Positions 1 through 64,000 of a stretch of 64,000 nucleotides of DNA are shown here, in pieces. Where the stretch lies: NCBI RefSeq assembly GCF_018687785.1, contig NZ_LTBL01000001.1:1231780-1295779 (forward strand), written 5' to 3'. Positions within the stretch are counted from its first letter, which is position 1; each line of letters opens with the position of its first letter. The notes below the pieces were generated by a model. The model did not search any database and had not been told where the DNA came from. It was given only the letters and a program-made list of their open reading frames with translations. The translations under genes were made by a program, and so were the position numbers. The DNA comes from Methanovulcanius yangii. GTDB lineage: Archaea > Halobacteriota > Methanomicrobia > Methanomicrobiales > Methanomicrobiaceae.

Positions 1-24
1 TGTTATGGTCACACGACGTTTCAT
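1..24 (-). CDS. Start of a truncated gene, probably a ribbon-helix-helix (CopG-like) regulator
   Basis: Only the first eight codons are inside the window (MKRRVTIT), preceded on the minus strand by a good ribosome binding site, GAGGAAAG, six to seven bases before the ATG. Basic-start peptides of the form MKRRVTIT are typical of the N-terminal beta strand of ribbon-helix-helix DNA-binding proteins such as CopG and NikR, but eight residues cannot prove this. Upstream lie tandem repeats and a palindromic AT-rich box that would suit an autoregulated promoter. The rest of the gene is outside the window. Confidence 0.3.
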
Positions 25-70
25 GTGCTTTCCTCTATTACCGTATTCGAGGCCTCGGTTTATTAGCATT

Positions 71-120
71 CGAGCTCTTACTCCTCATACGGTCAGAGGC
101 GAGCCCTTACCCCTCATACG
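71..120. repeat. Two tandem 21-bp direct repeats
   Basis: Two 21-bp units with the core CTTAC(T/C)CCTCATACG start 29 bp apart and differ at only two positions, both T to C. They lie between a palindromic AT-rich box and the start codon of the truncated leftward gene, where operator sites for that gene would be expected. They could alternatively be arm sites for the neighbouring tyrosine recombinase. Confidence 0.6.
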
Positions 121-125
121 ATAGT

Positions 126-137
126 TGTATATATACA
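126..137. promoter_or_regulatory. Palindromic AT-rich box, possible TATA element
   Basis: TGTATATATACA is a perfect 12-bp palindrome in a gene-free stretch. As a TATA box it could serve the leftward truncated gene, with a leader of roughly 80 bases that would contain the tandem repeats. Position and base composition are the only support. Confidence 0.3.
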
Positions 138-227
138 TTTGCGTTACATTAATATAATACTTTATGCTGAGGAGACCACAATCTAAATGTGATTATGGCG
201 TATTTTTAAAAAAGAGGGTTGCAAAAG

Positions 228-1412
228 TTATGATTTGGCCTGAAGTAGCTCGGAGAGTCTCTTATTAATAAGTTCCTCTATCCACCTTTCATCGGACCGT
301 ATGAGCTCGTTCTCCTGCCGAAGTGCTTCAAAGTCTTTCTTTAATTTCGTGTTTTCGAGGGCCAGCTCGTTGTACATCTCCTTTTGTTCTTTCACGCTCT
401 CGTTAAGGGTGCGGATCCCCTGTGATTCGTAGATATTGAGGCGTTCCATACCTTCGAGATATTCCTCGGCGAGCTGTGTTTTCGTGTATCGCCGGTATGC
501 CGATGTGAGATATCCCTCGTGGCCCGCGAGCGTTTCGGCGACCTCTTTCGCCCCTGCGAGGGACAGCTGCGAGATAAAGAACTTCCTGAACTGGTGAATA
601 TGGATCTGCGTCCGGCCCGTGCTCTCGTCCTTGCTATAGAGTCCGGCTTTCTTTAGGGTGCTCCTCCAGGCTTCATAGGCGGTGTTTGCAGAGAAGGGAA
701 ACAGGCGCCGATCCTCATCAACACGGGCCCCCGATCTCTGAGCGTCAATAAGTCCCCGGTTCTTGTTCTGTGCCGCACGGATGTAATCCTCGCGGACCTT
801 CAACCATTCAATCAGGGCTGCCGTCGCTTCATCTGAGATGAAGGTATATCGCTGGTGCCCCGTTTTTGTGTACTCTCCCCTGATCGTGATCTCCGCCGGA
901 ACCGCATCGAGGTTCACATCAGACACACGGATCTGCAACGCTTCGCCTATTCGCATCCCCGAAGAGGCAAGGATCAGATATAACGCGGTCGCCTTTGCGT
1001 CGCTGTGAAAGAGGATCTTCCTGATAACCTCCGCATCCATGTCCCTCTCGACGGTCCTAACGCCCCCCTTTGGTAGCCGCCGGACGGTCCTCTTGCGTTC
1101 CCGCTTGTTCAATTCAAGATCGTGGTGCTCAAAGAACCCGACCACTTGAGAAAAGACATTCTTGGCTGTGATTGGTGCGGATGATTCCAGCGAGATGGAG
1201 AAAGCGAGCATGTCCGCCGAGAAGTCTTCGACAGATTCCAGGTATTGGGCCATTAGCCCCTCGTAGATCTCTTTCTCTGCCTCTGTTACCTGTTTGTCTT
1301 TCCGCTGCTTGCCGTATTTGAAATCGAGAAACTTGTAGATAGAACCCCTGTATGTTATTTGCGTCCCCTTGTTCTGTTGGAACAAGGAAATATACTCCCC
1401 TATGGGTTTCAT
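228..1412 (-). CDS. Tyrosine recombinase / phage-type integrase
   Basis: A site-specific DNA recombinase of the tyrosine family (XerA/integrase-like), which breaks and rejoins DNA through a covalent 3'-phosphotyrosine. The catalytic pattern is visible: Arg about 154 in SGMRIGEAL, His-x-x-Arg at about 273-276 (HQFR), a second His in LAGHEG, and the nucleophile in the following SAYRRY block (either Tyr could serve). The N-terminal ~115 residues look like a SAM-like core-binding domain. The last ~60 residues, beyond the nucleophile, form a predicted coiled coil rich in E, K and L, unusual for a minimal XerA. The chosen start (MKPIGEY) skips an 18-residue poorly conserved extension. No att site, excisionase or phage gene is seen nearby, so it is either a chromosomal recombinase or the edge of an integrated element lying to the left. 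Confidence 0.85.
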   Translation of the reverse strand: MKPIGEYISLFQQNKGTQITYRGSIYKFLDFKYGKQRKDKQVTEAEKEIYEGLMAQYLESVEDFSADMLAFSISLESSAPITAKNVFSQVVGFFEHHDLELNKRERKRTVRRLPKGGVRTVERDMDAEVIRKILFHSDAKATALYLILASSGMRIGEALQIRVSDVNLDAVPAEITIRGEYTKTGHQRYTFISDEATAALIEWLKVREDYIRAAQNKNRGLIDAQRSGARVDEDRRLFPFSANTAYEAWRSTLKKAGLYSKDESTGRTQIHIHQFRKFFISQLSLAGAKEVAETLAGHEGYLTSAYRRYTKTQLAEEYLEGMERLNIYESQGIRTLNESVKEQKEMYNELALENTKLKKDFEALRQENELIRSDERWIEELINKRLSELLQAKS

Positions 1413-1553
1413 GATCCTACATAGACCCCCAACATAATAAATGTATGGTATATTTGTAATAGTCAACTGTGAAATATATGCGTATTATGCCCGACGCCCC
1501 TTTCATATCCTGACCGCGTCCTTTATTCCACCTGCATGCGAAGAAGTACACAG

Positions 1554-2972
1554 ATGGACTGGGCCTCAAAATATCGTCCGCAGCACCTCAAAGACATCGT
1601 CGGTAACGGAACGGCCATCCGTCGTATATCCGAATGGGCACGGGACTGGACCACCGGAACAAAGCCGCTGCTCCTCTACGGAAAACCCGGCATAGGGAAG
1701 ACGACGGCAGCCTATGCTCTGGCAAATGACATGAACTGGGAGGTGATCGAACTCAACGCGAGCGACCAGCGGACGCGTGCCATCATCGAAAGGATCGCCG
1801 GCACATCCAGTACCACCGCAAGTCTCACCGGCGCATCTCGCAAACTCATCATCTTCGATGAAGCCGACAACCTCCACGGTAATGCCGACCGTGGCGGCGC
1901 AAAGGCAATTGTCGATACGATAAAGGCATCGCGTCAGCCGATCATTCTCATCGCAAATGACATGTACGGTATGGATGCGGCCCTCCGGTACCTCTGCGAA
2001 CCCGTCCAGTTCAAAGCCCTTCCCGCCCGCTCCATCGCCCCTCACCTGAGATATATCTGTTCAGCCGAAGGAATTGAATGTTCGCCGGATGCCCTCTCCT
2101 CCATCGCCGAACAGGCAGGAGGAGATATGCGTTCGGCCGTGACCATGCTGGATGCCGCCGCCGCCGGAGAGGATCGCCTCGATGCAGAAGATGTCCACAC
2201 CGCCAGAAAAGACGAACGGACCACCATCTTCCAGCTGATAACCGCCACCTATCACGGGGAGGACGACGATTCCCTCATGCGCCGGGCATGGGAAGTCGAT
2301 GAAGAGCCAGACACCATTGAGCAGTGGCTGGAAGAATCAATCGGCAACTTTGAGGACCCGGAGAGCCGTTGGGAGGCTTTTGAAGCGCTTGCCGGAGCCG
2401 ACCGGTTTATCGGGCGTACCTACCGCCGCCAGTATTATACCCTCTGGAAATATGCCACCGCCCTCATGGTGATCGGCAGCGCAGGAGCGGCAACGCGAAA
2501 GCCAACTTCCCCCGGCCGAATCATGCCCCCCGGACGCTGGAAGAAGATGGGGGCGGGACGAAAGCAGAAACTGATCCGTCGTTCGGTATTGCGAAAAGTG
2601 TCAGGCGCCTATCATATCCCCGAACAAGCCCTGATGGAGGATTTTCTGACCCCGGTGACGATCATGGTGGAGAAGAATCCCGATTATTTCACCCGCGAGC
2701 TCCACCTGGAACAGGACGAACTCGAATTTTTCATCGGGAACAAAAAGACCGCCGCAAGCGTGATGAAAGAGATCGCAAAGGAACGCAGGGAAGAGGAAAA
2801 AGGGTACACTAAGGAGAAGGTCAAAAAGGGTGAAAATGAGACGAAGAAATCTCCCCGTAAGGTCCAGGACCCGATTGACCCGGCCCCGCCCGAATCCTCT
2901 CCCGCGGCGGGACAGGATGAACCGGTACAGGAACCGGACAGGGCGCAAAAGACGCTTTTTGACGGGTTCTAA
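1554..2972 (+). CDS. rfcL: Replication factor C large subunit
   Basis: Large subunit of the archaeal clamp loader, which with RfcS opens and loads PCNA on primer-template junctions. The AAA+ N-terminus shows MDWASKYRP, a Walker [10 protein letters not shown] at about residues 43-51, a Walker B with DEAD at about 102-105, and sensor-like residues. It is followed by the RFC helical domain, a lysine/glutamate-rich low-complexity linker, and a C-terminal PCNA-interacting motif QKTLFDGF at the very end. About 472 residues, normal for the family. The start is the ATG giving MDWASKYRP rather than an in-frame ATG six codons upstream. A TATA-like GAAATATATG lies about 80 bases upstream. The 3' end overlaps the convergent UPF0146 gene by 4 bases. 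Confidence 0.95.
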
Positions 2973-3370
2973 GGGCTTCGTACATACCGGTGCAGGATTA
3001 TACCTGCATCGATCACTTCTCCGCCGTCGAGGTAGATTTCATTTCCCAGATGATAGACGATGCAGTCGGCACCGACGGCACGTGCCATCTCCATGAGACA
3101 GGGGATCATCTCGACCCCCGGACGAACTGCATAGATAATGTCGGCTCCCCGGTAAATGGAGAAGTCCGGAGCACAGATATCATCCACCACAAACCTGACC
3201 GCACCCGGCACATCCCGTTCAATAATATCGGTTGCGATCACCCGGAGTCCCGCCTCCGCAAGCCGGACTGCGACATGAGGGTTTCTGCCAATCCCCACCT
3301 CGACCGGCCGATGATAGTGAGCATGAATAAAAGACGCGAATTTCTCTTCAATATCCTTATAGGTCCCCAT
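2969..3370 (-). CDS. UPF0146 family protein
   Basis: A 133-residue archaeal protein of the UPF0146 family, function not established. The fold looks like a truncated Rossmann/methyltransferase-like domain: [22 protein letters not shown] resembles a glycine-rich nucleotide-binding loop followed by an acidic residue in VIATDI, and a second strand ends in DII. No catalytic motif of a known methyltransferase class is evident. It is divergent from the archaemetzincin gene with only 17 bp between the two start codons, so both promoters must overlap coding sequence or the two transcripts must be nearly leaderless. Confidence 0.8.
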
Positions 3371-3387
3371 TACAAAAGATATTTTGA

Positions 3388-3939
3388 ATGAGTTTCCTTA
3401 TCTTTTGGGATAACAGTTCACCAGAGGGACTCCAGGTGCCGGTGGCACGGGGTATATCCGGCATTCTCGAATGCCCGGTCGAGGTCGTGGAAAACCCGGT
3501 GATATTGAGGGGATTTGACGGGGCAAGGAACCAGTACAATGCAAGCAGGATCCTCACCGAGATGCAGGATATCTATACACGCCTCTATGGGATAGGGGAT
3601 AATATCCTGATTGTGACCGGAAAGGATCTCTATATTCCGGGGCGTGATTTCGTCTTCGGGCTTGCACGTCCGAATATCAAAGCATCCATCGTCTCCACCG
3701 CGCGCCTCCGTAACAGCTACTACGGCAGACGCGAGGACATATACGATACCATTGACCGGGTGATTAAGGAAGGCACCCACGAGCTTGCCCACACACTCGG
3801 TCTCGAGCACTGCGACGATAACGAGTGCATCATGTTCTGCCCGAACACCCTCGATGAGCTTGACCGGAAGAGAAAGACCCTCTGCCCGGAGTGCAGGGAG
3901 AGGCTCACCCGCGCAATTGAGGAACTGTGCCCTGATTGA
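3388..3939 (+). CDS. amzA: Archaemetzincin, zinc metalloprotease
   Basis: Predicted archaemetzincin-type metallopeptidase. The signature is complete: HELAHTLGLEH (HExxHxxGxxH) at about residues 130-140, followed by Cys, a second Cys four residues on, the Met-turn CIMF, and a downstream CPEC pair that forms the structural zinc site of this family. At 183 residues it has the usual length and no signal peptide, so it acts in the cytosol. Physiological substrate is not known for archaeal members. The interval before the ATG contains CAAAAGATATTTTG, a short inverted repeat that may belong to the divergent promoters. The stop overlaps the region before the next USP gene, whose start is 110 bases downstream. 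Confidence 0.93.
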   Translation: MSFLIFWDNSSPEGLQVPVARGISGILECPVEVVENPVILRGFDGARNQYNASRILTEMQDIYTRLYGIGDNILIVTGKDLYIPGRDFVFGLARPNIKASIVSTARLRNSYYGRREDIYDTIDRVIKEGTHELAHTLGLEHCDDNECIMFCPNTLDELDRKRKTLCPECRERLTRAIEELCPD

Positions 3940-4049
3940 TCGGCCTCCGCAATTCTGTTGTTGTAAAAAAGAGGACACCTATTTATTCCGCTGGTGCAAA
4001 AACAGTATTAACCACTACCATCAATGCTGGTATAACGACGGGAAAGACC

Positions 4050-4592
4050 ATGGGATATTATTCAGGACTTATCAAAAGAAAATTCAAGGATGTCGTAGGT
4101 TCACGATATGAAACGGTGCAGCAGGAGTATCACGAGTTTCTTCCGACAGAAGAAGAACTCCTGCCGCGTGAAATCAAAAAGATCCTCCTTCCTCTGGACA
4201 TTTCTGTCGAAGGGATCACCGATGAACTCTGTGAACTGATCGGTATATACGAAGCGGATGTCTCCCTCATGTACATCACCGACGCCAGGATATATGGAAT
4301 AATCCAGGACGCCCTCAGCCCCCAGGCAGGCGAGGATTTCAGGATCAAAAAGGAGGAGTACGGGGCCGCCCTCATGGACAGAATCGAAACCTGTCTCGAA
4401 CCGCTGGGCGCCCGGGTACACCGGAGAATGTTTCTGGGCGACAAGATTGAGGACGTCATCAAAGCGATGAATGACTATGACATGATCATCATCCCGAAGT
4501 CCTATGGAAGTCATGATCCCACCTCCAGGGAAGTGAGTCCCATCTCCATGGTCCTGGCCCAGAGTGTCCGTCTCCCGACGGTCGTCTACTAG
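4050..4592 (+). CDS. Universal stress protein family, divergent
   Basis: A 180-residue UspA-like protein. A basic N-terminal segment (SGLIKRKFKDVVGSRYE) precedes the alpha/beta domain, which begins at IKKILLPLDISV, the usual first strand of USP domains, and ends with MIIIPKSYGS and SVRLPTVVY, matching the last two strands. The ATP-binding GxxGx9G(S/T) signature is not intact, so nucleotide binding is doubtful. The start is MGYYSGL, with GGGAAAG nearby; a longer in-frame extension upstream is not protein-like. It lies 13 bases before a membrane permease and forms a USP-permease-USP group, suggesting a role in regulating that transporter. Confidence 0.75.
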   Translation: MGYYSGLIKRKFKDVVGSRYETVQQEYHEFLPTEEELLPREIKKILLPLDISVEGITDELCELIGIYEADVSLMYITDARIYGIIQDALSPQAGEDFRIKKEEYGAALMDRIETCLEPLGARVHRRMFLGDKIEDVIKAMNDYDMIIIPKSYGSHDPTSREVSPISMVLAQSVRLPTVVY

Positions 4593-4605
4593 AGAGGAGG
4601 ACGCC

Positions 4606-5826
4606 ATGCTAACCATCATACAACTCCTCACGCTCGTTGTCTTTATTCTCACGTACATCCTGATCATTGACGAACGCATTCACCGTGCCGTCGCAGCAAT
4701 GGCCGGTGCAGCGGTTGTGGTCTTCCTTGGGATCGTCCCGTGGGAAAGCATGCTGGAACATGTGGATTTCGGGACCATCTTCCTTCTCATGGGGATGATG
4801 ATCATCATCAATGTGGCCAGGCACAGCGGTCTCTTTGAATACATCGCCATCGTGACCGCCAAACTGGCGAAAGGAAGCCCAATCATGGTCCTGGTGCTCT
4901 TCTCGCTGGTCACCGCCGTTACGAGCGCCTTTCTCGATAACGTGACGACGGTCCTGCTGCTCACTCCGATGCTCCTCTATATCACGAAGCTGATGGACCT
5001 CAACCCGGTACCATTCCTCCTGGCCGAGATCATGTCCTCGAACATCGGCGGGGCGGGCACCCTGATTGGCGATCCCCCCAACATCATGATCGCATCCTCG
5101 GCAGGACTCTCATTCAATGAATTCCTGACCATAATGGGCCCGATCGCACTCGTCGATACGATCATCATCGTTGCCATGTTCGTCCTTATCTACGGCAAAA
5201 GCATGAAGGTCAGCACGGAGGAACGTGAGATCATTGCGAGAACCATAGGCGGACTCGATGAACGGGCGGCCATCCAGGACATGAAACTCTTCAGGAGATC
5301 CGTCATCGTAATCCTCTTCGTGGTTCTGCTCTTCTTCGTCCACAGCAACATAGGTGCACTCCTGCATCCGCTCCTGCCCTTTGTCGACCAGGCAATGACC
5401 CTCGAACCCGCCGAGGTGGCGCTCATCGGTGCCGCCATCATCCTCATCTGGTCGAGAATCCAGCCGGATGAGATCTTCGAGAAGATAGAATGGACATCCC
5501 TGTTCTTCTTCGCAGGTCTCTTCATCATCGTCGGGGCCCTCGTTGAAGTCGGGATCATCGCAATGATTTCGGAATACATGATCAGCACCGTGAGCACCAC
5601 CCAGGAGGCCATGTTTATCATCGCGTGGTTCTCGGCATTTGCATCGGCCATAGTCGACAACATCCCACTGACGGCTGCACTCATCCCGCTCATTCACGAC
5701 ATGAGTGTCTCCATGGACGTATACCCGCTCTGGTGGGCTCTCTCCCTTGGTGCCTGCATGGGTGGAAACGGGACGGCGATTGCCGCATCGGCCAATGTGG
5801 TGGTTCTCGGGGTCTCTGAGCGCTAA
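4606..5826 (+). CDS. ArsB/NhaD-type (ion transporter superfamily) permease, ended by an early in-frame TAA
   Basis: A polytopic membrane protein of the ion transporter superfamily (ArsB/NhaD/SLC13-like), probably a Na+/H+ or anion exchanger. Two inverted halves are recognisable, each with a conserved re-entrant segment: SAFLDNVTTVLLLTPM with SSNIGGAGTLIGDPPN in the first, and ASAIVDNIPLTAALIP with MGGNGTAIAASANVVV in the second. The start ATG follows GAGAGGAGG. The reading frame stops at SER-TAA, but 35 further codons in the same frame encode what looks like the normal last helix before a TAG. The gene is therefore either slightly truncated or read through. The substrate cannot be fixed from sequence. 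Confidence 0.85.
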   Translation: MLTIIQLLTLVVFILTYILIIDERIHRAVAAMAGAAVVVFLGIVPWESMLEHVDFGTIFLLMGMMIIINVARHSGLFEYIAIVTAKLAKGSPIMVLVLFSLVTAVTSAFLDNVTTVLLLTPMLLYITKLMDLNPVPFLLAEIMSSNIGGAGTLIGDPPNIMIASSAGLSFNEFLTIMGPIALVDTIIIVAMFVLIYGKSMKVSTEEREIIARTIGGLDERAAIQDMKLFRRSVIVILFVVLLFFVHSNIGALLHPLLPFVDQAMTLEPAEVALIGAAIILIWSRIQPDEIFEKIEWTSLFFFAGLFIIVGALVEVGIIAMISEYMISTVSTTQEAMFIIAWFSAFASAIVDNIPLTAALIPLIHDMSVSMDVYPLWWALSLGACMGGNGTAIAASANVVVLGVSER

Positions 5827-5934
5827 GGCGTCAGGATCACCTTCTTTGACTTCCTAAAACTCGGAATACCGGTCCTCATCATTACGGTGGGGGTAGGGCT
5901 TGTGATGCTGTATGCAATGTTTGGATTCCTGTAG
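5827..5934 (+). other. In-frame continuation of the permease after the TAA codon
   Basis: After the TAA the same frame continues for 35 sense codons to a TAG located 12 bases before the next gene. It encodes GVRITFFDFLKLGIP followed by a hydrophobic helix ending MLYAMFGFL. The FFDFLKLGIPV pattern is the usual lead-in to the final membrane helix in ArsB/NhaD-type permeases, so this segment is remnant or conditionally translated coding sequence, not a spacer. Confidence 0.8.
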
Positions 5935-5946
5935 GAGAATGATGAA

Positions 5947-6396
5947 ATGAAGATATTAGTACTCATCGACGGCTCGATGTGGAGCCACAAGGCGGCGATG
6001 TATGCCCTTCAGATCGCCAAGAAAAAGAACGCGGAGATCATGCTCTTCTCGGTTCTCGACAAGCGGGAATCGAAATCCATGGCATTTAATTTCTGCACGC
6101 AAAGCAACATGTGCGACCGGATTGAAAACTACGAATCGCAGATCTGGCGCGATATGCGCCGCAGTATCAATGACGAGATGACCCAGATGCTCATCCAGCT
6201 GGGAAAACAGCGGGTCATCGCCACATCACGGATAGTAGAAGGTGATCTCGTCAGGGAAGTGGTCAATGAAGCAAACACGGGCGGATATTCCCTTATTATC
6301 ATGGGTGCATCCGGAAAGCAGGCCCGTGCCACCCCCAGCAAACTCTTTGTCAATATCTCCAATGAAGTGGCCATCCCCCTCTTCATCGCCCATTAA
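5947..6396 (+). CDS. Universal stress protein (UspA family)
   Basis: A 149-residue single-domain USP. It starts MKILVLIDGSMWSHKAA, the classical first strand and helix, and ends with YSLIIMGASGKQA and VAIPLFIAH. The GxxG half of the ATP-binding signature is present (GASG), but the expected glycine plus Ser/Thr about nine residues later is missing, so ATP binding is uncertain. An insertion with two cysteines (FNFCTQSNMC) follows the second strand. It is the third gene of a USP-permease-USP operon and begins 12 bases after the readthrough stop of the permease. GGAGAATG lies just before the start. A T-run follows the stop codon directly. Confidence 0.85.
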   Translation: MKILVLIDGSMWSHKAAMYALQIAKKKNAEIMLFSVLDKRESKSMAFNFCTQSNMCDRIENYESQIWRDMRRSINDEMTQMLIQLGKQRVIATSRIVEGDLVREVVNEANTGGYSLIIMGASGKQARATPSKLFVNISNEVAIPLFIAH

Positions 6397-6404
6397 TTTT
6401 TTTT
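6397..6404 (+). terminator. Oligo-T terminator
   Basis: Eight consecutive T residues directly follow the USP stop codon. Short U-tracts without a strong hairpin are the standard archaeal transcription stop signal. Confidence 0.6.
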
Positions 6405-6424
6405 CTCCCGCCACCTGTGCACCA

Positions 6425-6455
6425 TTATATATACAATAATGTACAGAAATATACA
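6425..6455 (+). promoter_or_regulatory. TATA box with three phased TGTACA-like boxes (possible TrpY-type operator)
   Basis: A strong AT-rich TATA element (TTATATATAC) is overlapped and followed by three hexamers TATACA, TGTACA and TATACA that start exactly 10 bp apart. TGTACA is the TRP-box consensus bound by the archaeal tryptophan repressor TrpY of Methanothermobacter, as I recall it. Sites at one-turn spacing across the TATA box and the predicted start would block promoter access. This fits a repressed tryptophan-uptake operon; no trpY homologue is in the window. Confidence 0.5.
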
Positions 6456-6538
6456 ATGATGATTACTAAAGTACTAACACAGTCTGATTATCCGGAACCC
6501 GGATTCGACCACTCCACCGAATATGTAAGGAGCATCGA

Positions 6539-7054
6539 ATGAAATCCCGGGACATTGCGATCGTCGGGATCTGTCTTGCCATCGGTGCAATCCTCAGATT
6601 CGTAGCGAACATGTTCCCCGGTGCGATTGTTGGCAACCCGGTGATTGCCCTCTACTGTCTCGCGATCATCCTCATCCGTCCGACCTTAAAGGAAGCCGTT
6701 GGCATCGGTCTGGTTGCCGGGGTCGTTTCCATGCTCATCAGCCACTCCATCTTTCCGCCGGCAAACCTCATCAGCGAACCCCTCGGAGCACTCACCTGTG
6801 CAGCGGTGTATGGTCTTGTCGCAAGACTACCCCTCGGGCCCGCCGCGACGACCTTTATTGCCACCTGTGTCAGTGGATTTTCATTCGTTCTCATTGCGAT
6901 GGCTGTCATGCTCGCATCGATTGTGGCGGTGCCGACAGGTACAGTGACCGGATTCTTCCTGGCCGTTCTTCCGATTGTTCTCATCACCGCGGCTTTCAAC
7001 GCTGTGGTCACCCAGGTTCTCTTCTTCCCGGCACAGCGGATGTACGTCAGGTAA
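6539..7054 (+). CDS. ECF transporter S component, stand-alone copy (probable tryptophan specificity)
   Basis: A 171-residue membrane protein with about five to six hydrophobic segments, resembling substrate-capture (S) components of ECF vitamin or amino-acid importers, closest in feel to TrpP-type proteins (MKSRDIAIVGICLAIGAILR start). It is a tandem paralogue of the N-terminal domain of the next gene; both share SHSIFPPANLISEPLGAL and nearly identical first helices. It has no ATPase of its own and must borrow the EcfA/EcfT parts encoded downstream. GTAAGGAG precedes the start. The substrate assignment rests on weak similarity and on the TRP-box-like promoter. Confidence 0.7.
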   Translation: MKSRDIAIVGICLAIGAILRFVANMFPGAIVGNPVIALYCLAIILIRPTLKEAVGIGLVAGVVSMLISHSIFPPANLISEPLGALTCAAVYGLVARLPLGPAATTFIATCVSGFSFVLIAMAVMLASIVAVPTGTVTGFFLAVLPIVLITAAFNAVVTQVLFFPAQRMYVR

Positions 7055-7100
7055 CTGACGTCTTCTGCTTTTATGAGAACGATTAATTACACTGTTGAAC

Positions 7101-7111
7101 ATATATATACA
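7101..7111 (+). promoter_or_regulatory. Second TATA-like box before the fused ECF gene
   Basis: ATATATATACA lies in the 87-base gap between the two S components and includes one TATACA hexamer like those upstream. A start site about 25 bases further on would leave a very short leader before the ATG at ACGGAGAAATCAG. It suggests the transporter core can be transcribed separately from the stand-alone S component. Confidence 0.4.
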
Positions 7112-7141
7112 TTATAACGCACCAATGAACGGAGAAATCAG

Positions 7142-9171
7142 ATGAAATCACGAGATATCGCAGTTGTTGGCATTCTGCTTGCGATCGGGGCAATTCTCAG
7201 GTATCTATCGAATATCGTCCCCGGCGCCATCGTTGCCAATCCCATCATCGCCCTCTACTGTCTTGGCATTATTCTGATCACTCCGCGTCTCAAGGATGCT
7301 CTGGGTATCGGAATTGTGGCAGGAATAATCTCTGCCCTTATCAGCCACTCCATCTTTCCGCCTGCAAACCTCATCAGCGAACCTCTCGGGGCACTCGTCT
7401 GCCTTGCCGTCTATACCGGCCTTCGAAAAAGAGTTCCCCTTTCCGCAGGGATTTCCACCCTTATTGCAACGCTTGTCAGCGGCTTTACCTTCCTTGCCGT
7501 AAGTCTCTTCGTCATTGCCTCCTCCATCATCCAGGCACCCGGAGAAAACTTTACGATGGGGGCATTCATTCTTGCGGTGTCACCGATCATCATCCTCACC
7601 GCCATTGCAAATGCCGCCATAACCCAGGTCCTCTACTTCCCCTCATCACGGATACTGATGCGGGGAATGGCGGCAAAATCGTCTGCCCACGAGCATGAAG
7701 AGACCTCGGAAACCGAGATATCCACCGATACCCCGATGATTCGTTTCAGAGGATTTTCCTACACCTATCCGCAGGCGCATGCCCCCGCCCTCTCCGGCAT
7801 CGATCTTGACATCCAACAGGGCCGATGTATCCTGGTCAACGGACCCACTGGTGCAGGAAAGACAACCCTCTGCCTGGCCGCTGCTGGTATTCTCACCCAT
7901 GAATACGAAGGAGCAATGGAGGGATCCGTTGCAATTCTTGGAAAAGAGGCTGCTCTATACGAGGATATGGGGGACATCGGAAAAACCATCGGTGTCGTCT
8001 TTGACGATGCCGATGCCCAGCTTATCTTCACCACCGTCGAAGAGGAAGTCCTCTCCGGGCTCGAAAACCGTGGCCTTCAGCCTGAAGATGTTCGAAGACG
8101 CCTCGAAGATATCCTCAGGCTGACACACCTCGAGCACCTCCGGCACCGTCCCCCCACACTCTCTCCGGAGGCCAGAAACAACGGGTGGCCCTTGCCGCCA
8201 CCCTTGCTTCGGGAACCCGGTGTCTGATCCTTGATGAGGCCACCGCAGAACTTGATGTTGAGGCGACAGCCACCATCATCTCCATTTTAAAAGAACTGAA
8301 GCGGGAAGGGAAGACGATCATCGTCGTTGAACAGAAACCAAAGGAGATGGCGGAAATTGCCGATTCGGTGCTGTTCATCGACGAGGGGCGGATCACCGGA
8401 CATGTGGCCGCAAAGGATTATTTTTCCTCTTTGCCTGAAGAGAAACAACCGCAGCATCAGGCCTTTTCAGGAGATGCGGCAACCTGCGATACCCCCATCA
8501 TCGAGATCCGTGACCTCACCCACAACTACGGCGAGAGCCTCGGACTTGATCAGGTATCCCTGCGGATATGTCCGGGTGAACTCATCGCCATCATCGGAGA
8601 GAACGGCTCGGGCAAGACGACCCTCGTCAAACACCTGAACGGTCTTCTCCGCCCGTCCTCCGGAACAGTCACGGTCTGTGGGATCGACGCCGGAACGACC
8701 CGCACCACTGATCTTGCACGCCATGTAGGCCTCGTATTCCAGAATCCCGACACCATGCTCTTCGAGGACACTGCCGAGAAGGAGATTCTCTTCGGCCTTA
8801 CCAATATCGAGAGAGACCCGGCAGAGGCGCAGGAGCGGATCACGGCAGTTCTCGATCAGGTCGGCCTCCATGATCAGCGTTCGACGTTTCCACGTTCGAT
8901 GAGCAGGGGAGAACGACAGCGCCTGGCCATTGCCTGCGTGATCGCAATGCAGCCGGAGGTGATCATCCTCGATGAACCGACCACCGGCCTTGACCCGGCA
9001 GAGGCGGACCGCATCATGACTATCCTTCAGAATCTCAGTACGTCTGGCCACACCGTCATCATGGTCAGTCACGACATGCAGATAGTTGAACATCATGCCC
9101 GGCGGATCATACGGATGGAAAGCGGGCGCATTGTGCATGACAGCGGTGCCAGGAACGGAGGGATCGCATAA
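7142..9171 (+). CDS. Fused ECF S component + two ABC ATPases (S-A-A'), interrupted by a -1 frameshift
   Basis: Encodes, in order, an S-component membrane domain (residues ~1-178), a first ABC ATPase (Walker A NGPTGAGKTT, Walker B LILDEATAELD) and a second ABC ATPase (Walker A GENGSGKTT, Walker B VIILDEPTTGLD). The frame breaks at a run of six C at 8150-8155. A seventh C, or a -1 slip, restores HRPPHTLSGGQKQRVAL, the ABC signature of the first ATPase; otherwise translation ends at 8227 and the remainder reads from about 8185. The first ATPase has Asp in place of the Q-loop Gln (VFDDADAQ) and EQKP where the switch His is expected; the second has SRGER instead of LSGGQ. Together with EcfT it should energise substrate uptake. 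A full product would be about 676 residues. Confidence 0.75.
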
Positions 9172-9962
9172 TGGCAGACATTCTTCAGTATAAACGAATC
9201 GACGGTGTATTCCACCACATGAATGCCCTGACAAAGATCGCGTTCCTGCTCTTTGTCATCATTCTTGCGATAATCTCCACAAATCCCGTGGTCCTGATTG
9301 CAATCGTAGCGGCTCTTTTCCTTCTAGCCGTGATCGGAAAATTTGCCGTTGAACTCGCACGGCAGATCCCGATGCTCCTCTTCCTGAGTGCGGGGCTCAT
9401 CCTTCTCACCGTGCTTACGATGCAGAGCGGTGAAGTGATGGGATACCTTATACCATCGGCGATTCCGGTCATCGGAGGCTATATCCCCATCACAACCGGG
9501 GCGCTGAACTTTGCCATTGTGCTCTCGCTCAGGTTCTTTGCCATGCTCTTTGCATTCCAGTTGATGGTGATCTCGACCCAGACGAGAGACCTGGTGGCAG
9601 CACTCCAGCAGATTCGCTTCCCTGTCGATTACACGCTGATGCTTCTCATCGCCATTCGCTTTATTCCGACGCTCCAGCTGGAAGGAAAAAGAATACAGGA
9701 AGCACAGCTTGCACGGGCATACAACCCGGGGGGAGGGGTAATGGGAAAGGTCCGGGCTCTCACCCCCATCATCATACCGCTCGTCTCCAACGCCCTTGGA
9801 AAGGCAAATGTTCTCGGGCTGACCATTGACCTGCGCGGACTGCGCACCATGGAACGAACACCGTCCACCGACAAACCATTCGGAATTGCCGACTATGTCA
9901 TGATTGCCGCAGTCGCCATCTGTGCCATCGTGGCCGTCGCCTACTATGGCGGCATTATCTGA
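9171..9962 (+). CDS. ecfT: ECF transporter transmembrane component EcfT (CbiQ family)
   Basis: The 263-residue scaffold protein that couples ATP hydrolysis by the EcfA domains to toppling of the S component. It has about six to seven hydrophobic segments and the long amphipathic cytoplasmic region typical of CbiQ/EcfT. The coupling-helix motif is visible as EAQLARAYNPGGG (family consensus A-R-[AG]), and a second Ala-Arg-Gly-like motif appears as LRGLRTMERTP. The ATG overlaps the preceding TAA by one base, so it is translationally coupled to the S-A-A' gene. A short T-run follows the stop. Assignment to the family is firm; substrate depends on the S components. Confidence 0.9.
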   Translation: MADILQYKRIDGVFHHMNALTKIAFLLFVIILAIISTNPVVLIAIVAALFLLAVIGKFAVELARQIPMLLFLSAGLILLTVLTMQSGEVMGYLIPSAIPVIGGYIPITTGALNFAIVLSLRFFAMLFAFQLMVISTQTRDLVAALQQIRFPVDYTLMLLIAIRFIPTLQLEGKRIQEAQLARAYNPGGGVMGKVRALTPIIIPLVSNALGKANVLGLTIDLRGLRTMERTPSTDKPFGIADYVMIAAVAICAIVAVAYYGGII

Positions 9963-10058
9963 TACGAGATTTGAATTCGCGGACCATACCGTCCGGATCT
10001 CACTTTTTAAAAATACACCGGAGCACGGTGACAGGGTACAATAAAAAATACGATGGTG

Positions 10059-10583
10059 TCAGCGGATACCCGCAATAGCGGCATCGACAATGGCCCCGGT
10101 CTCCTCAATGCCCCAGACCTCTGAATTGATCACCAGATCATAGATGTTGAGGTCCCCGATGTCGATGCCATAGTAGTTCAGGTACCGTCCGGCTTCACAT
10201 TCTTCACGTTCGATGGTAAGCTCGGCCGCCGTCTGTGCATCCAGACCCTCGCGGTCCGAGATACGGATGGACCGGCATTCGACTGATGCCATAATCCATA
10301 TCCGGATATCGGCATTGTCGATCATATGACCGGCGAGACGTCCCTCGATGATGATATCATCCCTCGCCTCACCGATCTCCTTCTGCCGACTGTCAATCAT
10401 CCGATCGACGGAGTCATCCTTTTCTGCGAGAGTCCCGAAGGACGCGAGATCCATCTCATGTTCTGCTGCAAGGGTGCGAAACACCTCGCCTGCAGAGATC
10501 AGGGCATACCCATGCCGGGCAACCAGATACTTCGCAAGCGAGGTCGTGCCGCTCCCCGGAGGGCCACTGATGGTGATACGCAT
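10059..10583 (-). CDS. cmk: CMP kinase (cytidylate kinase), archaeal type
   Basis: Phosphorylates CMP and dCMP with ATP in pyrimidine nucleotide salvage. The P-loop GPPGSGTTSLAKYL sits at residues 7-20, and the rest follows the 174-residue archaeal CMP kinase pattern, with DDIIIEGRLAGHM for CMP binding and SIRISDREGLD in the lid. The start ATG overlaps the stop of the preceding insertase gene (TGATG). This is the last gene seen in the ribosomal operon. L34e, L14e and cbf5, which follow cmk in many euryarchaea, are absent here; cbf5 lies about 36 kb away. Confidence 0.93.
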   Translation of the reverse strand: MRITISGPPGSGTTSLAKYLVARHGYALISAGEVFRTLAAEHEMDLASFGTLAEKDDSVDRMIDSRQKEIGEARDDIIIEGRLAGHMIDNADIRIWIMASVECRSIRISDREGLDAQTAAELTIEREECEAGRYLNYYGIDIGDLNIYDLVINSEVWGIEETGAIVDAAIAGIR

Positions 10584-11229
10584 CAGAGACCCCCGATATT
10601 CAACCCCTTGCGTATGACCTGACTCAGACAGAGGGAACAGATCATGTACCATATGATCCATGCGGGCAGGAAGAGCGCCGTCGGATCGCTGAGGGCCAGT
10701 TCGCCCCAGTACGGGAAGGTAATGGTCGGGAGTTCCTCTACAGGGAAACCGGAGATGGTCCAGAACAGCCATATCCAGATAGGCACCGTGATGAGCATGA
10801 TCCACCCCATGGGCTTGAACTGCTCCTGGGACATGGCCATCTGGTCCTGCATGAGTTTCTCGCGCTTCTCATTGAGTTTGCGCACCCGCTTTTCGTCTCC
10901 CGAGAGCTGGGCCTCGCGAAACATCTTCTGGAAATCCTTCATTTTCTGCTGCTGTACCTGCATCTTCTCGTAGTCTATTGTATATTTCTGGAGAAGAGAA
11001 GAATACAGACCCGTCAGTGCCGAAAGGACGAGAATTACAATGACCCAGCTGTAGGGCTCATTCCCAAAGATCGAAAAGAACGGGGAGAGGATGACATCTG
11101 CCGCCTGGGCAACAACATCCCGTATTGGTTGGATGGAGTAGATCCCCATCACAATCAGCATGATGATGAAAAATCCCATCATACCGCCGCCGACAGATTT
11201 CTTTGCCGGAGGAGCCTTTGCCACCCTCT

Positions 11230-11233
<4 letters not shown>
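10583..11233 (-). CDS. DUF106 / EMC3-YidC-Oxa1 superfamily membrane insertase
   Basis: An archaeal member of the Oxa1 superfamily related to EMC3, TMCO1 and bacterial YidC, which helps insert membrane proteins next to the Sec translocon. The order is N-terminal hydrophobic helix (MMGFFIIMLIVMGIYSI), a second helix, a basic coiled coil (KMQVQQQKMKDFQKMFREAQ and on), then two C-terminal helices around PMGWIMLITVPIWIWLFW. It sits after secY and adkA in the operon, consistent with membrane biogenesis. The annotated GTG lies inside a GAGGTGA ribosome binding site; a second in-frame GTG nine bases on (at 11224) has ideal spacing from it and may be the real start. Confidence 0.88.
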
Positions 11234-13266
<2,033 letters not shown>

Positions 13267-13287
13267 AATTGGTTCACCAAAAAGAGA

Positions 13288-13713
13288 TTAGGCTTCCAGA
13301 ATCTGGCCGCCGTTCTCTTCGATTTTTTGTCGGGCCCTGTCAGTAACTGACAGTGCAGAGATGTTCATCTTCTTGGTAACTTGTCCGCCCCCAAGTATTT
13401 TATCGATACCGATTTGACCCGCGTCAATGACAATTACGTCACCTTCAAGGGCTGCCTTCCCGGTTGCAACAAGGTCGTCAGCCATCTGGTCGATTTCACC
13501 GATATCAAGGGCGGTCAGGCGGGAGGGGTTCTTGTTAACGAACCCATGCTTGCCGTTGTGAACATCGTTTGCGATAAGGAAGTGGGAGAAGCGGTGGTCC
13601 CTGTGACCTGCTCTTCCACGGCCGCCACGATTTCCGGCACCACGCCTGTTCTTGGACGTACCGCCGCCGCATGTGCGTGATCCACGGTACTTTGAGCGTT
13701 TATTCACTGGCAT
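13288..13713 (-). CDS. rpl15: Ribosomal protein uL15
   Basis: Large-subunit protein of 141 residues. The glycine/arginine-rich start (KYRGSRTCGGGTSKNRRGAGNRGGRGRAGHR) is the rRNA-binding loop of uL15, and the C-terminal half (GDVIVIDAGQIGIDKILGGGQV) is the globular domain. It lies between L30 and secY, the conserved archaeal order. GGTGATGAAGG precedes the ATG. Confidence 0.97.
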   Translation of the reverse strand: MPVNKRSKYRGSRTCGGGTSKNRRGAGNRGGRGRAGHRDHRFSHFLIANDVHNGKHGFVNKNPSRLTALDIGEIDQMADDLVATGKAALEGDVIVIDAGQIGIDKILGGGQVTKKMNISALSVTDRARQKIEENGGQILEA

Positions 13714-13719
13714 CCTTCA

Positions 13720-14181
13720 TCACCGCATCCTGTAAAGGAGTGCATTGATGTCACTCCCATAGTTTCCGAGTGCGCCACCCTGCTGGTACGTCCGCTTGAT
13801 GGAGCGGAATCCCTTGCGGGGCGGGTGAAGCCTGAGAACGGGCTTCAGACCCGGAATGTCCTCAATCGCTGCTTCTCCGGCACAGAGTGCCTGGGTGAAT
13901 GCCGCAATGTCCTCGAAGCCCGAGTTCTCCTTCACATACTCGTCGGTCAGTTTGCCGTTGCCGGTCAGACGGCCGCGAGTCTGAAGGATCGTTGCGAGCA
14001 TTTCAGGGTCCACTTCACCATATGCGACGTAGTCCTTGACCTTCCTGATCATACCGAGATATGCAGGGGTGTCGGGGACGAGCACACAATGGTTGATGTG
14101 GTGGAGGCGAAGCATCTTCAGGGTATCCTTGATCTCCTTACGGCAGTTTACCACGCCGCGGACCTGAACAACCACATACAT
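13720..14181 (-). CDS. rpl30: Ribosomal protein uL30
   Basis: Large-subunit protein of 153 residues, the long archaeal/eukaryotic form of L30. It starts [26 protein letters not shown], the ferredoxin-like L30 domain, and contains the family motif [25 protein letters not shown] near the C-terminus. It directly follows S5 with no gap. Confidence 0.97.
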
Positions 14182-14799
14182 TTACTGGGACCCTCCTGTC
14201 CGGATGAGGTTCGAGTTTTTCAGTGCGTCAAAGGTTGCCTTTGCAAAGTTGATGGTGGTCCGGGTCTGCCCGGAGGATGAACTCCAGACATCGGTGATGC
14301 CGGCAAGTTCGAGAACCTTCTTGCTTATGTCACCGGTCACAAGGCCAATACCCTGGGGTGCAGGCATGAGGGTTACCGTAACACTGCCGGCCTTGCCCTC
14401 GACCCGAACAGGGATCGAGTGAGCTTCGCCACAGCCGCATTCCCAACTGCCGCATCCGCGCTTCACCGGAATGATGTTCAGCTTCGCGTGTGCAATTGCC
14501 TTTTTGATCGCATTTCCAACCTGTGCGTCTTTTCCCTGTCCGAACCCGACATAGCCGTTGCGGTTTCCAACAACAACGACACAGCGGAACTTGACACGAC
14601 GGCCGCTGTCGGTCATCCTCTGGACCATGTTAATGTCAAGAACCTCGTCCTCGAGGTCCGGGAGGAAATAATCGACAATCCCGGGCTCCTTAATAGGCCT
14701 GCCGCTCTCGAGCACCTCATCGATGCTTGCGATATCACCGGCAGCTACTTTCTTCCCGAGGCCCGTGAGAGGAATCCATTCTTCCTTTTCGTAGGCCAT
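14182..14799 (-). CDS. rps5: Ribosomal protein uS5
   Basis: Small-subunit protein of 205 residues involved in decoding fidelity. The double-stranded-RNA-binding-like N-terminal domain contains [24 protein letters not shown], and the C-terminal domain contains [17 protein letters not shown]. An archaeal CxC cluster ([14 protein letters not shown]) lies between them. It is one base from L18 and directly abuts L30, in conserved order. Confidence 0.97.
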
Positions 14800-14800
14800 G

Positions 14801-15328
14801 TTATTTCAGCTCCTTCATGATTGCTTCTGCTGCCTGTCCGACATTTTCGACGAGGTCACCGGCACGCTCGGGTGCGTATTCGGCAATGTGCGCACCAGTG
14901 ACTCTGTCGTCATCCGGAAGGATGTCTTCGCCGTGCGGAATCTCAAGGCCTCCTGCGACCGCTCCTTTCAGAGCACCGAAGAGCTTACCGCCCGTGGTTG
15001 CCCTGTTGGGGCCGATATCGAGAATTGCCTCTGTGTATCCGGCGTTCTGCGCCTTGACCGCAAAGAGCATGCCGGTAAGATATGCTGCCGGGGTGTTGCC
15101 CGTTGCGCCGCTGTATCCGAAATCCTTGAGTTCGGTGGAGTATGCAGCGACGAGAGTGCGGTCTCCTTCGAGTTCAGCCTGAACAAGCTGAACAATAATC
15201 TGGCGGTTCGTCTTCCTGACGACCATCCTTGGTTTCTCCGAGAGGAGGAGCTTCATCCGCCTGTAGTAATCGGTTTTGCCCTCGCGCCTTCTTCTGAACG
15301 GAACAAAATACCGTGGTCCGGTTGCCAT
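14801..15328 (-). CDS. rpl18: Ribosomal protein uL18
   Basis: 5S rRNA-binding protein of the central protuberance, 175 residues. It begins [28 protein letters not shown] and contains [16 protein letters not shown], both typical of the archaeal form. Its ATG overlaps the stop of L19e by one base. Confidence 0.97.
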
Positions 15329-15780
15329 TAGTTCATCCTCCCTTCGATCTGTTCGAGCTGGGCCTTCATGTGTGCCACACTGCGGAACTGTCCACCTGCA
15401 GCCTTCCTGTACATCATACGGTAGATACGGCGGTCGATCGTGCCGTCGTCACGGAGAACCCTGAGTTCCCTGCGGATAGCACGGATCTTGCGAATCCACA
15501 CCTTCTTTGACGGATTGCGTGCACCGGCAGCTCCCTTCCTGCGGCCTGCTCCCTTGCAGTGACCATAGGAACGCTTGGCGGTAAGTGCACGTGCGCGTCC
15601 CCTGCTTACCCCTTTGACGGGCTTTGCAGAAATGGCGCCATCCTCGATGAGCTCCCTGATATCGCCACGTGAGATGGCATTTTCAATGTCGCTCTCACGT
15701 TCGGGGTCAAGCCATACGCGGTGAACACCGCAGCCAAGAACAGCGGCGGCGATGCGCTTCTGGTTTTTCAGATCACTCAT
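15328..15780 (-). CDS. rpl19e: Ribosomal protein eL19
   Basis: Large-subunit protein of 150 residues found in archaea and eukaryotes only. Diagnostic stretches include [20 protein letters not shown] at the N-terminus and GPR-like basic patches ([38 protein letters not shown]). It overlaps the end of L32e by 8 bases. Confidence 0.97.
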
Positions 15781-16228
15781 CGTCGTTCACCTCTTCCTCG
15801 GTGTCCTCGGCCTCTTCTTCCTCCACGGGTTCTTCCTCTGAGATTTTCAGGGATGCATCCTTGAGGTTGAGGACCTTCAGGCCATATTCGAGTGCCTTGT
15901 TCTGGATTGCCTCGCGCTTCTTGTTCCCGACGGTTCCTCCAATCCTGATTGCCTGTACCTCTGCATCGAGACCCTCAAGGTCCTCGACACGGCTGACAAG
16001 GATCTCCTCGTATCCGCTGGGATGGAACCCGCGGACGGCAAGGGGGCTTCCGTAGCCGGGTGTCGGCTGGCGGCCTTTCGCACGGAACTGTTTGCGCTGT
16101 TTGCTCTGAAGACCACGCGGGCGTCTCCAGGTGTCCTTCAGGCGTTTCTTCTGGTGAAGGTTCTGGCGCGTGAAGGTTGCACGCTTTGCGTTTCTTGCAC
16201 GGATAAGTCGTGTTTTTTCGTCAACCAT
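15773..16228 (-). CDS. rpl32e: Ribosomal protein eL32
   Basis: Large-subunit protein of archaea and eukaryotes, 151 residues. [20 protein letters not shown] and [21 protein letters not shown] are the conserved core. The C-terminus ends in an acidic tail of about 20 residues ([21 protein letters not shown]), a feature of methanogen versions. It lies between L6 and L19e. Confidence 0.97.
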
Positions 16229-16234
16229 CTCTCA

Positions 16235-16759
16235 TCACGCCTTCTCTACGATGTATATACCGTCCTGGAACACACGCGGGTCACGCTTTCTGACCTTCGT
16301 TGCACGCTCAATACGTGCCGCAGTTGTTCCGACGAGTTCCTTGTCCGCTCCGGTAACAATGACTTCGTCACCGGCTACCTTCACATCGACTCCCTCAGGA
16401 ATCCGTGCGAATCTGGACTCTTTCTCACCAAGGAAATTGGCGATCTCAAGTGCCTCTTTGGTCTGTTTGAGCTGAATCGGGAAGTGGCTGTAGACAACCT
16501 TCATCCGGTATTCAAACCCATCCGTGACCCCGTTGCACATGTTGTTTGCATGGGAGGCATAGGTGCCGAGCATTGCAAGGATCTTCTTCCGTGATGATTC
16601 GGTACGAACGCTGAAGACGCTGCCGTCACAGGTGACATCAATGCCAGGGTATCGCATCCCTCTCTTGAGGGTTCCTTTCGGACCGGACACCACGAAATTG
16701 CTGCCTTCCATAGATGCGGTGACACCTTCAGGAATTTCAACAGTTTTCTCTGTAAGCAT
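16235..16759 (-). CDS. rpl6: Ribosomal protein uL6
   Basis: Large-subunit protein of 174 residues near the GTPase centre. It has two copies of the L6 fold; the first starts at IPEGVTASMEGSNFVVSGPKG and the second at ANFLGEKESRFARIPEGVDV, with repeated VxGxDKELVG-type ends. Conserved neighbours are S8 upstream and L32e downstream. Confidence 0.97.
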   Translation of the reverse strand: MLTEKTVEIPEGVTASMEGSNFVVSGPKGTLKRGMRYPGIDVTCDGSVFSVRTESSRKKILAMLGTYASHANNMCNGVTDGFEYRMKVVYSHFPIQLKQTKEALEIANFLGEKESRFARIPEGVDVKVAGDEVIVTGADKELVGTTAARIERATKVRKRDPRVFQDGIYIVEKA

Positions 16760-16768
16760 CTCTACACC

Positions 16769-17161
16769 TCAGTACACATACGCCAGCAGTTCTCCACCGA
16801 CGCCCTCTTTGCGTGCCTCGTCATGAGCGAGGACACCCTTTGAGGTGGTCATCAGGAGAATTCCGAAGTTCTTTGCAGGAAGATACTGGGTTTCCCACTC
16901 CTCAAGTTCTGCGACCTGGATGGAGAACCGCGGGGTGATAACACCGCACTTGTTGATGTTTCCGTTCAGAAACACCCGGAACTGGTCACCACGGCCGTCC
17001 TCGATGAGTTCGAAGCCTCCGATGTATCCTTTCTCTTTCATGATGCCAAGCATGGCTCCAAGAAGTCTGCCTGCGGGCTCGACGATACATTCGGTCTTGC
17101 CCACATCAGAGGCGTTCTTGATGGTGCTCATTGCATCGGCAATGGGATTTAATCGTGCCAT
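16769..17161 (-). CDS. rps8: Ribosomal protein uS8
   Basis: Small-subunit protein of 130 residues that binds helix 21 of 16S rRNA. It starts [22 protein letters not shown] and ends with [28 protein letters not shown], the conserved RNA-contact region with the STSKG-like loop (here TTSKG). It follows S14 closely. Confidence 0.97.
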
Positions 17162-17173
17162 TTTTCTGCCTCC

Positions 17174-17350
17174 TTAGTTCATCTTCTTGAAGCCGATCTT
17201 GGCGGCATTCTCGCGGAAGCACTGACGACAGAGCATGATATTGTGTCGGCGGACAAGGCCCTGCTTTCTTCCGCATATCAGGCACTCGTTCGCACCGCGT
17301 CCGCTCTTTGTCGTGTCCTGTTCTTTGTTCTGCTTCTGCTGTTCAGACAT
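17174..17350 (-). CDS. rps14: Ribosomal protein uS14 (zinc-binding form)
   Basis: A 58-residue small-subunit protein. It has a Q/K-rich start ([19 protein letters not shown]), then the zinc-binding CLIC and CRQC pairs flanking [14 protein letters not shown], and ends [14 protein letters not shown]. This is the four-cysteine type usual in archaea. Its ATG overlaps the L5 stop (TGATG) and it sits at the conserved position between L5 and S8. Confidence 0.95.
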
Positions 17351-17856
17351 CACAGCACCTCCACGTTAAATGCCTCTTTCATATACGCCACGGCATCGGC
17401 TTTGGTCACCCGCTGCTTTGAAGGGAGTTTCTTCTCCTGGAGTGCACGGCGTGCAATCCGGATGCCCTTCCGTTCAAGGACAACGCTGATATCCATGCCA
17501 TAGATACCAATCATCGGATCGTAGCTCTGGCCCGGAAAGTCCGTGTGTTCCTCAATACCGAATGAGAAGTTGCCGGTTGCATCGAACTGGCTTGCGGAGA
17601 TGGTGTTCTCCACGATCTCAAGTGCGGTGCGCACGAAGTTCTCGGCACGGTCTCCGCGCAGAGTGACACGGCAACCGATCGGCTGGCCTTTCCTGATGCC
17701 GAAGGCCGGCTGGGTCCTCTTTGCAAATGCGCGAATCGGGGACTGGCCGGTGATCTCGGTCATGATATTCTCGGCTTTGACCAGCTTGTCGCCAGCCTCA
17801 CCGACGCCCATGTGGACGACGACCTTATCGACATAGAGTTCGCGCATTGGGTTCAC
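17350..17856 (-). CDS. rpl5: Ribosomal protein uL5
   Basis: 5S rRNA-binding large-subunit protein, 168 residues. [22 protein letters not shown] at the start and [21 protein letters not shown] near the end are typical of archaeal L5. The start overlaps the end of S4e by 4 bases. Confidence 0.97.
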
Positions 17857-18581
17857 TGTTCAATCCCCCATTCCTTGATCGCGGACTCTTCACGGCCGAC
17901 CATGAAGATGTATGCCTCAATCGTCTCGAACACATCACCGGTGTCGACCTCTTCAAGGATGACACGGTTCGGGATGCTTCCAGGTACGACATTGATATCG
18001 GTGATCCTGCCGATCTTCCCCGAGTGGCGACCGCCAATCACCATTGCGGTGTTGCCGACGGCAAAGGGGAAGTGATCGATGACGGTGAAGCGGTTCTCGC
18101 CTGCAAGAGAGAGGACCACAGAGTCCTTGGGACGGTAGTCATTCGAATCGACGATGATGTTCGCACCATAGCGTAGGTTGAGCTGGATCTTCCCGCCCTT
18201 GACAACGGTCTTGTCTGCAATCTTGCAGAGACGACTCGATGCCGCTTCCGCGGTGATGGGGACGGAGATGATATCGCCTTTCTTCGCCCTGAGAATGCGG
18301 TAGTATTTATCCACCGAGGGGAGAGCGACGATGTCGAATACGCCAATACCCATCTTCGGATCCCTGCAGGGCCTGCCGTTGACCAGAAGAGAGCGATCCT
18401 TGAGGATCTTCTTGACTTCCTTCATGGTGAGCGCAAGGCCCATGTGGTCCCGAAGCCAGACTGCTGCGGGCATTGCACTTGCATTGTGCGGGCCGGGAGC
18501 GGTCTTGGATACGAACGTCCTTTCTTTTTTGGCTATACGCCACGAACCGGGGCTGTTGAGCCGTTTCAGATGATTCGACAT
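17853..18581 (-). CDS. rps4e: Ribosomal protein eS4
   Basis: Small-subunit protein of archaea and eukaryotes, 242 residues. It begins MSNHLKRLNSPGSWRIAKKE, contains the S4-like RNA-binding segment GLALTMKEVKKILKDRSLLVNG, and ends with a KOW/SH3-like region (GNTAMVIGGRHSGKIGRI). One-base overlap with L24. Confidence 0.97.
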   Translation of the reverse strand: MSNHLKRLNSPGSWRIAKKERTFVSKTAPGPHNASAMPAAVWLRDHMGLALTMKEVKKILKDRSLLVNGRPCRDPKMGIGVFDIVALPSVDKYYRILRAKKGDIISVPITAEAASSRLCKIADKTVVKGGKIQLNLRYGANIIVDSNDYRPKDSVVLSLAGENRFTVIDHFPFAVGNTAMVIGGRHSGKIGRITDINVVPGSIPNRVILEEVDTGDVFETIEAYIFMVGREESAIKEWGIEQ

Positions 18582-18946
18582 TACTTCTTCGCCTCCAGTT
18601 TCTCTGCACGGCGGCTGTCATTCAGGTTGAGTTTCGTGATGCATGCATTCGATGCATTCACCGGCCGGGGCACTTCGGTTCCGTCGGCACGGGTAACAGC
18701 TACACCGTGAACGACAATCCGTCCGTTGCTGGTGTCGATCATATCGACAACGCCTTCCTCACCGGCAAAGTCGCCTCTGACGACCCTGACCGTATCACCG
18801 AGAATGATGCGGGCACTGCGACGACCATACTTCTCACGCAGTTCTGCGGAGAGTGGTGCGTTGAGGAAACGACCCCTCACGTGAAGTGGCGCATTGTAGC
18901 GGAATTTCCGCTGTTTTCTGGGCTGCGTGCTAGCAATTCTTACCAT
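18581..18946 (-). CDS. rpl24: Ribosomal protein uL24
   Basis: Assembly-initiating large-subunit protein, 121 residues. The archaeal start (MVRIASTQPRKQRKFRYNAPLHVRG) is followed by the KOW motif (DTVRVVRGDFAGEEGVVDMI). It lies between L14 and S4e as in other archaea. Confidence 0.97.
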   Translation of the reverse strand: MVRIASTQPRKQRKFRYNAPLHVRGRFLNAPLSAELREKYGRRSARIILGDTVRVVRGDFAGEEGVVDMIDTSNGRIVVHGVAVTRADGTEVPRPVNASNACITKLNLNDSRRAEKLEAKK

Positions 18947-18958
18947 TTCTCATGCACC

Positions 18959-19357
18959 TCATACGATGATGGTCGCCATGGAACCGATCTTCGGGAACCT
19001 CTCGGCTACCTCACGGGCAACCGGGCCCTTAATTTCGGTGCCTTTCGGCTCGCCACGCTCATTTGTGATGACCATCGCATTGTCCTCGAAGGACAGGCGA
19101 AGACCCGTTACTCTTCTGATTTCTTTTCTCTGCCTGATCACGACTGCTTTTTCAAGCTTGCGCCGCATATCGGGAGTGCCTTTTTTGACAGAGACCATTG
19201 CCATGTCACCGAGACCCAGTTTGGGCTGGCGACGGCGTACACCGTGGTACCGGTCGACGGAAACGATCTGTACCACGCGTGCTCCGGTGTTGTCCGCACA
19301 GGTCAGCCGGGTACCGGTTGACAGTGCGCGCGGGGTGCGGGACTGTTTTGCTTTCAT
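18959..19357 (-). CDS. rpl14: Ribosomal protein uL14
   Basis: Large-subunit protein at the subunit interface, 132 residues in the archaeal long form. The signature [20 protein letters not shown] and the C-terminal [18 protein letters not shown] are present. It overlaps S17 by 4 bases. Confidence 0.97.
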
Positions 19358-19680
19358 TCCTCAGCGACCTCCACGACGACAAATTTCTTGGTCTTGCTGA
19401 TAGGACGGCACTCCGCGATCTTGACGGTGTCGCCGACCTTCAGGTCGATACAGGGGGGGTGGTGTGCGTGAAGCTTTGAACTGCGTTTTTCATAACGCTT
19501 GTACTTCTTCACATAGTGCAGGTAATCCCTTGAGACCACCACAGATCCCTGCATCCGGTCACTCACGACTTTGCCGGTGATCACCTGGCCGCGCACCGGT
19601 AAAGCGCCGTGAAATGGACAGTTGACGTCATCGCATTCCTTCTCCGGAACGGAGACGTTTAATCCTGGATTTCTTGCCAT
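19354..19680 (-). CDS. rps17: Ribosomal protein uS17
   Basis: Small-subunit OB-fold protein, 108 residues with the archaeal N-terminal extension ([22 protein letters not shown]). The OB core includes [21 protein letters not shown] and the C-terminal [20 protein letters not shown] motif. It follows the RNase P protein gene. Confidence 0.97.
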
Positions 19681-19687
19681 GTATACC

Positions 19688-19963
19688 TCAGATTTTAATT
19701 CGCATGCTGGTTCTTTTTTCAGGCCTCATGACCAGCACCGACCCATCAACCCGTACGCGGGTATCATCGGGAAGGCGAAGGTCAAATGTTGCAGTGTTCT
19801 TTGCAACATGGAGAGTGCGTCCATCACAGCGAAGCGTAATCATCTGCTTTGTCTCGCCAACGATCCTGCCCGCTATGCCGACCTGTGACGGGTTTTTCGA
19901 CCCGGAAACACAGGCCTCAAGCCCGACAAGCTCGTGGCGGCAGATGTTTGCTGCTGTGATCAT
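19688..19963 (-). CDS. rnp1: Ribonuclease P protein component 1 (Rpp29/Pop4 homologue)
   Basis: Archaeal homologue of eukaryotic Rpp29, a small Sm-like barrel protein that pairs with Rpp21 and activates RNase P RNA for 5' tRNA maturation. The 91 residues show the family pattern [32 protein letters not shown] and end with [16 protein letters not shown]. It lies between L29 and S17, the usual archaeal position. The SUI1/eIF1 gene that often precedes it in other archaea is missing, leaving only 33 bases to L29. Confidence 0.95.
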
Positions 19964-19996
19964 ACGCGTATTTCCTCCTTAATCGGCCTGAACTGC

Positions 19997-20197
19997 TCAG
20001 GCCCTGCGCCTGTTCTGCTCGGTTGCAATCCGTGCAATGGTTCTCCGGATCTCGCGGATACGGCCGGGGTTTTCCGGTGCTCCACCGGCACTGACCTTTC
20101 CGTTGTCCTGGACAAGTTCGAGCCTGAGCTTTCCAAGCTGCTCCTGGAGTTCCACATCACTGAACTGAGCGATTTCCTTTGCCCTGAAGATTGCCAT
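19997..20197 (-). CDS. rpl29: Ribosomal protein uL29
   Basis: Two-helix large-subunit protein at the exit tunnel, 66 residues. MAIFRAKEIAQFSDVELQEQ and the C-terminal IREIRRTIARIATEQNRR are standard. It is 2 bases from the S3 stop. Confidence 0.96.
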   Translation of the reverse strand: MAIFRAKEIAQFSDVELQEQLGKLRLELVQDNGKVSAGGAPENPGRIREIRRTIARIATEQNRRRA

Positions 20198-20199
20198 TT

Positions 20200-20916
20200 T
20201 CAGAACGCCTCCTCTTCGGGAACATCCTCGACTTCGGAGAGTTCGGCATCGATCTCTGCACCGAGGATATCCTCATCCGTCCCTTCCTCGTAGACAGCCT
20301 CTTCAACCTCTGCCATAGGCTGGGGTTCGAGAACCTCGAAGGTGTCGGGAAGCCGGGCTCCCGGCGGAATGATCTTAACCTGAACGCCGATGACGCCGAG
20401 CTTTTTAATGGCAATTGCATACCCCTTCTCGACGATTGTGTCAGACGGCTCTCCCGAGTGCTTGATGTAGCCCTCGGTAAACTTCTGGACACGTGAACGG
20501 GCACCGGTAAGCTTTCCGGAGAGGACAACCTCACACCCGAGTGCACCGGACTCCATCACACGGCGGATGGTGCTGTTTCCTGCTTTGCGGAAATACCAGC
20601 CGCGCTCGAGTGAGCTTGCCAGGCGTTCGGCCATAATCTGTGCATTGAACGACGGGTTGTCGACCTGCTGGACCTCAATCTGCGGGGATTCAATCCCGAA
20701 CTGGGCCTGAAGATCGGCGGTGATCTGACGAACCACCTTTCCGCCTTTTCCAATCACGATACCGGGCTTTTCAGCGAAGATCGTGATCTGGGTGCCGAGG
20801 GGAGTACGGGCAATATCCATGCCCCCATAGCCGGCACGCTTCAGTTCTTTTGTCAGGAACTTGTCGACCCGTGCTGAGCGGACACCGTCCTCGATAAATC
20901 TCTTCTCAATTCCCAT
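20200..20916 (-). CDS. rps3: Ribosomal protein uS3
   Basis: Small-subunit protein at the mRNA entry, 238 residues. The KH domain contains GTQITIFAEKPGIVIGKGGKVV, and the C-terminal domain runs through GCEVVLSGKLTGARSRVQKF. The protein ends in an acidic tail (EEAVYEEGTDEDILGAEIDAE and on), common in methanogens. It is 6 bases after L22. Confidence 0.97.
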   Translation of the reverse strand: MGIEKRFIEDGVRSARVDKFLTKELKRAGYGGMDIARTPLGTQITIFAEKPGIVIGKGGKVVRQITADLQAQFGIESPQIEVQQVDNPSFNAQIMAERLASSLERGWYFRKAGNSTIRRVMESGALGCEVVLSGKLTGARSRVQKFTEGYIKHSGEPSDTIVEKGYAIAIKKLGVIGVQVKIIPPGARLPDTFEVLEPQPMAEVEEAVYEEGTDEDILGAEIDAELSEVEDVPEEEAF

Positions 20917-20922
20917 GTCTGC

Positions 20923-21378
20923 TCAGGCCTCCTTTACCACAATCTCAACGTTGACCGATTCTGCGTATTTCGGTGTCGCACGGCCCATTGCACGCGGGAA
21001 GATCCCGCGCATTCTCCGTCCACGATTTGCAGAGACGTGAGTGATGACGAGGTTTTCCACATCAAGGCCGATGTACTCCGCATTCTTCTCAACAGATTTG
21101 ATGAGGCGGATGAACTTCGCGGATGCCTTGACGGGATACCTCCCGGCATCCCAACCCTCAAGTCCCTTCTTGTGGGCAACGTTACGGTTGAACCGCTTGA
21201 ACGGAATTGCCTTTTTCAGGGCAACTACATCCTCGAGGTAGGCAATCGCATCGCCGGTCTTCATTCCTTTAATCGTTCTGGCAATCTCAATCGAGTGCTT
21301 GGGCGAGATCGGAAGCTCGTTTGCTTTCGCGCGTGCTTCTTCTTCCCCGGTCTGAACTGAATATCCTGTCCTTGCCAT
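20923..21378 (-). CDS. rpl22: Ribosomal protein uL22
   Basis: Large-subunit protein lining the exit tunnel, about 151 residues. [20 protein letters not shown] and the beta-hairpin region [20 protein letters not shown] are conserved. The start chosen is MARTGYS, the family start; an ATG three codons upstream overlaps the S19 stop, and the sequence GTGATGATC between them offers only a cramped ribosome binding site, so either could be used. Confidence 0.96.
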
Positions 21379-21383
21379 GATCA

Positions 21384-21797
21384 TCACTTCAGGGGCACAT
21401 ACTTACTCGACCGGGTTGCACCGATACCGGCACTGCCGTGGCTGACACGCCTGCGGGTGAGTGCGAACTCCCCGAGGTAGTGGAAGACCGCCTCGGGCTG
21501 GAGTTCAACCGGAACGAAATCCTTTCCGTTGTGCACTTCGATCGTTTTTCCAATCATCTCAGGCAGGATGACCATGTCACGGGCATGTGTCCGCACACGC
21601 TCCTTGCCTTCCCGAATTTCACGAAGAACCTTCTCGTGGCCGGGGGTAAATCCGCGGTTGATTTTGCGGCGTGAACGTGCCGGCATAATGGGGAGCAGCT
21701 CGCTCATGCCCATCTGCTGAAGATCCTCGATCTTGTAGCCGTGGTAGGTGAATTCCTCTTTCCGCCGCGGCAACCTTCTCTGTGTTTTCTTTGCCAT
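21384..21797 (-). CDS. rps19: Ribosomal protein uS19
   Basis: Small-subunit head protein, 137 residues in the archaeal long form. The conserved core is [20 protein letters not shown] and [20 protein letters not shown], ending [10 protein letters not shown]. It lies between L2 and L22. Confidence 0.97.
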
Positions 21798-21809
21798 ATT
21801 TCAGACCCC

Positions 21810-22520
21810 CTATTTCCTTCCGGTCCTCTTGGCCGCAATGTGGCCGACCTTACGTCCCGGAGATGTGCCACGTGCAACGGTCTTCGGCCTTCCGACGTGC
21901 TGGTGGCCACCACCGCCGAACGGGTGATCGATGACGTTCATACAGACAGCCTTGACACGAGGCCATTTCTGAGCCTGGCTCTTCATCTTGTGGAACTTCT
22001 TTCCGGCCTTGACGAACGGCTTCTCGCCACGCCCGCCGCCGGCTACGATGCCGATGGTGGCACGGCAGTCGCCGTTGAACCACTTGTGTGTTCCGGACGG
22101 CATCTTGATACCGACACGATCGCCATCCTTGCCGATGACCTGGGCCTGAACACCGCTTGCGCGGATGAACTTGCCGCCATCGTTGGGGCGTGCCTCGACA
22201 TTGCATACGTAGGCACCGACGGGGACATTTTTGAGCGGCAGGGTGTTGCCGTTCTTTACCCGTGCCTCAGCACCCCATTCAACGTCGTCACCGACGCCCA
22301 CGCCCTCGGTGACAAGCATGAACATCTTGTCCCCGCTTTCGAGCTGGATCTTTGCAATCGGGGTGTGACGGGCAGGATCGTGTTCGATATCAATGACAAC
22401 CCCGCGGGTAACATCGCCGACATTGCCGGGATGCTTGAGCGATGCCTTGTATTTGTGCGAAGGGGCACGATAGGTCGGGCCGCCGCGTCCACGGTTCTGT
22501 GAGATAATACGTTTTCCCAT
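21810..22520 (-). CDS. rpl2: Ribosomal protein uL2
   Basis: Large-subunit protein needed for subunit joining and peptidyl transfer, 236 residues. It starts MGKRIISQNRGRGGPTYRAP. The C-terminal loop HPFGGGGHQHVGRPKTVARG contains the conserved histidines that approach the peptidyl-transferase centre. It follows L23 and precedes S19. Confidence 0.97.
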   Translation of the reverse strand: MGKRIISQNRGRGGPTYRAPSHKYKASLKHPGNVGDVTRGVVIDIEHDPARHTPIAKIQLESGDKMFMLVTEGVGVGDDVEWGAEARVKNGNTLPLKNVPVGAYVCNVEARPNDGGKFIRASGVQAQVIGKDGDRVGIKMPSGTHKWFNGDCRATIGIVAGGGRGEKPFVKAGKKFHKMKSQAQKWPRVKAVCMNVIDHPFGGGGHQHVGRPKTVARGTSPGRKVGHIAAKRTGRK

Positions 22521-22531
22521 GTTCCGCCACC

Positions 22532-22780
22532 TCAGAGTATACCGATACGGGAGAGGATCTCTTCCCCGGCTTTCTCGTCTTCAAACGAGACGATAGCTTT
22601 CTTCTGTCCCTTCATAGTCATGAGAGTCCGGACCGACGTGACTTTGTGCCCGAACATGTCCTCGACCGCCGCTGCGACATCATTCTTGCTTGCCTCACGG
22701 CGCACGAGGAACTGGAGCTTGCCATCGGATTCAAGAAGCATGGTTGCCTTTTCCGAGACAAACGGAGTTTTAATTACCAT
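22532..22780 (-). CDS. rpl23: Ribosomal protein uL23
   Basis: Exit-tunnel protein that docks SRP and the Sec translocon, 82 residues. It begins MVIKTPFVSEKATMLLE and contains KLQFLVRREASKNDVAAAVE. It directly abuts L4 upstream. Confidence 0.97.
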   Translation of the reverse strand: MVIKTPFVSEKATMLLESDGKLQFLVRREASKNDVAAAVEDMFGHKVTSVRTLMTMKGQKKAIVSFEDEKAGEEILSRIGIL

Positions 22781-23527
22781 TTACATATCCTCCAGTCTCT
22801 TCAGTGCCCCTGCGGTCCAGACGGTCAGCCTGCCGGCCTGTGTGCCCGGGGCAAGAAGCTCTGCATTGAGTTCTGCGACGCTGACGGCATCGACACCTGC
22901 AAGGTTCGATGCTGCCTTCAGGGCAGTCTCACCGGTTACGATAAGAAGTGACGTGCGCTGCTTGTACCTGCGGCCACGCAGTTTCCCGCGGCCTGCACGG
23001 ACCTTGCGGCTTGCTGCGGAGCGTTCCACATCTGCGAAGACGCCTGCTGCACGGAGAGCATTTACCACATCGGAGGTCTTGGTGAGGCCTTCAAATGCAT
23101 CATCAAAGACAACGGGAATCCCTGCTTCGAAGCGGTGTCCGCGGGCTGCGACGAGTTCTTCGTTGATAGTCGCGGCAATTGCCGAGCGAATCGCCTTCCT
23201 CTTCTCCTGCTTGTTCATCTTTCGGACGAGGATCTTTGCAGTCTTCGGGGGGTGTGCAACACGTCCACCGACGGACTGGGGAATCCGTGCAACACGGGAA
23301 CCGTTCTTCAGGCGGGGAACCTGTGCGACACCACGGCCACTTCCCCAAGAGACCGCAGACGTCCTCATGCCTGCATATGGGTCGGTGCCATGAGGCTGGT
23401 ACCTCTCGCTCTGGAGTGCAAGAACTGCGTTTTTGATAAGATCCGGGCGGTAATCTTCGCTGAATACTGCCGGAAGATCGATCTCTCCTGCAGAGCCGCC
23501 GTCAAGTGTTCTAATCTGTGCTTTCAT
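22781..23527 (-). CDS. rpl4: Ribosomal protein uL4 (archaeal L4/L1e type)
   Basis: Large-subunit protein with an extended loop in the exit tunnel, 248 residues. The loop contains DPYAGMRTSAVSWGSGRGVA and RIPQSVGGRVAHPPKT. The C-terminal half includes LLIVTGETALKAASNLAGVD. It lies 6 bases after L3. In bacteria L4 represses its own operon; whether this applies here is unknown, but the L3 leader is structured. Confidence 0.97.
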   Translation of the reverse strand: MKAQIRTLDGGSAGEIDLPAVFSEDYRPDLIKNAVLALQSERYQPHGTDPYAGMRTSAVSWGSGRGVAQVPRLKNGSRVARIPQSVGGRVAHPPKTAKILVRKMNKQEKRKAIRSAIAATINEELVAARGHRFEAGIPVVFDDAFEGLTKTSDVVNALRAAGVFADVERSAASRKVRAGRGKLRGRRYKQRTSLLIVTGETALKAASNLAGVDAVSVAELNAELLAPGTQAGRLTVWTAGALKRLEDM

Positions 23528-23533
23528 TCCTGA

Positions 23534-24490
23534 TCACCCCTGTTTGCTGGCAAGACTGACGTACTGGATTACCGGTACGCGGTCTACATGGTTTCCTGGA
23601 CGGATGGCCGGACGAATTCTGATAAGACGTTTTACCGGTCCGGGCACCGAGCCCTTGATGGCGACATAGTTCGACCGGACAAGACCATAATTCACAAATC
23701 CGCCTGCCGGGTTGATGTCTTCACCGCTCGTGCCGAACTTCAGAATCCGCTTGTTGTACTCGGTCCTCTGCTGGTATCCCATCTGACCCATCTGCGGAAC
23801 CTGCCACCTGACGTGGGACGGATTGAACGGCCCAAGGTTGCCGATATGACGCTTCTTTCCCTGACGGCCGTGTTTCCCCTTCCGGGTCTGAATGCCCCAG
23901 CGCTTTACCGGACCATTTGTTCCCTTTCCGGTGGTAATTGCGGTGACATCGATGTACTGACCTGCATCGAAGATCATATCCGCTGTGATTTCGGTTCCCA
24001 TGAGAGAGATTGCATATTCTACACGCTCTGCCATGCTGTCACCGCCGACACCCATTTCCATGATGTCGCCGGTCTTCTTCGGAACACCGGTAATCTCCGC
24101 GGGCTGCGTCTGCATGATGACAAAAATATCCGAGAGTTTCCCGGCTTCTGCCGCTTCGCGGATCCTGGAAACGTCTTCCTCGGACCATGCTTCAGCACAG
24201 GCGTGCTTCCCATAGGTATCCTCCCTGTAGCCACGGACACCGACAACCTTCATCGGGGGAATTTCAACAATGGTTACGGGCACCATGATCTCTTTGCCTT
24301 CTGACGGGCTGGAGGCATGGTCATCCACCATAATAAGATGGGTCATACCCACCTTATAGCCGGCAAATCCCTGCAGCGCCGGTTCCCCGTCGTACGCCGG
24401 CCAGGAGTGGTATTTTGGTACCTGGCTCAGGGCACGTTTGCGGGGACTGTATGCAAGTGAGCCCCTGCGTGGTCTGGATGTTTTCGACAT
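23534..24490 (-). CDS. rpl3: Ribosomal protein uL3
   Basis: First gene of the ribosomal operon, 318 residues, an early-assembly protein near the peptidyl-transferase centre. It starts [20 protein letters not shown] and includes [20 protein letters not shown] and [20 protein letters not shown], all diagnostic of the archaeal form. No strong ribosome binding site precedes the ATG; the bases before it are GATTGATCGAAAA. The leader upstream is long and rich in hairpins. Confidence 0.97.
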
Positions 24491-24628
24491 TTTTCGATCA
24501 ATCCTGTATTCTTGGTTTCAGTTGCGAACGTTAAGCCTCAGGGCACGAATGTGCCTGGAGCTCCGAGATTTCGTGCTGACAGTTCAAGGGTCAACTGACG
24601 CCATGGCCTTGCGGCCGGTTTCCGATGA
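24491..24628 (-). promoter_or_regulatory. Structured 5' leader of the ribosomal operon
   Basis: About 138 bases lie between a predicted start site and the L3 ATG, long for an archaeal ribosomal mRNA. On the minus strand three hairpins follow one another: GGCC-GCAA-GGCC with a GNRA tetraloop (24605-24616), CAGTT/AACTG (24580-24597) and GGCAC-ATTC-GTGCC (24542-24555). No convincing open frame runs through it. The arrangement looks like an RNA element that could be bound by a ribosomal protein, but no known leader family was recognised. Confidence 0.45.
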
Positions 24629-24649
24629 TGCAGCGTACCGCACGAAAAC

Positions 24650-24663
24650 CTCTTTATTAAGAG
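24650..24663 (-). promoter_or_regulatory. Predicted promoter of the ribosomal operon
   Basis: On the minus strand CTTAATAAAG, preceded by GGAAATCT (BRE-like), forms a TATA box about 165 bases before the L3 start. It is flanked by 5-bp inverted arms CTCTT/AAGAG. It is the nearest acceptable TATA box to L3; a second, stronger one lies further up. Confidence 0.4.
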
Positions 24664-24893
24664 ATTTCCGACGAATTCCCTGCATACGGGCCCTTTTAGG
24701 TTGGGAGATTCTTCCGGTGTGGACCGGAATTGCTGATTCTCACAAAGTGATCCTGATTCTTCCCGCATTCTGCGCACCCATGATGGGCGGCGGAAATGGG
24801 CTCGTTTCCACGAAACGTCCACCCTTACGGTTCCGTCAGATCCTACGTCTTTCACCTGTTGCGCCTGTGCACAACCCATCTCGGTATCTCCCC

Positions 24894-25020
24894 CCTCCGA
24901 AAACGGAGGTGAGAGCCACCACGATATGAGAAGATCTCACCGGGCGGCCGGAATGATTCCGGCACCGGTAGATGAAATCCTCATATTGGTTCCATAAATA
25001 TTGCAAAGAAAGAGATATAA
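24894..25020 (-). ncRNA. Candidate structured RNA or distal leader: three perfect inverted repeats behind a TATA box
   Basis: On the minus strand TTTATATC (25013-25020) is a good TATA box lying just beyond the tfx stop codon. Within the next 100 bases are three perfect inverted repeats: GCCGGAA/TTCCGGC with a 3-base loop (24947-24963), GGTGAGA/TCTCACC (24908-24941) and CCTCCG/CGGAGG with a 4-base loop (24894-24909). No convincing gene is seen from 24664 to 24893; a 113-codon open frame there looks like chance. It could be a small RNA gene or an alternative far-upstream leader of the ribosomal operon. I could not match it to RNase P, SRP or box C/D RNA. Confidence 0.35.
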
Positions 25021-25051
25021 ACATGTCGGAAATTTGGAGAAAAGGAGTGCT

Positions 25052-25456
25052 TCATCCGAAGCAGAGATCGCCTTCTTCGGTGATATACACCTCAACATCA
25101 TCCCTGACAAACCGACCCTTGAACCGTTCCGGGTTTGATTCCTTGAGACGGTTAATGAGACCTATTGAATCGTACCGCACCTTGATATGTATCTTCTCGG
25201 CCTCGGTATATATCTCCCCTATTGCATCGAAGAGATCCGTGCCCGACTTGATCGTACAAAGATGCGTCGCATCAAGAGTGTACAGGAATTCGAGAGTTTC
25301 CTTTGCTTTTTCGATATTCTCATATGCAGCCTTCTCAATCGTACACACATTCGCCTTGGACGTGTGGATGATATCTGCTATCTGTTGCTGTGTGAGACCC
25401 TGCTTGCGGAATCTGAGCACCTCTTTCTGCCGATCGGTAAGGAGCCCTTGTTTCAT
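25052..25456 (-). CDS. tfx: Tfx family transcriptional regulator
   Basis: A 134-residue DNA-binding protein of the archaeal Tfx family. An N-terminal helix-turn-helix of sigma-70 region 4 type is clear (LLTDRQKEVLRFRKQGLTQQ and QIADIIHTSKANVCTIEKAA), followed by the conserved Tfx C-terminal domain ending in DDVEVYITEEGDLCFG. In Methanothermobacter Tfx binds downstream of the fmdECB promoter of molybdenum formylmethanofuran dehydrogenase. Here it is divergent from mtd across 140 bp, so regulation of mtd is an inference worth testing. No ribosome binding site is visible; AAATAGTTTAAG at about 25486-25498 would place transcription start just before the ATG, so the mRNA may be leaderless. Confidence 0.9.
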   Translation of the reverse strand: MKQGLLTDRQKEVLRFRKQGLTQQQIADIIHTSKANVCTIEKAAYENIEKAKETLEFLYTLDATHLCTIKSGTDLFDAIGEIYTEAEKIHIKVRYDSIGLINRLKESNPERFKGRFVRDDVEVYITEEGDLCFG

Positions 25457-25540
25457 TAACTATAGTATCACGCGCAGAAACTTAAACTATTTCATTTAAC
25501 ATCAGCCGTACAAATCCGTCGATTGGCAGAAATTCAAAAT

Positions 25541-25550
25541 GTTTATTACC
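25541..25550 (+). promoter_or_regulatory. Predicted mtd promoter (TATA box)
   Basis: GTTTATTACC preceded by an A-rich BRE-like stretch (TTCAAAAT) lies about 50 bases before the mtd ATG. Standard archaeal spacing puts the start site at about 25573, leaving a leader of roughly 25 bases. Confidence 0.5.
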
Positions 25551-25572
25551 AGACTTGTTGATAGTTGAATGT

Positions 25573-25586
25573 TCTCAAATTTGAGA
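25573..25586. promoter_or_regulatory. Perfect 14-bp palindrome at the mtd start site and ribosome binding site
   Basis: TCTCAAATTTGAGA is a perfect palindrome placed at the predicted transcription start of mtd, and its right arm runs into the ribosome binding site GAGAGGT. A protein bound here would sit downstream of the promoter, the position described for Tfx on fmdECB. The word AAATTTGAG also occurs at the same place before mer. Confidence 0.5.
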
Positions 25587-25596
25587 GGTTTAGAAT

Positions 25597-26436
25597 ATGG
25601 TAGTTAAAGTTGGAGTTGCAAAATTAGGCAACATCGCAAGTGGTGTTATGGTCGAGTTACTCCTCGACGAGCGTGCAGACCGTCAGGACATGCAGACCTT
25701 CATGGCAACAAGCGGGACCAAGCTCGAAGTCGAGGACGTCGACCGTGTGGTCAGCAACCTTATCGCATACAAGCCCGACTTCGCAATTGTGGTTTCACCG
25801 AACGGTGTCCTCCCCGGCCCCACCGGTGCACGTGAAGCACTCAAGGCAGCAGGCATCCCCGTAATCGTCATCACTGACGATGTCACCACCAAGAAGGAAT
25901 GGGCGGACCTCAAGGAGAGCGACTTCGGATATGTTATCCAGAAGGCAGACTCCATGATCGGTGCACGCCGTGAATTCCTCGACCCGAATGAGATGTCCGA
26001 CTACAACGGCAACCTCATCAAGGTCCTCACCGTCACCGGTGCATTCCGCAAGATGCAGATCGCAATCGATGCAGTCATCGACCAGGTCAAGGCAGGCAAA
26101 GCAGGTGCAGAACTCGAGCTCCCCAAGATTGTCATGACCGCTGACAAGGCTGTCAAGGACGAATTCACCAACCCCTACGCATATGCAAAGGCACGTGCAG
26201 CATTCGAGATTGCAGCAGCAGTCGCAATGGTCAACGTGAAGGGCTGCTTCATGACCAAGGGATTCGAGAACTACGTACCTATCGTTGCATCCGCACACGA
26301 AATGATGCGCGCTGCAACCGTCCTCTGTGACGAAGCACGTGAGATCGAGAAGGGCTGTGACGGTGTTGTGCGCATGCCGCACAAGAATGACGGCACCATC
26401 GTCTCCAAGACCACTCTTATCTCCAAGCCGGAGTAA
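25597..26436 (+). CDS. mtd: F420-dependent methylenetetrahydromethanopterin dehydrogenase
   Basis: Catalyses the reversible reduction of methenyl-H4MPT to methylene-H4MPT with F420H2, the fourth step of CO2 reduction to methane. The 279 residues match the Mtd family throughout: [20 protein letters not shown] at the start, [20 protein letters not shown], and [20 protein letters not shown] toward the end. It is cytosolic and forms a homohexamer in known cases. GAGAGGT lies seven bases before the ATG. Codon choice is strongly biased, as expected for a highly expressed gene. It stands alone behind its own promoter and ends in T-runs. Confidence 0.97.
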
Positions 26437-26450
26437 ATACCCAAACCCAA

Positions 26451-26478
26451 TTTTTCTTTTCCAGTTTGAGCCTTTTTT
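26451..26478 (+). terminator. T-rich terminator of mtd
   Basis: Two T-rich tracts (TTTTTCTTTT and CCTTTTTT) follow the mtd stop within 45 bases and lie before the 3' end of the convergent GalT-like gene. Confidence 0.55.
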
Positions 26479-26517
26479 CTGCAATAGTTGTGTGCCGATC
26501 GGGCAGAGTGCAACGAC

Positions 26518-27450
26518 TCACGTTCCGTTAAAAAACATCGACGGCAGTTCTTCCGGGATGGTGAAGAGCACCGGTTCATCGTGAAGACGTTCCATAAACG
26601 CCGAGTCGGACGTTCCCGCAGGCGTCGGATTTATCCGTGCAATGATCGACAGATGTGCCCTGAAGTCACCGGCGCTGCCTGCACGGTCGAACCGAACCGC
26701 GACGTTGAAGGCGCAGTGGCCCTGCGAATGATAGAATCCAATCACCTGATGAAGACCGGAGGCAAGAGCATCAATGTAGGGGTGCGCATCAGGAAGGGTA
26801 CCAACGGGAAGATATGCACGGATCTCCTTCTCTCCCATGGGGACAGGGTGTGCATACCATGGTACTTCATCGCCAAAGAGGTATCTTGGGCCGCCCATCT
26901 CGCCATCAAGAAAAGTCTCCCAGTAGTTTTCACCGGTTTTCTCCCGGTACCGGGCACCCCCCTCCAGGCAGCGGCGGGTATATACAGTCGGTTTATCGTC
27001 CGCTATGCCCTGCATGTGAGGATGATACATACTGGCACCTGCAGATGACAGGTGGTTCCAGTTCACCGACACATATCCCCGTGCGTCTGCCAATGCCGAC
27101 CACTGCCCTTCGAGTGCGTCTGCGATCTGCTGCACAGAAAACTTTTCCTGAGTGTGAGAACGTGTGATCACCGTTACAAGATGAAAAGCGGAGAAGGGAT
27201 ACATATTGGGAAATGTCACGCTCTCCCCGATGCAGACACGCCTCCCCGACGGAAAGGTGGGCGTCTCCCGGAAAATCCGCTCAGGACAGAAGGGACACGG
27301 GACCTCCCCGGTATCAGCGGCCACACATGCCCCGGTACCGATACCTCTGCCCCCCCGAAGCGGACTGATCCTGCACTGCTGACCGGTCAGGTGGTCGGTG
27401 CGCAACTGCACGGGAAAGGGCATCCCGCGGATTTCACTGATGGTAAACAT
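26518..27450 (-). CDS. GalT-like (HIT superfamily) nucleotidyltransferase homologue
   Basis: A 310-residue protein related to galactose-1-phosphate uridylyltransferase. It has a zinc-ribbon-like CPFCPE at about residue 52, the PNMYPF strand found in GalT-like proteins, and the catalytic HIT-type motif HPHMQG at about residues 142-147, where the second His would form the nucleotidyl intermediate. GGAGGGAG lies before the start. It sits between mtd and mer but carries its own ribosome binding site and lies downstream of mer on the same strand. True GalT activity is not assured; the sugar-binding end is divergent and archaeal members of this group are mostly uncharacterised. Confidence 0.75.
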   Translation of the reverse strand: MFTISEIRGMPFPVQLRTDHLTGQQCRISPLRGGRGIGTGACVAADTGEVPCPFCPERIFRETPTFPSGRRVCIGESVTFPNMYPFSAFHLVTVITRSHTQEKFSVQQIADALEGQWSALADARGYVSVNWNHLSSAGASMYHPHMQGIADDKPTVYTRRCLEGGARYREKTGENYWETFLDGEMGGPRYLFGDEVPWYAHPVPMGEKEIRAYLPVGTLPDAHPYIDALASGLHQVIGFYHSQGHCAFNVAVRFDRAGSAGDFRAHLSIIARINPTPAGTSDSAFMERLHDEPVLFTIPEELPSMFFNGT

Positions 27451-27528
27451 TCAAAATCTCCCTCCTGCAGGCGGCATACGGCCGGATTTGGAGTATTAGC
27501 TCCACACACAGGAGAAGGACTGCGAAAT

Positions 27529-27536
27529 AAAAAAAA
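27529..27536 (-). terminator. Oligo-T terminator of mer
   Basis: Eight consecutive T on the minus strand, followed by ATTTCGC, lie about 20 bases beyond the mer stop codon and separate mer from the GalT-like gene. Confidence 0.55.
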
Positions 27537-27555
27537 GAATTGGTATCTGTTCTTC

Positions 27556-28557
27556 TCAGACAATGTACTTGCCGAGGAGACGGATGGAGTTGGTCATGTC
27601 CGGACCAAGTGGGGAACCGAAGATGATCTGGGTAACACCGGATGCGGTGAGGTCGTCGCACTTCTCCTTGACCATTTCAGGAGTACCTGCGATGGTGAAT
27701 GCGTCAATCTCGGCGTCGCCGACAAGGCCGCCAACTGCACCGAAGTCAAAGCGTGCAAGTGCGTCTTTGATCTTTCCGACGTTTGCCATGTCAAGGCCGT
27801 GGCGCTCCAGAATGGGGGGCGGCGAGCCTGCTGCGATGAATGCTGCAACGATCTTTGCTGCGTTGCGTGCCTTCTTCTCGCTCTGGTCGATGGACATTGC
27901 GGTGTATGCACCGACGTCGAATTTCTTGAACTTCTTCTCGTCGACTGCGTCGCATGACTCTTTGATCAGGGGGATTGCAATCTCAAAGTCCTTCGGGTTG
28001 GATGCGTTGATGAGAGCTCCCTCTCCGATCTCGCCGGCAAGCTGGAGCATCTTCGGGCCCTGTGCGCCGATGTAGACGGGGATCTGCTTCTTCTTTGCAG
28101 GAAGCGTCACACCGGTGAGCTTTGCACCATCGTAGTCGAAGAATTCCATGTCGCCGGTCTTCTTGACTTCTTCTCCGGAGCAGAGCGCCTTGATCTGCAC
28201 GACGCCCTCCTTCAGGCGTGCCACCGGCTTTACGGGGTCAATGGCCAGTTTCGGAAGAGTGGACAGGTCACCCGGTCCGATACCGAGGACTGCACGGCCG
28301 TCGGAAATCTCGTTAAGGGTGCACATGAACGAGGCAATTGCTGCCGGAGTGTCGGTGAAGGTGTTCATGATGCCGGGTCCCATCTTCAGGGAGTCGGTCG
28401 CCTGTGCAATGGCCGCAAGGGTCGGGTAGCAGTGGCGGTTGTTGTAGTGGTTGGTAATCCAGGCAAAGTCAATGTCCTTCTGCTCAGCAAGTTTACAGTA
28501 GTTGACAACCTGCTTTACATTGACATTTCCCGGAACGAATTCAATTCCATAGCTCAT
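27556..28557 (-). CDS. mer: F420-dependent methylenetetrahydromethanopterin reductase
   Basis: Reduces methylene-H4MPT to methyl-H4MPT with F420H2, the step after Mtd in methanogenesis. The 333 residues belong to the bacterial luciferase-like TIM-barrel superfamily: MSYGIEFVPGNVNVKQVVNY at the start, DFAWITNHYNNRHCYPTLA, the loop SDGRAVLGIGPGDLSTLPK, and VYIGAQGPKMLQLAGEIGEG for F420 binding. Start is supported by GAGGTGA ten bases upstream. Codon usage is highly biased. It is a single-gene unit with its own promoter and a T-run terminator. Confidence 0.97.
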   Translation of the reverse strand: MSYGIEFVPGNVNVKQVVNYCKLAEQKDIDFAWITNHYNNRHCYPTLAAIAQATDSLKMGPGIMNTFTDTPAAIASFMCTLNEISDGRAVLGIGPGDLSTLPKLAIDPVKPVARLKEGVVQIKALCSGEEVKKTGDMEFFDYDGAKLTGVTLPAKKKQIPVYIGAQGPKMLQLAGEIGEGALINASNPKDFEIAIPLIKESCDAVDEKKFKKFDVGAYTAMSIDQSEKKARNAAKIVAAFIAAGSPPPILERHGLDMANVGKIKDALARFDFGAVGGLVGDAEIDAFTIAGTPEMVKEKCDDLTASGVTQIIFGSPLGPDMTNSIRLLGKYIV

Positions 28558-28564
28558 AGGTCTT

Positions 28565-28606
28565 TCACCTCAAATTTAGTATTACTGCATCGTTCTTAAT
28601 ATACGT
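28565..28606 (-). promoter_or_regulatory. mer promoter with the AAATTTGAG element
   Basis: On the minus strand ACGTATATTAAG is the TATA box, and about 25 bases on AAATTTGAGGTGA combines a predicted start site, the AAATTTGAG word shared with mtd, and the ribosome binding site. The leader would be about 15-20 bases. Confidence 0.5.
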
Positions 28607-28775
28607 TATCATTTGCTTGGATTTTTGGGTTCTTCAATGGGAGTATTTTTCTAAAATTCGCCCCAATAACGCTTATTATTCTTTGGATTCCACAAAATGG
28701 CGATTTTATGAATATGCATCCAGAGATTTTATTATGCTTCTGAACACACCTTACATTTAGGAAATTGTGTTTTAT

Positions 28776-28853
28776 CCGGGTCTTTTTCCCGGGTGGCATC
28801 CCGCACACACATTCAGGTACGAAGAACGGAAAAGATCTGGGGGAAAACCCCCC
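28776..28853 (+). promoter_or_regulatory. Two leader hairpins before the tubulin-like gene
   Basis: The gene-free stretch between mer and the tubulin-like gene holds the mer promoter, then two stem-loops on the plus strand: CCGGG-TCTTTTT-CCCGG (28776-28792) and GGGGG-AAAA-CCCCC (28839-28852). The second ends 14 bases before the ATG, and no ribosome binding site is visible after it. They may control translation of the gene. An AT-rich TTTTATTATG near 28725 is a possible TATA box. Confidence 0.4.
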
Positions 28854-28866
28854 TGCAGGGCACCAC

Positions 28867-31026
28867 ATGAGAATACTTGCAATTGGACTGGGCGGCGCCG
28901 GAACACGGATTGTCGATCAGCTCTATGATCACGACACCAGGAGCCGTGTTGGGTGTGTCAATGCGCTCGCCGTCGATATGGATGGCAATAGTCTGCGCCA
29001 GCTCGAGTTTATCCCCCAGCCCCAGCGGATGAATTTTCCTCCCCTCGATCCTGATATCCATTTTGATGTTCCTTCAACGGTCAATGTTGAAGAGATCATG
29101 ACCATGATCCAGCGGATGGATACGGTCGAAATCGATGCCATCATGATCTTCGCGGGCCTGGGAGGAAGCGTCATCGACGCCGTCCCCGAGCTCGTCGAAG
29201 AACTGAGAATTGCCTATATTGAACCAGTATTCGGGGTCTGTACCCTCCCCATGCGCCATGAGGGAAAGAAACAATCCTCAAAGGCATCGGAAGACATCAT
29301 AATGCTTCGTGATGTGCTTGATGCGGTCATTCTCTTCGACAATGAGACCTGGTACGGGAAATTGCAGGCGGAATTTCATGAGCACAGCGTGGCCATGGAG
29401 GAGAAGCGCCTCCCGTATCCGGCGAAAAAGTTTCCGGAAAACCCCCGCGATCTGTACCGGATGCTCAATGATCGTATTGCCCGTCAGATAGGACTCCTGC
29501 TCAGGGCGGGCGAATTCAATGAAGAGGGCCTGGAAGCAGCGGAGGTCGTTCTGGACGCAGGGGAGGTACTCAACACCCTGCGTGACAACGGACTGGTCGC
29601 AATCGGATATGCGGTCGAACCGCTCACGGTATCCCTGAAGGAACGCTTTTTAAACTGGCGTTCAGAGACCTATTTCTCGGAATATTCCCATAAACGGGCC
29701 ACCCGCATTGTATCCCTTGCAAAAAAGGCGGTCTACGAAGATATCTCAGTCCCATGCGACATCACCAGCGCAGACAAGGCACTGGTACTCATTGCAGGCC
29801 CTTCACAGGAACTGTCCATGAAGGGATTCCAGACGGTACGTAAATGGATTGACCGGAGCATTTCGGGGCTCGAGATGCGTTCCGGGGACTACCCTGTCCG
29901 CAATACGAAATACGTGGGGATTATCATCGTTCTCTCGGGGATCGAAAACATCCCGCGGGTGACCGAACTCGCCGACATTAAGAAAGAATATGAGGCTGAA
30001 CGTCTCGAAGAAGAAGAGGAAATAAAAAGGAGAGAAGAGATGCAGGCCTGGGAGGCCGAAGAGGAATCATGGGTCACCGCCCGGAATCCCGATACGGGGG
30101 ATTATCGTAATTCCGGGGAGACTACGGGAGGAATTTCCTTTATCGACCTCCTCGAAGATGACGATGAATGCATGCCGCCCGAAATTTCCGGGGAAGGAGA
30201 GGAAGAGGCGGTTTTGAATGATGAGGATGGCCGCCCGGTCACATCCCGGGAATATGTGGAGTATTCACAGGATTATGATACGGATTATGGGTCCAAAGGA
30301 GATGACGGCGACGTGAAGGATGAGATGGTACGCCTTGAGGGAATTGCTGCTACGAAAGATTCGACAGATGATTCCCTCACAGCGAAGGATGGACAGATTA
30401 CTATTGCAGGTGCAGGCAGGCAGGAAAGCAGTGACGATAAGCTGGTCCTTCCCGGAAGACAGGCCCGAACAGTCGCCGATATGACCCGTATGACGAGCGG
30501 CGGTTCGAACAATGCGCCGAACGATGCAATCTTCGGACTGAAAGAGATCCCGAAGAGGGGGCAGAAGGGTCCAAGAGATACCTCGCTTGTCGGCAGTTCC
30601 ATCGCCATCGATACCCCCGGCTTCCGGGCGAAGGACAGCACCTTCGAGGGAGGGAAGGTATCCGTTGCTTCGGCAGCCGGGCCAAACGACAGTTCCATCA
30701 ACGGGTCGTCGGTGAAGGTGCGGCCGGTCAATACCAGACTCAACGACAGCGTCGTCTCCGGCAATTCAGTGCAGCTTTCGGGGTCGAAGATACAGACGAA
30801 GGAACTTCTCGACGGAGAAGTCCGGATGAAGGAGAAAATCCCTGCCCCCAAGGACGAACTTATGGCACGGGTCGAAACCCGGATGAAGAAGACAAAGGAA
30901 CAGACAGCACAGCCGCAGAAAGAACCCTCCTATAAGGCAGGGACCATCAGCAGCACTTACACAAAAAAGAATTCGCAAGAGGAAGAAGAAGAGGAGAAAG
31001 CAGACGACCTCTTCTGGATCACATAG
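28867..31026 (+). CDS. Tubulin/FtsZ-superfamily protein with a long repeat-bearing C-terminal tail
   Basis: A 719-residue protein whose first ~350 residues resemble archaeal tubulin/FtsZ-like GTPases (CetZ/FtsZ3-type): MRILAIGLGGAGTRIVDQL is the first nucleotide-binding loop, and IMIFAGLGGSVIDAVPELVE stands where tubulins have GGGTGSG, here degenerate. It is not a canonical FtsZ. A charged helix rich in E, R and K (residues ~375-400) leads into a long acidic, low-complexity tail. Within the tail, from about residue 570, four units start 18-19 residues apart with the pattern DSxxxGxSVxV (RDTSLVGSSIAI, KDSTFEGGKVSV, NDSSINGSSVKV, NDSVVSGNSVQL). The start is MRILAIG; upstream codons are not protein-like. 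Function unknown; a cytoskeletal or cell-shape role is an inference. Confidence 0.7.
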   Translation: MRILAIGLGGAGTRIVDQLYDHDTRSRVGCVNALAVDMDGNSLRQLEFIPQPQRMNFPPLDPDIHFDVPSTVNVEEIMTMIQRMDTVEIDAIMIFAGLGGSVIDAVPELVEELRIAYIEPVFGVCTLPMRHEGKKQSSKASEDIIMLRDVLDAVILFDNETWYGKLQAEFHEHSVAMEEKRLPYPAKKFPENPRDLYRMLNDRIARQIGLLLRAGEFNEEGLEAAEVVLDAGEVLNTLRDNGLVAIGYAVEPLTVSLKERFLNWRSETYFSEYSHKRATRIVSLAKKAVYEDISVPCDITSADKALVLIAGPSQELSMKGFQTVRKWIDRSISGLEMRSGDYPVRNTKYVGIIIVLSGIENIPRVTELADIKKEYEAERLEEEEEIKRREEMQAWEAEEESWVTARNPDTGDYRNSGETTGGISFIDLLEDDDECMPPEISGEGEEEAVLNDEDGRPVTSREYVEYSQDYDTDYGSKGDDGDVKDEMVRLEGIAATKDSTDDSLTAKDGQITIAGAGRQESSDDKLVLPGRQARTVADMTRMTSGGSNNAPNDAIFGLKEIPKRGQKGPRDTSLVGSSIAIDTPGFRAKDSTFEGGKVSVASAAGPNDSSINGSSVKVRPVNTRLNDSVVSGNSVQLSGSKIQTKELLDGEVRMKEKIPAPKDELMARVETRMKKTKEQTAQPQKEPSYKAGTISSTYTKKNSQEEEEEEKADDLFWIT

Positions 31027-31456
31027 CACCGTCACGGTTGCCGACAGCCCCTTTGCTGTCCTGGTACCGCCCTTCATAGAGGCGATCCCCGCCGGCAACG
31101 GTCTGCATAATTATCTGGACAATCCGTTCTCCTTTTTCAACCGCAACATCATCTGCTCCCATATTGACCAGACAGAGGGTGAGCTGGCCGCGAAAACCCG
31201 GGTCCACAAACCCCCCGCCGATGAGGACTCCGCGTCTGCCAAACGAAGACCGGCACCGGAGTGTCGCCGCAACATCTGCCGGCAGTTCCACCCATTCGAG
31301 AGAGGGAACGAGGGTACACGCTCCGCGGGCAAGAACCACCGTCTCAGCCGCACGCAGATCATAGGATGCGGGCTGCTGGGACGCTTCGCTGTATGGGTCC
31401 AGGACAAGGGCACCGTCCCGGATTCTCTTTTGTATTTCAGTATCCGAGAGAATCAT
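31019..31456 (-). CDS. dut: dUTPase / dCTP deaminase family protein, likely dUTP diphosphatase
   Basis: A 145-residue member of the trimeric dCTP deaminase/dUTPase fold. MILSDTEIQKRI, RCRSSFGRRG, GGFVDPGFRGQL and YQDSKGAVG are the family's nucleotide-binding motifs. In deaminases a catalytic Glu follows the DPGF strand (pattern TLEL); here that place is Cys (LTLCLVN), so deamination is unlikely and pyrophosphorolysis of dUTP is the better guess. It is shorter than usual deaminases (about 175-205 residues). It overlaps the convergent tubulin-like gene by 8 bases. Confidence 0.75.
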   Translation of the reverse strand: MILSDTEIQKRIRDGALVLDPYSEASQQPASYDLRAAETVVLARGACTLVPSLEWVELPADVAATLRCRSSFGRRGVLIGGGFVDPGFRGQLTLCLVNMGADDVAVEKGERIVQIIMQTVAGGDRLYEGRYQDSKGAVGNRDGAM

Positions 31457-31588
31457 TGCTTATGAGTTCTTTCCGGAAATCTCATAAATTCGCTGATGAA
31501 TGGACTGAAAGAAAACGGCGGAAGAACCTGCCGGTGCAGAACTGCAGAAGCAGAATGGTTAATTATCCGGCAAACCCAATCAATGAGT

Positions 31589-31660
31589 GGATCCATAGGG
31601 TAGAGGATATCCTCTTGGGCTTCGAACCCAAGGACGCGGGTTCGATTCCCGCTGGATCCG
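31589..31660 (+). tRNA. tRNA-Arg (TCG anticodon)
   Basis: GGATCCA pairs perfectly with TGGATCC to form the acceptor stem. The anticodon arm TTGGG-CTTCGAA-CCCAA gives anticodon TCG. The T arm GCGGG-TTCGATT-CCCGC is intact. The CCA end is not encoded and G is the discriminator base. No intron. Confidence 0.93.
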
Positions 31661-31794
31661 TCCGTTTTTATCACAGCTACGCAATCCTCTCAGGAGGCAG
31701 GCCTTCGGGGCACCTTCCCGATATTGAAAACAAACCGGCCGATATTCCGATAATAAAGTCACCTTCGTCCATCCTTCATCATCAGTTGGGGACT

Positions 31795-34700
31795 TTAGGT
31801 AATTTTGATATAGTTCTCGTCCATGTTCCCGAGACTGATTGCCGCCGCAGTCTGATTGATGGCATCCGCATCCGGTGCATGGGCATACACCCGGATATGG
31901 TAGTCCCCCGGAGGGAAATCAGCGACATAGAGGTGAGAGGTGAACTTCTCCTCATTCACAGGTCCACCCGGCAGTGCTGCATTGTCATAGAGATACCACA
32001 TCCCTTCTTCCGCCCGCATGTAGTATATCTCCTGAATTACCGGTAGGACGCCGTCATACTCGAGGTCCCAGACAATCTCGAAATAATCCTCAACCATATC
32101 CCTGTTCGTACAGTTTACCCCCCGTATCGCCATCTGGTGCGAGAGAAGGCCGGTCCCGTCGAGTCCCTCAAGTGCCGTCACATAGGTATCCGGAAGGGTA
32201 AGCGTCTCCTCGCCGCCATTGAAGCGAATCCTGGAACTGTCACCAAAGATATTGATTGTACCGGGAGTAAAGATCTCCAGGCTAAACTCTGTCTCCCATA
32301 CCTGGTTGAGGACGATAGAACCGACATCCCAGCTCAGGCTGCGGTCATCCTCCCAGTCGGCCTGTTCTTCGTCCTCATCGACGGTGTATCGGGGGACGAT
32401 AACAAGTGAGGGAGCGGCATCGTTCATCATGCTTGCTATGGTCGTTGACTTCCCCTCACAATAGACCCATTCCAGTGACGGGTCGGCAGGGGTGTTGGGA
32501 ACTGAGTCATTGTTGATGGCGACCGTTCCAAATGGAATCTCCATTTCGGTATCAACACCGGCAACCGTTCTGAGGTCGCCGGCAATGTCCGTATAGATAC
32601 CGGCCAGCTGGCCCCCGTTGGGAGCCTCATAAAATTTGCCTCCCGTCGACTCGGCGAGAATCCGCAGAGTTTCCCTCCCTTCGACCGAAAAGGAGTCCGC
32701 AAAGGCAATCGAATATATTCTTACATTTGCCCCGGCTGCGTATTCGCTCAGGTTCTGCACCGCCCCAAGATCCTCAAAGATGGTATATTTCTCCGTACCA
32801 TCGGAAAAGTAATTCATATCCGTCGGACTCTTCTGCGCAGGGGTCTTTCCGTTGCCCCGGGCAAGGGGATCTCCGTACCAGTTGTAATCCCCGTCCGAGA
32901 GCAGGATGACGGCACGAACCGCGTCATCACGGCCGTTCTGTACAATCTCGCGCAGGCCGGTATAGAGGGCATAGCGCATAGGCGTACCGCCCCAGGGGAC
33001 AATCCCTTCGACGGCAGCCGAGACATCTGCCCGGATGCCCGTCAGTCCAAGGTCCAGCGTCGCATAATCCGTATACGTCTTCGGGGAGCCAGGATAATGG
33101 GTGGCAACGTAGGTGAGATCATCATTCCAGCTGTAGTCCACCCCGGGTTTTCCCCAGCGCGAATCGCAGTACCCGGAGCTGCCGAAAGTGACCATCCCGA
33201 TGCGGTCTTTTCCTTCGTTCATCCGGGAGATGAAAGTCTTGAGGGCCGCCATCTCGTACACCATTCGATCGATGTCATCCATGAGCATGCTCCCCGACCT
33301 GTCCACAGCCACCACTACATCCACCGGGGCAGGGTGGAGAGCCCACCCGTCGCCAACAAGGCTGATGGTGACGTCAACGGTGTCATTGACAGCCACTGTA
33401 TCCCCGGAAAGACCCGTCTCTACCCTGAGATAGGGATAATTTCTCCACTCGAGGTCAATATCACGTGACATACCTCCCCAGAGCGCCGTTATTGTGCACG
33501 TGGCAACCGCCGTCTCATCGTAGGGACATACCGCCTCATGTCCCGGCATCCCGGGGGCGGTATTGAAGGCTCCAGGCACAAAGGTGACCGAAGCCATCCC
33601 GTCTTCATCGGTCATAACCGATGTGTCTGTGAGGTACGGTTCTTCGACCTGGGAGGAGGGATAGACAGGATGATAGATACTGAAGAGTACCGTCTCTCCC
33701 GCAACCGGGTTGCCGCAGATATCCATCACCTTGGCCATGATCTCTGCTGTGGGAGCGCCATCCACATCACTGCTCGCCATCGACTGCGGGTTCGCCATCA
33801 GAATCATCGTTACCGGTTCACTGCTCGCAAAGCTCAGGTCGACGGAACACGAAACGGATGGATTGAGAACTGATTCGCCGGTTATGGTAACATTCCCGAC
33901 CGTATTCCGGGGACCATATGATACCATTGCGGTCCCGTCGAAGGTCGTCAGGAGGTCCCGCACCTCTCCATCTTCACCGGCACGGACACGTACGGGGGTC
34001 TTTGCGCACGGATTTCCAAACTGGTCCTTAAGGGCAAAGACCAAAGAATAGCCGCTCATCCCATCCGCCGGAACCGGCGCAGGTACCCCCGGATTTCCTT
34101 CACAGGGGTCCACTGCAACAGATATTGAAACAGGAACCCCCCCGCCCCCGGCGGTAATTCTAATCCAGGCATCTTCCCCGCCCATTGCCTCGGGCATTAC
34201 ATGTATGATATACTCTCCGGCACGAGTACCGGTTCGGTAGTATGCCGCACAGGCCCCATCCGGTCCGGCATGGCAGACGGCAGAGTCATGCCCGTATGTT
34301 TCGCCGTCAAAAAAACCCGCCTCATCACTCACGGTTCCATATAAGAGGACACTTTCCGAGGTCTCGTCACCACCATCGTCTTCATACCGACTGTCAATGA
34401 CATTTCCATACCTGTCCTCCATAACCACCGTAATGGGGATGATGTCATACACTCCGGCCTCTGCGGAAAAATCGATACTTCGAATCCTGTATGGTGCTGC
34501 ATGATCAACGTCGAGAGAGTACACCTTCTCAAATTCGGCCGGACATCCCGTTTCATTAATATACGATATAGCAATACGGATCGGGACGCTCCCGCTTTTC
34601 TGTGTCGAAAATGTCGTGCGATACGGCAATTCTGTCACTACGTATCTGTCAACGTCGCCATAGACGGAGGCTTCCACACAGTCAAACCGCACTTCGCGTA

Positions 34701-34881
34701 TCGTTTCGCCTTCCGTGTGAACTTTGACGGTGATGATCGCCGCGCCATCCCCTGCGATGAGCCAGTCTCCGTGACCGGGACTGCCGATAACACTCACGGT
34801 GACATCTCCATCGCCCAAAGCACACACCGGCCAGACGATGAGAAATGCCAGGAGAAGGACCAATATATATGTTGCCTTCAT
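31795..34881 (-). CDS. Large secreted protein with Ig-like domains and a von Willebrand factor A domain
   Basis: A 1028-residue surface or exported protein. A signal peptide is clear (MKATYILVLLLAFLIVWPVCA). The first ~510 residues hold several Ig-like/invasin-type beta domains, each with the hallmark DxxGNxV or DQFGNPC phrase (MEDRYGNVIDS, LKDQFGNPCAK, MDICGNPVAG). A von Willebrand A domain follows, with an intact MIDAS motif VDRSGSM and the later TPMRYAL and LLSDGDYN loops. The C-terminal ~230 residues are beta-rich and end without a membrane anchor. The start skips 12 upstream codons. It heads toward the surface-protein cluster that includes the S-layer gene. Metal-dependent adhesion is plausible; the partner is unknown. 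Confidence 0.75.
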   Translation of the reverse strand: MKATYILVLLLAFLIVWPVCALGDGDVTVSVIGSPGHGDWLIAGDGAAIITVKVHTEGETIREVRFDCVEASVYGDVDRYVVTELPYRTTFSTQKSGSVPIRIAISYINETGCPAEFEKVYSLDVDHAAPYRIRSIDFSAEAGVYDIIPITVVMEDRYGNVIDSRYEDDGGDETSESVLLYGTVSDEAGFFDGETYGHDSAVCHAGPDGACAAYYRTGTRAGEYIIHVMPEAMGGEDAWIRITAGGGGVPVSISVAVDPCEGNPGVPAPVPADGMSGYSLVFALKDQFGNPCAKTPVRVRAGEDGEVRDLLTTFDGTAMVSYGPRNTVGNVTITGESVLNPSVSCSVDLSFASSEPVTMILMANPQSMASSDVDGAPTAEIMAKVMDICGNPVAGETVLFSIYHPVYPSSQVEEPYLTDTSVMTDEDGMASVTFVPGAFNTAPGMPGHEAVCPYDETAVATCTITALWGGMSRDIDLEWRNYPYLRVETGLSGDTVAVNDTVDVTISLVGDGWALHPAPVDVVVAVDRSGSMLMDDIDRMVYEMAALKTFISRMNEGKDRIGMVTFGSSGYCDSRWGKPGVDYSWNDDLTYVATHYPGSPKTYTDYATLDLGLTGIRADVSAAVEGIVPWGGTPMRYALYTGLREIVQNGRDDAVRAVILLSDGDYNWYGDPLARGNGKTPAQKSPTDMNYFSDGTEKYTIFEDLGAVQNLSEYAAGANVRIYSIAFADSFSVEGRETLRILAESTGGKFYEAPNGGQLAGIYTDIAGDLRTVAGVDTEMEIPFGTVAINNDSVPNTPADPSLEWVYCEGKSTTIASMMNDAAPSLVIVPRYTVDEDEEQADWEDDRSLSWDVGSIVLNQVWETEFSLEIFTPGTINIFGDSSRIRFNGGEETLTLPDTYVTALEGLDGTGLLSHQMAIRGVNCTNRDMVEDYFEIVWDLEYDGVLPVIQEIYYMRAEEGMWYLYDNAALPGGPVNEEKFTSHLYVADFPPGDYHIRVYAHAPDADAINQTAAAISLGNMDENYIKIT

Positions 34882-34997
34882 AGAGCTCGTGTTTATATAT
34901 CTGACGGGCAGATACACTATTTAATACATTCTATCAATTGAAAGAATAAATATTTTCTTGAAGAAAAAAGAGAATTCGCCGGATTTTTAAGAAAAAA

Positions 34998-36386
34998 TCA
35001 TAGTTGATTTTTCTTCTGCGGATTGCGCTTACCCGGCCTGTTTCTGAGATGTCGAACGCCCATGATACCCGCAACACCAATAACAACGATTCCTCCAACC
35101 ACGATGATAAGACCAATGTTTATGGACTTCTCCATTGTAACCTCAATCTGATATACACTGGTGCCTTTCGGTATGCTCTCCTCCACTGATGCTTCATTGT
35201 ACGCATCCCCGCTGACGGATATGACATATGCCGCATTCGTCCGGAGAACCGTCTCAAACTGTCCGGTTGCATCGGTCGTCCCGACATAGGTTCCGTCCAC
35301 ACGGACAGTCGCACCTTCGACCGGGGTGTGGTCGTCTTCTTCTGCGAGAATGGTAACAGATGCCATCGCGAATTCAGGCTGAATGATGATATCCTCGACA
35401 GATTCATCGACGGTCACTTCCCGGACAACTGTCTCATATGCATCTGCCCTGACCTCCACTTCATGGACTCCGGCAATGAGTCTGGCAATCCCCGAATGGC
35501 CGAACTCATCCGTCGTTCCGTGAAAATCCTCATCAATATAGATCTTTGCCCCTTCGATCGGCGTCCGGTCCGCCTCATAGACCGAGATTGCCACCGGATA
35601 GAGGGCCTTTGAGAGAACAACAGGATAGATGAGAAGGTCGCTTTCAATATAGAGCTGATCCGTGAAGGTGGAATATTCATCCTTGGCTACCGAGATGGGA
35701 TAAGTTCGCCCCCGCTCTACGTATGCCGTCACTCTCCCATCCGAACCGGTGGCACCGACGAATTTTTCGTCGATATACACATCCGCCTGACTCAGGGAAG
35801 ACCCGTCTTTTGCATCCGTCACTTCCACGACAAAGATATCATCACGAATGAGGCGGTAATCAACAAATCTGGCCTCATTTCCCATCTCGACGATCTTATT
35901 GAGGAGTTCAAAGTGGGAAGCGCTGACCTCCACACTATACTGCATGCCGGCCTTCACCTCGAATACGGCATCCCCTGACCCATCGGTGGTATCCGTCGAG
36001 AGATAGTCCTCCCCGGAGACCTTCACGAGAACACCGTCGACCGGTTCGAGCGTGTCCGCATCATAGAGGGAGACAGTAAGTGTCACCGCCTTTCGCGAGA
36101 GTTCGGCCGCAAGAGTTGACTGGGTGGCAGAGACCATCGACTGCCAGCTGATATAGCCCGTCTTTTCGATTCCCATTCGGAACGACTCATTCAGGGAATG
36201 CTCATAAATATAAACCCCTTCGGAGTTTGTCTCGCCCTCGTACGTCCCCTCAACGTAGATGTTTGCATCCGAAACAGGGTCCCCACTCACGTCGTCTGTC
36301 ACCGTCACCCGAAGCGAGACCCCCTGGACGGCACCGCAAAGACAGAGAAGGGCAACCAAAGCCGGAACTATACGGTGAATATCCAT
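34998..36386 (-). CDS. Membrane-anchored PEGA / carboxypeptidase-regulatory repeat protein
   Basis: A 462-residue exported protein. A signal peptide (MDIHRIVPALVALLCLCGAVQG) is followed by about five beta-sandwich repeats, each of the form (V/S)VxDxxTxxPVxGAxVxVDxxxxGTTDxxGxF, for example DDHTPVEGATVRVDGTYVGT and DRTPIEGAKIYIDEDFHGTT. A single C-terminal membrane helix (INIGLIIVVGGIVVIGVAGI) and a basic cytoplasmic tail anchor it with the repeats outside. It is on the same strand as the von Willebrand protein about 115 bases downstream. Such repeats act as stalks or S-layer-associated modules; its specific role is unknown. Confidence 0.75.
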   Translation of the reverse strand: MDIHRIVPALVALLCLCGAVQGVSLRVTVTDDVSGDPVSDANIYVEGTYEGETNSEGVYIYEHSLNESFRMGIEKTGYISWQSMVSATQSTLAAELSRKAVTLTVSLYDADTLEPVDGVLVKVSGEDYLSTDTTDGSGDAVFEVKAGMQYSVEVSASHFELLNKIVEMGNEARFVDYRLIRDDIFVVEVTDAKDGSSLSQADVYIDEKFVGATGSDGRVTAYVERGRTYPISVAKDEYSTFTDQLYIESDLLIYPVVLSKALYPVAISVYEADRTPIEGAKIYIDEDFHGTTDEFGHSGIARLIAGVHEVEVRADAYETVVREVTVDESVEDIIIQPEFAMASVTILAEEDDHTPVEGATVRVDGTYVGTTDATGQFETVLRTNAAYVISVSGDAYNEASVEESIPKGTSVYQIEVTMEKSINIGLIIVVGGIVVIGVAGIMGVRHLRNRPGKRNPQKKNQL

Positions 36387-36410
36387 ACAAAGTAATTTTT
36401 TTTATGGATG

Positions 36411-37949
36411 TTAGTCCATTCGGTTGAAGTGCAGGGTATCCGAGGGAAGGCGGTCGATCAGCATTCCTTCCACCAGGATCGGCATCAGGCGCCGACCTTC
36501 TTCCAGAGCATTCTTCAGTTTCTGTTCATTGTCGGCATAGATCGTCATGATCGCATCGCCCTTCTTCACCTGAGACCCACGCTTGGCATGCAGCCAGATG
36601 CCGGCACCCTTGTCGTTGGGGGCCCCCGCGAGTCGTGCGATGGTGATGAGCGCACGGTTGGCGATGTTGATCACATACCCGTCGGCCGGAGCCGGCACAT
36701 CAGCCATGTAGATGCCGGGCTTGAGATCATCAGCTTTAATGTCCGCATTTCCTCCCTGAATGGCTATGATCTCCTTCATCTTTGCAAGCGCTGCTCCACT
36801 TTGCAAAATCTCGCGTGCGACGGGCTCCCCCTCGCCCCGTGCCGCCTTGCCGGCCATCTCAAGGGCGATACCTGCGATAGCAAGACTCTTCTGGACAAGC
36901 GATCCGGGTGACGGTGACCCTTCGAGAACCCGCATCGCTTCGGCGACCTCCAGGTTCGGCCCGATTGTCCGGCCAACCGGCAGATCGCCGAAGGTAATCG
37001 CACATTCGACCTCAAGGTCCAGGCGCTCCCCTATCTCGATGAACTCACGAGCGAGTTTGCGGGCTTCCTGAAGTGATTCAACCTTCGCCTCTTTTCCAAC
37101 AGGGATGTCGATGACGACGATATCTGCACCGGCTGCCTTCTTTTTGGCAATCACGCTTGCAATCATCTGACCACGGGCGTCGATCTTGAGCGGATATTCG
37201 ACATTGATGATACGGTCGTCGGCTGGGGCGATGTTCGTGGATCCTCCCCACACAATCACCGCTCCCGCCTTCTCGGTCATCTCCTGTACCTCGATCGCGC
37301 TAAATTCGACAGGGGCGAGAACCTCCATCAGGTCCGCCGTCCCACCAGCCCCGGTGATCGCACGCGAACTCGTCTTCGGGACCTTGAGTCCGGCTGCCGC
37401 CAGGATCGGCACGATAATCAGCGTGATCTTGTTCCCGGGAACTCCACCGATCGAGTGCTTGTCTACCACCGGCTTGGTACTGAACTCAAGCGAATCGCCG
37501 GTATCGACCATCGCACGGGTGAGGTATTCCACCTCGTCCATGTCGAGGCCATGGATATAGGATGCGGTCACAAAGGCGGTCAGTTCGGTAAGGGAAATAT
37601 TTTCCAGGACAATATCGGAGACGACTTCGTAGATCTCATCCTTTGAAAGCCGCCCCCCGTCCATCTTTTTGCGGATGGTGCGGATTGATGCCGGCGGGAT
37701 GGACTCGAAGACCTCTGCCTCATGCCCATCTTCAAGACCTATGCCACTGAACGTCAGGGAGTAGACGCCGATGTGGCCCTCTTCTACGAGTGAAGGGGTC
37801 GTGTCTATGACCACCGATTCCGATTTGCCGTTTGTATGATTGACGATGCGTATACGGTCACCATCGAGGACACCCAGAATGCGGGCATCATTCTTGTGCA
37901 GCAGTGCACCGCGATTACTGACATCAACATGTTGTACGAGCAGATTCAT
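36411..37949 (-). CDS. deoA: AMP phosphorylase
   Basis: Converts AMP and phosphate to adenine and ribose-1,5-bisphosphate, the first step of the archaeal AMP-to-3-phosphoglycerate pathway that continues through ribose-1,5-bisphosphate isomerase and type III RubisCO. The 512 residues comprise an N-terminal ~85-residue beta domain special to AMP phosphorylases and a thymidine-phosphorylase-like catalytic part with [20 protein letters not shown] and [20 protein letters not shown]. Partner enzymes are not in the window. It lies between two surface-protein genes but separate from them in function. Confidence 0.95.
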
Positions 37950-38025
37950 TCCAAAACTCCGGTATCTCCTGTTGGATAAACGGAATTTTGATTGCTGAGT
38001 AGATAAGGTTCCCTGTTTAGGGACA

Positions 38026-38055
38026 ATTTAAAAAAACGCCCCGTCACACAGACGG
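38026..38055 (-). terminator. Terminator of the S-layer gene
   Basis: On the minus strand a T-rich tract follows the S-layer stop, and then CCGTC-TGTGT-GACGG forms a perfect hairpin followed within five bases by a run of seven T. This hairpin-plus-U-tract form is unusually strong for an archaeon and fits a very highly transcribed gene. Confidence 0.6.
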
Positions 38056-38081
38056 TCAAAATAAAGAAAAAATTGGGGGGT

Positions 38082-40544
38082 TTAGTCCTTCCGGAGGACC
38101 AGTGCTGCAACAGCACCGAGGCCGATCAGTGCAAAGACTGCACCAAAGCCCGGAGTTGCGGTCGGCTCAGGAGTGGGCTCCTCAGTCGGCTCAGCGGTGG
38201 GCTGTGCGGTGGGCTGTGCGGTCGGCTGTGCAGTCGGCTCTGCGGTCGGGACGGCCTTCAGAACGTTGAAGGTCTGGGTTGCAGTGTTGTCAGCTTCAAC
38301 AGCTTCGACCTTGACGATGTACTCGTCGGGCTTGAAGTTGGATGCGTCAACTGCAAACTCCCATGCATTGCCGTCGTCACCCTCGGTGACGAGGACAGTG
38401 CCGGATGCGCCGCTGAATGCGCCGGACTGGGTCTTCTCGGTCGGCTGGAATGAGGAAGAAACAACTTCAACAATCAGGGAGTCGCCAACAGCGAGGTTGG
38501 TGGTTCCGGTGATGGTGAAGGTCTCGCCAACATAGCGGTCGCCGATTGCGTCGATGATGATCCACGGCTCTTCGACCATGAAGGTGAGCTTGTAGTAGGT
38601 ATCATCAACGTTCGGAGAGTTGATTGCCTGAACGAGTGCCTCTGCAGCGTCGGAGCCCTGGAGACTGCCCTGGCCCTCGAGCTTGAAGAGCAGAAGGTCG
38701 TCGCTGATCTTGTTGTAGACGTTGCCGTTCAGTTCGTAAATGTCCTGCTGTCCGTTGTACATCGGGTGCTGAACGACCACGAAGTACTGTCCGGCTGCAA
38801 GGGAGCTGTCAGTTGCAAACTTGTATTCGAAGGTGCCGTCATCCTCAACGGTCTCGGAGGTTGCAATGGCTTTGTTCTTGCCAAGGATCCAGACGTAGAC
38901 GTTGGAGGGGTCACCCTCTGCAGTACCGGTGATGTACAGGTCGTCGCCCTTTGCGACGGTTGCTGCACTGGTGGTTGCAGTCACGAACGGCTTCTTGATG
39001 ACGATCGAAACGGTTGCATAGGTTGCACTCAGGGTTCCGAGGTCGCCCTTGTCGATGTCGTCGGTGACAGCGTAGATGGTGTAGGTGCCTGCATCAAGGT
39101 CAACTGAAGAGGTGTCCCACTTGTATTCCCACGTGTCATCGGTCTCAACAGCTTCTTCGATGAAGGTGGTGTCGACACCAGTGGTGGTCTTGCTGTCAGT
39201 GTTCTTCGGGTCTACGAGCTTTGCACCGTTGGCCCACAGGTTGGGACCAGTGATGAACAGGTAGACGTAGTCACTGTCAGTGTTGGTTCCGGAGAGAATG
39301 ATCTCCTCGCCGAGGAAGTAGGATGCGTCGCCGGATGCGGTGACGGTAACATCGCCCTTCTCAACCTTCACTTTGACCTTGTCGTACTTTGCAGTTGCAT
39401 AGTCGGTCATCTGCTGAACGCGGATGGTGTAGCTCTGGTCGGTGGTCGTCTGGTTGGTTGCAAAACCAATCGTGCGGGTGCCGGACCCAGAGGTGGTGAT
39501 CTTTGCAAATCCATTTGCATTTGCGGTGTCTGCCCGGACAGTCTTGCCGGAGGAGAACTCATAGTCACCTGCATCGGTGTCATTGACAGTAACGGAGTCC
39601 TGGTTCAACTTGATCTCGGGGGGCTGCTCAACACTGCTGGAACCCTCAAGCCAGAGGGCGTAGTTCGTGTTGGGCCTACCGGTCACGGTCACGGAGAAGT
39701 CGTTGTTGCGGACGACGGTGTCCTTGTTTGCCTCAATGGTCACGGTGTCCTTTGCAATGGTGACGGTGTATACCTTGGAGACGGTTGAGCCGGTGACGGC
39801 ATAGTTGTCATCCATGCTGTTGACATCACAGGATGCGTAGAACGTGTAGACACCGGATGCGTAGTTAGCGCTGGAGGTGTACCAGATAGGGTCATACTGA
39901 CCAAGAACATAGTCAAGCTGGCTGTCAACTGCGAAGTCCTTAATGGATGTGGTTGTACCAGCCGCATTGATAAGGCCCGTATATTTGGTACCCTGTTCGT
40001 CCTTCACGGTGATGGTAATAGCATCATCGCCAGCTTCGTAACCAGTACGGTCAAAGATCTTCCACAGGTTGGTGTCAATTCTGAACGTCAAGTTAGAGTT
40101 CGTAATGACATTGCCATCTGTGCGGTCTTTGGAAGTACTTGCACCAGTAATCTCGTATGCCTTCACATCAATGGTCGGAACTGCCGCATAGAATGCAACG
40201 GTCCAGTTACCATTGAGCTGGGGATCCGTCAGGCTGTCCTGATCAACATACCATGCTCCTGTCTTCGTACCAAACTTCGAGGGATCGATATAGTTGGTGA
40301 AACCAGGGGTAATTGAATAGGTATCTGCCCAAGATGCTGAGCTTGTGTCAGCTCCATCGGGGAACCATACGGCAACCCAAGTGTCTACTCCACCGGTGAC
40401 GGCATCCCAGTTAAGGTCCTCTTCACCAGCGAATGCGGTAAGCCCGGTCGAATTCATGTATCTGGTGTCTGCTGCTGCAGGTGCTGCTGCAACAAATGCC
40501 AGTGCAATCATGGCTACCAGGGCAATTCCTAGTTTTGTTTTCAT
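38082..40544 (-). CDS. slp: S-layer glycoprotein (DUF3821/MEMAR-type) with PGF-CTERM anchor
   Basis: Main candidate for the cell-envelope S-layer subunit, 820 residues. The parts in order are a signal peptide (MKTKLGIALVAMIALAFVAA), beta-rich domains with many Asn-x-Ser/Thr sites for N-glycosylation, a Pro/Thr/Glu repeat stalk (PTAEPTAQPTAQPTAQPTAE), and the C-terminal tripartite PGF-CTERM signal (TPGFGAVFALIGLGAVAALV then RKD), which archaeosortase cuts while attaching lipid. GGAGGT lies seven bases before the ATG. Acidic composition, biased codons, a strong TATA box, a 5' hairpin and a strong terminator all point to very high expression. The family is typical of Methanoculleus and relatives. 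Confidence 0.9.
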   Translation of the reverse strand: MKTKLGIALVAMIALAFVAAAPAAADTRYMNSTGLTAFAGEEDLNWDAVTGGVDTWVAVWFPDGADTSSASWADTYSITPGFTNYIDPSKFGTKTGAWYVDQDSLTDPQLNGNWTVAFYAAVPTIDVKAYEITGASTSKDRTDGNVITNSNLTFRIDTNLWKIFDRTGYEAGDDAITITVKDEQGTKYTGLINAAGTTTSIKDFAVDSQLDYVLGQYDPIWYTSSANYASGVYTFYASCDVNSMDDNYAVTGSTVSKVYTVTIAKDTVTIEANKDTVVRNNDFSVTVTGRPNTNYALWLEGSSSVEQPPEIKLNQDSVTVNDTDAGDYEFSSGKTVRADTANANGFAKITTSGSGTRTIGFATNQTTTDQSYTIRVQQMTDYATAKYDKVKVKVEKGDVTVTASGDASYFLGEEIILSGTNTDSDYVYLFITGPNLWANGAKLVDPKNTDSKTTTGVDTTFIEEAVETDDTWEYKWDTSSVDLDAGTYTIYAVTDDIDKGDLGTLSATYATVSIVIKKPFVTATTSAATVAKGDDLYITGTAEGDPSNVYVWILGKNKAIATSETVEDDGTFEYKFATDSSLAAGQYFVVVQHPMYNGQQDIYELNGNVYNKISDDLLLFKLEGQGSLQGSDAAEALVQAINSPNVDDTYYKLTFMVEEPWIIIDAIGDRYVGETFTITGTTNLAVGDSLIVEVVSSSFQPTEKTQSGAFSGASGTVLVTEGDDGNAWEFAVDASNFKPDEYIVKVEAVEADNTATQTFNVLKAVPTAEPTAQPTAQPTAQPTAEPTEEPTPEPTATPGFGAVFALIGLGAVAALVLRKD

Positions 40545-40985
40545 TCATAACCTCCTTACAATACATTGAGGGAACATCATGCAACATCTTCGGCAATCGC
40601 CGAAAAACGCTTCACTTTGTTCCATACTCCGAACGACGGAATATGTTCCAATATTTGGAGAACACTTAATATATCCTTTGTGGTTGACGGAAACAGGAGG
40701 GCGGAGAGAGACCGCGAATATCGCCCGAATCATCCTCATTCGCCCGTAATTTGCCCCCGAATGTAACTTCCGGGATTCCGGAGGAGAGGCGCGTATTCCA
40801 CCAGATATTCTTTCGACTATTTGCCAAAGAAGTCATCGTACATAAACCATGCCGTCATGCCCCATCATTTCTGGGATCAATTAATATACGGACATACACC
40901 AATCCGACAGAACCTGAGACGCCCGTTCGGCCCAAATCGTCACATTAATATCTCTCACCGACAGACAACTAGAGGTAATTTCAGA
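40545..40985 (-). promoter_or_regulatory. S-layer promoter and 5' hairpin leader; otherwise empty stretch
   Basis: On the minus strand GGATATATTAAG (40666-40677) is a strong TATA box that puts the start near 40645. The predicted transcript begins with a hairpin, CATATTCCG/CGGAGTATG with one mismatch and a 5-base loop (40624-40646), and runs about 100 bases to AAGGAGGTTATGA before the S-layer ATG. From 40680 to 40985 I see no convincing gene; an ATTAATATCT box near 40945 on the plus strand probably serves tRNA-Gln. Confidence 0.55.
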
Positions 40986-41058
40986 AGTCCGGTAGTGTAG
41001 TGGTCAATCATGTGAGACTCTGGATCTTGCGACAGCAGTTCGAATCTGCTCCGGACTA
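40986..41058 (+). tRNA. tRNA-Gln (CTG anticodon)
   Basis: AGTCCGG pairs with CCGGACT as acceptor stem with discriminator A. The T arm AGCAG-TTCGAAT-CTGCT is perfect. The anticodon arm TGAGA-CTCTGGA-TCTTG gives CTG and contains two G-T wobble pairs, a rather weak stem. The AGTCC start and GTAGTGGTCAAT D-arm are typical of archaeal tRNA-Gln. Confidence 0.88.
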
Positions 41059-41223
41059 TCATCTTTTAGAATTATTTTTTTCAAGATTTTGATCGCCAAT
41101 CCCAATATTTCTCAGCACCTTTCGGAATTATCTCTCGTACGGCAGATGAATCCGGACATCCCCCATTCACCGCCACCGAAATTTCAGGAGAGCAGAGCGC
41201 ATCCTTTTCCAAATTTCATACAT

Positions 41224-41934
41224 TCACGCAAGAAACGCCGCCAGAACACCGCTCAGAAATATCCCGTCGAACGTCCCGGCACCGCCGATACTCACCATCG
41301 GGGCTCCGACACGGCCGAGATGCCGGATATTCAAAAGGTCCGCGCCGACAAGCGTCCCGATCGTTCCTGCGACAAAGGCGATGACGGGCCCTGCAAGCGG
41401 ATTGGAAAACTCAAGGACGACCCCGCACAGAAGCGCCACCACCGGCGCCACATAAAACGGCGTCGCAATACCCAGTCCCGGTACCACCCGTGCGGCGGCG
41501 TGCGTTGCCCCGGCGACGATGCAGATACCGGCAAGGGCCGCGAGGATCACCGCGCCGGGGTCGGGAAAGGCCGCTGCATTGGTGGCCACATTCAGGAACA
41601 TGTAGAGCGAGATCAGAACAGGAATCACCGCACCCCCCACATTGACGGCGACCACGGTGTCATCGGAGTCATGAACCGTATAGACCCGACCGAACCGGTT
41701 GCGGAAGACATAATCAGGCTTTCTCGCACCCTTGATCTTCGTGAGCGGGATGTTGATGAAACTTCCCGCAATGATTGAAACGATAAGGAGGAGAATCGTC
41801 CAGCCGGAGAATCCAAGACTTTCGAGCGCCCCGCCGATAATGCCGAGCAGAAGAAGCGGTATAAGGAAGATGAGAATCGCTATGAGAAATAGTATGAGTA
41901 TGATGGAAAACGGGTTGAAATAGTACTGGCGCAC
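41224..41934 (-). CDS. DUF1614 family membrane protein
   Basis: A 236-residue integral membrane protein with about seven hydrophobic segments, matching the archaeal/bacterial DUF1614 family. Diagnostic blocks are GSFINIPLTKI, VYTVHDSDDTVVAVNVGGAVIPV and the glycine-rich end MVSIGGAGTFDGIFLSGVLA. Function is unknown. It follows the fibrillarin gene by 3 bases and is probably the last gene of the nop5-flpA operon, although no functional link is evident. Confidence 0.8.
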   Translation of the reverse strand: MRQYYFNPFSIILILFLIAILIFLIPLLLLGIIGGALESLGFSGWTILLLIVSIIAGSFINIPLTKIKGARKPDYVFRNRFGRVYTVHDSDDTVVAVNVGGAVIPVLISLYMFLNVATNAAAFPDPGAVILAALAGICIVAGATHAAARVVPGLGIATPFYVAPVVALLCGVVLEFSNPLAGPVIAFVAGTIGTLVGADLLNIRHLGRVGAPMVSIGGAGTFDGIFLSGVLAAFLA

Positions 41935-41937
41935 CCG

Positions 41938-42546
41938 TTAATCCTCCGGCAGGCGGCACACCAGTGCCGCATGATCACGATGATACGGGTCCAGCCACTG
42001 GACGGTTTGGACAACGAGCCCCGCTGCCTCAAGGGCCTGTACTGATGCCTCGCAGACGTCCTTCGGATCCTCACGGACATTGACACTCCTCGTCTTGAGC
42101 ATCAGAATGTATGTTCCGCCTCTTTTCAGGAATTTCAGGTGGTTGACGGCGATTGCCACCTGATTGGGCTGCGCCACGTCCTGGTAAATGAAATCCACCT
42201 GCTCGACCAGCGGCTCATAAACCTGCATGCGGTTTACGTCCGCCATAATCGGCACAATGTTCTTTCTGCGCCGTGACACCTCAATGAGGTCCTGCATCGG
42301 ACGCGGCGCAAATTCAATCGCATAGACCGTCCCGGCATAATCCGCGACATGCGACACCGTCGTGCCGTTTGCCGCCCCGAGATAGAGGACATGCACCGAT
42401 GCATCGAGCGTCACTTCAGTCCCCTTGAGGACGAGGGCTGCGAGTTTGCTTCTGTACGGATCCCATATCCGCCACTCGCCGAGGGTCCGCTCGCCATAAA
42501 CGCCGCCCTTTCCCGGCGACACCAGGGTCCCGTCGATGAATTTCAT
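41938..42546 (-). CDS. flpA: Fibrillarin, rRNA/tRNA 2'-O-methyltransferase
   Basis: Catalytic subunit of box C/D ribonucleoproteins, which methylate rRNA and tRNA riboses as directed by guide RNAs. The 202 residues show the SAM-binding motif VLYLGAANGTTVSHVADYAG, YAIEFAPRPM, and the catalytic-site strand QVDFIYQDVAQPNQ. The ATG overlaps the Nop5 stop (ATGA), so the two partners are translationally coupled. Confidence 0.96.
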   Translation of the reverse strand: MKFIDGTLVSPGKGGVYGERTLGEWRIWDPYRSKLAALVLKGTEVTLDASVHVLYLGAANGTTVSHVADYAGTVYAIEFAPRPMQDLIEVSRRRKNIVPIMADVNRMQVYEPLVEQVDFIYQDVAQPNQVAIAVNHLKFLKRGGTYILMLKTRSVNVREDPKDVCEASVQALEAAGLVVQTVQWLDPYHRDHAALVCRLPED

Positions 42547-43403
42547 TCGGCTACACCCGCCCTGTCGATGGCCGCCTGGGCCTTTTCAAGGAATACTTCA
42601 TCGGCTTCACCGCGATACGCGTCGATGCGGGCTGCAATGGCCAGTTTTCCCGCGAGCACACGCGCCACACGGCCCCTGATTTTCCGTGGGGCGTTATGGA
42701 CGCGGCGGTGCTGGAAGATGATGCCGTGTTTCGGCGAGGGAGACCCCGCCCTCAGGTGGGTGAAGAGCGCATTTTCCGCTCCGAGCACCTGAATTGTGGA
42801 TGCAGGGAATGATGCGAGCGCCTCCAGCCCCCCCGCACGCGCAAGGATTCGGGCGGCCACCAGCCCCCCGACAAGGGCCGAGCAGTTCGGGAGAAGAAGA
42901 TCGGCCCGGTGTGAAATCTCCTTCATAAGCGAGGAGCGCGTTGCCGAGAGGCGATCCACTTCCCCTGCCACCCGGCCGAGCGACGTACGGTCGCGCTTCA
43001 TGATGCCGACCATTTTTTTTGCATTGCAGGACCGGTATTTTCTCGAGAATGCAGGGTTTTTGACAAGGTACCACTCGGTCGACTTCTCTGTCAGGAGATT
43101 GATCACTTCGTCCAGTTCATCCATCAGGCGGACCATCTGGACGAGTTCGACGTCACCTTTCCCAAAACACTCCCTGATTTCCTCCTCTGCAAGAGCAATG
43201 GTAACATCCCGGAGGGTTGCGATGTACTGGTCACGATCGGCAAAGCAGCCACACCGTACGGCCTCCTGAACATCAGGAAGAGCAGGAACATCCTTCCCCC
43301 CATCTTCCAAAAGTGCCAGGTACCGCTCCACAAGTGTATCGGTCTCGTACCCCGCACAGGTGCACGCATCCCCTTCAATATCCCCAAACCAGTACCTGCG
43401 CAT
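42543..43403 (-). CDS. nop5: Nop5 (Nop56/58 homologue), box C/D RNP core protein
   Basis: Scaffold that bridges L7Ae-bound guide RNA and fibrillarin. The 286 residues end with the conserved Nop domain: EISHRADLLLPNCSALVGGL, FPASTIQVLGAENALFTHLR and GSPSPKHGIIFQHRRVHNAP, followed by a short C-terminal region without the long Lys/Glu tail of eukaryotic forms. The N-terminal part is acidic and divergent. It is the first gene of the nop5-flpA-DUF1614 operon. Confidence 0.95.
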   Translation of the reverse strand: MRRYWFGDIEGDACTCAGYETDTLVERYLALLEDGGKDVPALPDVQEAVRCGCFADRDQYIATLRDVTIALAEEEIRECFGKGDVELVQMVRLMDELDEVINLLTEKSTEWYLVKNPAFSRKYRSCNAKKMVGIMKRDRTSLGRVAGEVDRLSATRSSLMKEISHRADLLLPNCSALVGGLVAARILARAGGLEALASFPASTIQVLGAENALFTHLRAGSPSPKHGIIFQHRRVHNAPRKIRGRVARVLAGKLAIAARIDAYRGEADEVFLEKAQAAIDRAGVAE

Positions 43404-43524
43404 ATGTATCCTTACTATCCACCTCCATCACAAAAAAGCACCTCTCTTTGCACGGCCATAAGAGGAACCAAAAACGGATAAATACCAACAACCAACATTA
43501 CGGAAATCCACGGACGTGCCTGTA

Positions 43525-44451
43525 ATGATTCTGACCGTTCTCCTCTTCATCGTCGGCCTCGCCCTTCTCATCAAGGGGGCAGATTACTTCGTGGAAGGGG
43601 GAGGGGGTCTTGCCGCCCGGTACGGCGTCCCCTCGGCGGTCATCGGCTTTACCATCATCGCATTCGGGACCTCCCTTCCGGAATTTGTCGTGAGCATCAA
43701 CGCCATCGTCACGGACAATCCTGATGTAGCGCTGGGAAACATTCTCGGCAGCAACATCGCAAACATCGCCCTTGTCCTAGCACTTTGTGCGATGATCAGC
43801 CCCGCAGTCATCGCACGTGCCGAAGGAGAGAAGAGCAAGGTCTACACCGAGACCATGCTTATGCTTGCCGCGACCGCCGTCTTTGCGGTGGTCTGCCTGG
43901 ACAACATGGTGGGTCTTGTCGACGGCATCATCCTTCTCATCGCCTTCGTCATCATTCTCTATATCATCTACAAGAGGATAGGAAAGGAACCGGGAACAAA
44001 AATCGAGATTCATGGAAACCTCGATTGGGGATACACCGTCGGGGGTCTTGTGGCCGTCATCATCGGGTCCCAGTTCGTCCTTGACAGCGCCGTGACCATC
44101 GCAACGGCACTCGGCATCCCCGCCTTTGTGATCGGGATGTCCATGGTCGCGGTCGGAACCTCGCTTCCCGAACTTGCAACCTCCCTTGTTGCCATCCTCA
44201 AAGGCGATGCAGGCATTTCAGCAGGCAACCTTCTCGGCAGCAACATCTTCAACCTTCTCATGGTGCTCGGCACCGGCGCCCTTATCCGCCCGCTTGCCAT
44301 CCCCCACTTCAGCGACATCGTCATTCTCGTTCTCTTCTCACTTGCAGTCATCCCCCTCGTGAAGGGGTCGCCGAAGGTCACACGCATATGGGGCGGAGTG
44401 CTCCTTGCGGGGTATATCGCCTATATGGTCTTCCTGTACACCGGAATATGA
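43525..44451 (+). CDS. Calcium/sodium antiporter (CaCA family, YrbG-like)
   Basis: A 308-residue ten-helix cation exchanger. The two inverted alpha-repeats are intact: FGTSLPEFVVSINAI with GNILGSNIANIALVL, and VGTSLPELATSLVAI with GNLLGSNIFNLLMVLG, carrying the Glu residues that bind Na+ and Ca2+. It is closest to prokaryotic YrbG/NCX_Mj. ATG (MILTVLL) is preferred over a GTG three codons earlier. GGATAAATAC near 43475 is a suitable TATA box. It is monocistronic. Confidence 0.92.
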   Translation: MILTVLLFIVGLALLIKGADYFVEGGGGLAARYGVPSAVIGFTIIAFGTSLPEFVVSINAIVTDNPDVALGNILGSNIANIALVLALCAMISPAVIARAEGEKSKVYTETMLMLAATAVFAVVCLDNMVGLVDGIILLIAFVIILYIIYKRIGKEPGTKIEIHGNLDWGYTVGGLVAVIIGSQFVLDSAVTIATALGIPAFVIGMSMVAVGTSLPELATSLVAILKGDAGISAGNLLGSNIFNLLMVLGTGALIRPLAIPHFSDIVILVLFSLAVIPLVKGSPKVTRIWGGVLLAGYIAYMVFLYTGI

Positions 44452-44530
44452 GGGTGACCAACTCTTTCCACAAAGAGATTCATCCAACCCGCATATGGGG
44501 TATCCTGTACCCCCTCGATCTTTCCGGGCT

Positions 44531-45745
44531 TTAATAAATGAACAAATCCAGGGAAGAGAGAATGAGCGGGAGCATGATCACTCCCATGCACATCGTACGC
44601 CGGACATTCACGAGCGGCGGGACAAACCCTAAGGCCGATGCACAGGCGAGAATAAAGAGGCCGAAGGGCCCGGTGGTAACCCCCGCCAGGATGATTACAA
44701 AGACAATAACCACCGCGCTCACGTGCCTGACAGGAAAGCCTGAAATACGCTGCGCACCCCGGGAACAGCCAATGGTCAGAAGATAGGCGGCAAGGGCGGC
44801 GACGGCACCTGCTATGAGAAGAATGCCCAATGGCGGAACGGCAATCTCCGAAAGTGCCGCCATCACCCCGTTTCTCGTCCTCCCAAGCGCAAAGAGCGCG
44901 GCAAGCCCGAGAAATGCATTGGCCGAATTGGCCGCGCTCGTCGCGACGATAAACTCCTTCCCACTCTCCCCATCCTGCATACCCGGCGAAAGAAGGGCAT
45001 TTGCAGTCGCATTCGAGAGCCCCGGCATCCACCCGACGAGCGCCCCTGCGACGGTCCCGATGGCGGTGCTGCGGACAAGGCGTCCCTTCTCCATGGAGGG
45101 AGCCACCCGGGCCTGTGCCGGCAGCAGACCATGCGTCGATACCGCAAGAACAGCAATACCGAAGAGACCGGTGAGAAGCGGCATCAGAAGCGATGACGTG
45201 CCGAAGGGGTGCCATGAGAGGTAATCGTAGCGGAAGGTAAAGAGACCGAGAATGCCCGAGGAACAGAAAACAACAAGGGACCACCCCGGAGATTCGGCAT
45301 GTATGATGAGAACCCCGGCGACTCCAAGGAGGATGACGCCAATCCACCAGTCCAGCACCGGTTGTATCGAGGGGAGATAGAGAAAGAAGAGAGCGAAAAG
45401 CGGCAGAACGAGGGGGACCGAAAGAGCGCTTCCCAGAGCCGACAGGCGGATTGCCTCCTCCGCACGGCCCTCCAGCGAGAGCCGATGGGCAGGCAGGACC
45501 GAAAGGGCGGTATCTGCATCCGGCACCCCGAGTACCGTACTAGGGACGCAGTCCAGAAAGGTATGGGTGACAAGGGCACAGAAGAGGGAAACGGCGACAC
45601 CGGTTACGCCAAACACGGTTGCCATGAGGCCCTGGACAGCCAGAAGGACACCAGCCATGGTATTGGCATGTATGCCGGGCACCAGTCCGCTGAATGTCCC
45701 CAGTGCAATGCCGGTGGCAATTCCGGCGCATACTGCAGAAAGCAC
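44531..45745 (-). CDS. TctA-like (DUF112) polytopic permease
   Basis: A 404-residue membrane protein with about ten to eleven hydrophobic segments. It resembles the large permease subunit of tripartite tricarboxylate transporters (TctA, formerly DUF112): the repeated signature GLVPGIHANTM near the N-terminus and GWMPGLSNATANALL in the middle, each with a Pro-Gly loop. No TctB or TctC partner is adjacent, as in other archaeal members, so substrate and mechanism are unknown. The start is a GTG with no upstream in-frame ATG; it diverges from hemD. Confidence 0.8.
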   Translation of the reverse strand: MLSAVCAGIATGIALGTFSGLVPGIHANTMAGVLLAVQGLMATVFGVTGVAVSLFCALVTHTFLDCVPSTVLGVPDADTALSVLPAHRLSLEGRAEEAIRLSALGSALSVPLVLPLFALFFLYLPSIQPVLDWWIGVILLGVAGVLIIHAESPGWSLVVFCSSGILGLFTFRYDYLSWHPFGTSSLLMPLLTGLFGIAVLAVSTHGLLPAQARVAPSMEKGRLVRSTAIGTVAGALVGWMPGLSNATANALLSPGMQDGESGKEFIVATSAANSANAFLGLAALFALGRTRNGVMAALSEIAVPPLGILLIAGAVAALAAYLLTIGCSRGAQRISGFPVRHVSAVVIVFVIILAGVTTGPFGLFILACASALGFVPPLVNVRRTMCMGVIMLPLILSSLDLFIY

Positions 45746-45826
45746 GTACTCTACGGTCGAACGGATTCTCCCATAAATTCACCGGAACAAAGGAAGATTA
45801 TGGATCGAGGCAAAAGGTATACACAG

Positions 45827-46513
45827 ATGAAGATCGCCATCACACGACTCCCGGAAAAAGCGGACACCGATCAGGCCCTCTGCATGCAGTATGGGCATGA
45901 ATGCCTCATTGTCTCGCCGCTGGAGGCCACCGCCTATGAAGGGAAATGCCGCGAGTTCCTGACAGCAGCAAACCGCGGTGATTTTGACTGCATCTTCTTT
46001 ACCAGCGCGCTTCCTGCCCGGTACCTTGCCCCTGAACTAAGAACTGATGCGCGCGTCATTGCCATCGGGCCGCAGACGGCTCGCACATTAGCGGAGTCGG
46101 GAATCACAAGTGAAATCCTGCCCACCCACTATTCACGCGATTTTGCCCCCTACCTCGGCGAATGGCTCCGGGGAAAAACCGTCGGCATCCCCCGTGCCGA
46201 TGTGCCGAATCCTGCACTCCTCACGTCAATAGAAGACTACGGGGGAACAGCGGCGGAGATTCCCGTCTATGCACTGGAGGCGACCGGAACTCCCCTCAAC
46301 CTCGCCGGTGCCGATGCCATCCTCTTTACCAGTGCCAACTCCTACTCCCTTGCAAAGTGGCAGAACCGTCCCGGGCTTCTGCTCATCGCCATCGGTGAGA
46401 TCACGGCAGAGCGGATGCAGGAAGGAGGGGACGAGCCGGATATCACCGGAGACGGGACGCTGGAAGGGACGCTGCGCGAACTGAATATCTATCTGAACCA
46501 GGATGAATCATGA
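45827..46513 (+). CDS. hemD: Uroporphyrinogen-III synthase
   Basis: Closes and inverts the hydroxymethylbilane chain to uroporphyrinogen III, precursor of coenzyme F430, cobalamin and sirohaem. The 228 residues follow the HemD two-domain pattern: MKIAITRLPEKADTDQALC, FDCIFFTSALPARYL, VIAIGPQTARTLAESG, and ADAILFTSANSYSLAKW near the end. An ATG nine codons upstream with GGAAG before it is an alternative start. The stop overlaps cbf5 (ATGA). No other haem genes are close. Confidence 0.88.
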   Translation: MKIAITRLPEKADTDQALCMQYGHECLIVSPLEATAYEGKCREFLTAANRGDFDCIFFTSALPARYLAPELRTDARVIAIGPQTARTLAESGITSEILPTHYSRDFAPYLGEWLRGKTVGIPRADVPNPALLTSIEDYGGTAAEIPVYALEATGTPLNLAGADAILFTSANSYSLAKWQNRPGLLLIAIGEITAERMQEGGDEPDITGDGTLEGTLRELNIYLNQDES

Positions 46514-47424
46514 AGGACCAGGAACTCGAACGCCGCCTGCATGCAGGCATCATCATCATCGACAAACCCCGCGGACCCTCCAGTCATGAGGTGGCTGCAT
46601 GGGCACAGAAGATGATCGGTGTTCCCGCCGGCCACGGCGGGACCCTCGACCCGAAAGTCTCGGGAGTGCTGGCTGTCATGCTCGGCCGGGCAGTCAAACT
46701 CGCTCCCCTCCTTCTTAATGAAGACAAGGAATATATCGCCCTTCTCCGTCTCCACGGAGATGTTTCGCGAGCCGAGCTCGACCGGGTCATCGAAGAATAC
46801 GCAGGCAAGATCTACCAGCGCCCCCCGCAGCGCAGTGCGGTGAGCAGGCAGTTGCGGATACGCCAGATTTATGCCATCGATATTCTTGATGTCCAGGGAC
46901 GCCTCGTTCTCATGCGGGTGCAATGCGAGGCGGGAACCTACATCCGCTCCCTCTGCCGTCACATCGGCCTCTCCCTCGGTGTCGGGGGGCACATGCAGGA
47001 ACTGCGCAGGACCCGGTCGGGCCTCTTTACCGAGCAGGACACCTGCACGCTCCATGAGCTCAAGGATGCCACTGTCGCCCTGCACAACGGCGACTCTGCC
47101 CCTCTCCTGCGCCTCATCCGCCCGCCGGATGAAGTCGCGGCCGCTCTCCCCACGATCGTCATCCGGGATACGGCCGTCGACGCCATCTGCCACGGCGCCG
47201 TCCTCGCGGGCGTTGGAGTGATCTCCCGCGAGGCACATAAAAAAGGGGAAGAAGTCGCCGTGCTGACCACAAAGGGGGAGCTGGTCTGTACCGGGTCTGC
47301 CCTCGTTGCATCGGAAGACTATGAACCGGGCACCCCCGGCCTCGTCGTCCGCCCGACAGCGGTGATCATGGCGCCCGGCACCTATCCTCCCGGATGGAAG
47401 AAGCATCGCGTGGACGAGGACTAA
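46510..47424 (+). CDS. cbf5: Cbf5 / TruB-family tRNA and rRNA pseudouridine synthase
   Basis: Catalytic subunit of archaeal box H/ACA ribonucleoproteins, also able to make Psi55 in tRNA. The catalytic Asp is in HGGTLDPKVSGVL (about residue 47), with the substrate loop YIALLRLHGDV and the RPPQRSAVSRQLRIRQIY motif. A C-terminal PUA domain (IVIRDTAVDAICHGAVLAGVG and on) binds the ACA end. The 304 residues are usual. In many euryarchaea cbf5 follows cmk in the ribosomal operon; here it has moved to hemD, with a 4-base overlap. Confidence 0.95.
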   Translation: MKDQELERRLHAGIIIIDKPRGPSSHEVAAWAQKMIGVPAGHGGTLDPKVSGVLAVMLGRAVKLAPLLLNEDKEYIALLRLHGDVSRAELDRVIEEYAGKIYQRPPQRSAVSRQLRIRQIYAIDILDVQGRLVLMRVQCEAGTYIRSLCRHIGLSLGVGGHMQELRRTRSGLFTEQDTCTLHELKDATVALHNGDSAPLLRLIRPPDEVAAALPTIVIRDTAVDAICHGAVLAGVGVISREAHKKGEEVAVLTTKGELVCTGSALVASEDYEPGTPGLVVRPTAVIMAPGTYPPGWKKHRVDED

Positions 47425-47523
47425 GAGCGCGGCCGGGAGGCAGATAGGCCCCGGCCCACACACCCAAACCCATAGCCTTAATAAAATTCCTCCCGAATAT
47501 AGATGAAGACAAACTGTTCTCTT

Positions 47524-47609
47524 GCTGAGGTAGTCTAGTCTGGTAGGGCGCAGGCCTGGAAAGCCTGTGGGGCTTTAGCCCCTCGGGAGTTCAAATCTCC
47601 CCCTCAGCG
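47524..47609 (+). tRNA. tRNA-Ser (GGA anticodon)
   Basis: An 86-base tRNA with the long variable arm of serine tRNAs (GGGGC-TTTA-GCCCC). The acceptor GCTGAGG pairs with CCTCAGC, discriminator G. The anticodon arm CAGGC-CTGGAAA-GCCTG reads GGA. The T arm GGGAG-TTCAAAT-CTCCC is perfect. CCA is not encoded. TTAATAAAATT about 45 bases upstream is a likely TATA box. Confidence 0.95.
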
Positions 47610-47815
47610 TCATTTATTATTCCGCACCCGAGTGTAGGTATCATCGATGGGAATCGGCATGACTCGCAGGGTCATGAAATGTGATAATGCTCATACCACA
47701 TCAAAAAAAGGATCCGCCCCCCCATGTCAATCAAAAGAGAAAGGCACAATTCAGGTCCTTACGAGGAGGCCCGATTACAAGGATGCTCCATCTCCATTGA
47801 ATGATGGAGAAGAAA

Positions 47816-49540
47816 TCATTCCGTGGGTCTCCATCCTGTGCGGGGAACGCGTATCTCAAAACGGGCCCCTTTCCCATAGGTCCCGGTCTCAAAAATTTTT
47901 ATTCCGGTTACAGAAAGAATCTCGCGTGAGAACGCCAGCCCAAATCCGGTATTCTTTCCGTACCCGAATGCGAATATCGTTTCCTTTTCATGATCGCTGA
48001 CACCCGTGCCATCATCTTCGAATGCGAGCACCAATGTCCCGTCTGCCTGTTCATCCGTCGCGATAAGAACATTGGTGACCGATTCACCGTGCCGGACTGC
48101 ATTCTCGAGAATGTTGTACATTACCTTTTCCACAAGAGGGTCTGCGTATATCTCAACTGCGGCAACACTCACCCGTATGTCGACCTCGTAGGGAAGACCG
48201 GACGCTGCACGATCGATCATCGTTTCAAGCCTTTGCCAGACAGGCCTTTTCATACCGATCTCCTGGTACTCCCGGGAAAATCGGAGGTGCAGTATGATCT
48301 TGTCGACGATAGTCAAAGAGAGGGAAACATACCGCCCGCTCGCCTCGCTACTGCGGTCTTCTTCGAGAAAGGTCAGATAGCCGTAGAGTGCGGTGACAAG
48401 GTTGCTGATATCATGCCGTGTCAGCTGGGAGAGCAGGGATAATTTTTCATTTGCGATTCGAAGGGCCGTCTCCGATGCTTTCCGGTCACTGATATCCCGA
48501 AGGATGAACACGCTTCCGACCGGCTCCTCATCCTGATCCAAAACGATCGATCCGGTAATACTGATAATGCGTGGCTCCCCGTTCTGAAGGATGACCTCGA
48601 AATCCGAAACTCTCCTGTCCGCACCGATCGCCTCCCGGATAGATTCAAAGGCATCCGTTCCTATGAGCGACGAAAAGGTTCTGCCACAATAGTCCGTCTC
48701 AATGTCCGGGAATATCTCCATCAGGGACCTGTTCCCGGCAATTATCCTCTCATCCCTGTCCGTGAGGACCATTCCGTCCGGCATGGTCCGGAGAATATCC
48801 ATGACTGCGTTCTCCGGGCTCAGAACGAAAAGCCCGTACCGGCGAATCGCGTATGCAATGAGCACGGAGAAGATGACAATCCCGATAAACACCATATTCG
48901 GCACGTGTATGCCTAACACCGGTAACACCCCGCCCGAGAGGGACCCAAAGATGATGACGGCGGCGATACCGATACAGACAAGACAGTTCTGGCGGCGAAT
49001 GGTTCCTTCGGGTACGCGCCGCCATGAGAGATAACTCGCAAAAAGCGCCCAGACCATGATGAGGAAGTAGTATACCAGCATGATCCAGCAGACGGGATTC
49101 GTCAGCACAGGGAGATAGACATAGCCAGCCCCCGGTTCGTAAGTCACCACATAGATCCATCCGGTAAAGATCTCAATAAGAGAAAAGAGAACGGCAGGGA
49201 GATAGAGGCTCGAACCGACAAGAATCGCCCTTTGCCGACCCCGGGACGGAATGGCATCGGTATATGAAATGATGAAATGGACCGCAAGAGCGATGGTAAT
49301 TGTCCAGAAAGAACTGGCTTTCAGCCAGAAAAGGCTCTCGGCATAATCGACTGCCTGCCAGATGAAAAACTCCCCCAGCGCCCAGTACGTTGCTGCAAGA
49401 GTCATCGCAAGAAAAAGCCGGTGAATGTGCGACGTGGTCTTCTGTGCGTAGACAAAGACCCCAAGACCATATGTGATGAGTGCAGAAAAGAGAGAGAAAC
49501 CGGCAAGGGCTGCTATGACGATCATTGGCATCTCAGGCAT
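47816..49540 (-). CDS. Orphan sensor histidine kinase with 7TM N-terminus and PAS domain
   Basis: A 574-residue membrane sensor. The parts in order are a histidine-kinase-type N-terminal 7TM region (~residues 1-235), a PAS domain (VMDILRTMPDGMVLTDRDER to FILRDISDRKASE, ~245-360), a dimerisation/phosphoacceptor helix with LTRHDISNLVTALYGYLTFL, and an ATPase domain with MYNILENAVRHGE (N box), FEDDGTGV (G1) and GFGLAFSREIL (G2). The phosphoacceptor His lies in the archaeal-style TRHDISN motif. The start is set by GGTGAT four bases before the ATG; a further eight codons are possible upstream. No response regulator is adjacent, so its partner is unknown. Confidence 0.88.
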   Translation of the reverse strand: MPEMPMIVIAALAGFSLFSALITYGLGVFVYAQKTTSHIHRLFLAMTLAATYWALGEFFIWQAVDYAESLFWLKASSFWTITIALAVHFIISYTDAIPSRGRQRAILVGSSLYLPAVLFSLIEIFTGWIYVVTYEPGAGYVYLPVLTNPVCWIMLVYYFLIMVWALFASYLSWRRVPEGTIRRQNCLVCIGIAAVIIFGSLSGGVLPVLGIHVPNMVFIGIVIFSVLIAYAIRRYGLFVLSPENAVMDILRTMPDGMVLTDRDERIIAGNRSLMEIFPDIETDYCGRTFSSLIGTDAFESIREAIGADRRVSDFEVILQNGEPRIISITGSIVLDQDEEPVGSVFILRDISDRKASETALRIANEKLSLLSQLTRHDISNLVTALYGYLTFLEEDRSSEASGRYVSLSLTIVDKIILHLRFSREYQEIGMKRPVWQRLETMIDRAASGLPYEVDIRVSVAAVEIYADPLVEKVMYNILENAVRHGESVTNVLIATDEQADGTLVLAFEDDGTGVSDHEKETIFAFGYGKNTGFGLAFSREILSVTGIKIFETGTYGKGARFEIRVPRTGWRPTE

Positions 49541-49880
49541 TCCAATCACCGGATAGCAGCACACATCCCTTTTATTACCGGGAAGCCATCAGCCGGATGT
49601 CTACAGGTCTCCGGTTTCGTCTTTCGTCCCATACGCAATATCAATTCTTTACTTTCCATTATGAAAGCGCTTTCCTCTTGGGAGGGAAGAAAAGGGAGAT
49701 AGAATAAACCGTTTATTAACGATTCGGCAGATATTCAACAGAACGCCCCTGCAAGAAGGATTAGCAGATATCCGCAAAGATTCTGAAGCGTCCCATTCTC
49801 TCAGGAATTATCATATCGCCGGAATAAGCGGGGATATTTTGCCAACAGAGAGACATTGGGAGGCATCGTCAATGCCACCC
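49541..49880. other. Gene-free stretch between the histidine kinase and rubredoxin genes
   Basis: I see no convincing open frame, RNA gene or repeat here. It must contain the leftward promoter of the kinase; AT-rich TTTATTCTATCTCC on the minus strand near 49700 is a candidate. The short frames present have no family resemblance. Confidence 0.5.
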
Positions 49881-50042
49881 TTATTCGACACGAACAAAGT
49901 TCTTCTGAAGGGCGCCGCACCTCGGACATACCCATGTCTTCGGGAGGTTCTCAAACGGAGTGTTGGGCGCAACGTCCTGTGTATAATCACCGGTCTTCGG
50001 GACATAGACATACCCGCATTTCGTGCATCGATAGGTTTCCAT
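49881..50042 (-). CDS. Rubredoxin
   Basis: A 53-residue one-iron electron carrier. Two knuckles bind Fe(Cys)4: CTKCGYVY near the start and CPRCGALQ near the end, and DVAPNTPFENLPKTWVCP is the classical rubredoxin centre. In methanogens rubredoxins serve oxidative-stress and flavoprotein reductases. It stands alone between the histidine kinase and the metal transporter; no partner enzyme is adjacent. No clear ribosome binding site, so it may be leaderless. Confidence 0.96.
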   Translation of the reverse strand: METYRCTKCGYVYVPKTGDYTQDVAPNTPFENLPKTWVCPRCGALQKNFVRVE

Positions 50043-50282
50043 GATGGTGAGAGTGCCTGCAGTGAATATATATCTTGGGGAGAAGTGGGATGCGGCCCGG
50101 GGACATCCGCGCCCTCATGATTGTGGGAAACATCGTCTGCCCCTTTTCATGCCTTCAGAGAGAGATACAATCCTTCCGCCATTCTCTGCGGCATGAACAT
50201 TTATCCACTCTCCCATTCAAGTAGCATCAACGCACACCACAAAACCCCTGTCGGATTTCATGATTCAGGAGTCCTGGTTTCC

Positions 50283-51212
50283 ATGAATCTCAGAAAGATA
50301 CGAACCACTAAACGATGCCTTGCCGTCATATTCATTCTTCTTGCCATTCTTCTCTGCGTAGGGTGCATATCACCTCAGGAGGACACGCCCCCCCCCTCAT
50401 CACCTCAACCCACCCTGTCCGAAGACGATGACAAAATCCCAATCACCGTCGCCGTCACCATCCCCCCCCTGCGCCAGTTCGTCGAAGCCGTCGGCGGGGA
50501 CCGGGTATCCGTCATGGTCATGGTCCCTCCCGGCGCAAGCCCCCACACCTATGAACCGACACCCGGCCAGCTCAGAGCGCTTTCGGAAACCGATGTATAT
50601 GTCATGGTCGGTTCGGGCATAGAATTCGAGAACGTCTGGATGGAGAGGATAATGTCGATGAATTCAGATATGGAAGTCATTGACACCTCAACTGGCATCG
50701 AACCCTTATCCGAAGACAGCACAGGAGACGGAGGCACCGATCCGCATATCTGGACGTCCCCGGCCAATGCCGTCCGCATGGTGCGGACAATCGAGGATGG
50801 ACTCAGTCGCCACTATCCTGCTTATGCAGACGAATTTTCCCACGGTGCGGATGATTACGTCGCCCGTCTGGAACAACTCGATGCGCAGATTCGTGCATCA
50901 CGGGAGGGCAACCCTACCCGTCCATTGATGGTATATCATCCCGCATGGGGATACTTTGCCCATGAATATGACATCCCCCTGATCGTCATTGAAACAGACG
51001 GCAAGGAACCCTCACCGACACACCTCCAGACGATGATAGACCGGGCAACGGAGGAGCAGGTGACCGCCATTGTTGTGGCGCCGGAACAGACCACGAAAAA
51101 CGCCGAAGTCATCGCCCGTGAAACGGGGGCCGGAATTATCTATATCAGCTCCCTTGAAGAAGACTACCTCGCCATGATGCACCGTATTGCTGACGTGGCC
51201 AACACCCCATGA
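50283..51212 (+). CDS. znuA: Zinc/manganese-type ABC transporter substrate-binding lipoprotein
   Basis: A 309-residue cluster A-I metal-binding protein. A signal peptide ends in a lipobox (ILLCVGC). After a short Pro/Ser linker come ITVAVTIPPLRQFVEAVGGD and the metal ligands GASPHTYEPTPGQL (His), TDPHIWTSPANAV (His), MVYHPAWGYFAHEYD (His) and a C-terminal Asp/Glu loop. No His-rich loop is present, leaving Zn versus Mn open. The start is the ATG before NLRKIRTTKR. It heads a three-gene operon with overlapping stops and starts. Confidence 0.92.
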   Translation: MNLRKIRTTKRCLAVIFILLAILLCVGCISPQEDTPPPSSPQPTLSEDDDKIPITVAVTIPPLRQFVEAVGGDRVSVMVMVPPGASPHTYEPTPGQLRALSETDVYVMVGSGIEFENVWMERIMSMNSDMEVIDTSTGIEPLSEDSTGDGGTDPHIWTSPANAVRMVRTIEDGLSRHYPAYADEFSHGADDYVARLEQLDAQIRASREGNPTRPLMVYHPAWGYFAHEYDIPLIVIETDGKEPSPTHLQTMIDRATEEQVTAIVVAPEQTTKNAEVIARETGAGIIYISSLEEDYLAMMHRIADVANTP

Positions 51213-52018
51213 TATCCATGACATCCCCGGTAATCGAACTCTCAAATGTGACCTTCAGGTTCAACCGGCATCCGGTACTTGACGATGTCTCGCTTGCCAT
51301 ACGGAAAGGAGAATACCATGCCATCATAGGTCCCAATGGCGGTGGGAAGACGACGCTCCTCAAGATCATGCTCGGGCTCCTTGAACCACAGGAAGGGTCA
51401 GTACGGATACTCGGCGGCAGTGTTCGGGATAACAGGCGCCATCTCGGGTATGTGCCCCAGTTTCGAACCTTTGACTTTCACTACCCCATCTCGGTACGTG
51501 AGATGGTCCTTTCAGGACGGCTCGGACATGGGCCGGGAAAACTGAACTACGGACCTGATGACCATGCCACCGCAGATGATGTACTGGAGGCGATGGACAT
51601 CGCCGACATCGCGGACCGGGAGATTGCCGACATCTCAGGTGGGCAGCGCCAGCGGGCAATCATTGCGCGGGCGCTGGTGGGCAGGCCACAGGTCCTGCTT
51701 CTGGATGAACCGACCGTCTATGTGGATACACCGACGGCCACCCATTTTTACGAGATCATCGATGAGCTGAGACGAGAGATGACCATCGTGCTTGTCACCC
51801 ATGATGTCGGGGCACTCTCTCCCGACATCACCACCGTCTCCTGCCTCAACCACCGCATCTTCACCCATGATGCCCGTGAGATTACCGAAGAGATGATAGG
51901 TGCCGTCTACCCCTGCCCGGTGGACCTCATCGCTCATGGAATTCCCCACCGGGTCTTCCGGCATCATGAGGAGATGGACGGAACAGAAGAAGAAGAAAGG
52001 ATAAAGGAGAATGCCTGA
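51209..52018 (+). CDS. znuC: Zinc/manganese-type ABC transporter ATP-binding protein
   Basis: The 269-residue ATPase of the metal importer. Walker A GPNGGGKTT, Q-loop GYVPQFRTFD, signature ISGGQRQRAI, Walker B VLLLDEPTVYVD and switch His VTHDVG are all intact. A C-terminal extension of about 50 residues rich in His, Glu and Asp (HGIPHRVFRHHEEMDGTEE) may sense metal. The ATG overlaps the znuA stop; an ATG three codons later is an alternative. Confidence 0.94.
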   Translation: MISMTSPVIELSNVTFRFNRHPVLDDVSLAIRKGEYHAIIGPNGGGKTTLLKIMLGLLEPQEGSVRILGGSVRDNRRHLGYVPQFRTFDFHYPISVREMVLSGRLGHGPGKLNYGPDDHATADDVLEAMDIADIADREIADISGGQRQRAIIARALVGRPQVLLLDEPTVYVDTPTATHFYEIIDELRREMTIVLVTHDVGALSPDITTVSCLNHRIFTHDAREITEEMIGAVYPCPVDLIAHGIPHRVFRHHEEMDGTEEEERIKENA

Positions 52019-52845
52019 TGGTCCTGGAGGCGCTCGGATACGAATTCTTCAGAAATGCTCTCATGGCCGGAGTGCTTGCGAGTATCGCCTGCGGGTTCAT
52101 CGGCAGTTTCATCGTGGTGAAACGAATGGTCTCCCTCGCGGGCGGGATATCCCATGCGGCCTTCGGCGGGATTGGTCTCGGATATTACCTCGGCATCGAC
52201 CCCATCCTCGGTGCGACCGTCTTCTCCCTCGGGACGGCAGGCATCATCAGCCGTTTCAGAAACCAGGGCCACCAGCATCTCGACACACTTGTAGCAGCGT
52301 TGTGGGCATCGGGAATGGCGCTCGGCATCCTCTTCATCTATCTTGCTCCCGGCTTTGCACCGGACCTCTTCAGCTATCTCTTCGGCAATATCCTCCTCGT
52401 TCCGGCGGAAAACCTTGTTCTCATGACACTTCTGGTCGGGATCATCATTGCAACCGTAGCCATCTTTTACCACCTCTTCGTCGCCGTGACCTTCGACGAG
52501 GAGTATGCTATCGTGATGAACCTTCACGCAAAGACATTGATGCTCGCCATCATCGGGCTTACGGCACTGACGGTCGTCATGCTTATCCAGGTGGTGGGCG
52601 TCATACTGGTGATTGCACTGCTCACCCTTCCTGCCGCCATTGCCCGCGAATACAGTTCAAGCATGAAGGCAATGATCCTCCGTGCCACCCTTCTCGGGGC
52701 CGTCTTCACCACCACGGGGATCTGGCTCTCGTATGCACTGGATGTCCCCTCCGGGGGGGCGATCATTCTCATCGCCGCCGCCTCCTATTTTCTGGTGATT
52801 CTCAGCAATGACATCAGACGACGGTATGCAGAACGCGAGGAGTAA
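52018..52845 (+). CDS. znuB: Zinc/manganese-type ABC transporter permease
   Basis: The 275-residue membrane subunit of the metal importer, with about eight helices. It has MAGVLASIACGFIGSFIVVKRMVSLAGGISHAAFGGIGLG at the start, the ABC-3 family signature, and LQVVGVILVIALLTLPAAIAREY in the middle, the usual coupling and gate region. Its ATG overlaps the znuC stop (TGATG). Confidence 0.94.
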   Translation: MVLEALGYEFFRNALMAGVLASIACGFIGSFIVVKRMVSLAGGISHAAFGGIGLGYYLGIDPILGATVFSLGTAGIISRFRNQGHQHLDTLVAALWASGMALGILFIYLAPGFAPDLFSYLFGNILLVPAENLVLMTLLVGIIIATVAIFYHLFVAVTFDEEYAIVMNLHAKTLMLAIIGLTALTVVMLIQVVGVILVIALLTLPAAIAREYSSSMKAMILRATLLGAVFTTTGIWLSYALDVPSGGAIILIAAASYFLVILSNDIRRRYAEREE

Positions 52846-52930
52846 ACAAGGGCATTTCTGCACCTGATCTCATGGCTATGCGCCGGATCCTTCTTCCTGT
52901 CAGAAAAAAATTGATATCTCCTACCCGGTG

Positions 52931-54430
52931 CTAACTGAAGACAAGAAGTGTCGCGCCGTCTTCATCCATGACAGTAAGGGTCCCCGACCGAATCTGATAG
53001 GATGATGACCTTTCCAGTGCCTGAAGATACAGTGTCTCCTGGTCCATCACCCCGTCCGGCTGTTCACAGTACATCTGCGTCATCCCCGCCGCACCAACAG
53101 CGAGGACGTCGTCTGCTGCCATATACTCTGCAAAGTAGTTATTGCATCCCGAACTTCCCGTCACCTGACCATCGGCACCGAAGGTGGCAGTGATACGGGT
53201 TTCAGGGAGCATGGAAACGACGCCGCCCACACCGTTGGTATAGGACGTAAGCATCCACTGCCGGCCGGTGAGGCTCGTGGTATCCTCAGTGAAGGTCACC
53301 ATGACTGCGCCCGCGTCCTTCAGTGTAAGTACGCTCCCTTCGATACGATAGGCCACAGAGGATGCCAGAGCATCAAGGTAGGCACTCTCCTGCTCCATTA
53401 CTCCCGCCGGTTCCCCGCACATCATCTTTGTGGAACCGAGTGGCCCGATGGCAATGCGGTCCCCCGTAACGGTGAACGGACCAAAGTAATTGTTGCACCC
53501 TGCACTTCCCGCCACCTGCCCGTCAGCACCGAAATTTGCGGAAACTACCGTCCCTTCGAGGACGGACCGGACAGACCCCGTGCCCGTGGAATAGGAGGTC
53601 ATCCGCCACTCCGTTGCCATCAGGTTTTCCGCCGACGTCTCCGTAGAGACGACATAGCGGGCAAGCCGCATGCCGTCCTCGTCCATGAGCATCAGTTCCC
53701 CTGCACCGACTCTATATTCAGCTGCCGTCTGAATCGCGGCAAGATAGGCGGTCTCCTGATCCATCACTCCTTCCGGGTCTGCACAGTACATCTCGGTCGA
53801 CGCCAGCGGGCCGATGGCAATCGTTCCCTTATCCGCAGAATAGGGTCCAAAGTAGTTGTTGCACCCCGCACTTCCCGTCATCTGATCATCGGCCCCGAAT
53901 TCAGCGCTGACACGCGTTCCGGCTAATACCGATACAAATCCATTCTGCCCGTCGTGATGCCCGGCAAGAAGCCATTTCGTTCCTTCAAGGGTCTGAACGA
54001 TCGCTTCGAACCGCAGAATCATCGCACCGGACCCATCCATCATCGTCAGGACGCCCTCATGTACCGAGTAGGACGCAACATCGGAAAGAAGGGTCAGATA
54101 CCGCTGCTCCTGATCCATCACTCCCTGTTCCGGACAGTACATCAGTGTCGAGACCGGCATTTCAATCGTCATCGACGTCCCCGACGTCTCATAGGACGCC
54201 CCGTAGCTGTTGCATCCGCCGGAACCCCCCAGACTGCCGTCCATGAATTCCGCCGTCACCGGTGCCGATACAAGCGGTGCAGCCATTGCACCGTTTTCAT
54301 CCATATAGGCATTGAGAAGCCACACCTCACCTGTGATCGTTTCCCCTTCACCGGGCGCCGTCGTGCACCCGCAGGCAATTACTCCAAGGAGGAGGAGAGC
54401 CCCCATCGCCCCCATCACACATGGTTTCAT
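52931..54430 (-). CDS. Lipoprotein with four META (HslJ-like) domains
   Basis: A 499-residue exported lipoprotein. The signal peptide ends in a lipobox-like VIACGC. Four META/DUF306 repeats of about 115 residues follow, each with the pattern GCNxYxxxY then MYCxxPxGVMDQExxYLxxL (YCPEQGVMDQEQRYL, YCADPEGVMDQETAYL, MCGEPAGVMEQESAYL, YCEQPDGVMDQETLYL). Each repeat carries two conserved cysteines that could form a disulphide. META domains occur in bacterial HslJ-type heat- and novobiocin-related proteins; four in tandem is uncommon. The start is MKPCVMGAM; a longer in-frame extension upstream is not protein-like. Monocistronic. Confidence 0.82.
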   Translation of the reverse strand: MKPCVMGAMGALLLLGVIACGCTTAPGEGETITGEVWLLNAYMDENGAMAAPLVSAPVTAEFMDGSLGGSGGCNSYGASYETSGTSMTIEMPVSTLMYCPEQGVMDQEQRYLTLLSDVASYSVHEGVLTMMDGSGAMILRFEAIVQTLEGTKWLLAGHHDGQNGFVSVLAGTRVSAEFGADDQMTGSAGCNNYFGPYSADKGTIAIGPLASTEMYCADPEGVMDQETAYLAAIQTAAEYRVGAGELMLMDEDGMRLARYVVSTETSAENLMATEWRMTSYSTGTGSVRSVLEGTVVSANFGADGQVAGSAGCNNYFGPFTVTGDRIAIGPLGSTKMMCGEPAGVMEQESAYLDALASSVAYRIEGSVLTLKDAGAVMVTFTEDTTSLTGRQWMLTSYTNGVGGVVSMLPETRITATFGADGQVTGSSGCNNYFAEYMAADDVLAVGAAGMTQMYCEQPDGVMDQETLYLQALERSSSYQIRSGTLTVMDEDGATLLVFS

Positions 54431-54603
54431 ACGCCCTCTAAAGGAATTGATGCTATTTATTGCTATGTCGAAGCGATCTGTTCCGTCATCCTCACCCTCA
54501 TGGAAATTCTCACTGCAGTTCAGGAATTCCTGTGCCCGACCATTTTCGATTGTGGAGATGAACAGGGAACCATTTGGATGATGGATCGGAGTGAAAAAAA
54601 GGA

Positions 54604-55182
54604 TTATTCGAGGGCGGCGCGGCCGAGGTCGAACGCCTTCAGGTTGGTATCTACGGTTTTCGGAGGGACACAACGCCGGACCGCTTCTTTGAGGCTTTCG
54701 ACGGTGAGCGGAATGTGCCGGGACGCCGCCCCGAGCATCACAACATTCTGCGCAAGGATGGTGCCTGCTTCGAGGGCCAGTGCAGCAGCGTCGACGGTGA
54801 GGACATCCCGTCCGGCAAGCTGCCGGGAAATGTCCTCCGCTTCCGGCACCTCCGCATCATACTGGAAAGCGGAGGTCGGGATGATCGTCTCCGTGTTGGA
54901 GATGATCGTTCCGCCATCTTTCAGGAAATGCGAATACCTGAGCGCCTCAAGGAGGTCGAACGAGATGATCAGGTCCGCGGTGCCGGGTGAGATGAGCGGA
55001 CCGTACTTCCCGTCAATCCGGATATGGGTCTCCACCGAACCCCCGCGCTGGGCCATGCCATGGGTTTCTGCGCCTCGCACACTCTTCCCTTCGAGGAGGC
55101 ATGCCTCACCGAGAATGTTCGAGGCAAGGATCGTTCCCTGCCCGCCGACACCAACGATCAGGACATCATAACTTCCACTCAT
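54604..55182 (-). CDS. iorB: Indolepyruvate:ferredoxin oxidoreductase beta subunit
   Basis: Gamma-type domain of the 2-ketoacid oxidoreductases, 192 residues. It shows VLIVGVGGQGTILASNIL and GAETHGMAQRGGSVETHIRI, typical of IorB. With IorA it decarboxylates aryl pyruvates to aryl-acetyl-CoA while reducing ferredoxin; in methanogens it can work in reverse to make aromatic amino acids from aryl acetates. The start overlaps the iorA stop (ATGA). Confidence 0.95.
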   Translation of the reverse strand: MSGSYDVLIVGVGGQGTILASNILGEACLLEGKSVRGAETHGMAQRGGSVETHIRIDGKYGPLISPGTADLIISFDLLEALRYSHFLKDGGTIISNTETIIPTSAFQYDAEVPEAEDISRQLAGRDVLTVDAAALALEAGTILAQNVVMLGAASRHIPLTVESLKEAVRRCVPPKTVDTNLKAFDLGRAALE

Positions 55183-56948
55183 TTCTTTCCCTCCATTCGT
55201 ATGGCGCCGGTGGGACAGATCTGCGCACAGACCGAACACCCGCTGCACAGCGTATTGATGGATGCCTTCTCATCATGGAATTCGATGGCAGGGCACCCAA
55301 ACCTGACACATGCCTTGCAGCCGGTGCATGCGTCTGTATCCACGGTGAATGGTTTTCTCCTGATCCCGGCACGACGTGCATTGATCACGCATGGCTGGTA
55401 GGCGATGATGACTTTCACCCCTCTGCGTGCCTTTGCAGCCTTCATCGCCTCAAGGCACTGTGTCAGATCATAGGAGTTGACCTTCTCAACATAGGCCGCC
55501 CCACACGACCGGCAGATGGCCTCAAGGGAGACGGGAGGGGATTCCACCCCCCTCGCCGTCATTCCGGTATTCGGGTTGGGCTGGTGCCCGGTCATGGCGG
55601 TGATCCGATTGTCGAGGATGACGACCGTCATGTTCGCCCCGTTGTACACTGCATTCAGGAGCCCCTGAATACCCGTGTGAAGGAAGGTGGAGTCCCCGAT
55701 GGTGCATACGACATCCCGTTCCTCGCCGGACTGGGCAATCCCGCTTCCCACCGTGATGGAGGCTCCCATGCATATCGTGGTATCCACCACCCCGAGCTGA
55801 ATTCCCAGCGTATAGCATCCGATGTCGCTCGGGAATATGCCGTCTTTGAAGACCCGCTTCATCGCATAGAAGACCGACCGGTGACCACATCCTGCACAGA
55901 GGAGGGGTGGGCGTCGGGGAATATCCGGGACCGCAGTCACCTCAGGGAAGACCTCTGTCGGCACAAAGCCGGCCTTTCCCATCGCCGTGGCAACCGATGC
56001 GGGGTCAAGTTCACCCTCGTATGCAATATAGCCGTCCATCTTGCCGTTGACAATGGTGGATGTTGCAACCATGCGCACCGCTTCTTCGATGACAGGGGAA
56101 AGTTCTTCGACCACCAGAATCTTCTCATGCTGCGCAACAAACCCGCCAAGCCATTCCAGATCAACCGGGTACGCACCGATCTTTGCAAACGAGACGCCAT
56201 CCGGAAGAAGTTCCTGCACATAGGATGCCGCAATCCCACCCGCAATGATGCCGGTCGACCCCTTCACCTCGGCGGTATTGAGGCCCTTTGCGACGAGTGC
56301 ACGGGCAAGCGGACCCAGCTTTTCATTGAGTTTTTTATGAAGCACCCGGGTATGTGCGGGAATGACCACATACTGCTGTGGGTTGCGCTCAAAGTGTCCT
56401 GTGCGGTGATCGGTACCGACTTCCCCGGGTTCAACATCGCTCTTTGAATGGCAGATGCGCGTCGTCGGCCGGAAGAGGACGGGAAGCCCAAACTCCTCGG
56501 AGAGTGCGAAGGCCTCTATCATCATCGTCCGCGCCTCGCGCACGCTTGCGGGGTCCAGACAGGGAATCCTGGCAAAGAGTGCATATCTCCTGCTGTCCTG
56601 CTCATTCTGGGAACTGTGGGCGAACGGATCATCCGCTGAAAGAATGACAAGGCCCCCCGTAATCCCCGTGTATGCGCTGGTCATAAGCGGGTCGGCCGCA
56701 ACATTCAGTCCGACATGCTTCATGGTCGCAAGTGAACGAATACCGGTCCATGCCGCTGCAAGGGCGTTTTCGAGAGCAACCTTTTCATTCACCGACCATT
56801 CCACATAAAAATCCCGATCATTCTGAGTCCGGAGGATATCGATGACTTCTGATGACGGGGTCCCCGGGTATCCGCTGGCAAAATCGATGTTCGCCTCACA
56901 GCAGGCGTGGGCTATCACCTCATTTCCCAGCATATAGCGTGTAACCAT
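55179..56948 (-). CDS. iorA: Indolepyruvate:ferredoxin oxidoreductase alpha subunit
   Basis: A 589-residue thiamine-diphosphate and iron-sulphur enzyme. The pyrimidine-binding domain is N-terminal (GNEVIAHACCEANIDFASGY, SVNEKVALENALAAA), the TPP domain is central (CAGCGHRSVF, GDSTFLHTGIQGLLNAVYNG) and the C-terminus carries two ferredoxin-type [4Fe-4S] motifs (CTGCKACVRFGCP, CSGCSVCAQICP). Length and arrangement are normal for archaeal IorA. Its placement some 3 kb from the shikimate operon supports a role in aromatic amino-acid metabolism. Confidence 0.96.
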   Translation of the reverse strand: MVTRYMLGNEVIAHACCEANIDFASGYPGTPSSEVIDILRTQNDRDFYVEWSVNEKVALENALAAAWTGIRSLATMKHVGLNVAADPLMTSAYTGITGGLVILSADDPFAHSSQNEQDSRRYALFARIPCLDPASVREARTMMIEAFALSEEFGLPVLFRPTTRICHSKSDVEPGEVGTDHRTGHFERNPQQYVVIPAHTRVLHKKLNEKLGPLARALVAKGLNTAEVKGSTGIIAGGIAASYVQELLPDGVSFAKIGAYPVDLEWLGGFVAQHEKILVVEELSPVIEEAVRMVATSTIVNGKMDGYIAYEGELDPASVATAMGKAGFVPTEVFPEVTAVPDIPRRPPLLCAGCGHRSVFYAMKRVFKDGIFPSDIGCYTLGIQLGVVDTTICMGASITVGSGIAQSGEERDVVCTIGDSTFLHTGIQGLLNAVYNGANMTVVILDNRITAMTGHQPNPNTGMTARGVESPPVSLEAICRSCGAAYVEKVNSYDLTQCLEAMKAAKARRGVKVIIAYQPCVINARRAGIRRKPFTVDTDACTGCKACVRFGCPAIEFHDEKASINTLCSGCSVCAQICPTGAIRMEGKK

Positions 56949-57071
56949 ACCTGCTCAAAGGTTCGATAAGCTGTGGTTTATAGTATTCTGATCCGAATTG
57001 GTCAAATCCTGCAAGGCAAATCCAAAACCCTTATTAGGTTCGATATCTCATCTAATTAGGTAATTCAGCAA

Positions 57072-57144
57072 GGGCCCGTAGCATAGTCGGTGGTGCACCC
57101 GGCTGATAACCGGGAGGTCGTGCGTTCGAGTCGCACCGGGCCCA
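57072..57144 (+). tRNA. tRNA-Ile (GAT anticodon)
   Basis: GGGCCCG pairs with CGGGCCC as acceptor stem, discriminator A. The anticodon arm CCCGG-CTGATAA-CCGGG gives GAT. The T arm GTGCG-TTCGAGT-CGCAC is perfect. No intron and no encoded CCA. Confidence 0.95.
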
Positions 57145-57247
57145 TCACCACTTTTTCCAAAGTTATTCGATGAGCAGATGCTCCTTCGGGCACCATTGCG
57201 GACCAAATCATCAGCCTTAATATGTTCATGAGGACTAACTATCGAAT

Positions 57248-57724
57248 ATGAACAATCGTCCCCTCCTGCTCATGATTGGCGGAATACTCGTCGTCCTTGC
57301 AATGGTTGCCGTCGGCGGGATCTTCATCGGAGGTATCGGCCTCATCCTTGTCCTCACCCTTGCAGTGTCCCTCTATCTCAATGAAAAAGGAAGGCAACTG
57401 GGAGAGATACCCGACCTGGATGCAGTCCTTTCCAGTGATGCAAAACGGATCATCATACGAAACCACGGAAATGGTCCGGCTGTAGCCGTTCATGTCGCCA
57501 TCGTTCCGCTGAACAAGGAATTTGATGCAGAAAGCATCGATCCGGATGGAAAATATGTATGGGAGGCGGAAGAGATGATTCAGGAGGCAAAGGCGGCCAT
57601 CATCTGGCATGATACGGATGGCAGGACATACTCCAATGAGAGCAGACTCTCGGCTCTTGGAAAGGGAGAGGATGATCTCCTAAAACCGATGTTTCCGCTC
57701 TTTGACTCAAAACCAAAAAAATAG
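57248..57724 (+). CDS. Hypothetical membrane protein
   Basis: A 158-residue protein not recognised. The first ~45 residues form two closely spaced membrane helices (LLLMIGGILVVLAMVAVGGIF, IGLILVLTLAVSLYL). The remainder is a soluble mixed alpha/beta domain that includes IIRNHGNGPAVAVHVAIVPLN, reminiscent of small beta-sandwich domains in membrane-tethered proteins. It has its own short upstream region after tRNA-Ile and is convergent with the next gene, their stops 6 bases apart. Real because of length, hydrophobic profile and codon use; function unknown. Confidence 0.65.
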   Translation: MNNRPLLLMIGGILVVLAMVAVGGIFIGGIGLILVLTLAVSLYLNEKGRQLGEIPDLDAVLSSDAKRIIIRNHGNGPAVAVHVAIVPLNKEFDAESIDPDGKYVWEAEEMIQEAKAAIIWHDTDGRTYSNESRLSALGKGEDDLLKPMFPLFDSKPKK

Positions 57725-57730
57725 ATTTTT

Positions 57731-58252
57731 TTATTCCCGAATAAAGGCGATGACTTTTTCGAGGGCGTCCACCAGCTCCTTCTGGTCGGAGACATACTCC
57801 TCTATCGCCTTATAGAGCATCACGATAATATCAAATCCATAGAGATCGATGATGTCCTCCGGACTGATCTCACGCTGGTACGAATCGATGAGAAAACCAT
57901 CCGCACTGTACATGAGCTCATAAAATACCCCGTCCTCTCCGAGGACACAGTACTGGTTATCGACCTTCTTCTCGATATCATCCGGCCGATACGGCATCGG
58001 TTCGGTCTTTCCGAGGAGGAGAAACTTCTGTTCATAATAGACGGTATCGTAGAGTTCGCCCTTCCCGTCCTGCTTCCCCCGGGTCATCATCTGCAGGCCG
58101 GCCTCGGGGACGATGGGGCGGGCCATATCAGCCATCTTCTTCAGAAGAGAAGCAGTCTCCCCTACAGCCTCGGCAGAGAGGGCGGAGATCTGATCCTTGT
58201 ATTCCTTCGACTTCTCGACCGCTGTTTTATAGCCTTCTTCAATAATGTCCAT
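57731..58252 (-). CDS. Conserved hypothetical protein, function unknown
   Basis: A 173-residue soluble acidic protein that I do not recognise. An N-terminal helical part (GYKTAVEKSKEYKDQISALS) leads to a central segment with DTVYYEQKFLLLGKTEP and VDNQYCVLGEDGVFYELMYS, and a helical C-terminus (IIVMLYKAIEEYVSDQKELV). No signal, membrane helix or catalytic motif is visible. A T-run follows its stop on the minus strand. Its start is 84 bases from the mtaB stop, so it may be the second gene of that unit. Confidence 0.6.
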   Translation of the reverse strand: MDIIEEGYKTAVEKSKEYKDQISALSAEAVGETASLLKKMADMARPIVPEAGLQMMTRGKQDGKGELYDTVYYEQKFLLLGKTEPMPYRPDDIEKKVDNQYCVLGEDGVFYELMYSADGFLIDSYQREISPEDIIDLYGFDIIVMLYKAIEEYVSDQKELVDALEKVIAFIRE

Positions 58253-58336
58253 GTCTCTTGTTCACTCCTGATATTGTATCGGTTGCCCGCCCTTTGCATT
58301 AACGCTTCCTTTTGGAGGATCCTTCACCCGGCAGGC

Positions 58337-59557
58337 CTATCCCCTGTCAGATCTGCTTCCTATCAGATAATGCCTCTGGTGACCCGTTATCCGAACACGG
58401 CACCTCGACCCGAGGGGGAGTTCTTCCCTGATAACGATGTTTTCATACCCGGGACTGCGTGCCACAACCGACCCGCCCCTCTTCTGTTCAGTGACTATGA
58501 CCTCAAATTCCTCACCCAGAAGGCCTTCGTTGTGACGGTCGCTGATGGTGCCGGCGGCCGCCGTCAATGCCCTTGAACGGTCCTTTTTCACCCTGTCGGG
58601 AATATCCCGGTATGCCGCTGCCGGGGTGCCGTCCCTGACCGAAAATCGCGTGATATTGACCTTCGTGGGGCTTGTTTTCCTGAGGAGGGAAAGAGTCTCC
58701 TCGAAGTCCGCGTCGGTCTCCGTAGGAAATCCGACGATAAAATCCGTGGAGATGCGGATATCCGGGATCTCTCTTCGAAAGGCCTCCACGACTCTGCAGT
58801 ACTCCGCTCCGGTGTATCCCCGGTTCATGTCTTTTAGAACTTTGTCGGAACCTGCCTGAACCGGGAGATGGGCGAAACCGAAGATCTTCTCTGACTGGAA
58901 GGCATCAACAAGGCGGTCAAGGATTGGCAGAACTGTTGCCGGATTCATCATACCCACCCTGACACGAACGTCGGCAGTGCTCCGGTCGATCGCCTGCAAC
59001 AGCACCGCAAGATCCGTCCCGCAGTCCATGCCGTAGGCACTCAGGTCCTGGCCGGTCAGCTGAACTTCCGCTGCACCGGCCCGGCCGAGTTCCTCGATCT
59101 CATGTACAATGCTACTGACGGGGAGGCTCTGCATACGCCCCCGGGCAAACCGTGTAATACAGTATGTGCAGGCGCCCATACATCCCGGCCCGACCTGCAT
59201 AACACCGACCGCAGGAGCGATCATCACCCCCGTCCATGGATGGGCCCGATATACCTCGTCCGGGAGGAGAATCCGGGCGCGGGGGAATTCTTCCAAAATG
59301 CGCTCCTTCTGGACGACCGGCATGCACCCGGTAATGATCACTTCCTTCGCCTGAAAGGCCTTCAGACGCCTCAGCATCGCTCTTTCGGTCGCAGCGACTA
59401 CTGTACAGGAATTGATGATGACAACCTCCGCTTCTTCCGCGGGAACCTGGACGCACCCCTGTGATGTGGCGATGGCAATCAGTTTCTGTGCATCGGCGTG
59501 GTTGTAGGTACAGCCATACGATTCGATATGAAATCTGCGGTTAACAAGCTCGTGCAT
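58337..59557 (-). CDS. tRNA t6A37 methylthiotransferase (MtaB/CDKAL1 type)
   Basis: A radical-SAM enzyme that adds a methylthio group to N6-threonylcarbamoyladenosine 37 of ANN-decoding tRNAs. The 406 residues have the N-terminal UPF0004 domain with three cluster cysteines (C16 in YGCTYN, then INSCTV and TGCMPV), the radical-SAM triad in GCMGACTYC, and a C-terminal TRAM domain ending RVRITGHQRHYLIGSRSDRG. The archaeal e-MtaB subgroup is the best fit. It starts MHELVNRRFHIESYGCTYN. Confidence 0.93.
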   Translation of the reverse strand: MHELVNRRFHIESYGCTYNHADAQKLIAIATSQGCVQVPAEEAEVVIINSCTVVAATERAMLRRLKAFQAKEVIITGCMPVVQKERILEEFPRARILLPDEVYRAHPWTGVMIAPAVGVMQVGPGCMGACTYCITRFARGRMQSLPVSSIVHEIEELGRAGAAEVQLTGQDLSAYGMDCGTDLAVLLQAIDRSTADVRVRVGMMNPATVLPILDRLVDAFQSEKIFGFAHLPVQAGSDKVLKDMNRGYTGAEYCRVVEAFRREIPDIRISTDFIVGFPTETDADFEETLSLLRKTSPTKVNITRFSVRDGTPAAAYRDIPDRVKKDRSRALTAAAGTISDRHNEGLLGEEFEVIVTEQKRGGSVVARSPGYENIVIREELPLGSRCRVRITGHQRHYLIGSRSDRG

Positions 59558-59650
59558 GTAGAACTCCGGAAGAGACCACCCGGTCTGATGTACTCAATTT
59601 CGTTTCCGAGATGGTAAAAAGTAGCTTTCCTGCAGCGGGTCGTCCGGCCT

Positions 59651-60103
59651 TTAGAGGGCCTTCTCCATGATGAGACGGTCCTCTCCATCTCCAAAATACC
59701 GCTCGGCCCTTGAGACGGGCACGAACCCCTCACTCGCATAGAGGTCGGTTGCGGCAGCATTCGCAGGTGCAACCGACAGAAATACCGATGTTGCCCCCGA
59801 TACCGCAAGAGAACGTATCGCGGCCCTAAGGAGCATTCTTCCGTACCCGCTTCTCCGGCATTCTTCTGAGACATGAAGCCTGAGTATCCATCCCTCCGAA
59901 GGGCGACCCTGTACTACGGCGGCAATCGTAAACCCGGCCACGCCGGAAGGACCCTGTATTACAAAAAAAGATTCGGGATACAGTGCCCCCGCCTGCCGGA
60001 CGAAGACGGCTCCTGCATAGGATGCCGGATGCATGCCGGCATTCATCCGGCAGACATCATCGAAATCGGCATCGCTGTATGGCCGGATGAAGGCGCCACT
60101 CAT
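59651..60103 (-). CDS. GNAT family N-acetyltransferase
   Basis: A 150-residue Gcn5-related acetyltransferase. Motif A for acetyl-CoA is clear (LHVSEECRRSGYGRMLLRAA, with RRSGYG), followed by motif B around NAAATDLYASEGFVPVSRAE. The substrate cannot be deduced; RimI-like protein acetylation is one possibility. Its start overlaps the aroC stop by 4 bases (ATGA), so it is translationally coupled as the last gene of the aromatic operon, which suggests but does not prove a related role. Confidence 0.88.
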   Translation of the reverse strand: MSGAFIRPYSDADFDDVCRMNAGMHPASYAGAVFVRQAGALYPESFFVIQGPSGVAGFTIAAVVQGRPSEGWILRLHVSEECRRSGYGRMLLRAAIRSLAVSGATSVFLSVAPANAAATDLYASEGFVPVSRAERYFGDGEDRLIMEKAL

Positions 60104-61134
60104 CTAAATTTCTCCTTCTCCGCGTTCGTCCCCTTTCCGGCGAACCATCGGTTCACCGACTGGGCAAGGCTGGCATCCGCAAGTACAATGGCCGCCATGC
60201 ACTCAGCAACGACCAGAATCCGGGGGACGATGCAGGGATCATGTCGGCCGTCAACCGACAGAACGGCGGGCCTCCCGGCGGAGTCCAGCGTCCGCTGTTG
60301 GAGACAGATGGAGGGAGTGGGCTTGACGGCAATCCGTATGACAATAGCCTCCCCGGTCGATATGCCGCCGAGGATACCACCTGCATGGTTCGTCAGGTAT
60401 CCGTCCGGACCGATTTCATCGTTATTTTCACTGCCAAACCGGTCCGTCACGGCAAACCCGTCACCAATTTCCACCGCCTTGACCGATCCTATCGACATCA
60501 TCGCCGAGGCAAGAGCGGCATCCAGTTTCCCGAAAACCGGGTCACCCAGACCGGGAGGGCATCCTGTTGCCGTGATCTCCACGACGCCCCCGACGGAGTT
60601 GTCCGCCTCCTTTGCGGCTCGGATTTCGTCTTCAAACCGGCCGGGATCCGTATTCCCGTGAATCGACAGGATCCGGGAGGAGACGGCCATCCCATCAGCG
60701 GCAAGTATGCGGGCGGCAAGCGCACCGGCCATCACCCGTGCAACCGTTTCACGACCGGAACTCCTGCCGCCGCCACGGAAGTCACGGATGCCATATTTCT
60801 GCTCATAGACCAGATCGGCATGCCCCGGGCGAAACCTGTCCCGCAGCTCGGCATAATCGCCGCTCCGGGCATCGATGTTACCAACGATCATCGCGATGGG
60901 TGTCCCGGTGGTCCGCCCCTCAAAGACACCGGAGAGAATGTCAACACGGTCCGTTTCCCTGCGGGGAGTAGTCAAATCACTTGTCCCCGGACGGCGGCGG
61001 TCGAGATACGGCTGGACATCATCTGCTGAAAACGCAATTCCCGGAGGACATCCGTCTATGACGACCCCCAGCGCCTTCCCGTGGCTCTCCCCGAAGGTCG
61101 TGCACCTGAAGAAATTCCCGAATGTGTTCATCAT
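60100..61134 (-). CDS. aroC: Chorismate synthase
   Basis: Last shikimate enzyme, converting EPSP to chorismate with reduced flavin. The 344 residues carry all three family signatures: TFGESHGKALGVVIDGCPPG, GGRSSGRETVARVMAGALA and RTLDSAGRPAVLSVDGRHDP. It starts MMNTFGN; the second Met is an alternative. The ATG overlaps the stop of aroKE (ATGA). Confidence 0.96.
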   Translation of the reverse strand: MMNTFGNFFRCTTFGESHGKALGVVIDGCPPGIAFSADDVQPYLDRRRPGTSDLTTPRRETDRVDILSGVFEGRTTGTPIAMIVGNIDARSGDYAELRDRFRPGHADLVYEQKYGIRDFRGGGRSSGRETVARVMAGALAARILAADGMAVSSRILSIHGNTDPGRFEDEIRAAKEADNSVGGVVEITATGCPPGLGDPVFGKLDAALASAMMSIGSVKAVEIGDGFAVTDRFGSENNDEIGPDGYLTNHAGGILGGISTGEAIVIRIAVKPTPSICLQQRTLDSAGRPAVLSVDGRHDPCIVPRILVVAECMAAIVLADASLAQSVNRWFAGKGTNAEKEKFR

Positions 61135-62513
61135 ATCAGCTCCCTGACTTCATCCGGTTCCAAGGCGATACCGGTGAACCGCTCGAACTGGCCGCACGCC
61201 TGGTGAATGAACATCTCTGTTCCCGGTATGCAGATGCATCCTGCCGCCCGGGCCTCACGGATGAGCGGGGTCGCGGGTGGTGTATAGACCAAATCAAAGA
61301 CCGTCTGCCCTTCGTGCAGTTGATCCCGCCGGAGAAGAGGCGGCAGGGCGCCCCCCATTCCGACGGACGTCGCATTAATGATGATATCGAATGCATCCGC
61401 CTTATAATCATCCGGAACCCCGGCGGCACAGTCGAACCGTTCTCCCGCCTCCCTGGCACGAGCCGCGGTGCGGTTCAGTACGGTCACCCCGCACCCCAGC
61501 GACTGGAGAGCGTAGATGGCGGCATACGCGGCCCCGCCCGCACCAAAGACCACCGCCTCCCCTGCCGGAGTATCCTCGAGAGGACGGCGAATACCCAGCC
61601 AGTCGGTATTCGAACCCATGGTTCGTCCCCCACACTGCACCACCGTATTGACCGCACCGATTTCCCGGGCATCAGGGGTGATGGCATCACAGTACCGCAT
61701 GACGTCCTGCTTGAAGGGAATAGTGACGGAGAGGCCCTTCATCCCGGCCCTGTTGAACTGTGCCATGATAGCTGCAAGGTCGGGATGTTCAATGCGGGTA
61801 TAGAACGCATCGAGCCGGTACTTTTCAAAGAGCGGGTTGAAGACGGACGGACTTATCGAATGCAGACATGGGTTGCCGATGACGGCATACAGACCGTTAT
61901 GCCAGGATGCCCCTGTCCGTATGCGGGTATGAACCACATTCCGCTCGCCCGCCGGAATCATGGTCGTGTCAAGAAACGACAGCAACTCCGACAGTGCATT
62001 CACCGGGAGGGACCCCTTCTCCGCCGCTTCAAGAATCACCCTGCAGAGTGCTGCGGGCGTCTCTTCATCGGCCCTCAGGCAGAGATCGGCCGCTGCCCGG
62101 TAGCGGGCACGCCTGCGCTCAAGAACCGCTGCCACCTCCTCATCATGAGAGAGGGAGGTCAGCGCAGGGCGCATGCCCCCCCGGGTCCTGTCAGCAAGAA
62201 CCGCCGCGGAGGCCTCGAGAAAGACCACCATGGCCTCCCTTCGCAGCATTCGGACATTCTCAGTCCTGCAGACTGCCCCCCCGCCGGTTGCGATCACCAG
62301 GGGGCCTTCGGGAAGGTTTTGTATCACCTCTGTTTCATAGTCCCTGAAAGCATCCTCTCCATCCGCACGGAACAACTCCTCCACCGTCCGCCCGGTCCGG
62401 CTCACAATTTCCTCATCTGTATCAATGAACGGGACACCACATGCCTGTGCCACCATGGGCCCGATCGTGGACTTGCCGGAACCCCGTGGTCCGATGAGGA
62501 CGATGCGCTTCAT
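61131..62513 (-). CDS. aroKE: Bifunctional shikimate kinase / shikimate dehydrogenase fusion
   Basis: A 460-residue fusion catalysing two shikimate steps. The N-terminal ~165 residues are a bacterial-type P-loop shikimate kinase: KRIVLIGPRGSGKSTIGPMV with Walker A, FIDTDEEIVSRTGRTVEELF, and the substrate GGG in VIATGGGAVC. From about residue 215 onward lies shikimate dehydrogenase: HSISPSVFNPLFE (shikimate site), VTIPFKQDVM with the catalytic Lys, GSNTDWLGI with the Asp, and the NADP loop VVFGAGGAAYAAI. Most methanogens are reported to use a GHMP-type shikimate kinase, so the AroK-like domain is notable. The start is MKRIVLIG, overlapping the aroA stop; 18 more codons are open upstream. Confidence 0.9.
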   Translation of the reverse strand: MKRIVLIGPRGSGKSTIGPMVAQACGVPFIDTDEEIVSRTGRTVEELFRADGEDAFRDYETEVIQNLPEGPLVIATGGGAVCRTENVRMLRREAMVVFLEASAAVLADRTRGGMRPALTSLSHDEEVAAVLERRRARYRAAADLCLRADEETPAALCRVILEAAEKGSLPVNALSELLSFLDTTMIPAGERNVVHTRIRTGASWHNGLYAVIGNPCLHSISPSVFNPLFEKYRLDAFYTRIEHPDLAAIMAQFNRAGMKGLSVTIPFKQDVMRYCDAITPDAREIGAVNTVVQCGGRTMGSNTDWLGIRRPLEDTPAGEAVVFGAGGAAYAAIYALQSLGCGVTVLNRTAARAREAGERFDCAAGVPDDYKADAFDIIINATSVGMGGALPPLLRRDQLHEGQTVFDLVYTPPATPLIREARAAGCICIPGTEMFIHQACGQFERFTGIALEPDEVRELI

Positions 62514-63781
62514 ATTCCCGCCCCCCCGAGGGCATCCCAGAACCCGGGAAATGACTTGCTGACGCACTCAGCGTCTTTGATGGTGACATCCCCGCGACCA
62601 AGGGCAACCACCGCACCACTCATGGCCGTCCGGTGATCATCAACCGGGTCAAGCATCCCGCCGCCGGGCCGGGTTCCCGGATGGATGGTAAGAGAATCAT
62701 CCCCGACATCCACAGAGGCACCGGCACATGCGCTGATTGCCACAACGGCTGCAACCCTGTCACTCTCCTTGTGCCGGAGGTTTGCCGTCCCCTCTATGCT
62801 GGTCGGGCCCGCCGCAAAGGACGCAACAGCGGCCACGGTCTGGATGATATCGGGGGTCTGGGCCATATTGAGGGAGACTCCCACAAGGGGCCCGTCCCGT
62901 TCGACGGTCACAATCCCGGCCCCCGTATGGACCGAGCACCCCATCTCCTCAAGGATGTCAAGCATTCGGCGATCGCCCTGAAGAGAGGATGGATTGAGAT
63001 TACTGACGGTGACACATCCGCCGCATACCGCGGCTATCGCAAAGAAGTAGGATGCTGACGAATAGTCCCCTTCGACACGGTAGTCGCAGGCGCGGTATCC
63101 CCGATTGTGAATCACCATTCTTCCATCGCTCCTATGGATCACATCCGCGCCGAAACGGCCCATCACATCGGCAGTAAGGTCCACATATGAACGCGACACA
63201 CCCGGGCTCATGAGCGTGATCTCCACCGGTTCTTCTGCACAGGGGGCCGCCATCATGACAGAGGAGACGAACTGGCTGGAGATCCCTGCATCGATGGCGA
63301 CCGGTCCACCCATGAGCCTCCCGGTGACGGTGACAGGTGGGTATCCCTCCTGATTTTCATAGACCACCGCGGCCCCGATCGTCCTGAGCGCCTCGGCAAG
63401 GGGCCCTATCGGGCGTTCCTGCATCCGGGATGAACCGGTCAGGGTGACGGGGTGACGGTGGAGAAGGCCAACAGATGCGAGAAGCCGCAGGGTTGTCCCG
63501 GAATTGCGGCAGTCCAGGGTCACCGCCCCTCTGCCGCTGTCAAGAGTACATCCTGCCCCATCAACAATGATATCATCTCCCACATCCTCCATCAGGACTC
63601 CCATCTGCGCAAGTCCGGTACGGGTACACATGGTATCCTCCGACCGGAGAGAGCGGGTGATGGCGGAAGAACCTCCGTTTGCAAGGGATGCTGCAATGAA
63701 GGCACGGTGGGTGCCGCTCTTTGAGGGGGGCGCAGTAAACCTCTGTTCAATATTTTCAAGGCGGGGGAGACGGATATTCAC
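62510..63781 (-). CDS. aroA: 5-enolpyruvylshikimate-3-phosphate synthase
   Basis: Transfers enolpyruvate from PEP to shikimate 3-phosphate. The 423 residues show APPSKSGTHRAFIAASLANG at the N-terminus, LDCRNSGTTLRLLASVGLLH, SSRMQERPIGPLAEAL with catalytic residues, and LRHKESDRVAAVVAI near the end. The GTG start (MNIRLPR) directly follows the pheA TAA, with ATGGAGGAG as ribosome binding site inside the pheA end. Confidence 0.96.
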   Translation of the reverse strand: MNIRLPRLENIEQRFTAPPSKSGTHRAFIAASLANGGSSAITRSLRSEDTMCTRTGLAQMGVLMEDVGDDIIVDGAGCTLDSGRGAVTLDCRNSGTTLRLLASVGLLHRHPVTLTGSSRMQERPIGPLAEALRTIGAAVVYENQEGYPPVTVTGRLMGGPVAIDAGISSQFVSSVMMAAPCAEEPVEITLMSPGVSRSYVDLTADVMGRFGADVIHRSDGRMVIHNRGYRACDYRVEGDYSSASYFFAIAAVCGGCVTVSNLNPSSLQGDRRMLDILEEMGCSVHTGAGIVTVERDGPLVGVSLNMAQTPDIIQTVAAVASFAAGPTSIEGTANLRHKESDRVAAVVAISACAGASVDVGDDSLTIHPGTRPGGGMLDPVDDHRTAMSGAVVALGRGDVTIKDAECVSKSFPGFWDALGGAGI

Positions 63782-64000
63782 TTATTTCTCCTCCATCAAG
63801 CCATAGCATCCCAGATGCTTCACCTCTGCCATCGAGCGGAGCCTGGAAAGGGCACAATCGAGCCCCTCGCCTACGGCTACGTCGATGAAGAAGACATAGT
63901 TCCCAATGTCCCGCTTCGATGGTCGCGATTCAATCCTCGTGAGGTTGAGGGAGAGCGAATAGAATATCCCCAGGATCTCATACAGCAGGCCGGGACGATC
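63782..64000 (-). CDS. pheA: Prephenate dehydratase, C-terminal ACT domain (partial)
   Basis: The last 72 codons of a gene that continues beyond the window. They encode the C-terminal ACT domain of prephenate dehydratase, which senses phenylalanine: DRPGLLYEILGIFYSLSLNL and the ESRPSKRDIGNYVFF motif, ending VKHLGCYGLMEEK. The enzyme makes phenylpyruvate from prephenate. It lies immediately upstream of aroA in the same operon. Confidence 0.93.
   Translation of the reverse strand, partial: DRPGLLYEILGIFYSLSLNLTRIESRPSKRDIGNYVFFIDVAVGEGLDCALSRLRSMAEVKHLGCYGLMEEK

Follow-up and report, generated by a model that had tools for sequence, protein, structure and literature searches.

The leader in front of rpl3 and rpl4 in Methanovulcanius yangii (order Methanomicrobiales, phylum Halobacteriota) appears to descend, in its middle part (24704-24943), from the middle of a gene of family PF02598, whose annotated function is that of a putative RNA methyltransferase of the SPOUT type (Methyltrn_RNA_3). 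We consider it likely that a cis-acting RNA was born inside this gene and that the gene's middle was retained as the rpl3-rpl4 leader, with autogenous control of the operon as the most likely role. All positions refer to the window, i.e. the whole stretch of 64,000 nucleotides that was analysed. A sequence-only reading had drawn attention to the interval 24894-25020, which probably contains the promoter of a structured leader of about 500 nt together with the hairpins at its 5' end. By its score the leader is a member of the Rfam family RF03135 (L4-Archaeoglobi r-leader) and thus of a known kind. What is new, among the literature matches listed and as far as the accessible parts of these sources go, is the position of the element inside a gene in most matches of the phylum and its survival after the loss of this gene.

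Table 1. Position of the features discussed (window coordinates unless a locus is named)
Feature	Position	Strand	Basis
tfx, upstream neighbour	25052-25456	-	PF14601, E 1.1e-30
TATA box TTTATATC of the leader promoter	25014-25021	-	sequence
5' leader of the rpl3 (uL3) operon, about 500 nt	24491-24992	-	gap without recognised gene; predicted transcript
Stem A, 5' hairpin with GCCGGAA/TTCCGGC at its top	24927-24983	-	covariation; mostly outside the PF02598-homologous block
Inverted repeat GCCGGAA / TTCCGGC	24947 / 24957		located in sequence
Inverted repeat GGTGAGA / TCTCACC	24908 / 24935		located in sequence
Inverted repeat CCTCCG / CGGAGG	24894 / 24904		located in sequence
Stem B, hairpin with CCTCCG/CGGAGG at its top	24882-24921	-	covariation
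PF02598-homologous block, frame broken	24704-24943	-	nhmmer E 6.3e-28, profile positions 313-548 of 873
Leader core, model R1	24704-24868	-	108.3 bits, E 1e-22; window copy in the training alignment
RF03135 (L4-Archaeoglobi r-leader) match	24753-24839	-	39.1 bits, gathering score 34.5
rpl3 (uL3), first gene after the leader	23534-24490	-	PF00297, E 7.9e-87
rpl4 (uL4), ligand guessed in the literature	22781-23527	-	PF00573, E 2.8e-39
RF03144 match, Bathycorpusculum	L312:5895-5942
RF03144 match, Bathycorpusculum	L320:6149-6196
RF03144 match, Bathycorpusculum	L298:5865-5912

Promoter and hairpins at the 5' end of the leader

The inverted repeats and the TATA box named in the sequence-only reading are all present at the locus, and its supposition that such repeats are unlikely to occur by chance was borne out. 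Perfect inverted repeats of six nucleotides, overlaps counted, number eight versus 1.0 on average in 2000 mononucleotide shuffles (equalled in 0.05%), and those of seven nucleotides number four versus 0.24 (equalled in 0.3% of the mononucleotide shuffles). The 130-nt RNA from 24872 to 25001 on the minus strand folds with -58.9 kcal/mol versus -41.4 kcal/mol in 200 dinucleotide shuffles (sd 3.9, z -4.5); for the whole leader, z is -4.2.

The assumption of three perfect stems needs a correction. Two of the repeats form the tops of stems A and B, for which relatives show conservation with compensatory change, namely the ten near genomes that make up the window's genus and one sister genus, but the pairing GGTGAGA/TCTCACC is not conserved there. 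The three stems are in fact unable to form all together, GGTGAGA and TCTCACC being strands of the other two hairpins. As a conserved helix of its own this pairing was rejected, since 58.6% of its cells are paired, compared to 57-64% after shifts of +1 to +3 and 33-47% after shifts of -1 to -3. Stem B consists of 18 pairs, seven of them with double-sided changes, and 96.1% of its cells are paired; helix 1 of stem A shows double-sided changes in nine of 17 pairs (82.9% of cells paired) and its apex helix 2 in two of three (75.9%). For both stems together, 88.7% of 379 cells are paired versus 46-59% in slid controls, although these ten sequences served both to derive the structure and to test it, which favours it over the slid versions. 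Double-change cells amount to 39 versus 13.1 in shuffles, with none of 500 shuffles as high, and double-change pairs to 18 of 38 versus 9.7. The secondary structure of the leader is thus conserved with covariation in stems A and B, and in part also in the core that follows them. Model R2, which comprises stems A and B, matches four of 44 further Methanomicrobiales loci at E<1 and two at E<0.01, so that in most of the order this exact 5' form is either missing or has diverged too far.

The TATA box lies 31 nt from the end of tfx (25052), its last base being one past the end of the flagged interval. At the same alignment columns, a TATA-like element is found in all ten near genomes, with at least one base changed in five of them. 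From TTTATATC and the spacing between TATA box and start site that is usual in archaea, a transcription start at about 24992 is predicted, and transcription would proceed from this box towards rpl3 and rpl4; rpl23 and rpl2 were recognised by eye in the list of open reading frames. The leader measures 505-516 nt from the conserved 5' block to the ATG in each of the ten near genomes. The idea of a distal leader of roughly 500 bases for the ribosomal operon, raised in the sequence-only reading, is supported by the rpl3-facing strand, by the TATA-like element and the length kept in the ten near genomes, and by the r-leader family found inside.

That reading had also considered an independent small RNA gene, for which the promoter-like box and the strong fold of the flagged piece could speak as well. 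The Rfam search it had proposed did return a known family, but this was RF03135 within the leader and not a small RNA: no C/D-box family matched above gathering, and the only small-RNA hit was snR40 at 25024-25108, with 15.2 bits versus a gathering score of 50 (E 3.6). Two terminator-like sites exist on the leader strand between 24400 and 25500, where 0.9 are expected on both strands; the first falls within stem B and the second lies upstream of the TATA box, and since neither sits behind the flagged hairpins, they indicate no transcript end there, which counts against a separate gene. The same is true for the constant place of the leader core described below, which lies upstream of rpl3 in 79 of 80 loci according to model R1 (30 aligned and 50 searched, L061 being in both) and in L065 according to a sequence pattern. 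A stand-alone small RNA gene, for which we found no support, is therefore highly improbable.

An observation apart from the leader concerns the first protein of the operon. In the window, uL3 has a length of 318 amino acids, as it has in the other genome of the genus and in two of the sister genus, and the other 36 of 40 genomes measured encode proteins of 334-338 amino acids. The uL3 of relatives aligns in two pieces around residue 105, which suggests a deletion of about 19 residues in the window's uL3.

Homology to the PF02598 gene and the conserved core

Among 150 Methanomicrobiales genomes, incomplete ones included, only four match PF02598 (two of the 108 genomes with at least 90% completeness), and all four genes are located directly upstream of rpl3. 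The other 146 genomes gave no match. The window's own genome belongs to these, its best value in the protein search being E 0.012. The position before rpl3 was verified by order and strand in 30 loci and for the four Methanomicrobiales genes; a loose pattern for the uL3 N-terminus was found nearby in 29 of 30 loci of the RF03135 survey, in 28 of 33 further PF02598 loci and in 48 of 80 PF02598 loci.

A nucleotide profile built from the four Methanomicrobiales coding sequences recognises 64 of 75 gene-less regions upstream of rpl3 at E<0.05, 49 of them at E<1e-10, and at E<0.05 neither the antisense strands nor any of 225 mononucleotide shuffles gave a match. All matches at E<0.05 fall within profile positions 289-580 of 873, i.e. 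the middle third, and both ends of the gene are absent; the lone match outside this block (L080, profile positions 2-39) is weak (E 0.38). Sorted by family, 23 of 23 regions match in f1, 7 of 7 in f2, 10 of 10 in f3, 12 of 12 in f4, 11 of 14 in f5 and 1 of 9 in f6. A phylum-wide nucleotide profile of the coding sequence still recognises 45 of the 75 regions at E<0.05. The protein HMM, which is weak when used alone on such relics, matches 17 of 79 loci in sense versus none in antisense at E<1, and the four loci below 1e-5 equal the number of intact genes. One of the 80 loci, L135, was omitted from the counts for the protein HMM, the coding-sequence profile, the core pattern and the families, since its rpl3 start was not parsed; model R1 finds the core there, too.

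The statement of the sequence-only reading that there is no protein frame holds insofar as no intact gene was found in the flagged interval, but its part from 24894 to 24943 is homologous to former coding sequence. Enzyme-like peptides of the block (GGGRYRDGLC, DVGSDGTVRVDV and FRSTPEES) fall in two different frames. Since the block spans 24704-24943, stem B and the core are gene-derived, and most of stem A and the promoter are not. Single-sequence folds of intact PF02598 genes show a stem B-like hairpin at the homologous site in L071 and L072, and another fold in L087 and L094. In the gene of L072 (139-1023, minus strand; genus g7), the stretch SRDGAFRCTPEESPGYRGY behind the core deviates from the consensus of 16 proteins (SRRPL..ELV..PxYWGY), as if an RNA hairpin had constrained the protein.

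The core itself was modelled from 30 gene-less leaders (R1). A regular expression finds it in 58 of 79 regions, four of which are intact genes, and R1 matched all 50 Methanomicrobiales loci searched (five of them partially, the weakest with E 2.3e-4, and with the window's locus L061 being part of the training set). The top scores among the 70 loci given to R1, 127-130 bits, belong to the four intact genes of the order; the 20 PF02598 loci from other orders or groups gave 13 matches at E<0.01 and three weaker ones, and the remaining four did not match. The core has a length of 97 nt in all four intact genes, and in 54 gene-less leaders it varies between 78 and 137 nt, the length modulo 3 (21/19/14) favouring no frame. 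Its closing helix is almost invariant, with 97.5% of cells paired in the 30 sequences of broken frame, so that its support comes from conservation and not from covariation. Double changes affect four of 16 core pairs, a number reached by 113 of 500 shuffles, and are mostly located in the inner helices; paired cells, double-change cells and covariation score each exceed all 500 shuffles. Covariation in the core is thin because most of its pairs are invariant. The most drifted core is that of family f6 (L127-L136), in which coding-sequence homology is left in one of nine regions and five R1 matches are partial.

A mimicry of 23S rRNA by the core was considered and rejected. When six cores were locally aligned to the 23S region of the window's organism, none of the best scores reached the 95th percentile of its 100 shuffles, and of 13 core motifs searched in the stretch around this 23S two were found, both in the 1500-nt flanks and none in the 23S rRNA itself. 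Without a likeness to 23S rRNA beyond that of shuffles, such a mimicry is unsupported.

Invariant sequences like those of the core could equally represent a site where a protein binds to DNA, for instance an internal promoter or operator for rpl3, and the retention of the block beside rpl3 after gene loss would suit such a DNA element. However, a DNA site does not explain why stems A and B and the inner helices of the core show compensatory changes, nor why the core varies in length while the closing helix is kept. Moreover, the TATA-like element of the ten near genomes is situated upstream of the entire block. We therefore regard a DNA element as improbable and an RNA as the better description of what was retained.

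RF03135 inside the gene in the Halobacteriota

RF03135 was found in 117 of 196 Halobacteriota genomes at E<=0.001, in 105 of them above the cut-off, in a genome search whose filters lose weak matches. PF02598 is present in 103 of these 196 genomes. In the 98 genomes that possess both, the RNA match lies inside the gene in every case, on the same strand and in a single codon phase, and one of these genes (G191) contains an internal stop. Outside the Methanomicrobiales, all 96 genomes with an RF03135 match have it within the PF02598 gene; conversely, the 19 genomes with RF03135 but no PF02598 match all belong to the Methanomicrobiales. As a non-coding leader the element occurs in the window, where the frame is broken and the element precedes rpl3 and rpl4 on their strand, and in none of the 98 gene-bearing genomes. 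The length of the match equals 1 modulo 3 in 92 of these 98 genomes, the six exceptions all having a length of 84 and belonging to one family, and the corresponding distribution in the 19 gene-less genomes is 10/5/4. Five genomes (G272, G249, G278, G171 and G220) have a PF02598 match without an RF03135 match; the RNA might be lost, diverged or missed by the filters in them. Haloferax volcanii, which served as control genome, matches both.

Among 38 named PF02598 loci, hand-chosen from 80 and scored for RF03135, 18 reach the gathering score, always inside the gene match. Five of six loci titled Archaeoglobales, Archaeoglobaceae or Archaeoglobus are among those with the element (34.9 to 43.6 bits, within PF02598). 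None of 16 PF02598 loci titled Bathyarchaeota, Bathycorpusculum, Thermoproteota or Nitrososphaerota reaches the gathering score, which argues that RF03135 is not simply dictated by the needs of the protein. The RNA looks like a feature of the Halobacteriota copies of the gene and not of the whole PF02598 family. Another leader family, RF03144 (eL15-Euryarchaeota leader), was found above gathering in three Bathycorpusculum genomes and hence outside its namesake group.

Intact genes were also compared for synonymous identity. In 29 genes of haloarchaeal type, a group name inferred from the proteins, it amounts to 1.96 in the retained block versus 1.54 in the rest (rank 8 of 231 blocks, p 0.0008), and in 23 other genes to 1.61 versus 1.22 (rank 1 of 207, p<0.0001); in these statistics codons and genomes are not independent, and the block was anchored by hand to the relic homology when the codon profile was already known. 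Tests on the maximum window are marginal, with 104 and 63 of 2000 permutations as high. The codon profile held one gene twice (L087 is identical to L172), and the duplicate was removed for the gene tree and the later synonymous tests.

These results bear on the possibility that RF03135 is nothing but conserved coding sequence and that the window's leader is a decaying PF02598 pseudogene with incidental structure. The confinement of the element to the gene, in one codon phase, in all 96 genomes outside the order and likewise in five of the six loci titled after the Archaeoglobales, Archaeoglobaceae or Archaeoglobus, the namesake group of the family, would be expected then, the authors of RF03135 rate their motif as borderline (PMC7247131), and in f6 the coding homology is nearly gone. 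However, under plain decay one would not expect 63 of 66 regions from f1 to f5 all to have kept this one middle part of the gene and lost both of its ends, and neither the closing helix, near-invariant despite a broken frame, nor the raised synonymous conservation of the block in intact genes is accounted for. We consider a mere pseudogene unlikely. A dual-purpose RNA in the gene beside the L3 operon, present phylum-wide and repeatedly freed as a leader upon loss of the protein, is the reading to which we incline slightly.

From gene to leader: history, mechanism and meaning

The history of the gene within the Methanomicrobiales was followed on a tree of uL3 and uL4 for 40 genomes of the order and four outgroup rows, with uL3 alone representing the outgroup and two of the genomes; the tree comes from a quick search without bootstrap. 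On this tree, parsimony needs at least three changes for the presence of PF02598, and if regain is forbidden, about eight losses can be read from it, with several forks on the path having SH-aLRT values below 95. The four Methanomicrobiales genes form one clade in the tree of the SPOUT gene (SH-aLRT 100), which fits vertical descent, and transfer within the order is compatible with it, too. Several losses are likely, and one loss followed by regain through transfer is possible.

We infer the following stepwise history from gene to leader. A cis-acting RNA would already have been embedded in the PF02598 coding sequence before rpl3. When the enzyme was lost in most Methanomicrobiales genomes, the outer parts of the gene would have vanished and the RNA-bearing middle would have stayed as leader. 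Excess ribosomal protein of the operon might bind to the folded core and thereby lower the expression of the operon, a control that would be exerted from within the gene before rpl3 in gene-bearing species and from the leader in the window. It is a guess, taken from the literature, that uL4 is the ligand: in the paper describing RF03135 (Eckert and Weinberg 2020, PMC7247131), L4 is assigned on prior grounds.

It is also conceivable that the RNA's ligand is or was the SPOUT enzyme itself, binding or modifying its own mRNA, given the putative RNA methyltransferase function annotated for PF02598 and the place of the RNA in the enzyme's own gene. The persistence of the RNA in an order where 146 of 150 genomes, incomplete ones included, have no PF02598 match makes this quite improbable, and autogenous control by a ribosomal protein remains our preferred explanation.

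According to its table, the published RF03135 motif occurs in Archaeoglobi upstream of rplC, rplD, rplW and rplB (PMC7247131), and the window resembles it in a score above gathering, in strand and in the place before rpl3 and rpl4. It differs in extent, since RF03135, listed in that publication for Archaeoglobi only, comprises 85 positions in Rfam, and the window's match is one part of a leader of about 500 nt. Another difference is that all 96 matches outside the Methanomicrobiales lie inside a protein-coding gene. No paper that ties RF03135 to PF02598 was found among the literature matches listed, within the accessible parts of these sources. Compared to the PF02598 gene, the window's leader shares homology in its middle but has no frame, neither of the gene's ends and no protein.

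In archaeal L1 autoregulation the regulatory site of the ribosomal protein lies within the coding sequence; the open reading frame is kept there, whereas here the RNA has outlived it. The L7Ae leaders of archaea, in which the ribosomal protein binds a 5' leader and regulates translation (PMC5539422 and PMC6298567), combine a ribosomal protein with a 5' leader as we propose here by inference, but they are short k-turn elements in front of one gene.

If the proposed history is true, a borderline database entry would become a strong RNA candidate through a natural experiment, in which the RNA has persisted without the protein. RF03135 would then be an in-gene element across much of the phylum and not an untranslated leader of the Archaeoglobi only, and the Methanomicrobiales would provide a clear example, among prokaryotes, of a protein-coding gene of which only the regulatory RNA survives. 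The gene would have become a leader because its mRNA was of greater value than the encoded protein. For the archaeal L3 operon, Haloferax volcanii thereby offers a system in which intragenic regulation can be tested.

Follow-up and report, generated by a model that had tools for sequence, protein, structure and literature searches.

The window, a stretch of 64,000 nucleotides from Methanovulcanius yangii, contains on its forward strand an open reading frame for a protein of 719 amino acids that we call CetZ-L. The span given to this gene in a first-pass annotation was exact: the frame is genuine, it opens with an ATG at position 28867 that its orthologues also use, and its stop codon lies at 31024-31026. 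It is one of four tubulin-superfamily genes in the genome, together with two FtsZ genes and a canonical CetZ of 392 amino acids (C1:189183-190313).

28867..31026, + strand: coding sequence of the long-tailed CetZ paralogue, CetZ-L (open reading frame and translation; 719 amino acids)
28867..29985, + strand: tubulin/CetZ core, residues 1-373 (Pfam, AF2, Foldseek)
29953..30081, + strand: long C-terminal helix of the core, residues 363-405 (AF2 secondary structure)

A CetZ core in a conserved setting

The N-terminal half had been annotated as a divergent tubulin/FtsZ fold, and profile and structure comparisons bear this out and refine it. Pfam places a Tubulin domain at residues 2-164 (1.2e-12) and CetZ_C (PF21011) at residues 196-373 (7.1e-46; 156.4 bits, with the cut-off at 21.6), finds CetZ_C in 50 of 50 orthologues, and returns no domain match in the tail of CetZ-L. 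Against solved structures, phmmer ranks Haloferax CetZ1 (4b46) best at 7e-47, with CetZ2 (4b45) also near and the best FtsZ at 6e-5. The AF2 model of the core has pLDDT values of mostly 80-96; with this model, Foldseek likewise returns 4b46 first (E 6.6e-30, TM(target) 0.86) and puts 4b46, 4b45 and Methanosaeta CetZ (3zid) ahead of any FtsZ, the top four chains all being CetZs. The FtsZ family model TIGR00065 gives CetZ-L 36 bits, below its cut-off of 295.2, and the tubulin/FtsZ GTPase profile scores it lower than the canonical CetZ. Because Pfam, phmmer and Foldseek all favour CetZ, the tubulin-like fold was correctly recognized and is that of a CetZ; membership in this family of the tubulin superfamily is virtually certain.

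Every one of 185 genomes of the Methanomicrobiales contains a match, although a few of these are a paralogue or fragments only (G002, G010, G050, G094 and G165 match at the paralogue level). Nearly all of the best matches listed start at residue 1 and cover most of the core. Most orthologues are open frames of 550-1155 amino acids, and family f6 has members of about 390-440 amino acids that lack the long tail; one orthologue is in two pieces (G009:C13:69814-70997; query residues 1-253 and 271-382), reflecting a frameshift or an assembly error. Among 296 genomes of the phylum, there is no full-length match above 36% identity outside the order. In a tree of 42 rows the CetZ-L clade is monophyletic (99/99), and the taxonomic spread proposed as a check on the annotation is thus that of a single clade confined to the Methanomicrobiales. 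Its sister group (93/99, on long branches) consists of short, tail-less proteins of 313-340 amino acids in families f9 and f29, and these presumably correspond to the second CetZ in Archaeoglobales.

In most of the order the gene keeps the same company, arranged as mtd, a galT-like gene, mer, CetZ-L, nrpR, the dcd region and surface-protein genes, and ribosomal proteins and a thymidine-phosphorylase-like gene are further members of this neighbourhood. This recurrence speaks for vertical descent. No division or cytoskeleton gene was found in the neighbourhood; we read it as vertical synteny and rejected the adjacent genes as operon partners. Within the window, a tRNA-Arg (TCG) lies downstream of dcd at 31588-31663 (+), and a spurious conserved open reading frame of the neighbourhood probably arises from its antisense frames; an S-layer-like protein with DUF3821, PT repeats and PGF-CTERM, at 38082-40544 (-), shares the conserved neighbourhood in part of the order.

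Loss of the phosphate loops with retention of T7

In tubulin and FtsZ, the T3 and T4 loops hold the phosphates of the nucleotide, and the T7 loop completes the active site of the neighbouring subunit. The corresponding positions in CetZ-L are as follows.

28885..28902, + strand: T1 loop GLGGAG, residues 7-12, kept (G7, G9, G10 and G12 invariant in 50 orthologues)
29047..29070, + strand: T3 loop site, residues 61-68, DPDIHFDV, canonical GHGVGxDN gone (alignment)
29155..29169, + strand: T4 loop cut down to GLGGS, residues 97-101 (GLGGGTGSGG in canonical CetZs)
29548..29583, + strand: T7 loop VLDAGEVLNTLR, residues 228-239, kept (conservation in 50 orthologues)

The degenerate T4 loop (AGLGGS, residues 96-101) had been noticed in the first-pass annotation and is confirmed, but the claim was understated: T3 is lost too, and throughout the order. 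That second loss had been missed, and in our reading the loss of the two loops matters more than the repeats of the tail. In 50 of 50 aligned orthologues the GLGG of T4 is invariant and TGSGG is missing, with unrelated residues in its place. In an alignment with canonical CetZs, in which the core may be misplaced by a few positions around T3, both loops are missing from all 20 orthologues and from all three sister-group proteins, and both are present in all 13 canonical CetZs, the 392-residue paralogue of the same genome included. The sister-group members examined here (L123, an antisense frame 990 of 340 amino acids, L114 and L130) are tail-less as well as without T3 and T4.

Other parts of the nucleotide site are retained. 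The T6 motif FDN is kept alongside T1 (GxGGAG) and T7; the Asn of T2 (AVNTA) is replaced by an Asp, D37, that is invariant in the 50 orthologues. T7 (VLDAGEVLNTL) preserves the canonical sequence almost letter for letter, with its DxxE...NT, and V228, L229, D230, E233, L235, N236 and T237 are invariant in 50 of 50 orthologues. Loss of the phosphate loops with retention of T7 leads us to predict weak or no GTP binding together with a conserved contact to a neighbouring subunit; from these sequence features, GTP binding by CetZ-L is likely to be impaired, although some nucleotide may still bind since T1 and T6 are kept. Based on the absence of T3 and T4, we treat CetZ-L as a homologue of CetZ and class it among the divergent paralogues of that family.

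The C-terminal tail and its terminal peptide

The tail carries the following features.

30082..30486, + strand: acidic linker, predicted disordered, residues 406-540 (composition, pLDDT mostly 38-50, tail alignment)
30523..30555, + strand: weak repeat unit DAIFGLKEIPK, residues 553-563 (unit profile)
30577..30609, + strand: repeat unit 1, DTSLVGSSIAI, residues 571-581 (self-comparison, unit profile)
30634..30666, + strand: repeat unit 2, DSTFEGGKVSV, residues 590-600 (self-comparison, unit profile)
30688..30720, + strand: repeat unit 3, DSSINGSSVKV, residues 608-618 (self-comparison, unit profile)
30745..30777, + strand: repeat unit 4, DSVVSGNSVQL, residues 627-637 (self-comparison, unit profile)
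31003..31023, + strand: C-terminal peptide DDLFWIT, residues 713-719 (conservation in most orthologues; FtsZ-derived profile)

The description of the tail as some 350 residues, acidic and then basic, holds: 344 amino acids lie past residue ~375, with 27% D+E and 10% K+R in residues 406-540 and 14% K+R and 10% D+E in residues 541-660. The tail alignment shows short motifs within the acidic linker, among them ISFIDLLED, KDEMVRL and DDKLVLPGR. Four regular units are present as had been proposed, but each begins one residue later (571, 590, 608 and 627 rather than 570, 589, 607 and 626), and of the weaker copies said to precede them there is one clear example, at 553 (profile score 16.9 at residue 550 against a shuffled maximum of 13.0), and no further clear copy. 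Taken alone, the periodicity of CetZ-L is modest: when residues 541-680 are shuffled 5000 times, 92 of the shuffled sequences equal it at lags 12-29. None of 2000 shuffles matches the self-similarity of the whole tail at lag 37, a distance of about two units. What settles the repeat question is the presence in orthologues of arrays of units at 18-19-residue spacing.

Counted with a scored unit profile, whose seeds overlap some of the proteins scanned, orthologues in the protein's own family have 0-8 units at this spacing, and in distant families the units become faint. In family f1, most members have 4-8 units, spaced mostly at 18-19 residues, with 0-3 in its genera g2-g3; other families have 0-5, and several members of f2, f3 and f6 have none. 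Among eight relatives, the D and G of the unit are 97% and 100% identical, and positions other than these and two hydrophobic sites are 65% identical. Estimates of dN/dS are about 0.09-0.15 for the repeats (three pairs), 0.03-0.08 for the core and 0.15-0.24 for the acidic stretch, and the tail evolves fast apart from its short motifs. The unit identities and dN/dS values argue that the constraint on the repeats is real but of the short-motif type. In one relative (L006:3229-3750), near-identical 18-residue units stand in tandem at a contig end, a recent expansion or a spot where the assembly may have failed; such copies suggest that the arrays expand by duplication. Two other relatives (L048, L034) have an extra Q/N/P-rich, prion-like tail stretch of ~150 residues. 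A profile search of the protein's own genome with the tail alignment matched the CetZ-L gene alone, and we rejected the idea that the repeats are a docking code common to other proteins of the genome.

The full-chain structure prediction that had been suggested as a check yields a core folded as CetZ and no beta units in the tail. With a 50-sequence alignment, AF2 gives pLDDT values of 34-50 and no secondary structure from residue ~430 to the C-terminus, and 34-44 without strands in the repeat region. On this model the tail appears rather likely to be mainly disordered, and its sequence is mostly low-complexity, bearing DxxxxG units every 18-19 residues. Absence of the repeats from orthologues and a disordered tail had together been named as speaking against the original reading; repeats are present in many orthologues, and disorder is what AF2 predicts.

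The first-pass annotation overlooked a conserved C-terminal peptide, which, like the loss of the loops, we rank above the repeats in importance. Most orthologues end in D(D/G)xxWI(K/R/T), and some ends are of the GID type (GIDWIK in L069, GIDWIT in L051, GIDWIM in L068). In the same genomes FtsZ1 ends in EIDFLK or DIDFLR, and FtsZ2 in LIDFIR, LIDFL, FDWIM, LVDWVM or LLEWVG. Because few orthologues fit a strict GID, we dropped it as the definition of the peptide and used a profile of FtsZ1 and FtsZ2 ends, omitting two poorly fitting FtsZ2 ends (GGLIDQM and GGGIDVIL). Most CetZ-L ends outscore all 448 unrelated open-reading-frame C-termini taken from the neighbourhoods as background, although the ends scored come from related orthologues and are not 40 independent observations. 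The ends of canonical CetZs (DLEPLF) mostly score lower. Five canonical CetZs (L111, L112, L108, L110 and L134) have a conserved C-terminal motif of their own, (D)(L/I)(E/D)PLF, whose sequence suggests a distinct docking partner.

Archaeal FtsZs have C-termini built around GID that fit into a groove on SepF; in Methanobrevibacter smithii the end is LDDFI and FtsZ binds with a Kd of 84 uM (PMC8178401). Haloferax SepF pulls down FtsZ2 (PMC8187382). All 18 genomes tested have exactly one SepF, and all 18 have an FtsZ above the family cut-off; the SepF of G000 is encoded at C1:1618878-1619102. Docking of the CetZ-L peptide in the manner of SepF ligands may thus be contemplated from sequence, and we consider it possible, a little short of evenly balanced. 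Against it, the likeness extends over 5-7 residues, and convergence or the binding of another partner could account for it; moreover, the peptide is lost in L059-L063, L065 and L066, and SepF is still there in those checked.

Possible role and relation to known systems

From the CetZ fold, the loss of T3 and T4 with T1, T6 and T7 kept, the long repeat tail and the FtsZ-like peptide, we infer a pseudo-GTPase state, a partner and SepF docking. Lacking the usual GTP binding, CetZ-L would not be a free-standing former of dynamic polymers. Its core would instead join the filaments of a nucleotide-binding partner through the conserved T7 face, perhaps capping or interrupting them, and the likeliest partner would be the 392-residue canonical CetZ of the same cell. 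The disordered, repeat-bearing tail would give it a tether that is long, flexible and perhaps multivalent, and the terminal peptide may dock, as in archaeal FtsZ, on a membrane protein, either SepF or one resembling it; CetZ-L would in this way connect the CetZ cytoskeleton with the membrane or division site. Our tentative reading is thus of a CetZ subunit with impaired GTPase function that is held by a linker and peptide of the FtsZ type, perhaps to SepF. The lack of division or cytoskeleton genes in the conserved neighbourhood speaks against this reading. Co-assembly with the canonical CetZ is a shade more doubtful. The main text of Brown and Duggin (PMC9856176) raises the possibility that such genomes use their two CetZs as functional pairs, and in genome G350 the loop-less sister gene adjoins a canonical CetZ gene, the two being likely a pair. 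The fullest form of the proposal, an order-wide pseudo-GTPase that bridges a CetZ filament, through its core, and an FtsZ/SepF membrane anchor, through an FtsZ-mimicking peptide on a repeat tether, is in its entirety unlikely.

CetZ-L could instead be an ordinary self-polymerizing CetZ with a changed nucleotide mode, its tail an entropic spacer or crowding brush with no specific docking. The retained T1, T6 FDN and T7, the invariant D37, which could accompany a nucleotide change, and the fast evolution of the tail outside short motifs are consistent with this. However, a member of the tubulin superfamily that has lost both phosphate loops would not be expected to bind GTP tightly any more, and a pure spacer would not need a terminal peptide that is conserved in most families despite a fast-evolving linker; we regard this explanation as rather unlikely. 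A role within the FtsZ system, as a regulator of division and a competitor of FtsZ2 for SepF, would explain the FtsZ-like peptide and would suit the single SepF per genome and the binding of FtsZ2 by Haloferax SepF (PMC8187382), but the core is that of a CetZ, with a tubulin/FtsZ GTPase score below the canonical CetZ's, and Haloferax CetZs affect cell shape, not division (PMC8187382), which makes it distinctly unlikely. A tail folded as a beta-solenoid and serving to polymerize or bundle filaments, close to the small solenoid or polymerizing module first suggested, is not established and improbable: the regular 18-19-residue units, purifying selection and beta-prone SVxV stretches would fit it, and AF2 folds the near-perfect L006 array alone, with no alignment, into a beta-solenoid of two strands per unit (pLDDT ~88), but AF2 is known to predict confident, unrealistic solenoids from near-perfect repeats (PMC11795689), and a PDB search with the L006 model gave no good match (best E 0.88), so that we do not accept this model as evidence; the strand-free, low-pLDDT repeat region of CetZ-L itself and a copy number of 0-8, with units fading in distant orthologues, also stand against it. 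Our preferred reading remains the tethered, GTPase-impaired subunit.

The tubulin superfamily is defined by GTP-driven polymerization. A protein found throughout an order that has lost its phosphate loops, but in which the loop facing the neighbour is invariant, offers a natural way to ask if members of the superfamily can serve as non-hydrolysing partners. CetZ-L resembles Haloferax volcanii CetZ1 (4b46) and CetZ2 (4b45) in its two-domain core, CetZ_C and the DxxE...NTL of T7; it differs from them in lacking the T3 and T4 phosphate loops and in its tail of ~340 residues, where theirs is a short acidic end, and its FtsZ-like peptide differs from the DLEPLF end of canonical CetZs. ARC3 of chloroplast division combines an FtsZ-like domain with MORN repeats and is thought to regulate FtsZ rather than polymerize. 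It shares with CetZ-L a degenerate tubulin-superfamily domain and C-terminal short repeats, but the repeats and lineages are unrelated and the likeness may be taken as an analogy only.

The first-pass annotation knew of no described cytoskeletal protein that combines these parts. This stands for the combination, but the main text of Brown and Duggin 2023 (PMC9856176) already reports two CetZs per Methanomicrobiales genome, and its non-Halobacteria-like CetZ group (Archaeoglobales, Methanomicrobiales and Methanosarcinales) very probably includes CetZ-L. Membership in CetZ and the two-paralogue situation are therefore known; that main text does not mention the tail, repeats, terminal peptide or T3/T4 loss of CetZ-L. 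The presumed Methanosarcinales members of the group keep SGGTGSS and HGVGAN, unlike CetZ-L.

Archaeal FtsZ1 and FtsZ2 have the same layout as CetZ-L, a core followed by a flexible linker and a conserved terminal peptide, and their ends (EIDFLK, LIDFIR, FDWIM) can be set beside LFWIK and GIDWIT of the CetZ-L clade. In contrast to these FtsZs, the clade has a CetZ core, a repeat-bearing linker of ~100-700 residues and a SepF docking that is predicted. As the FtsZ-like peptide predicts SepF binding, it bears on what CetZs attach to, a question for the whole family.
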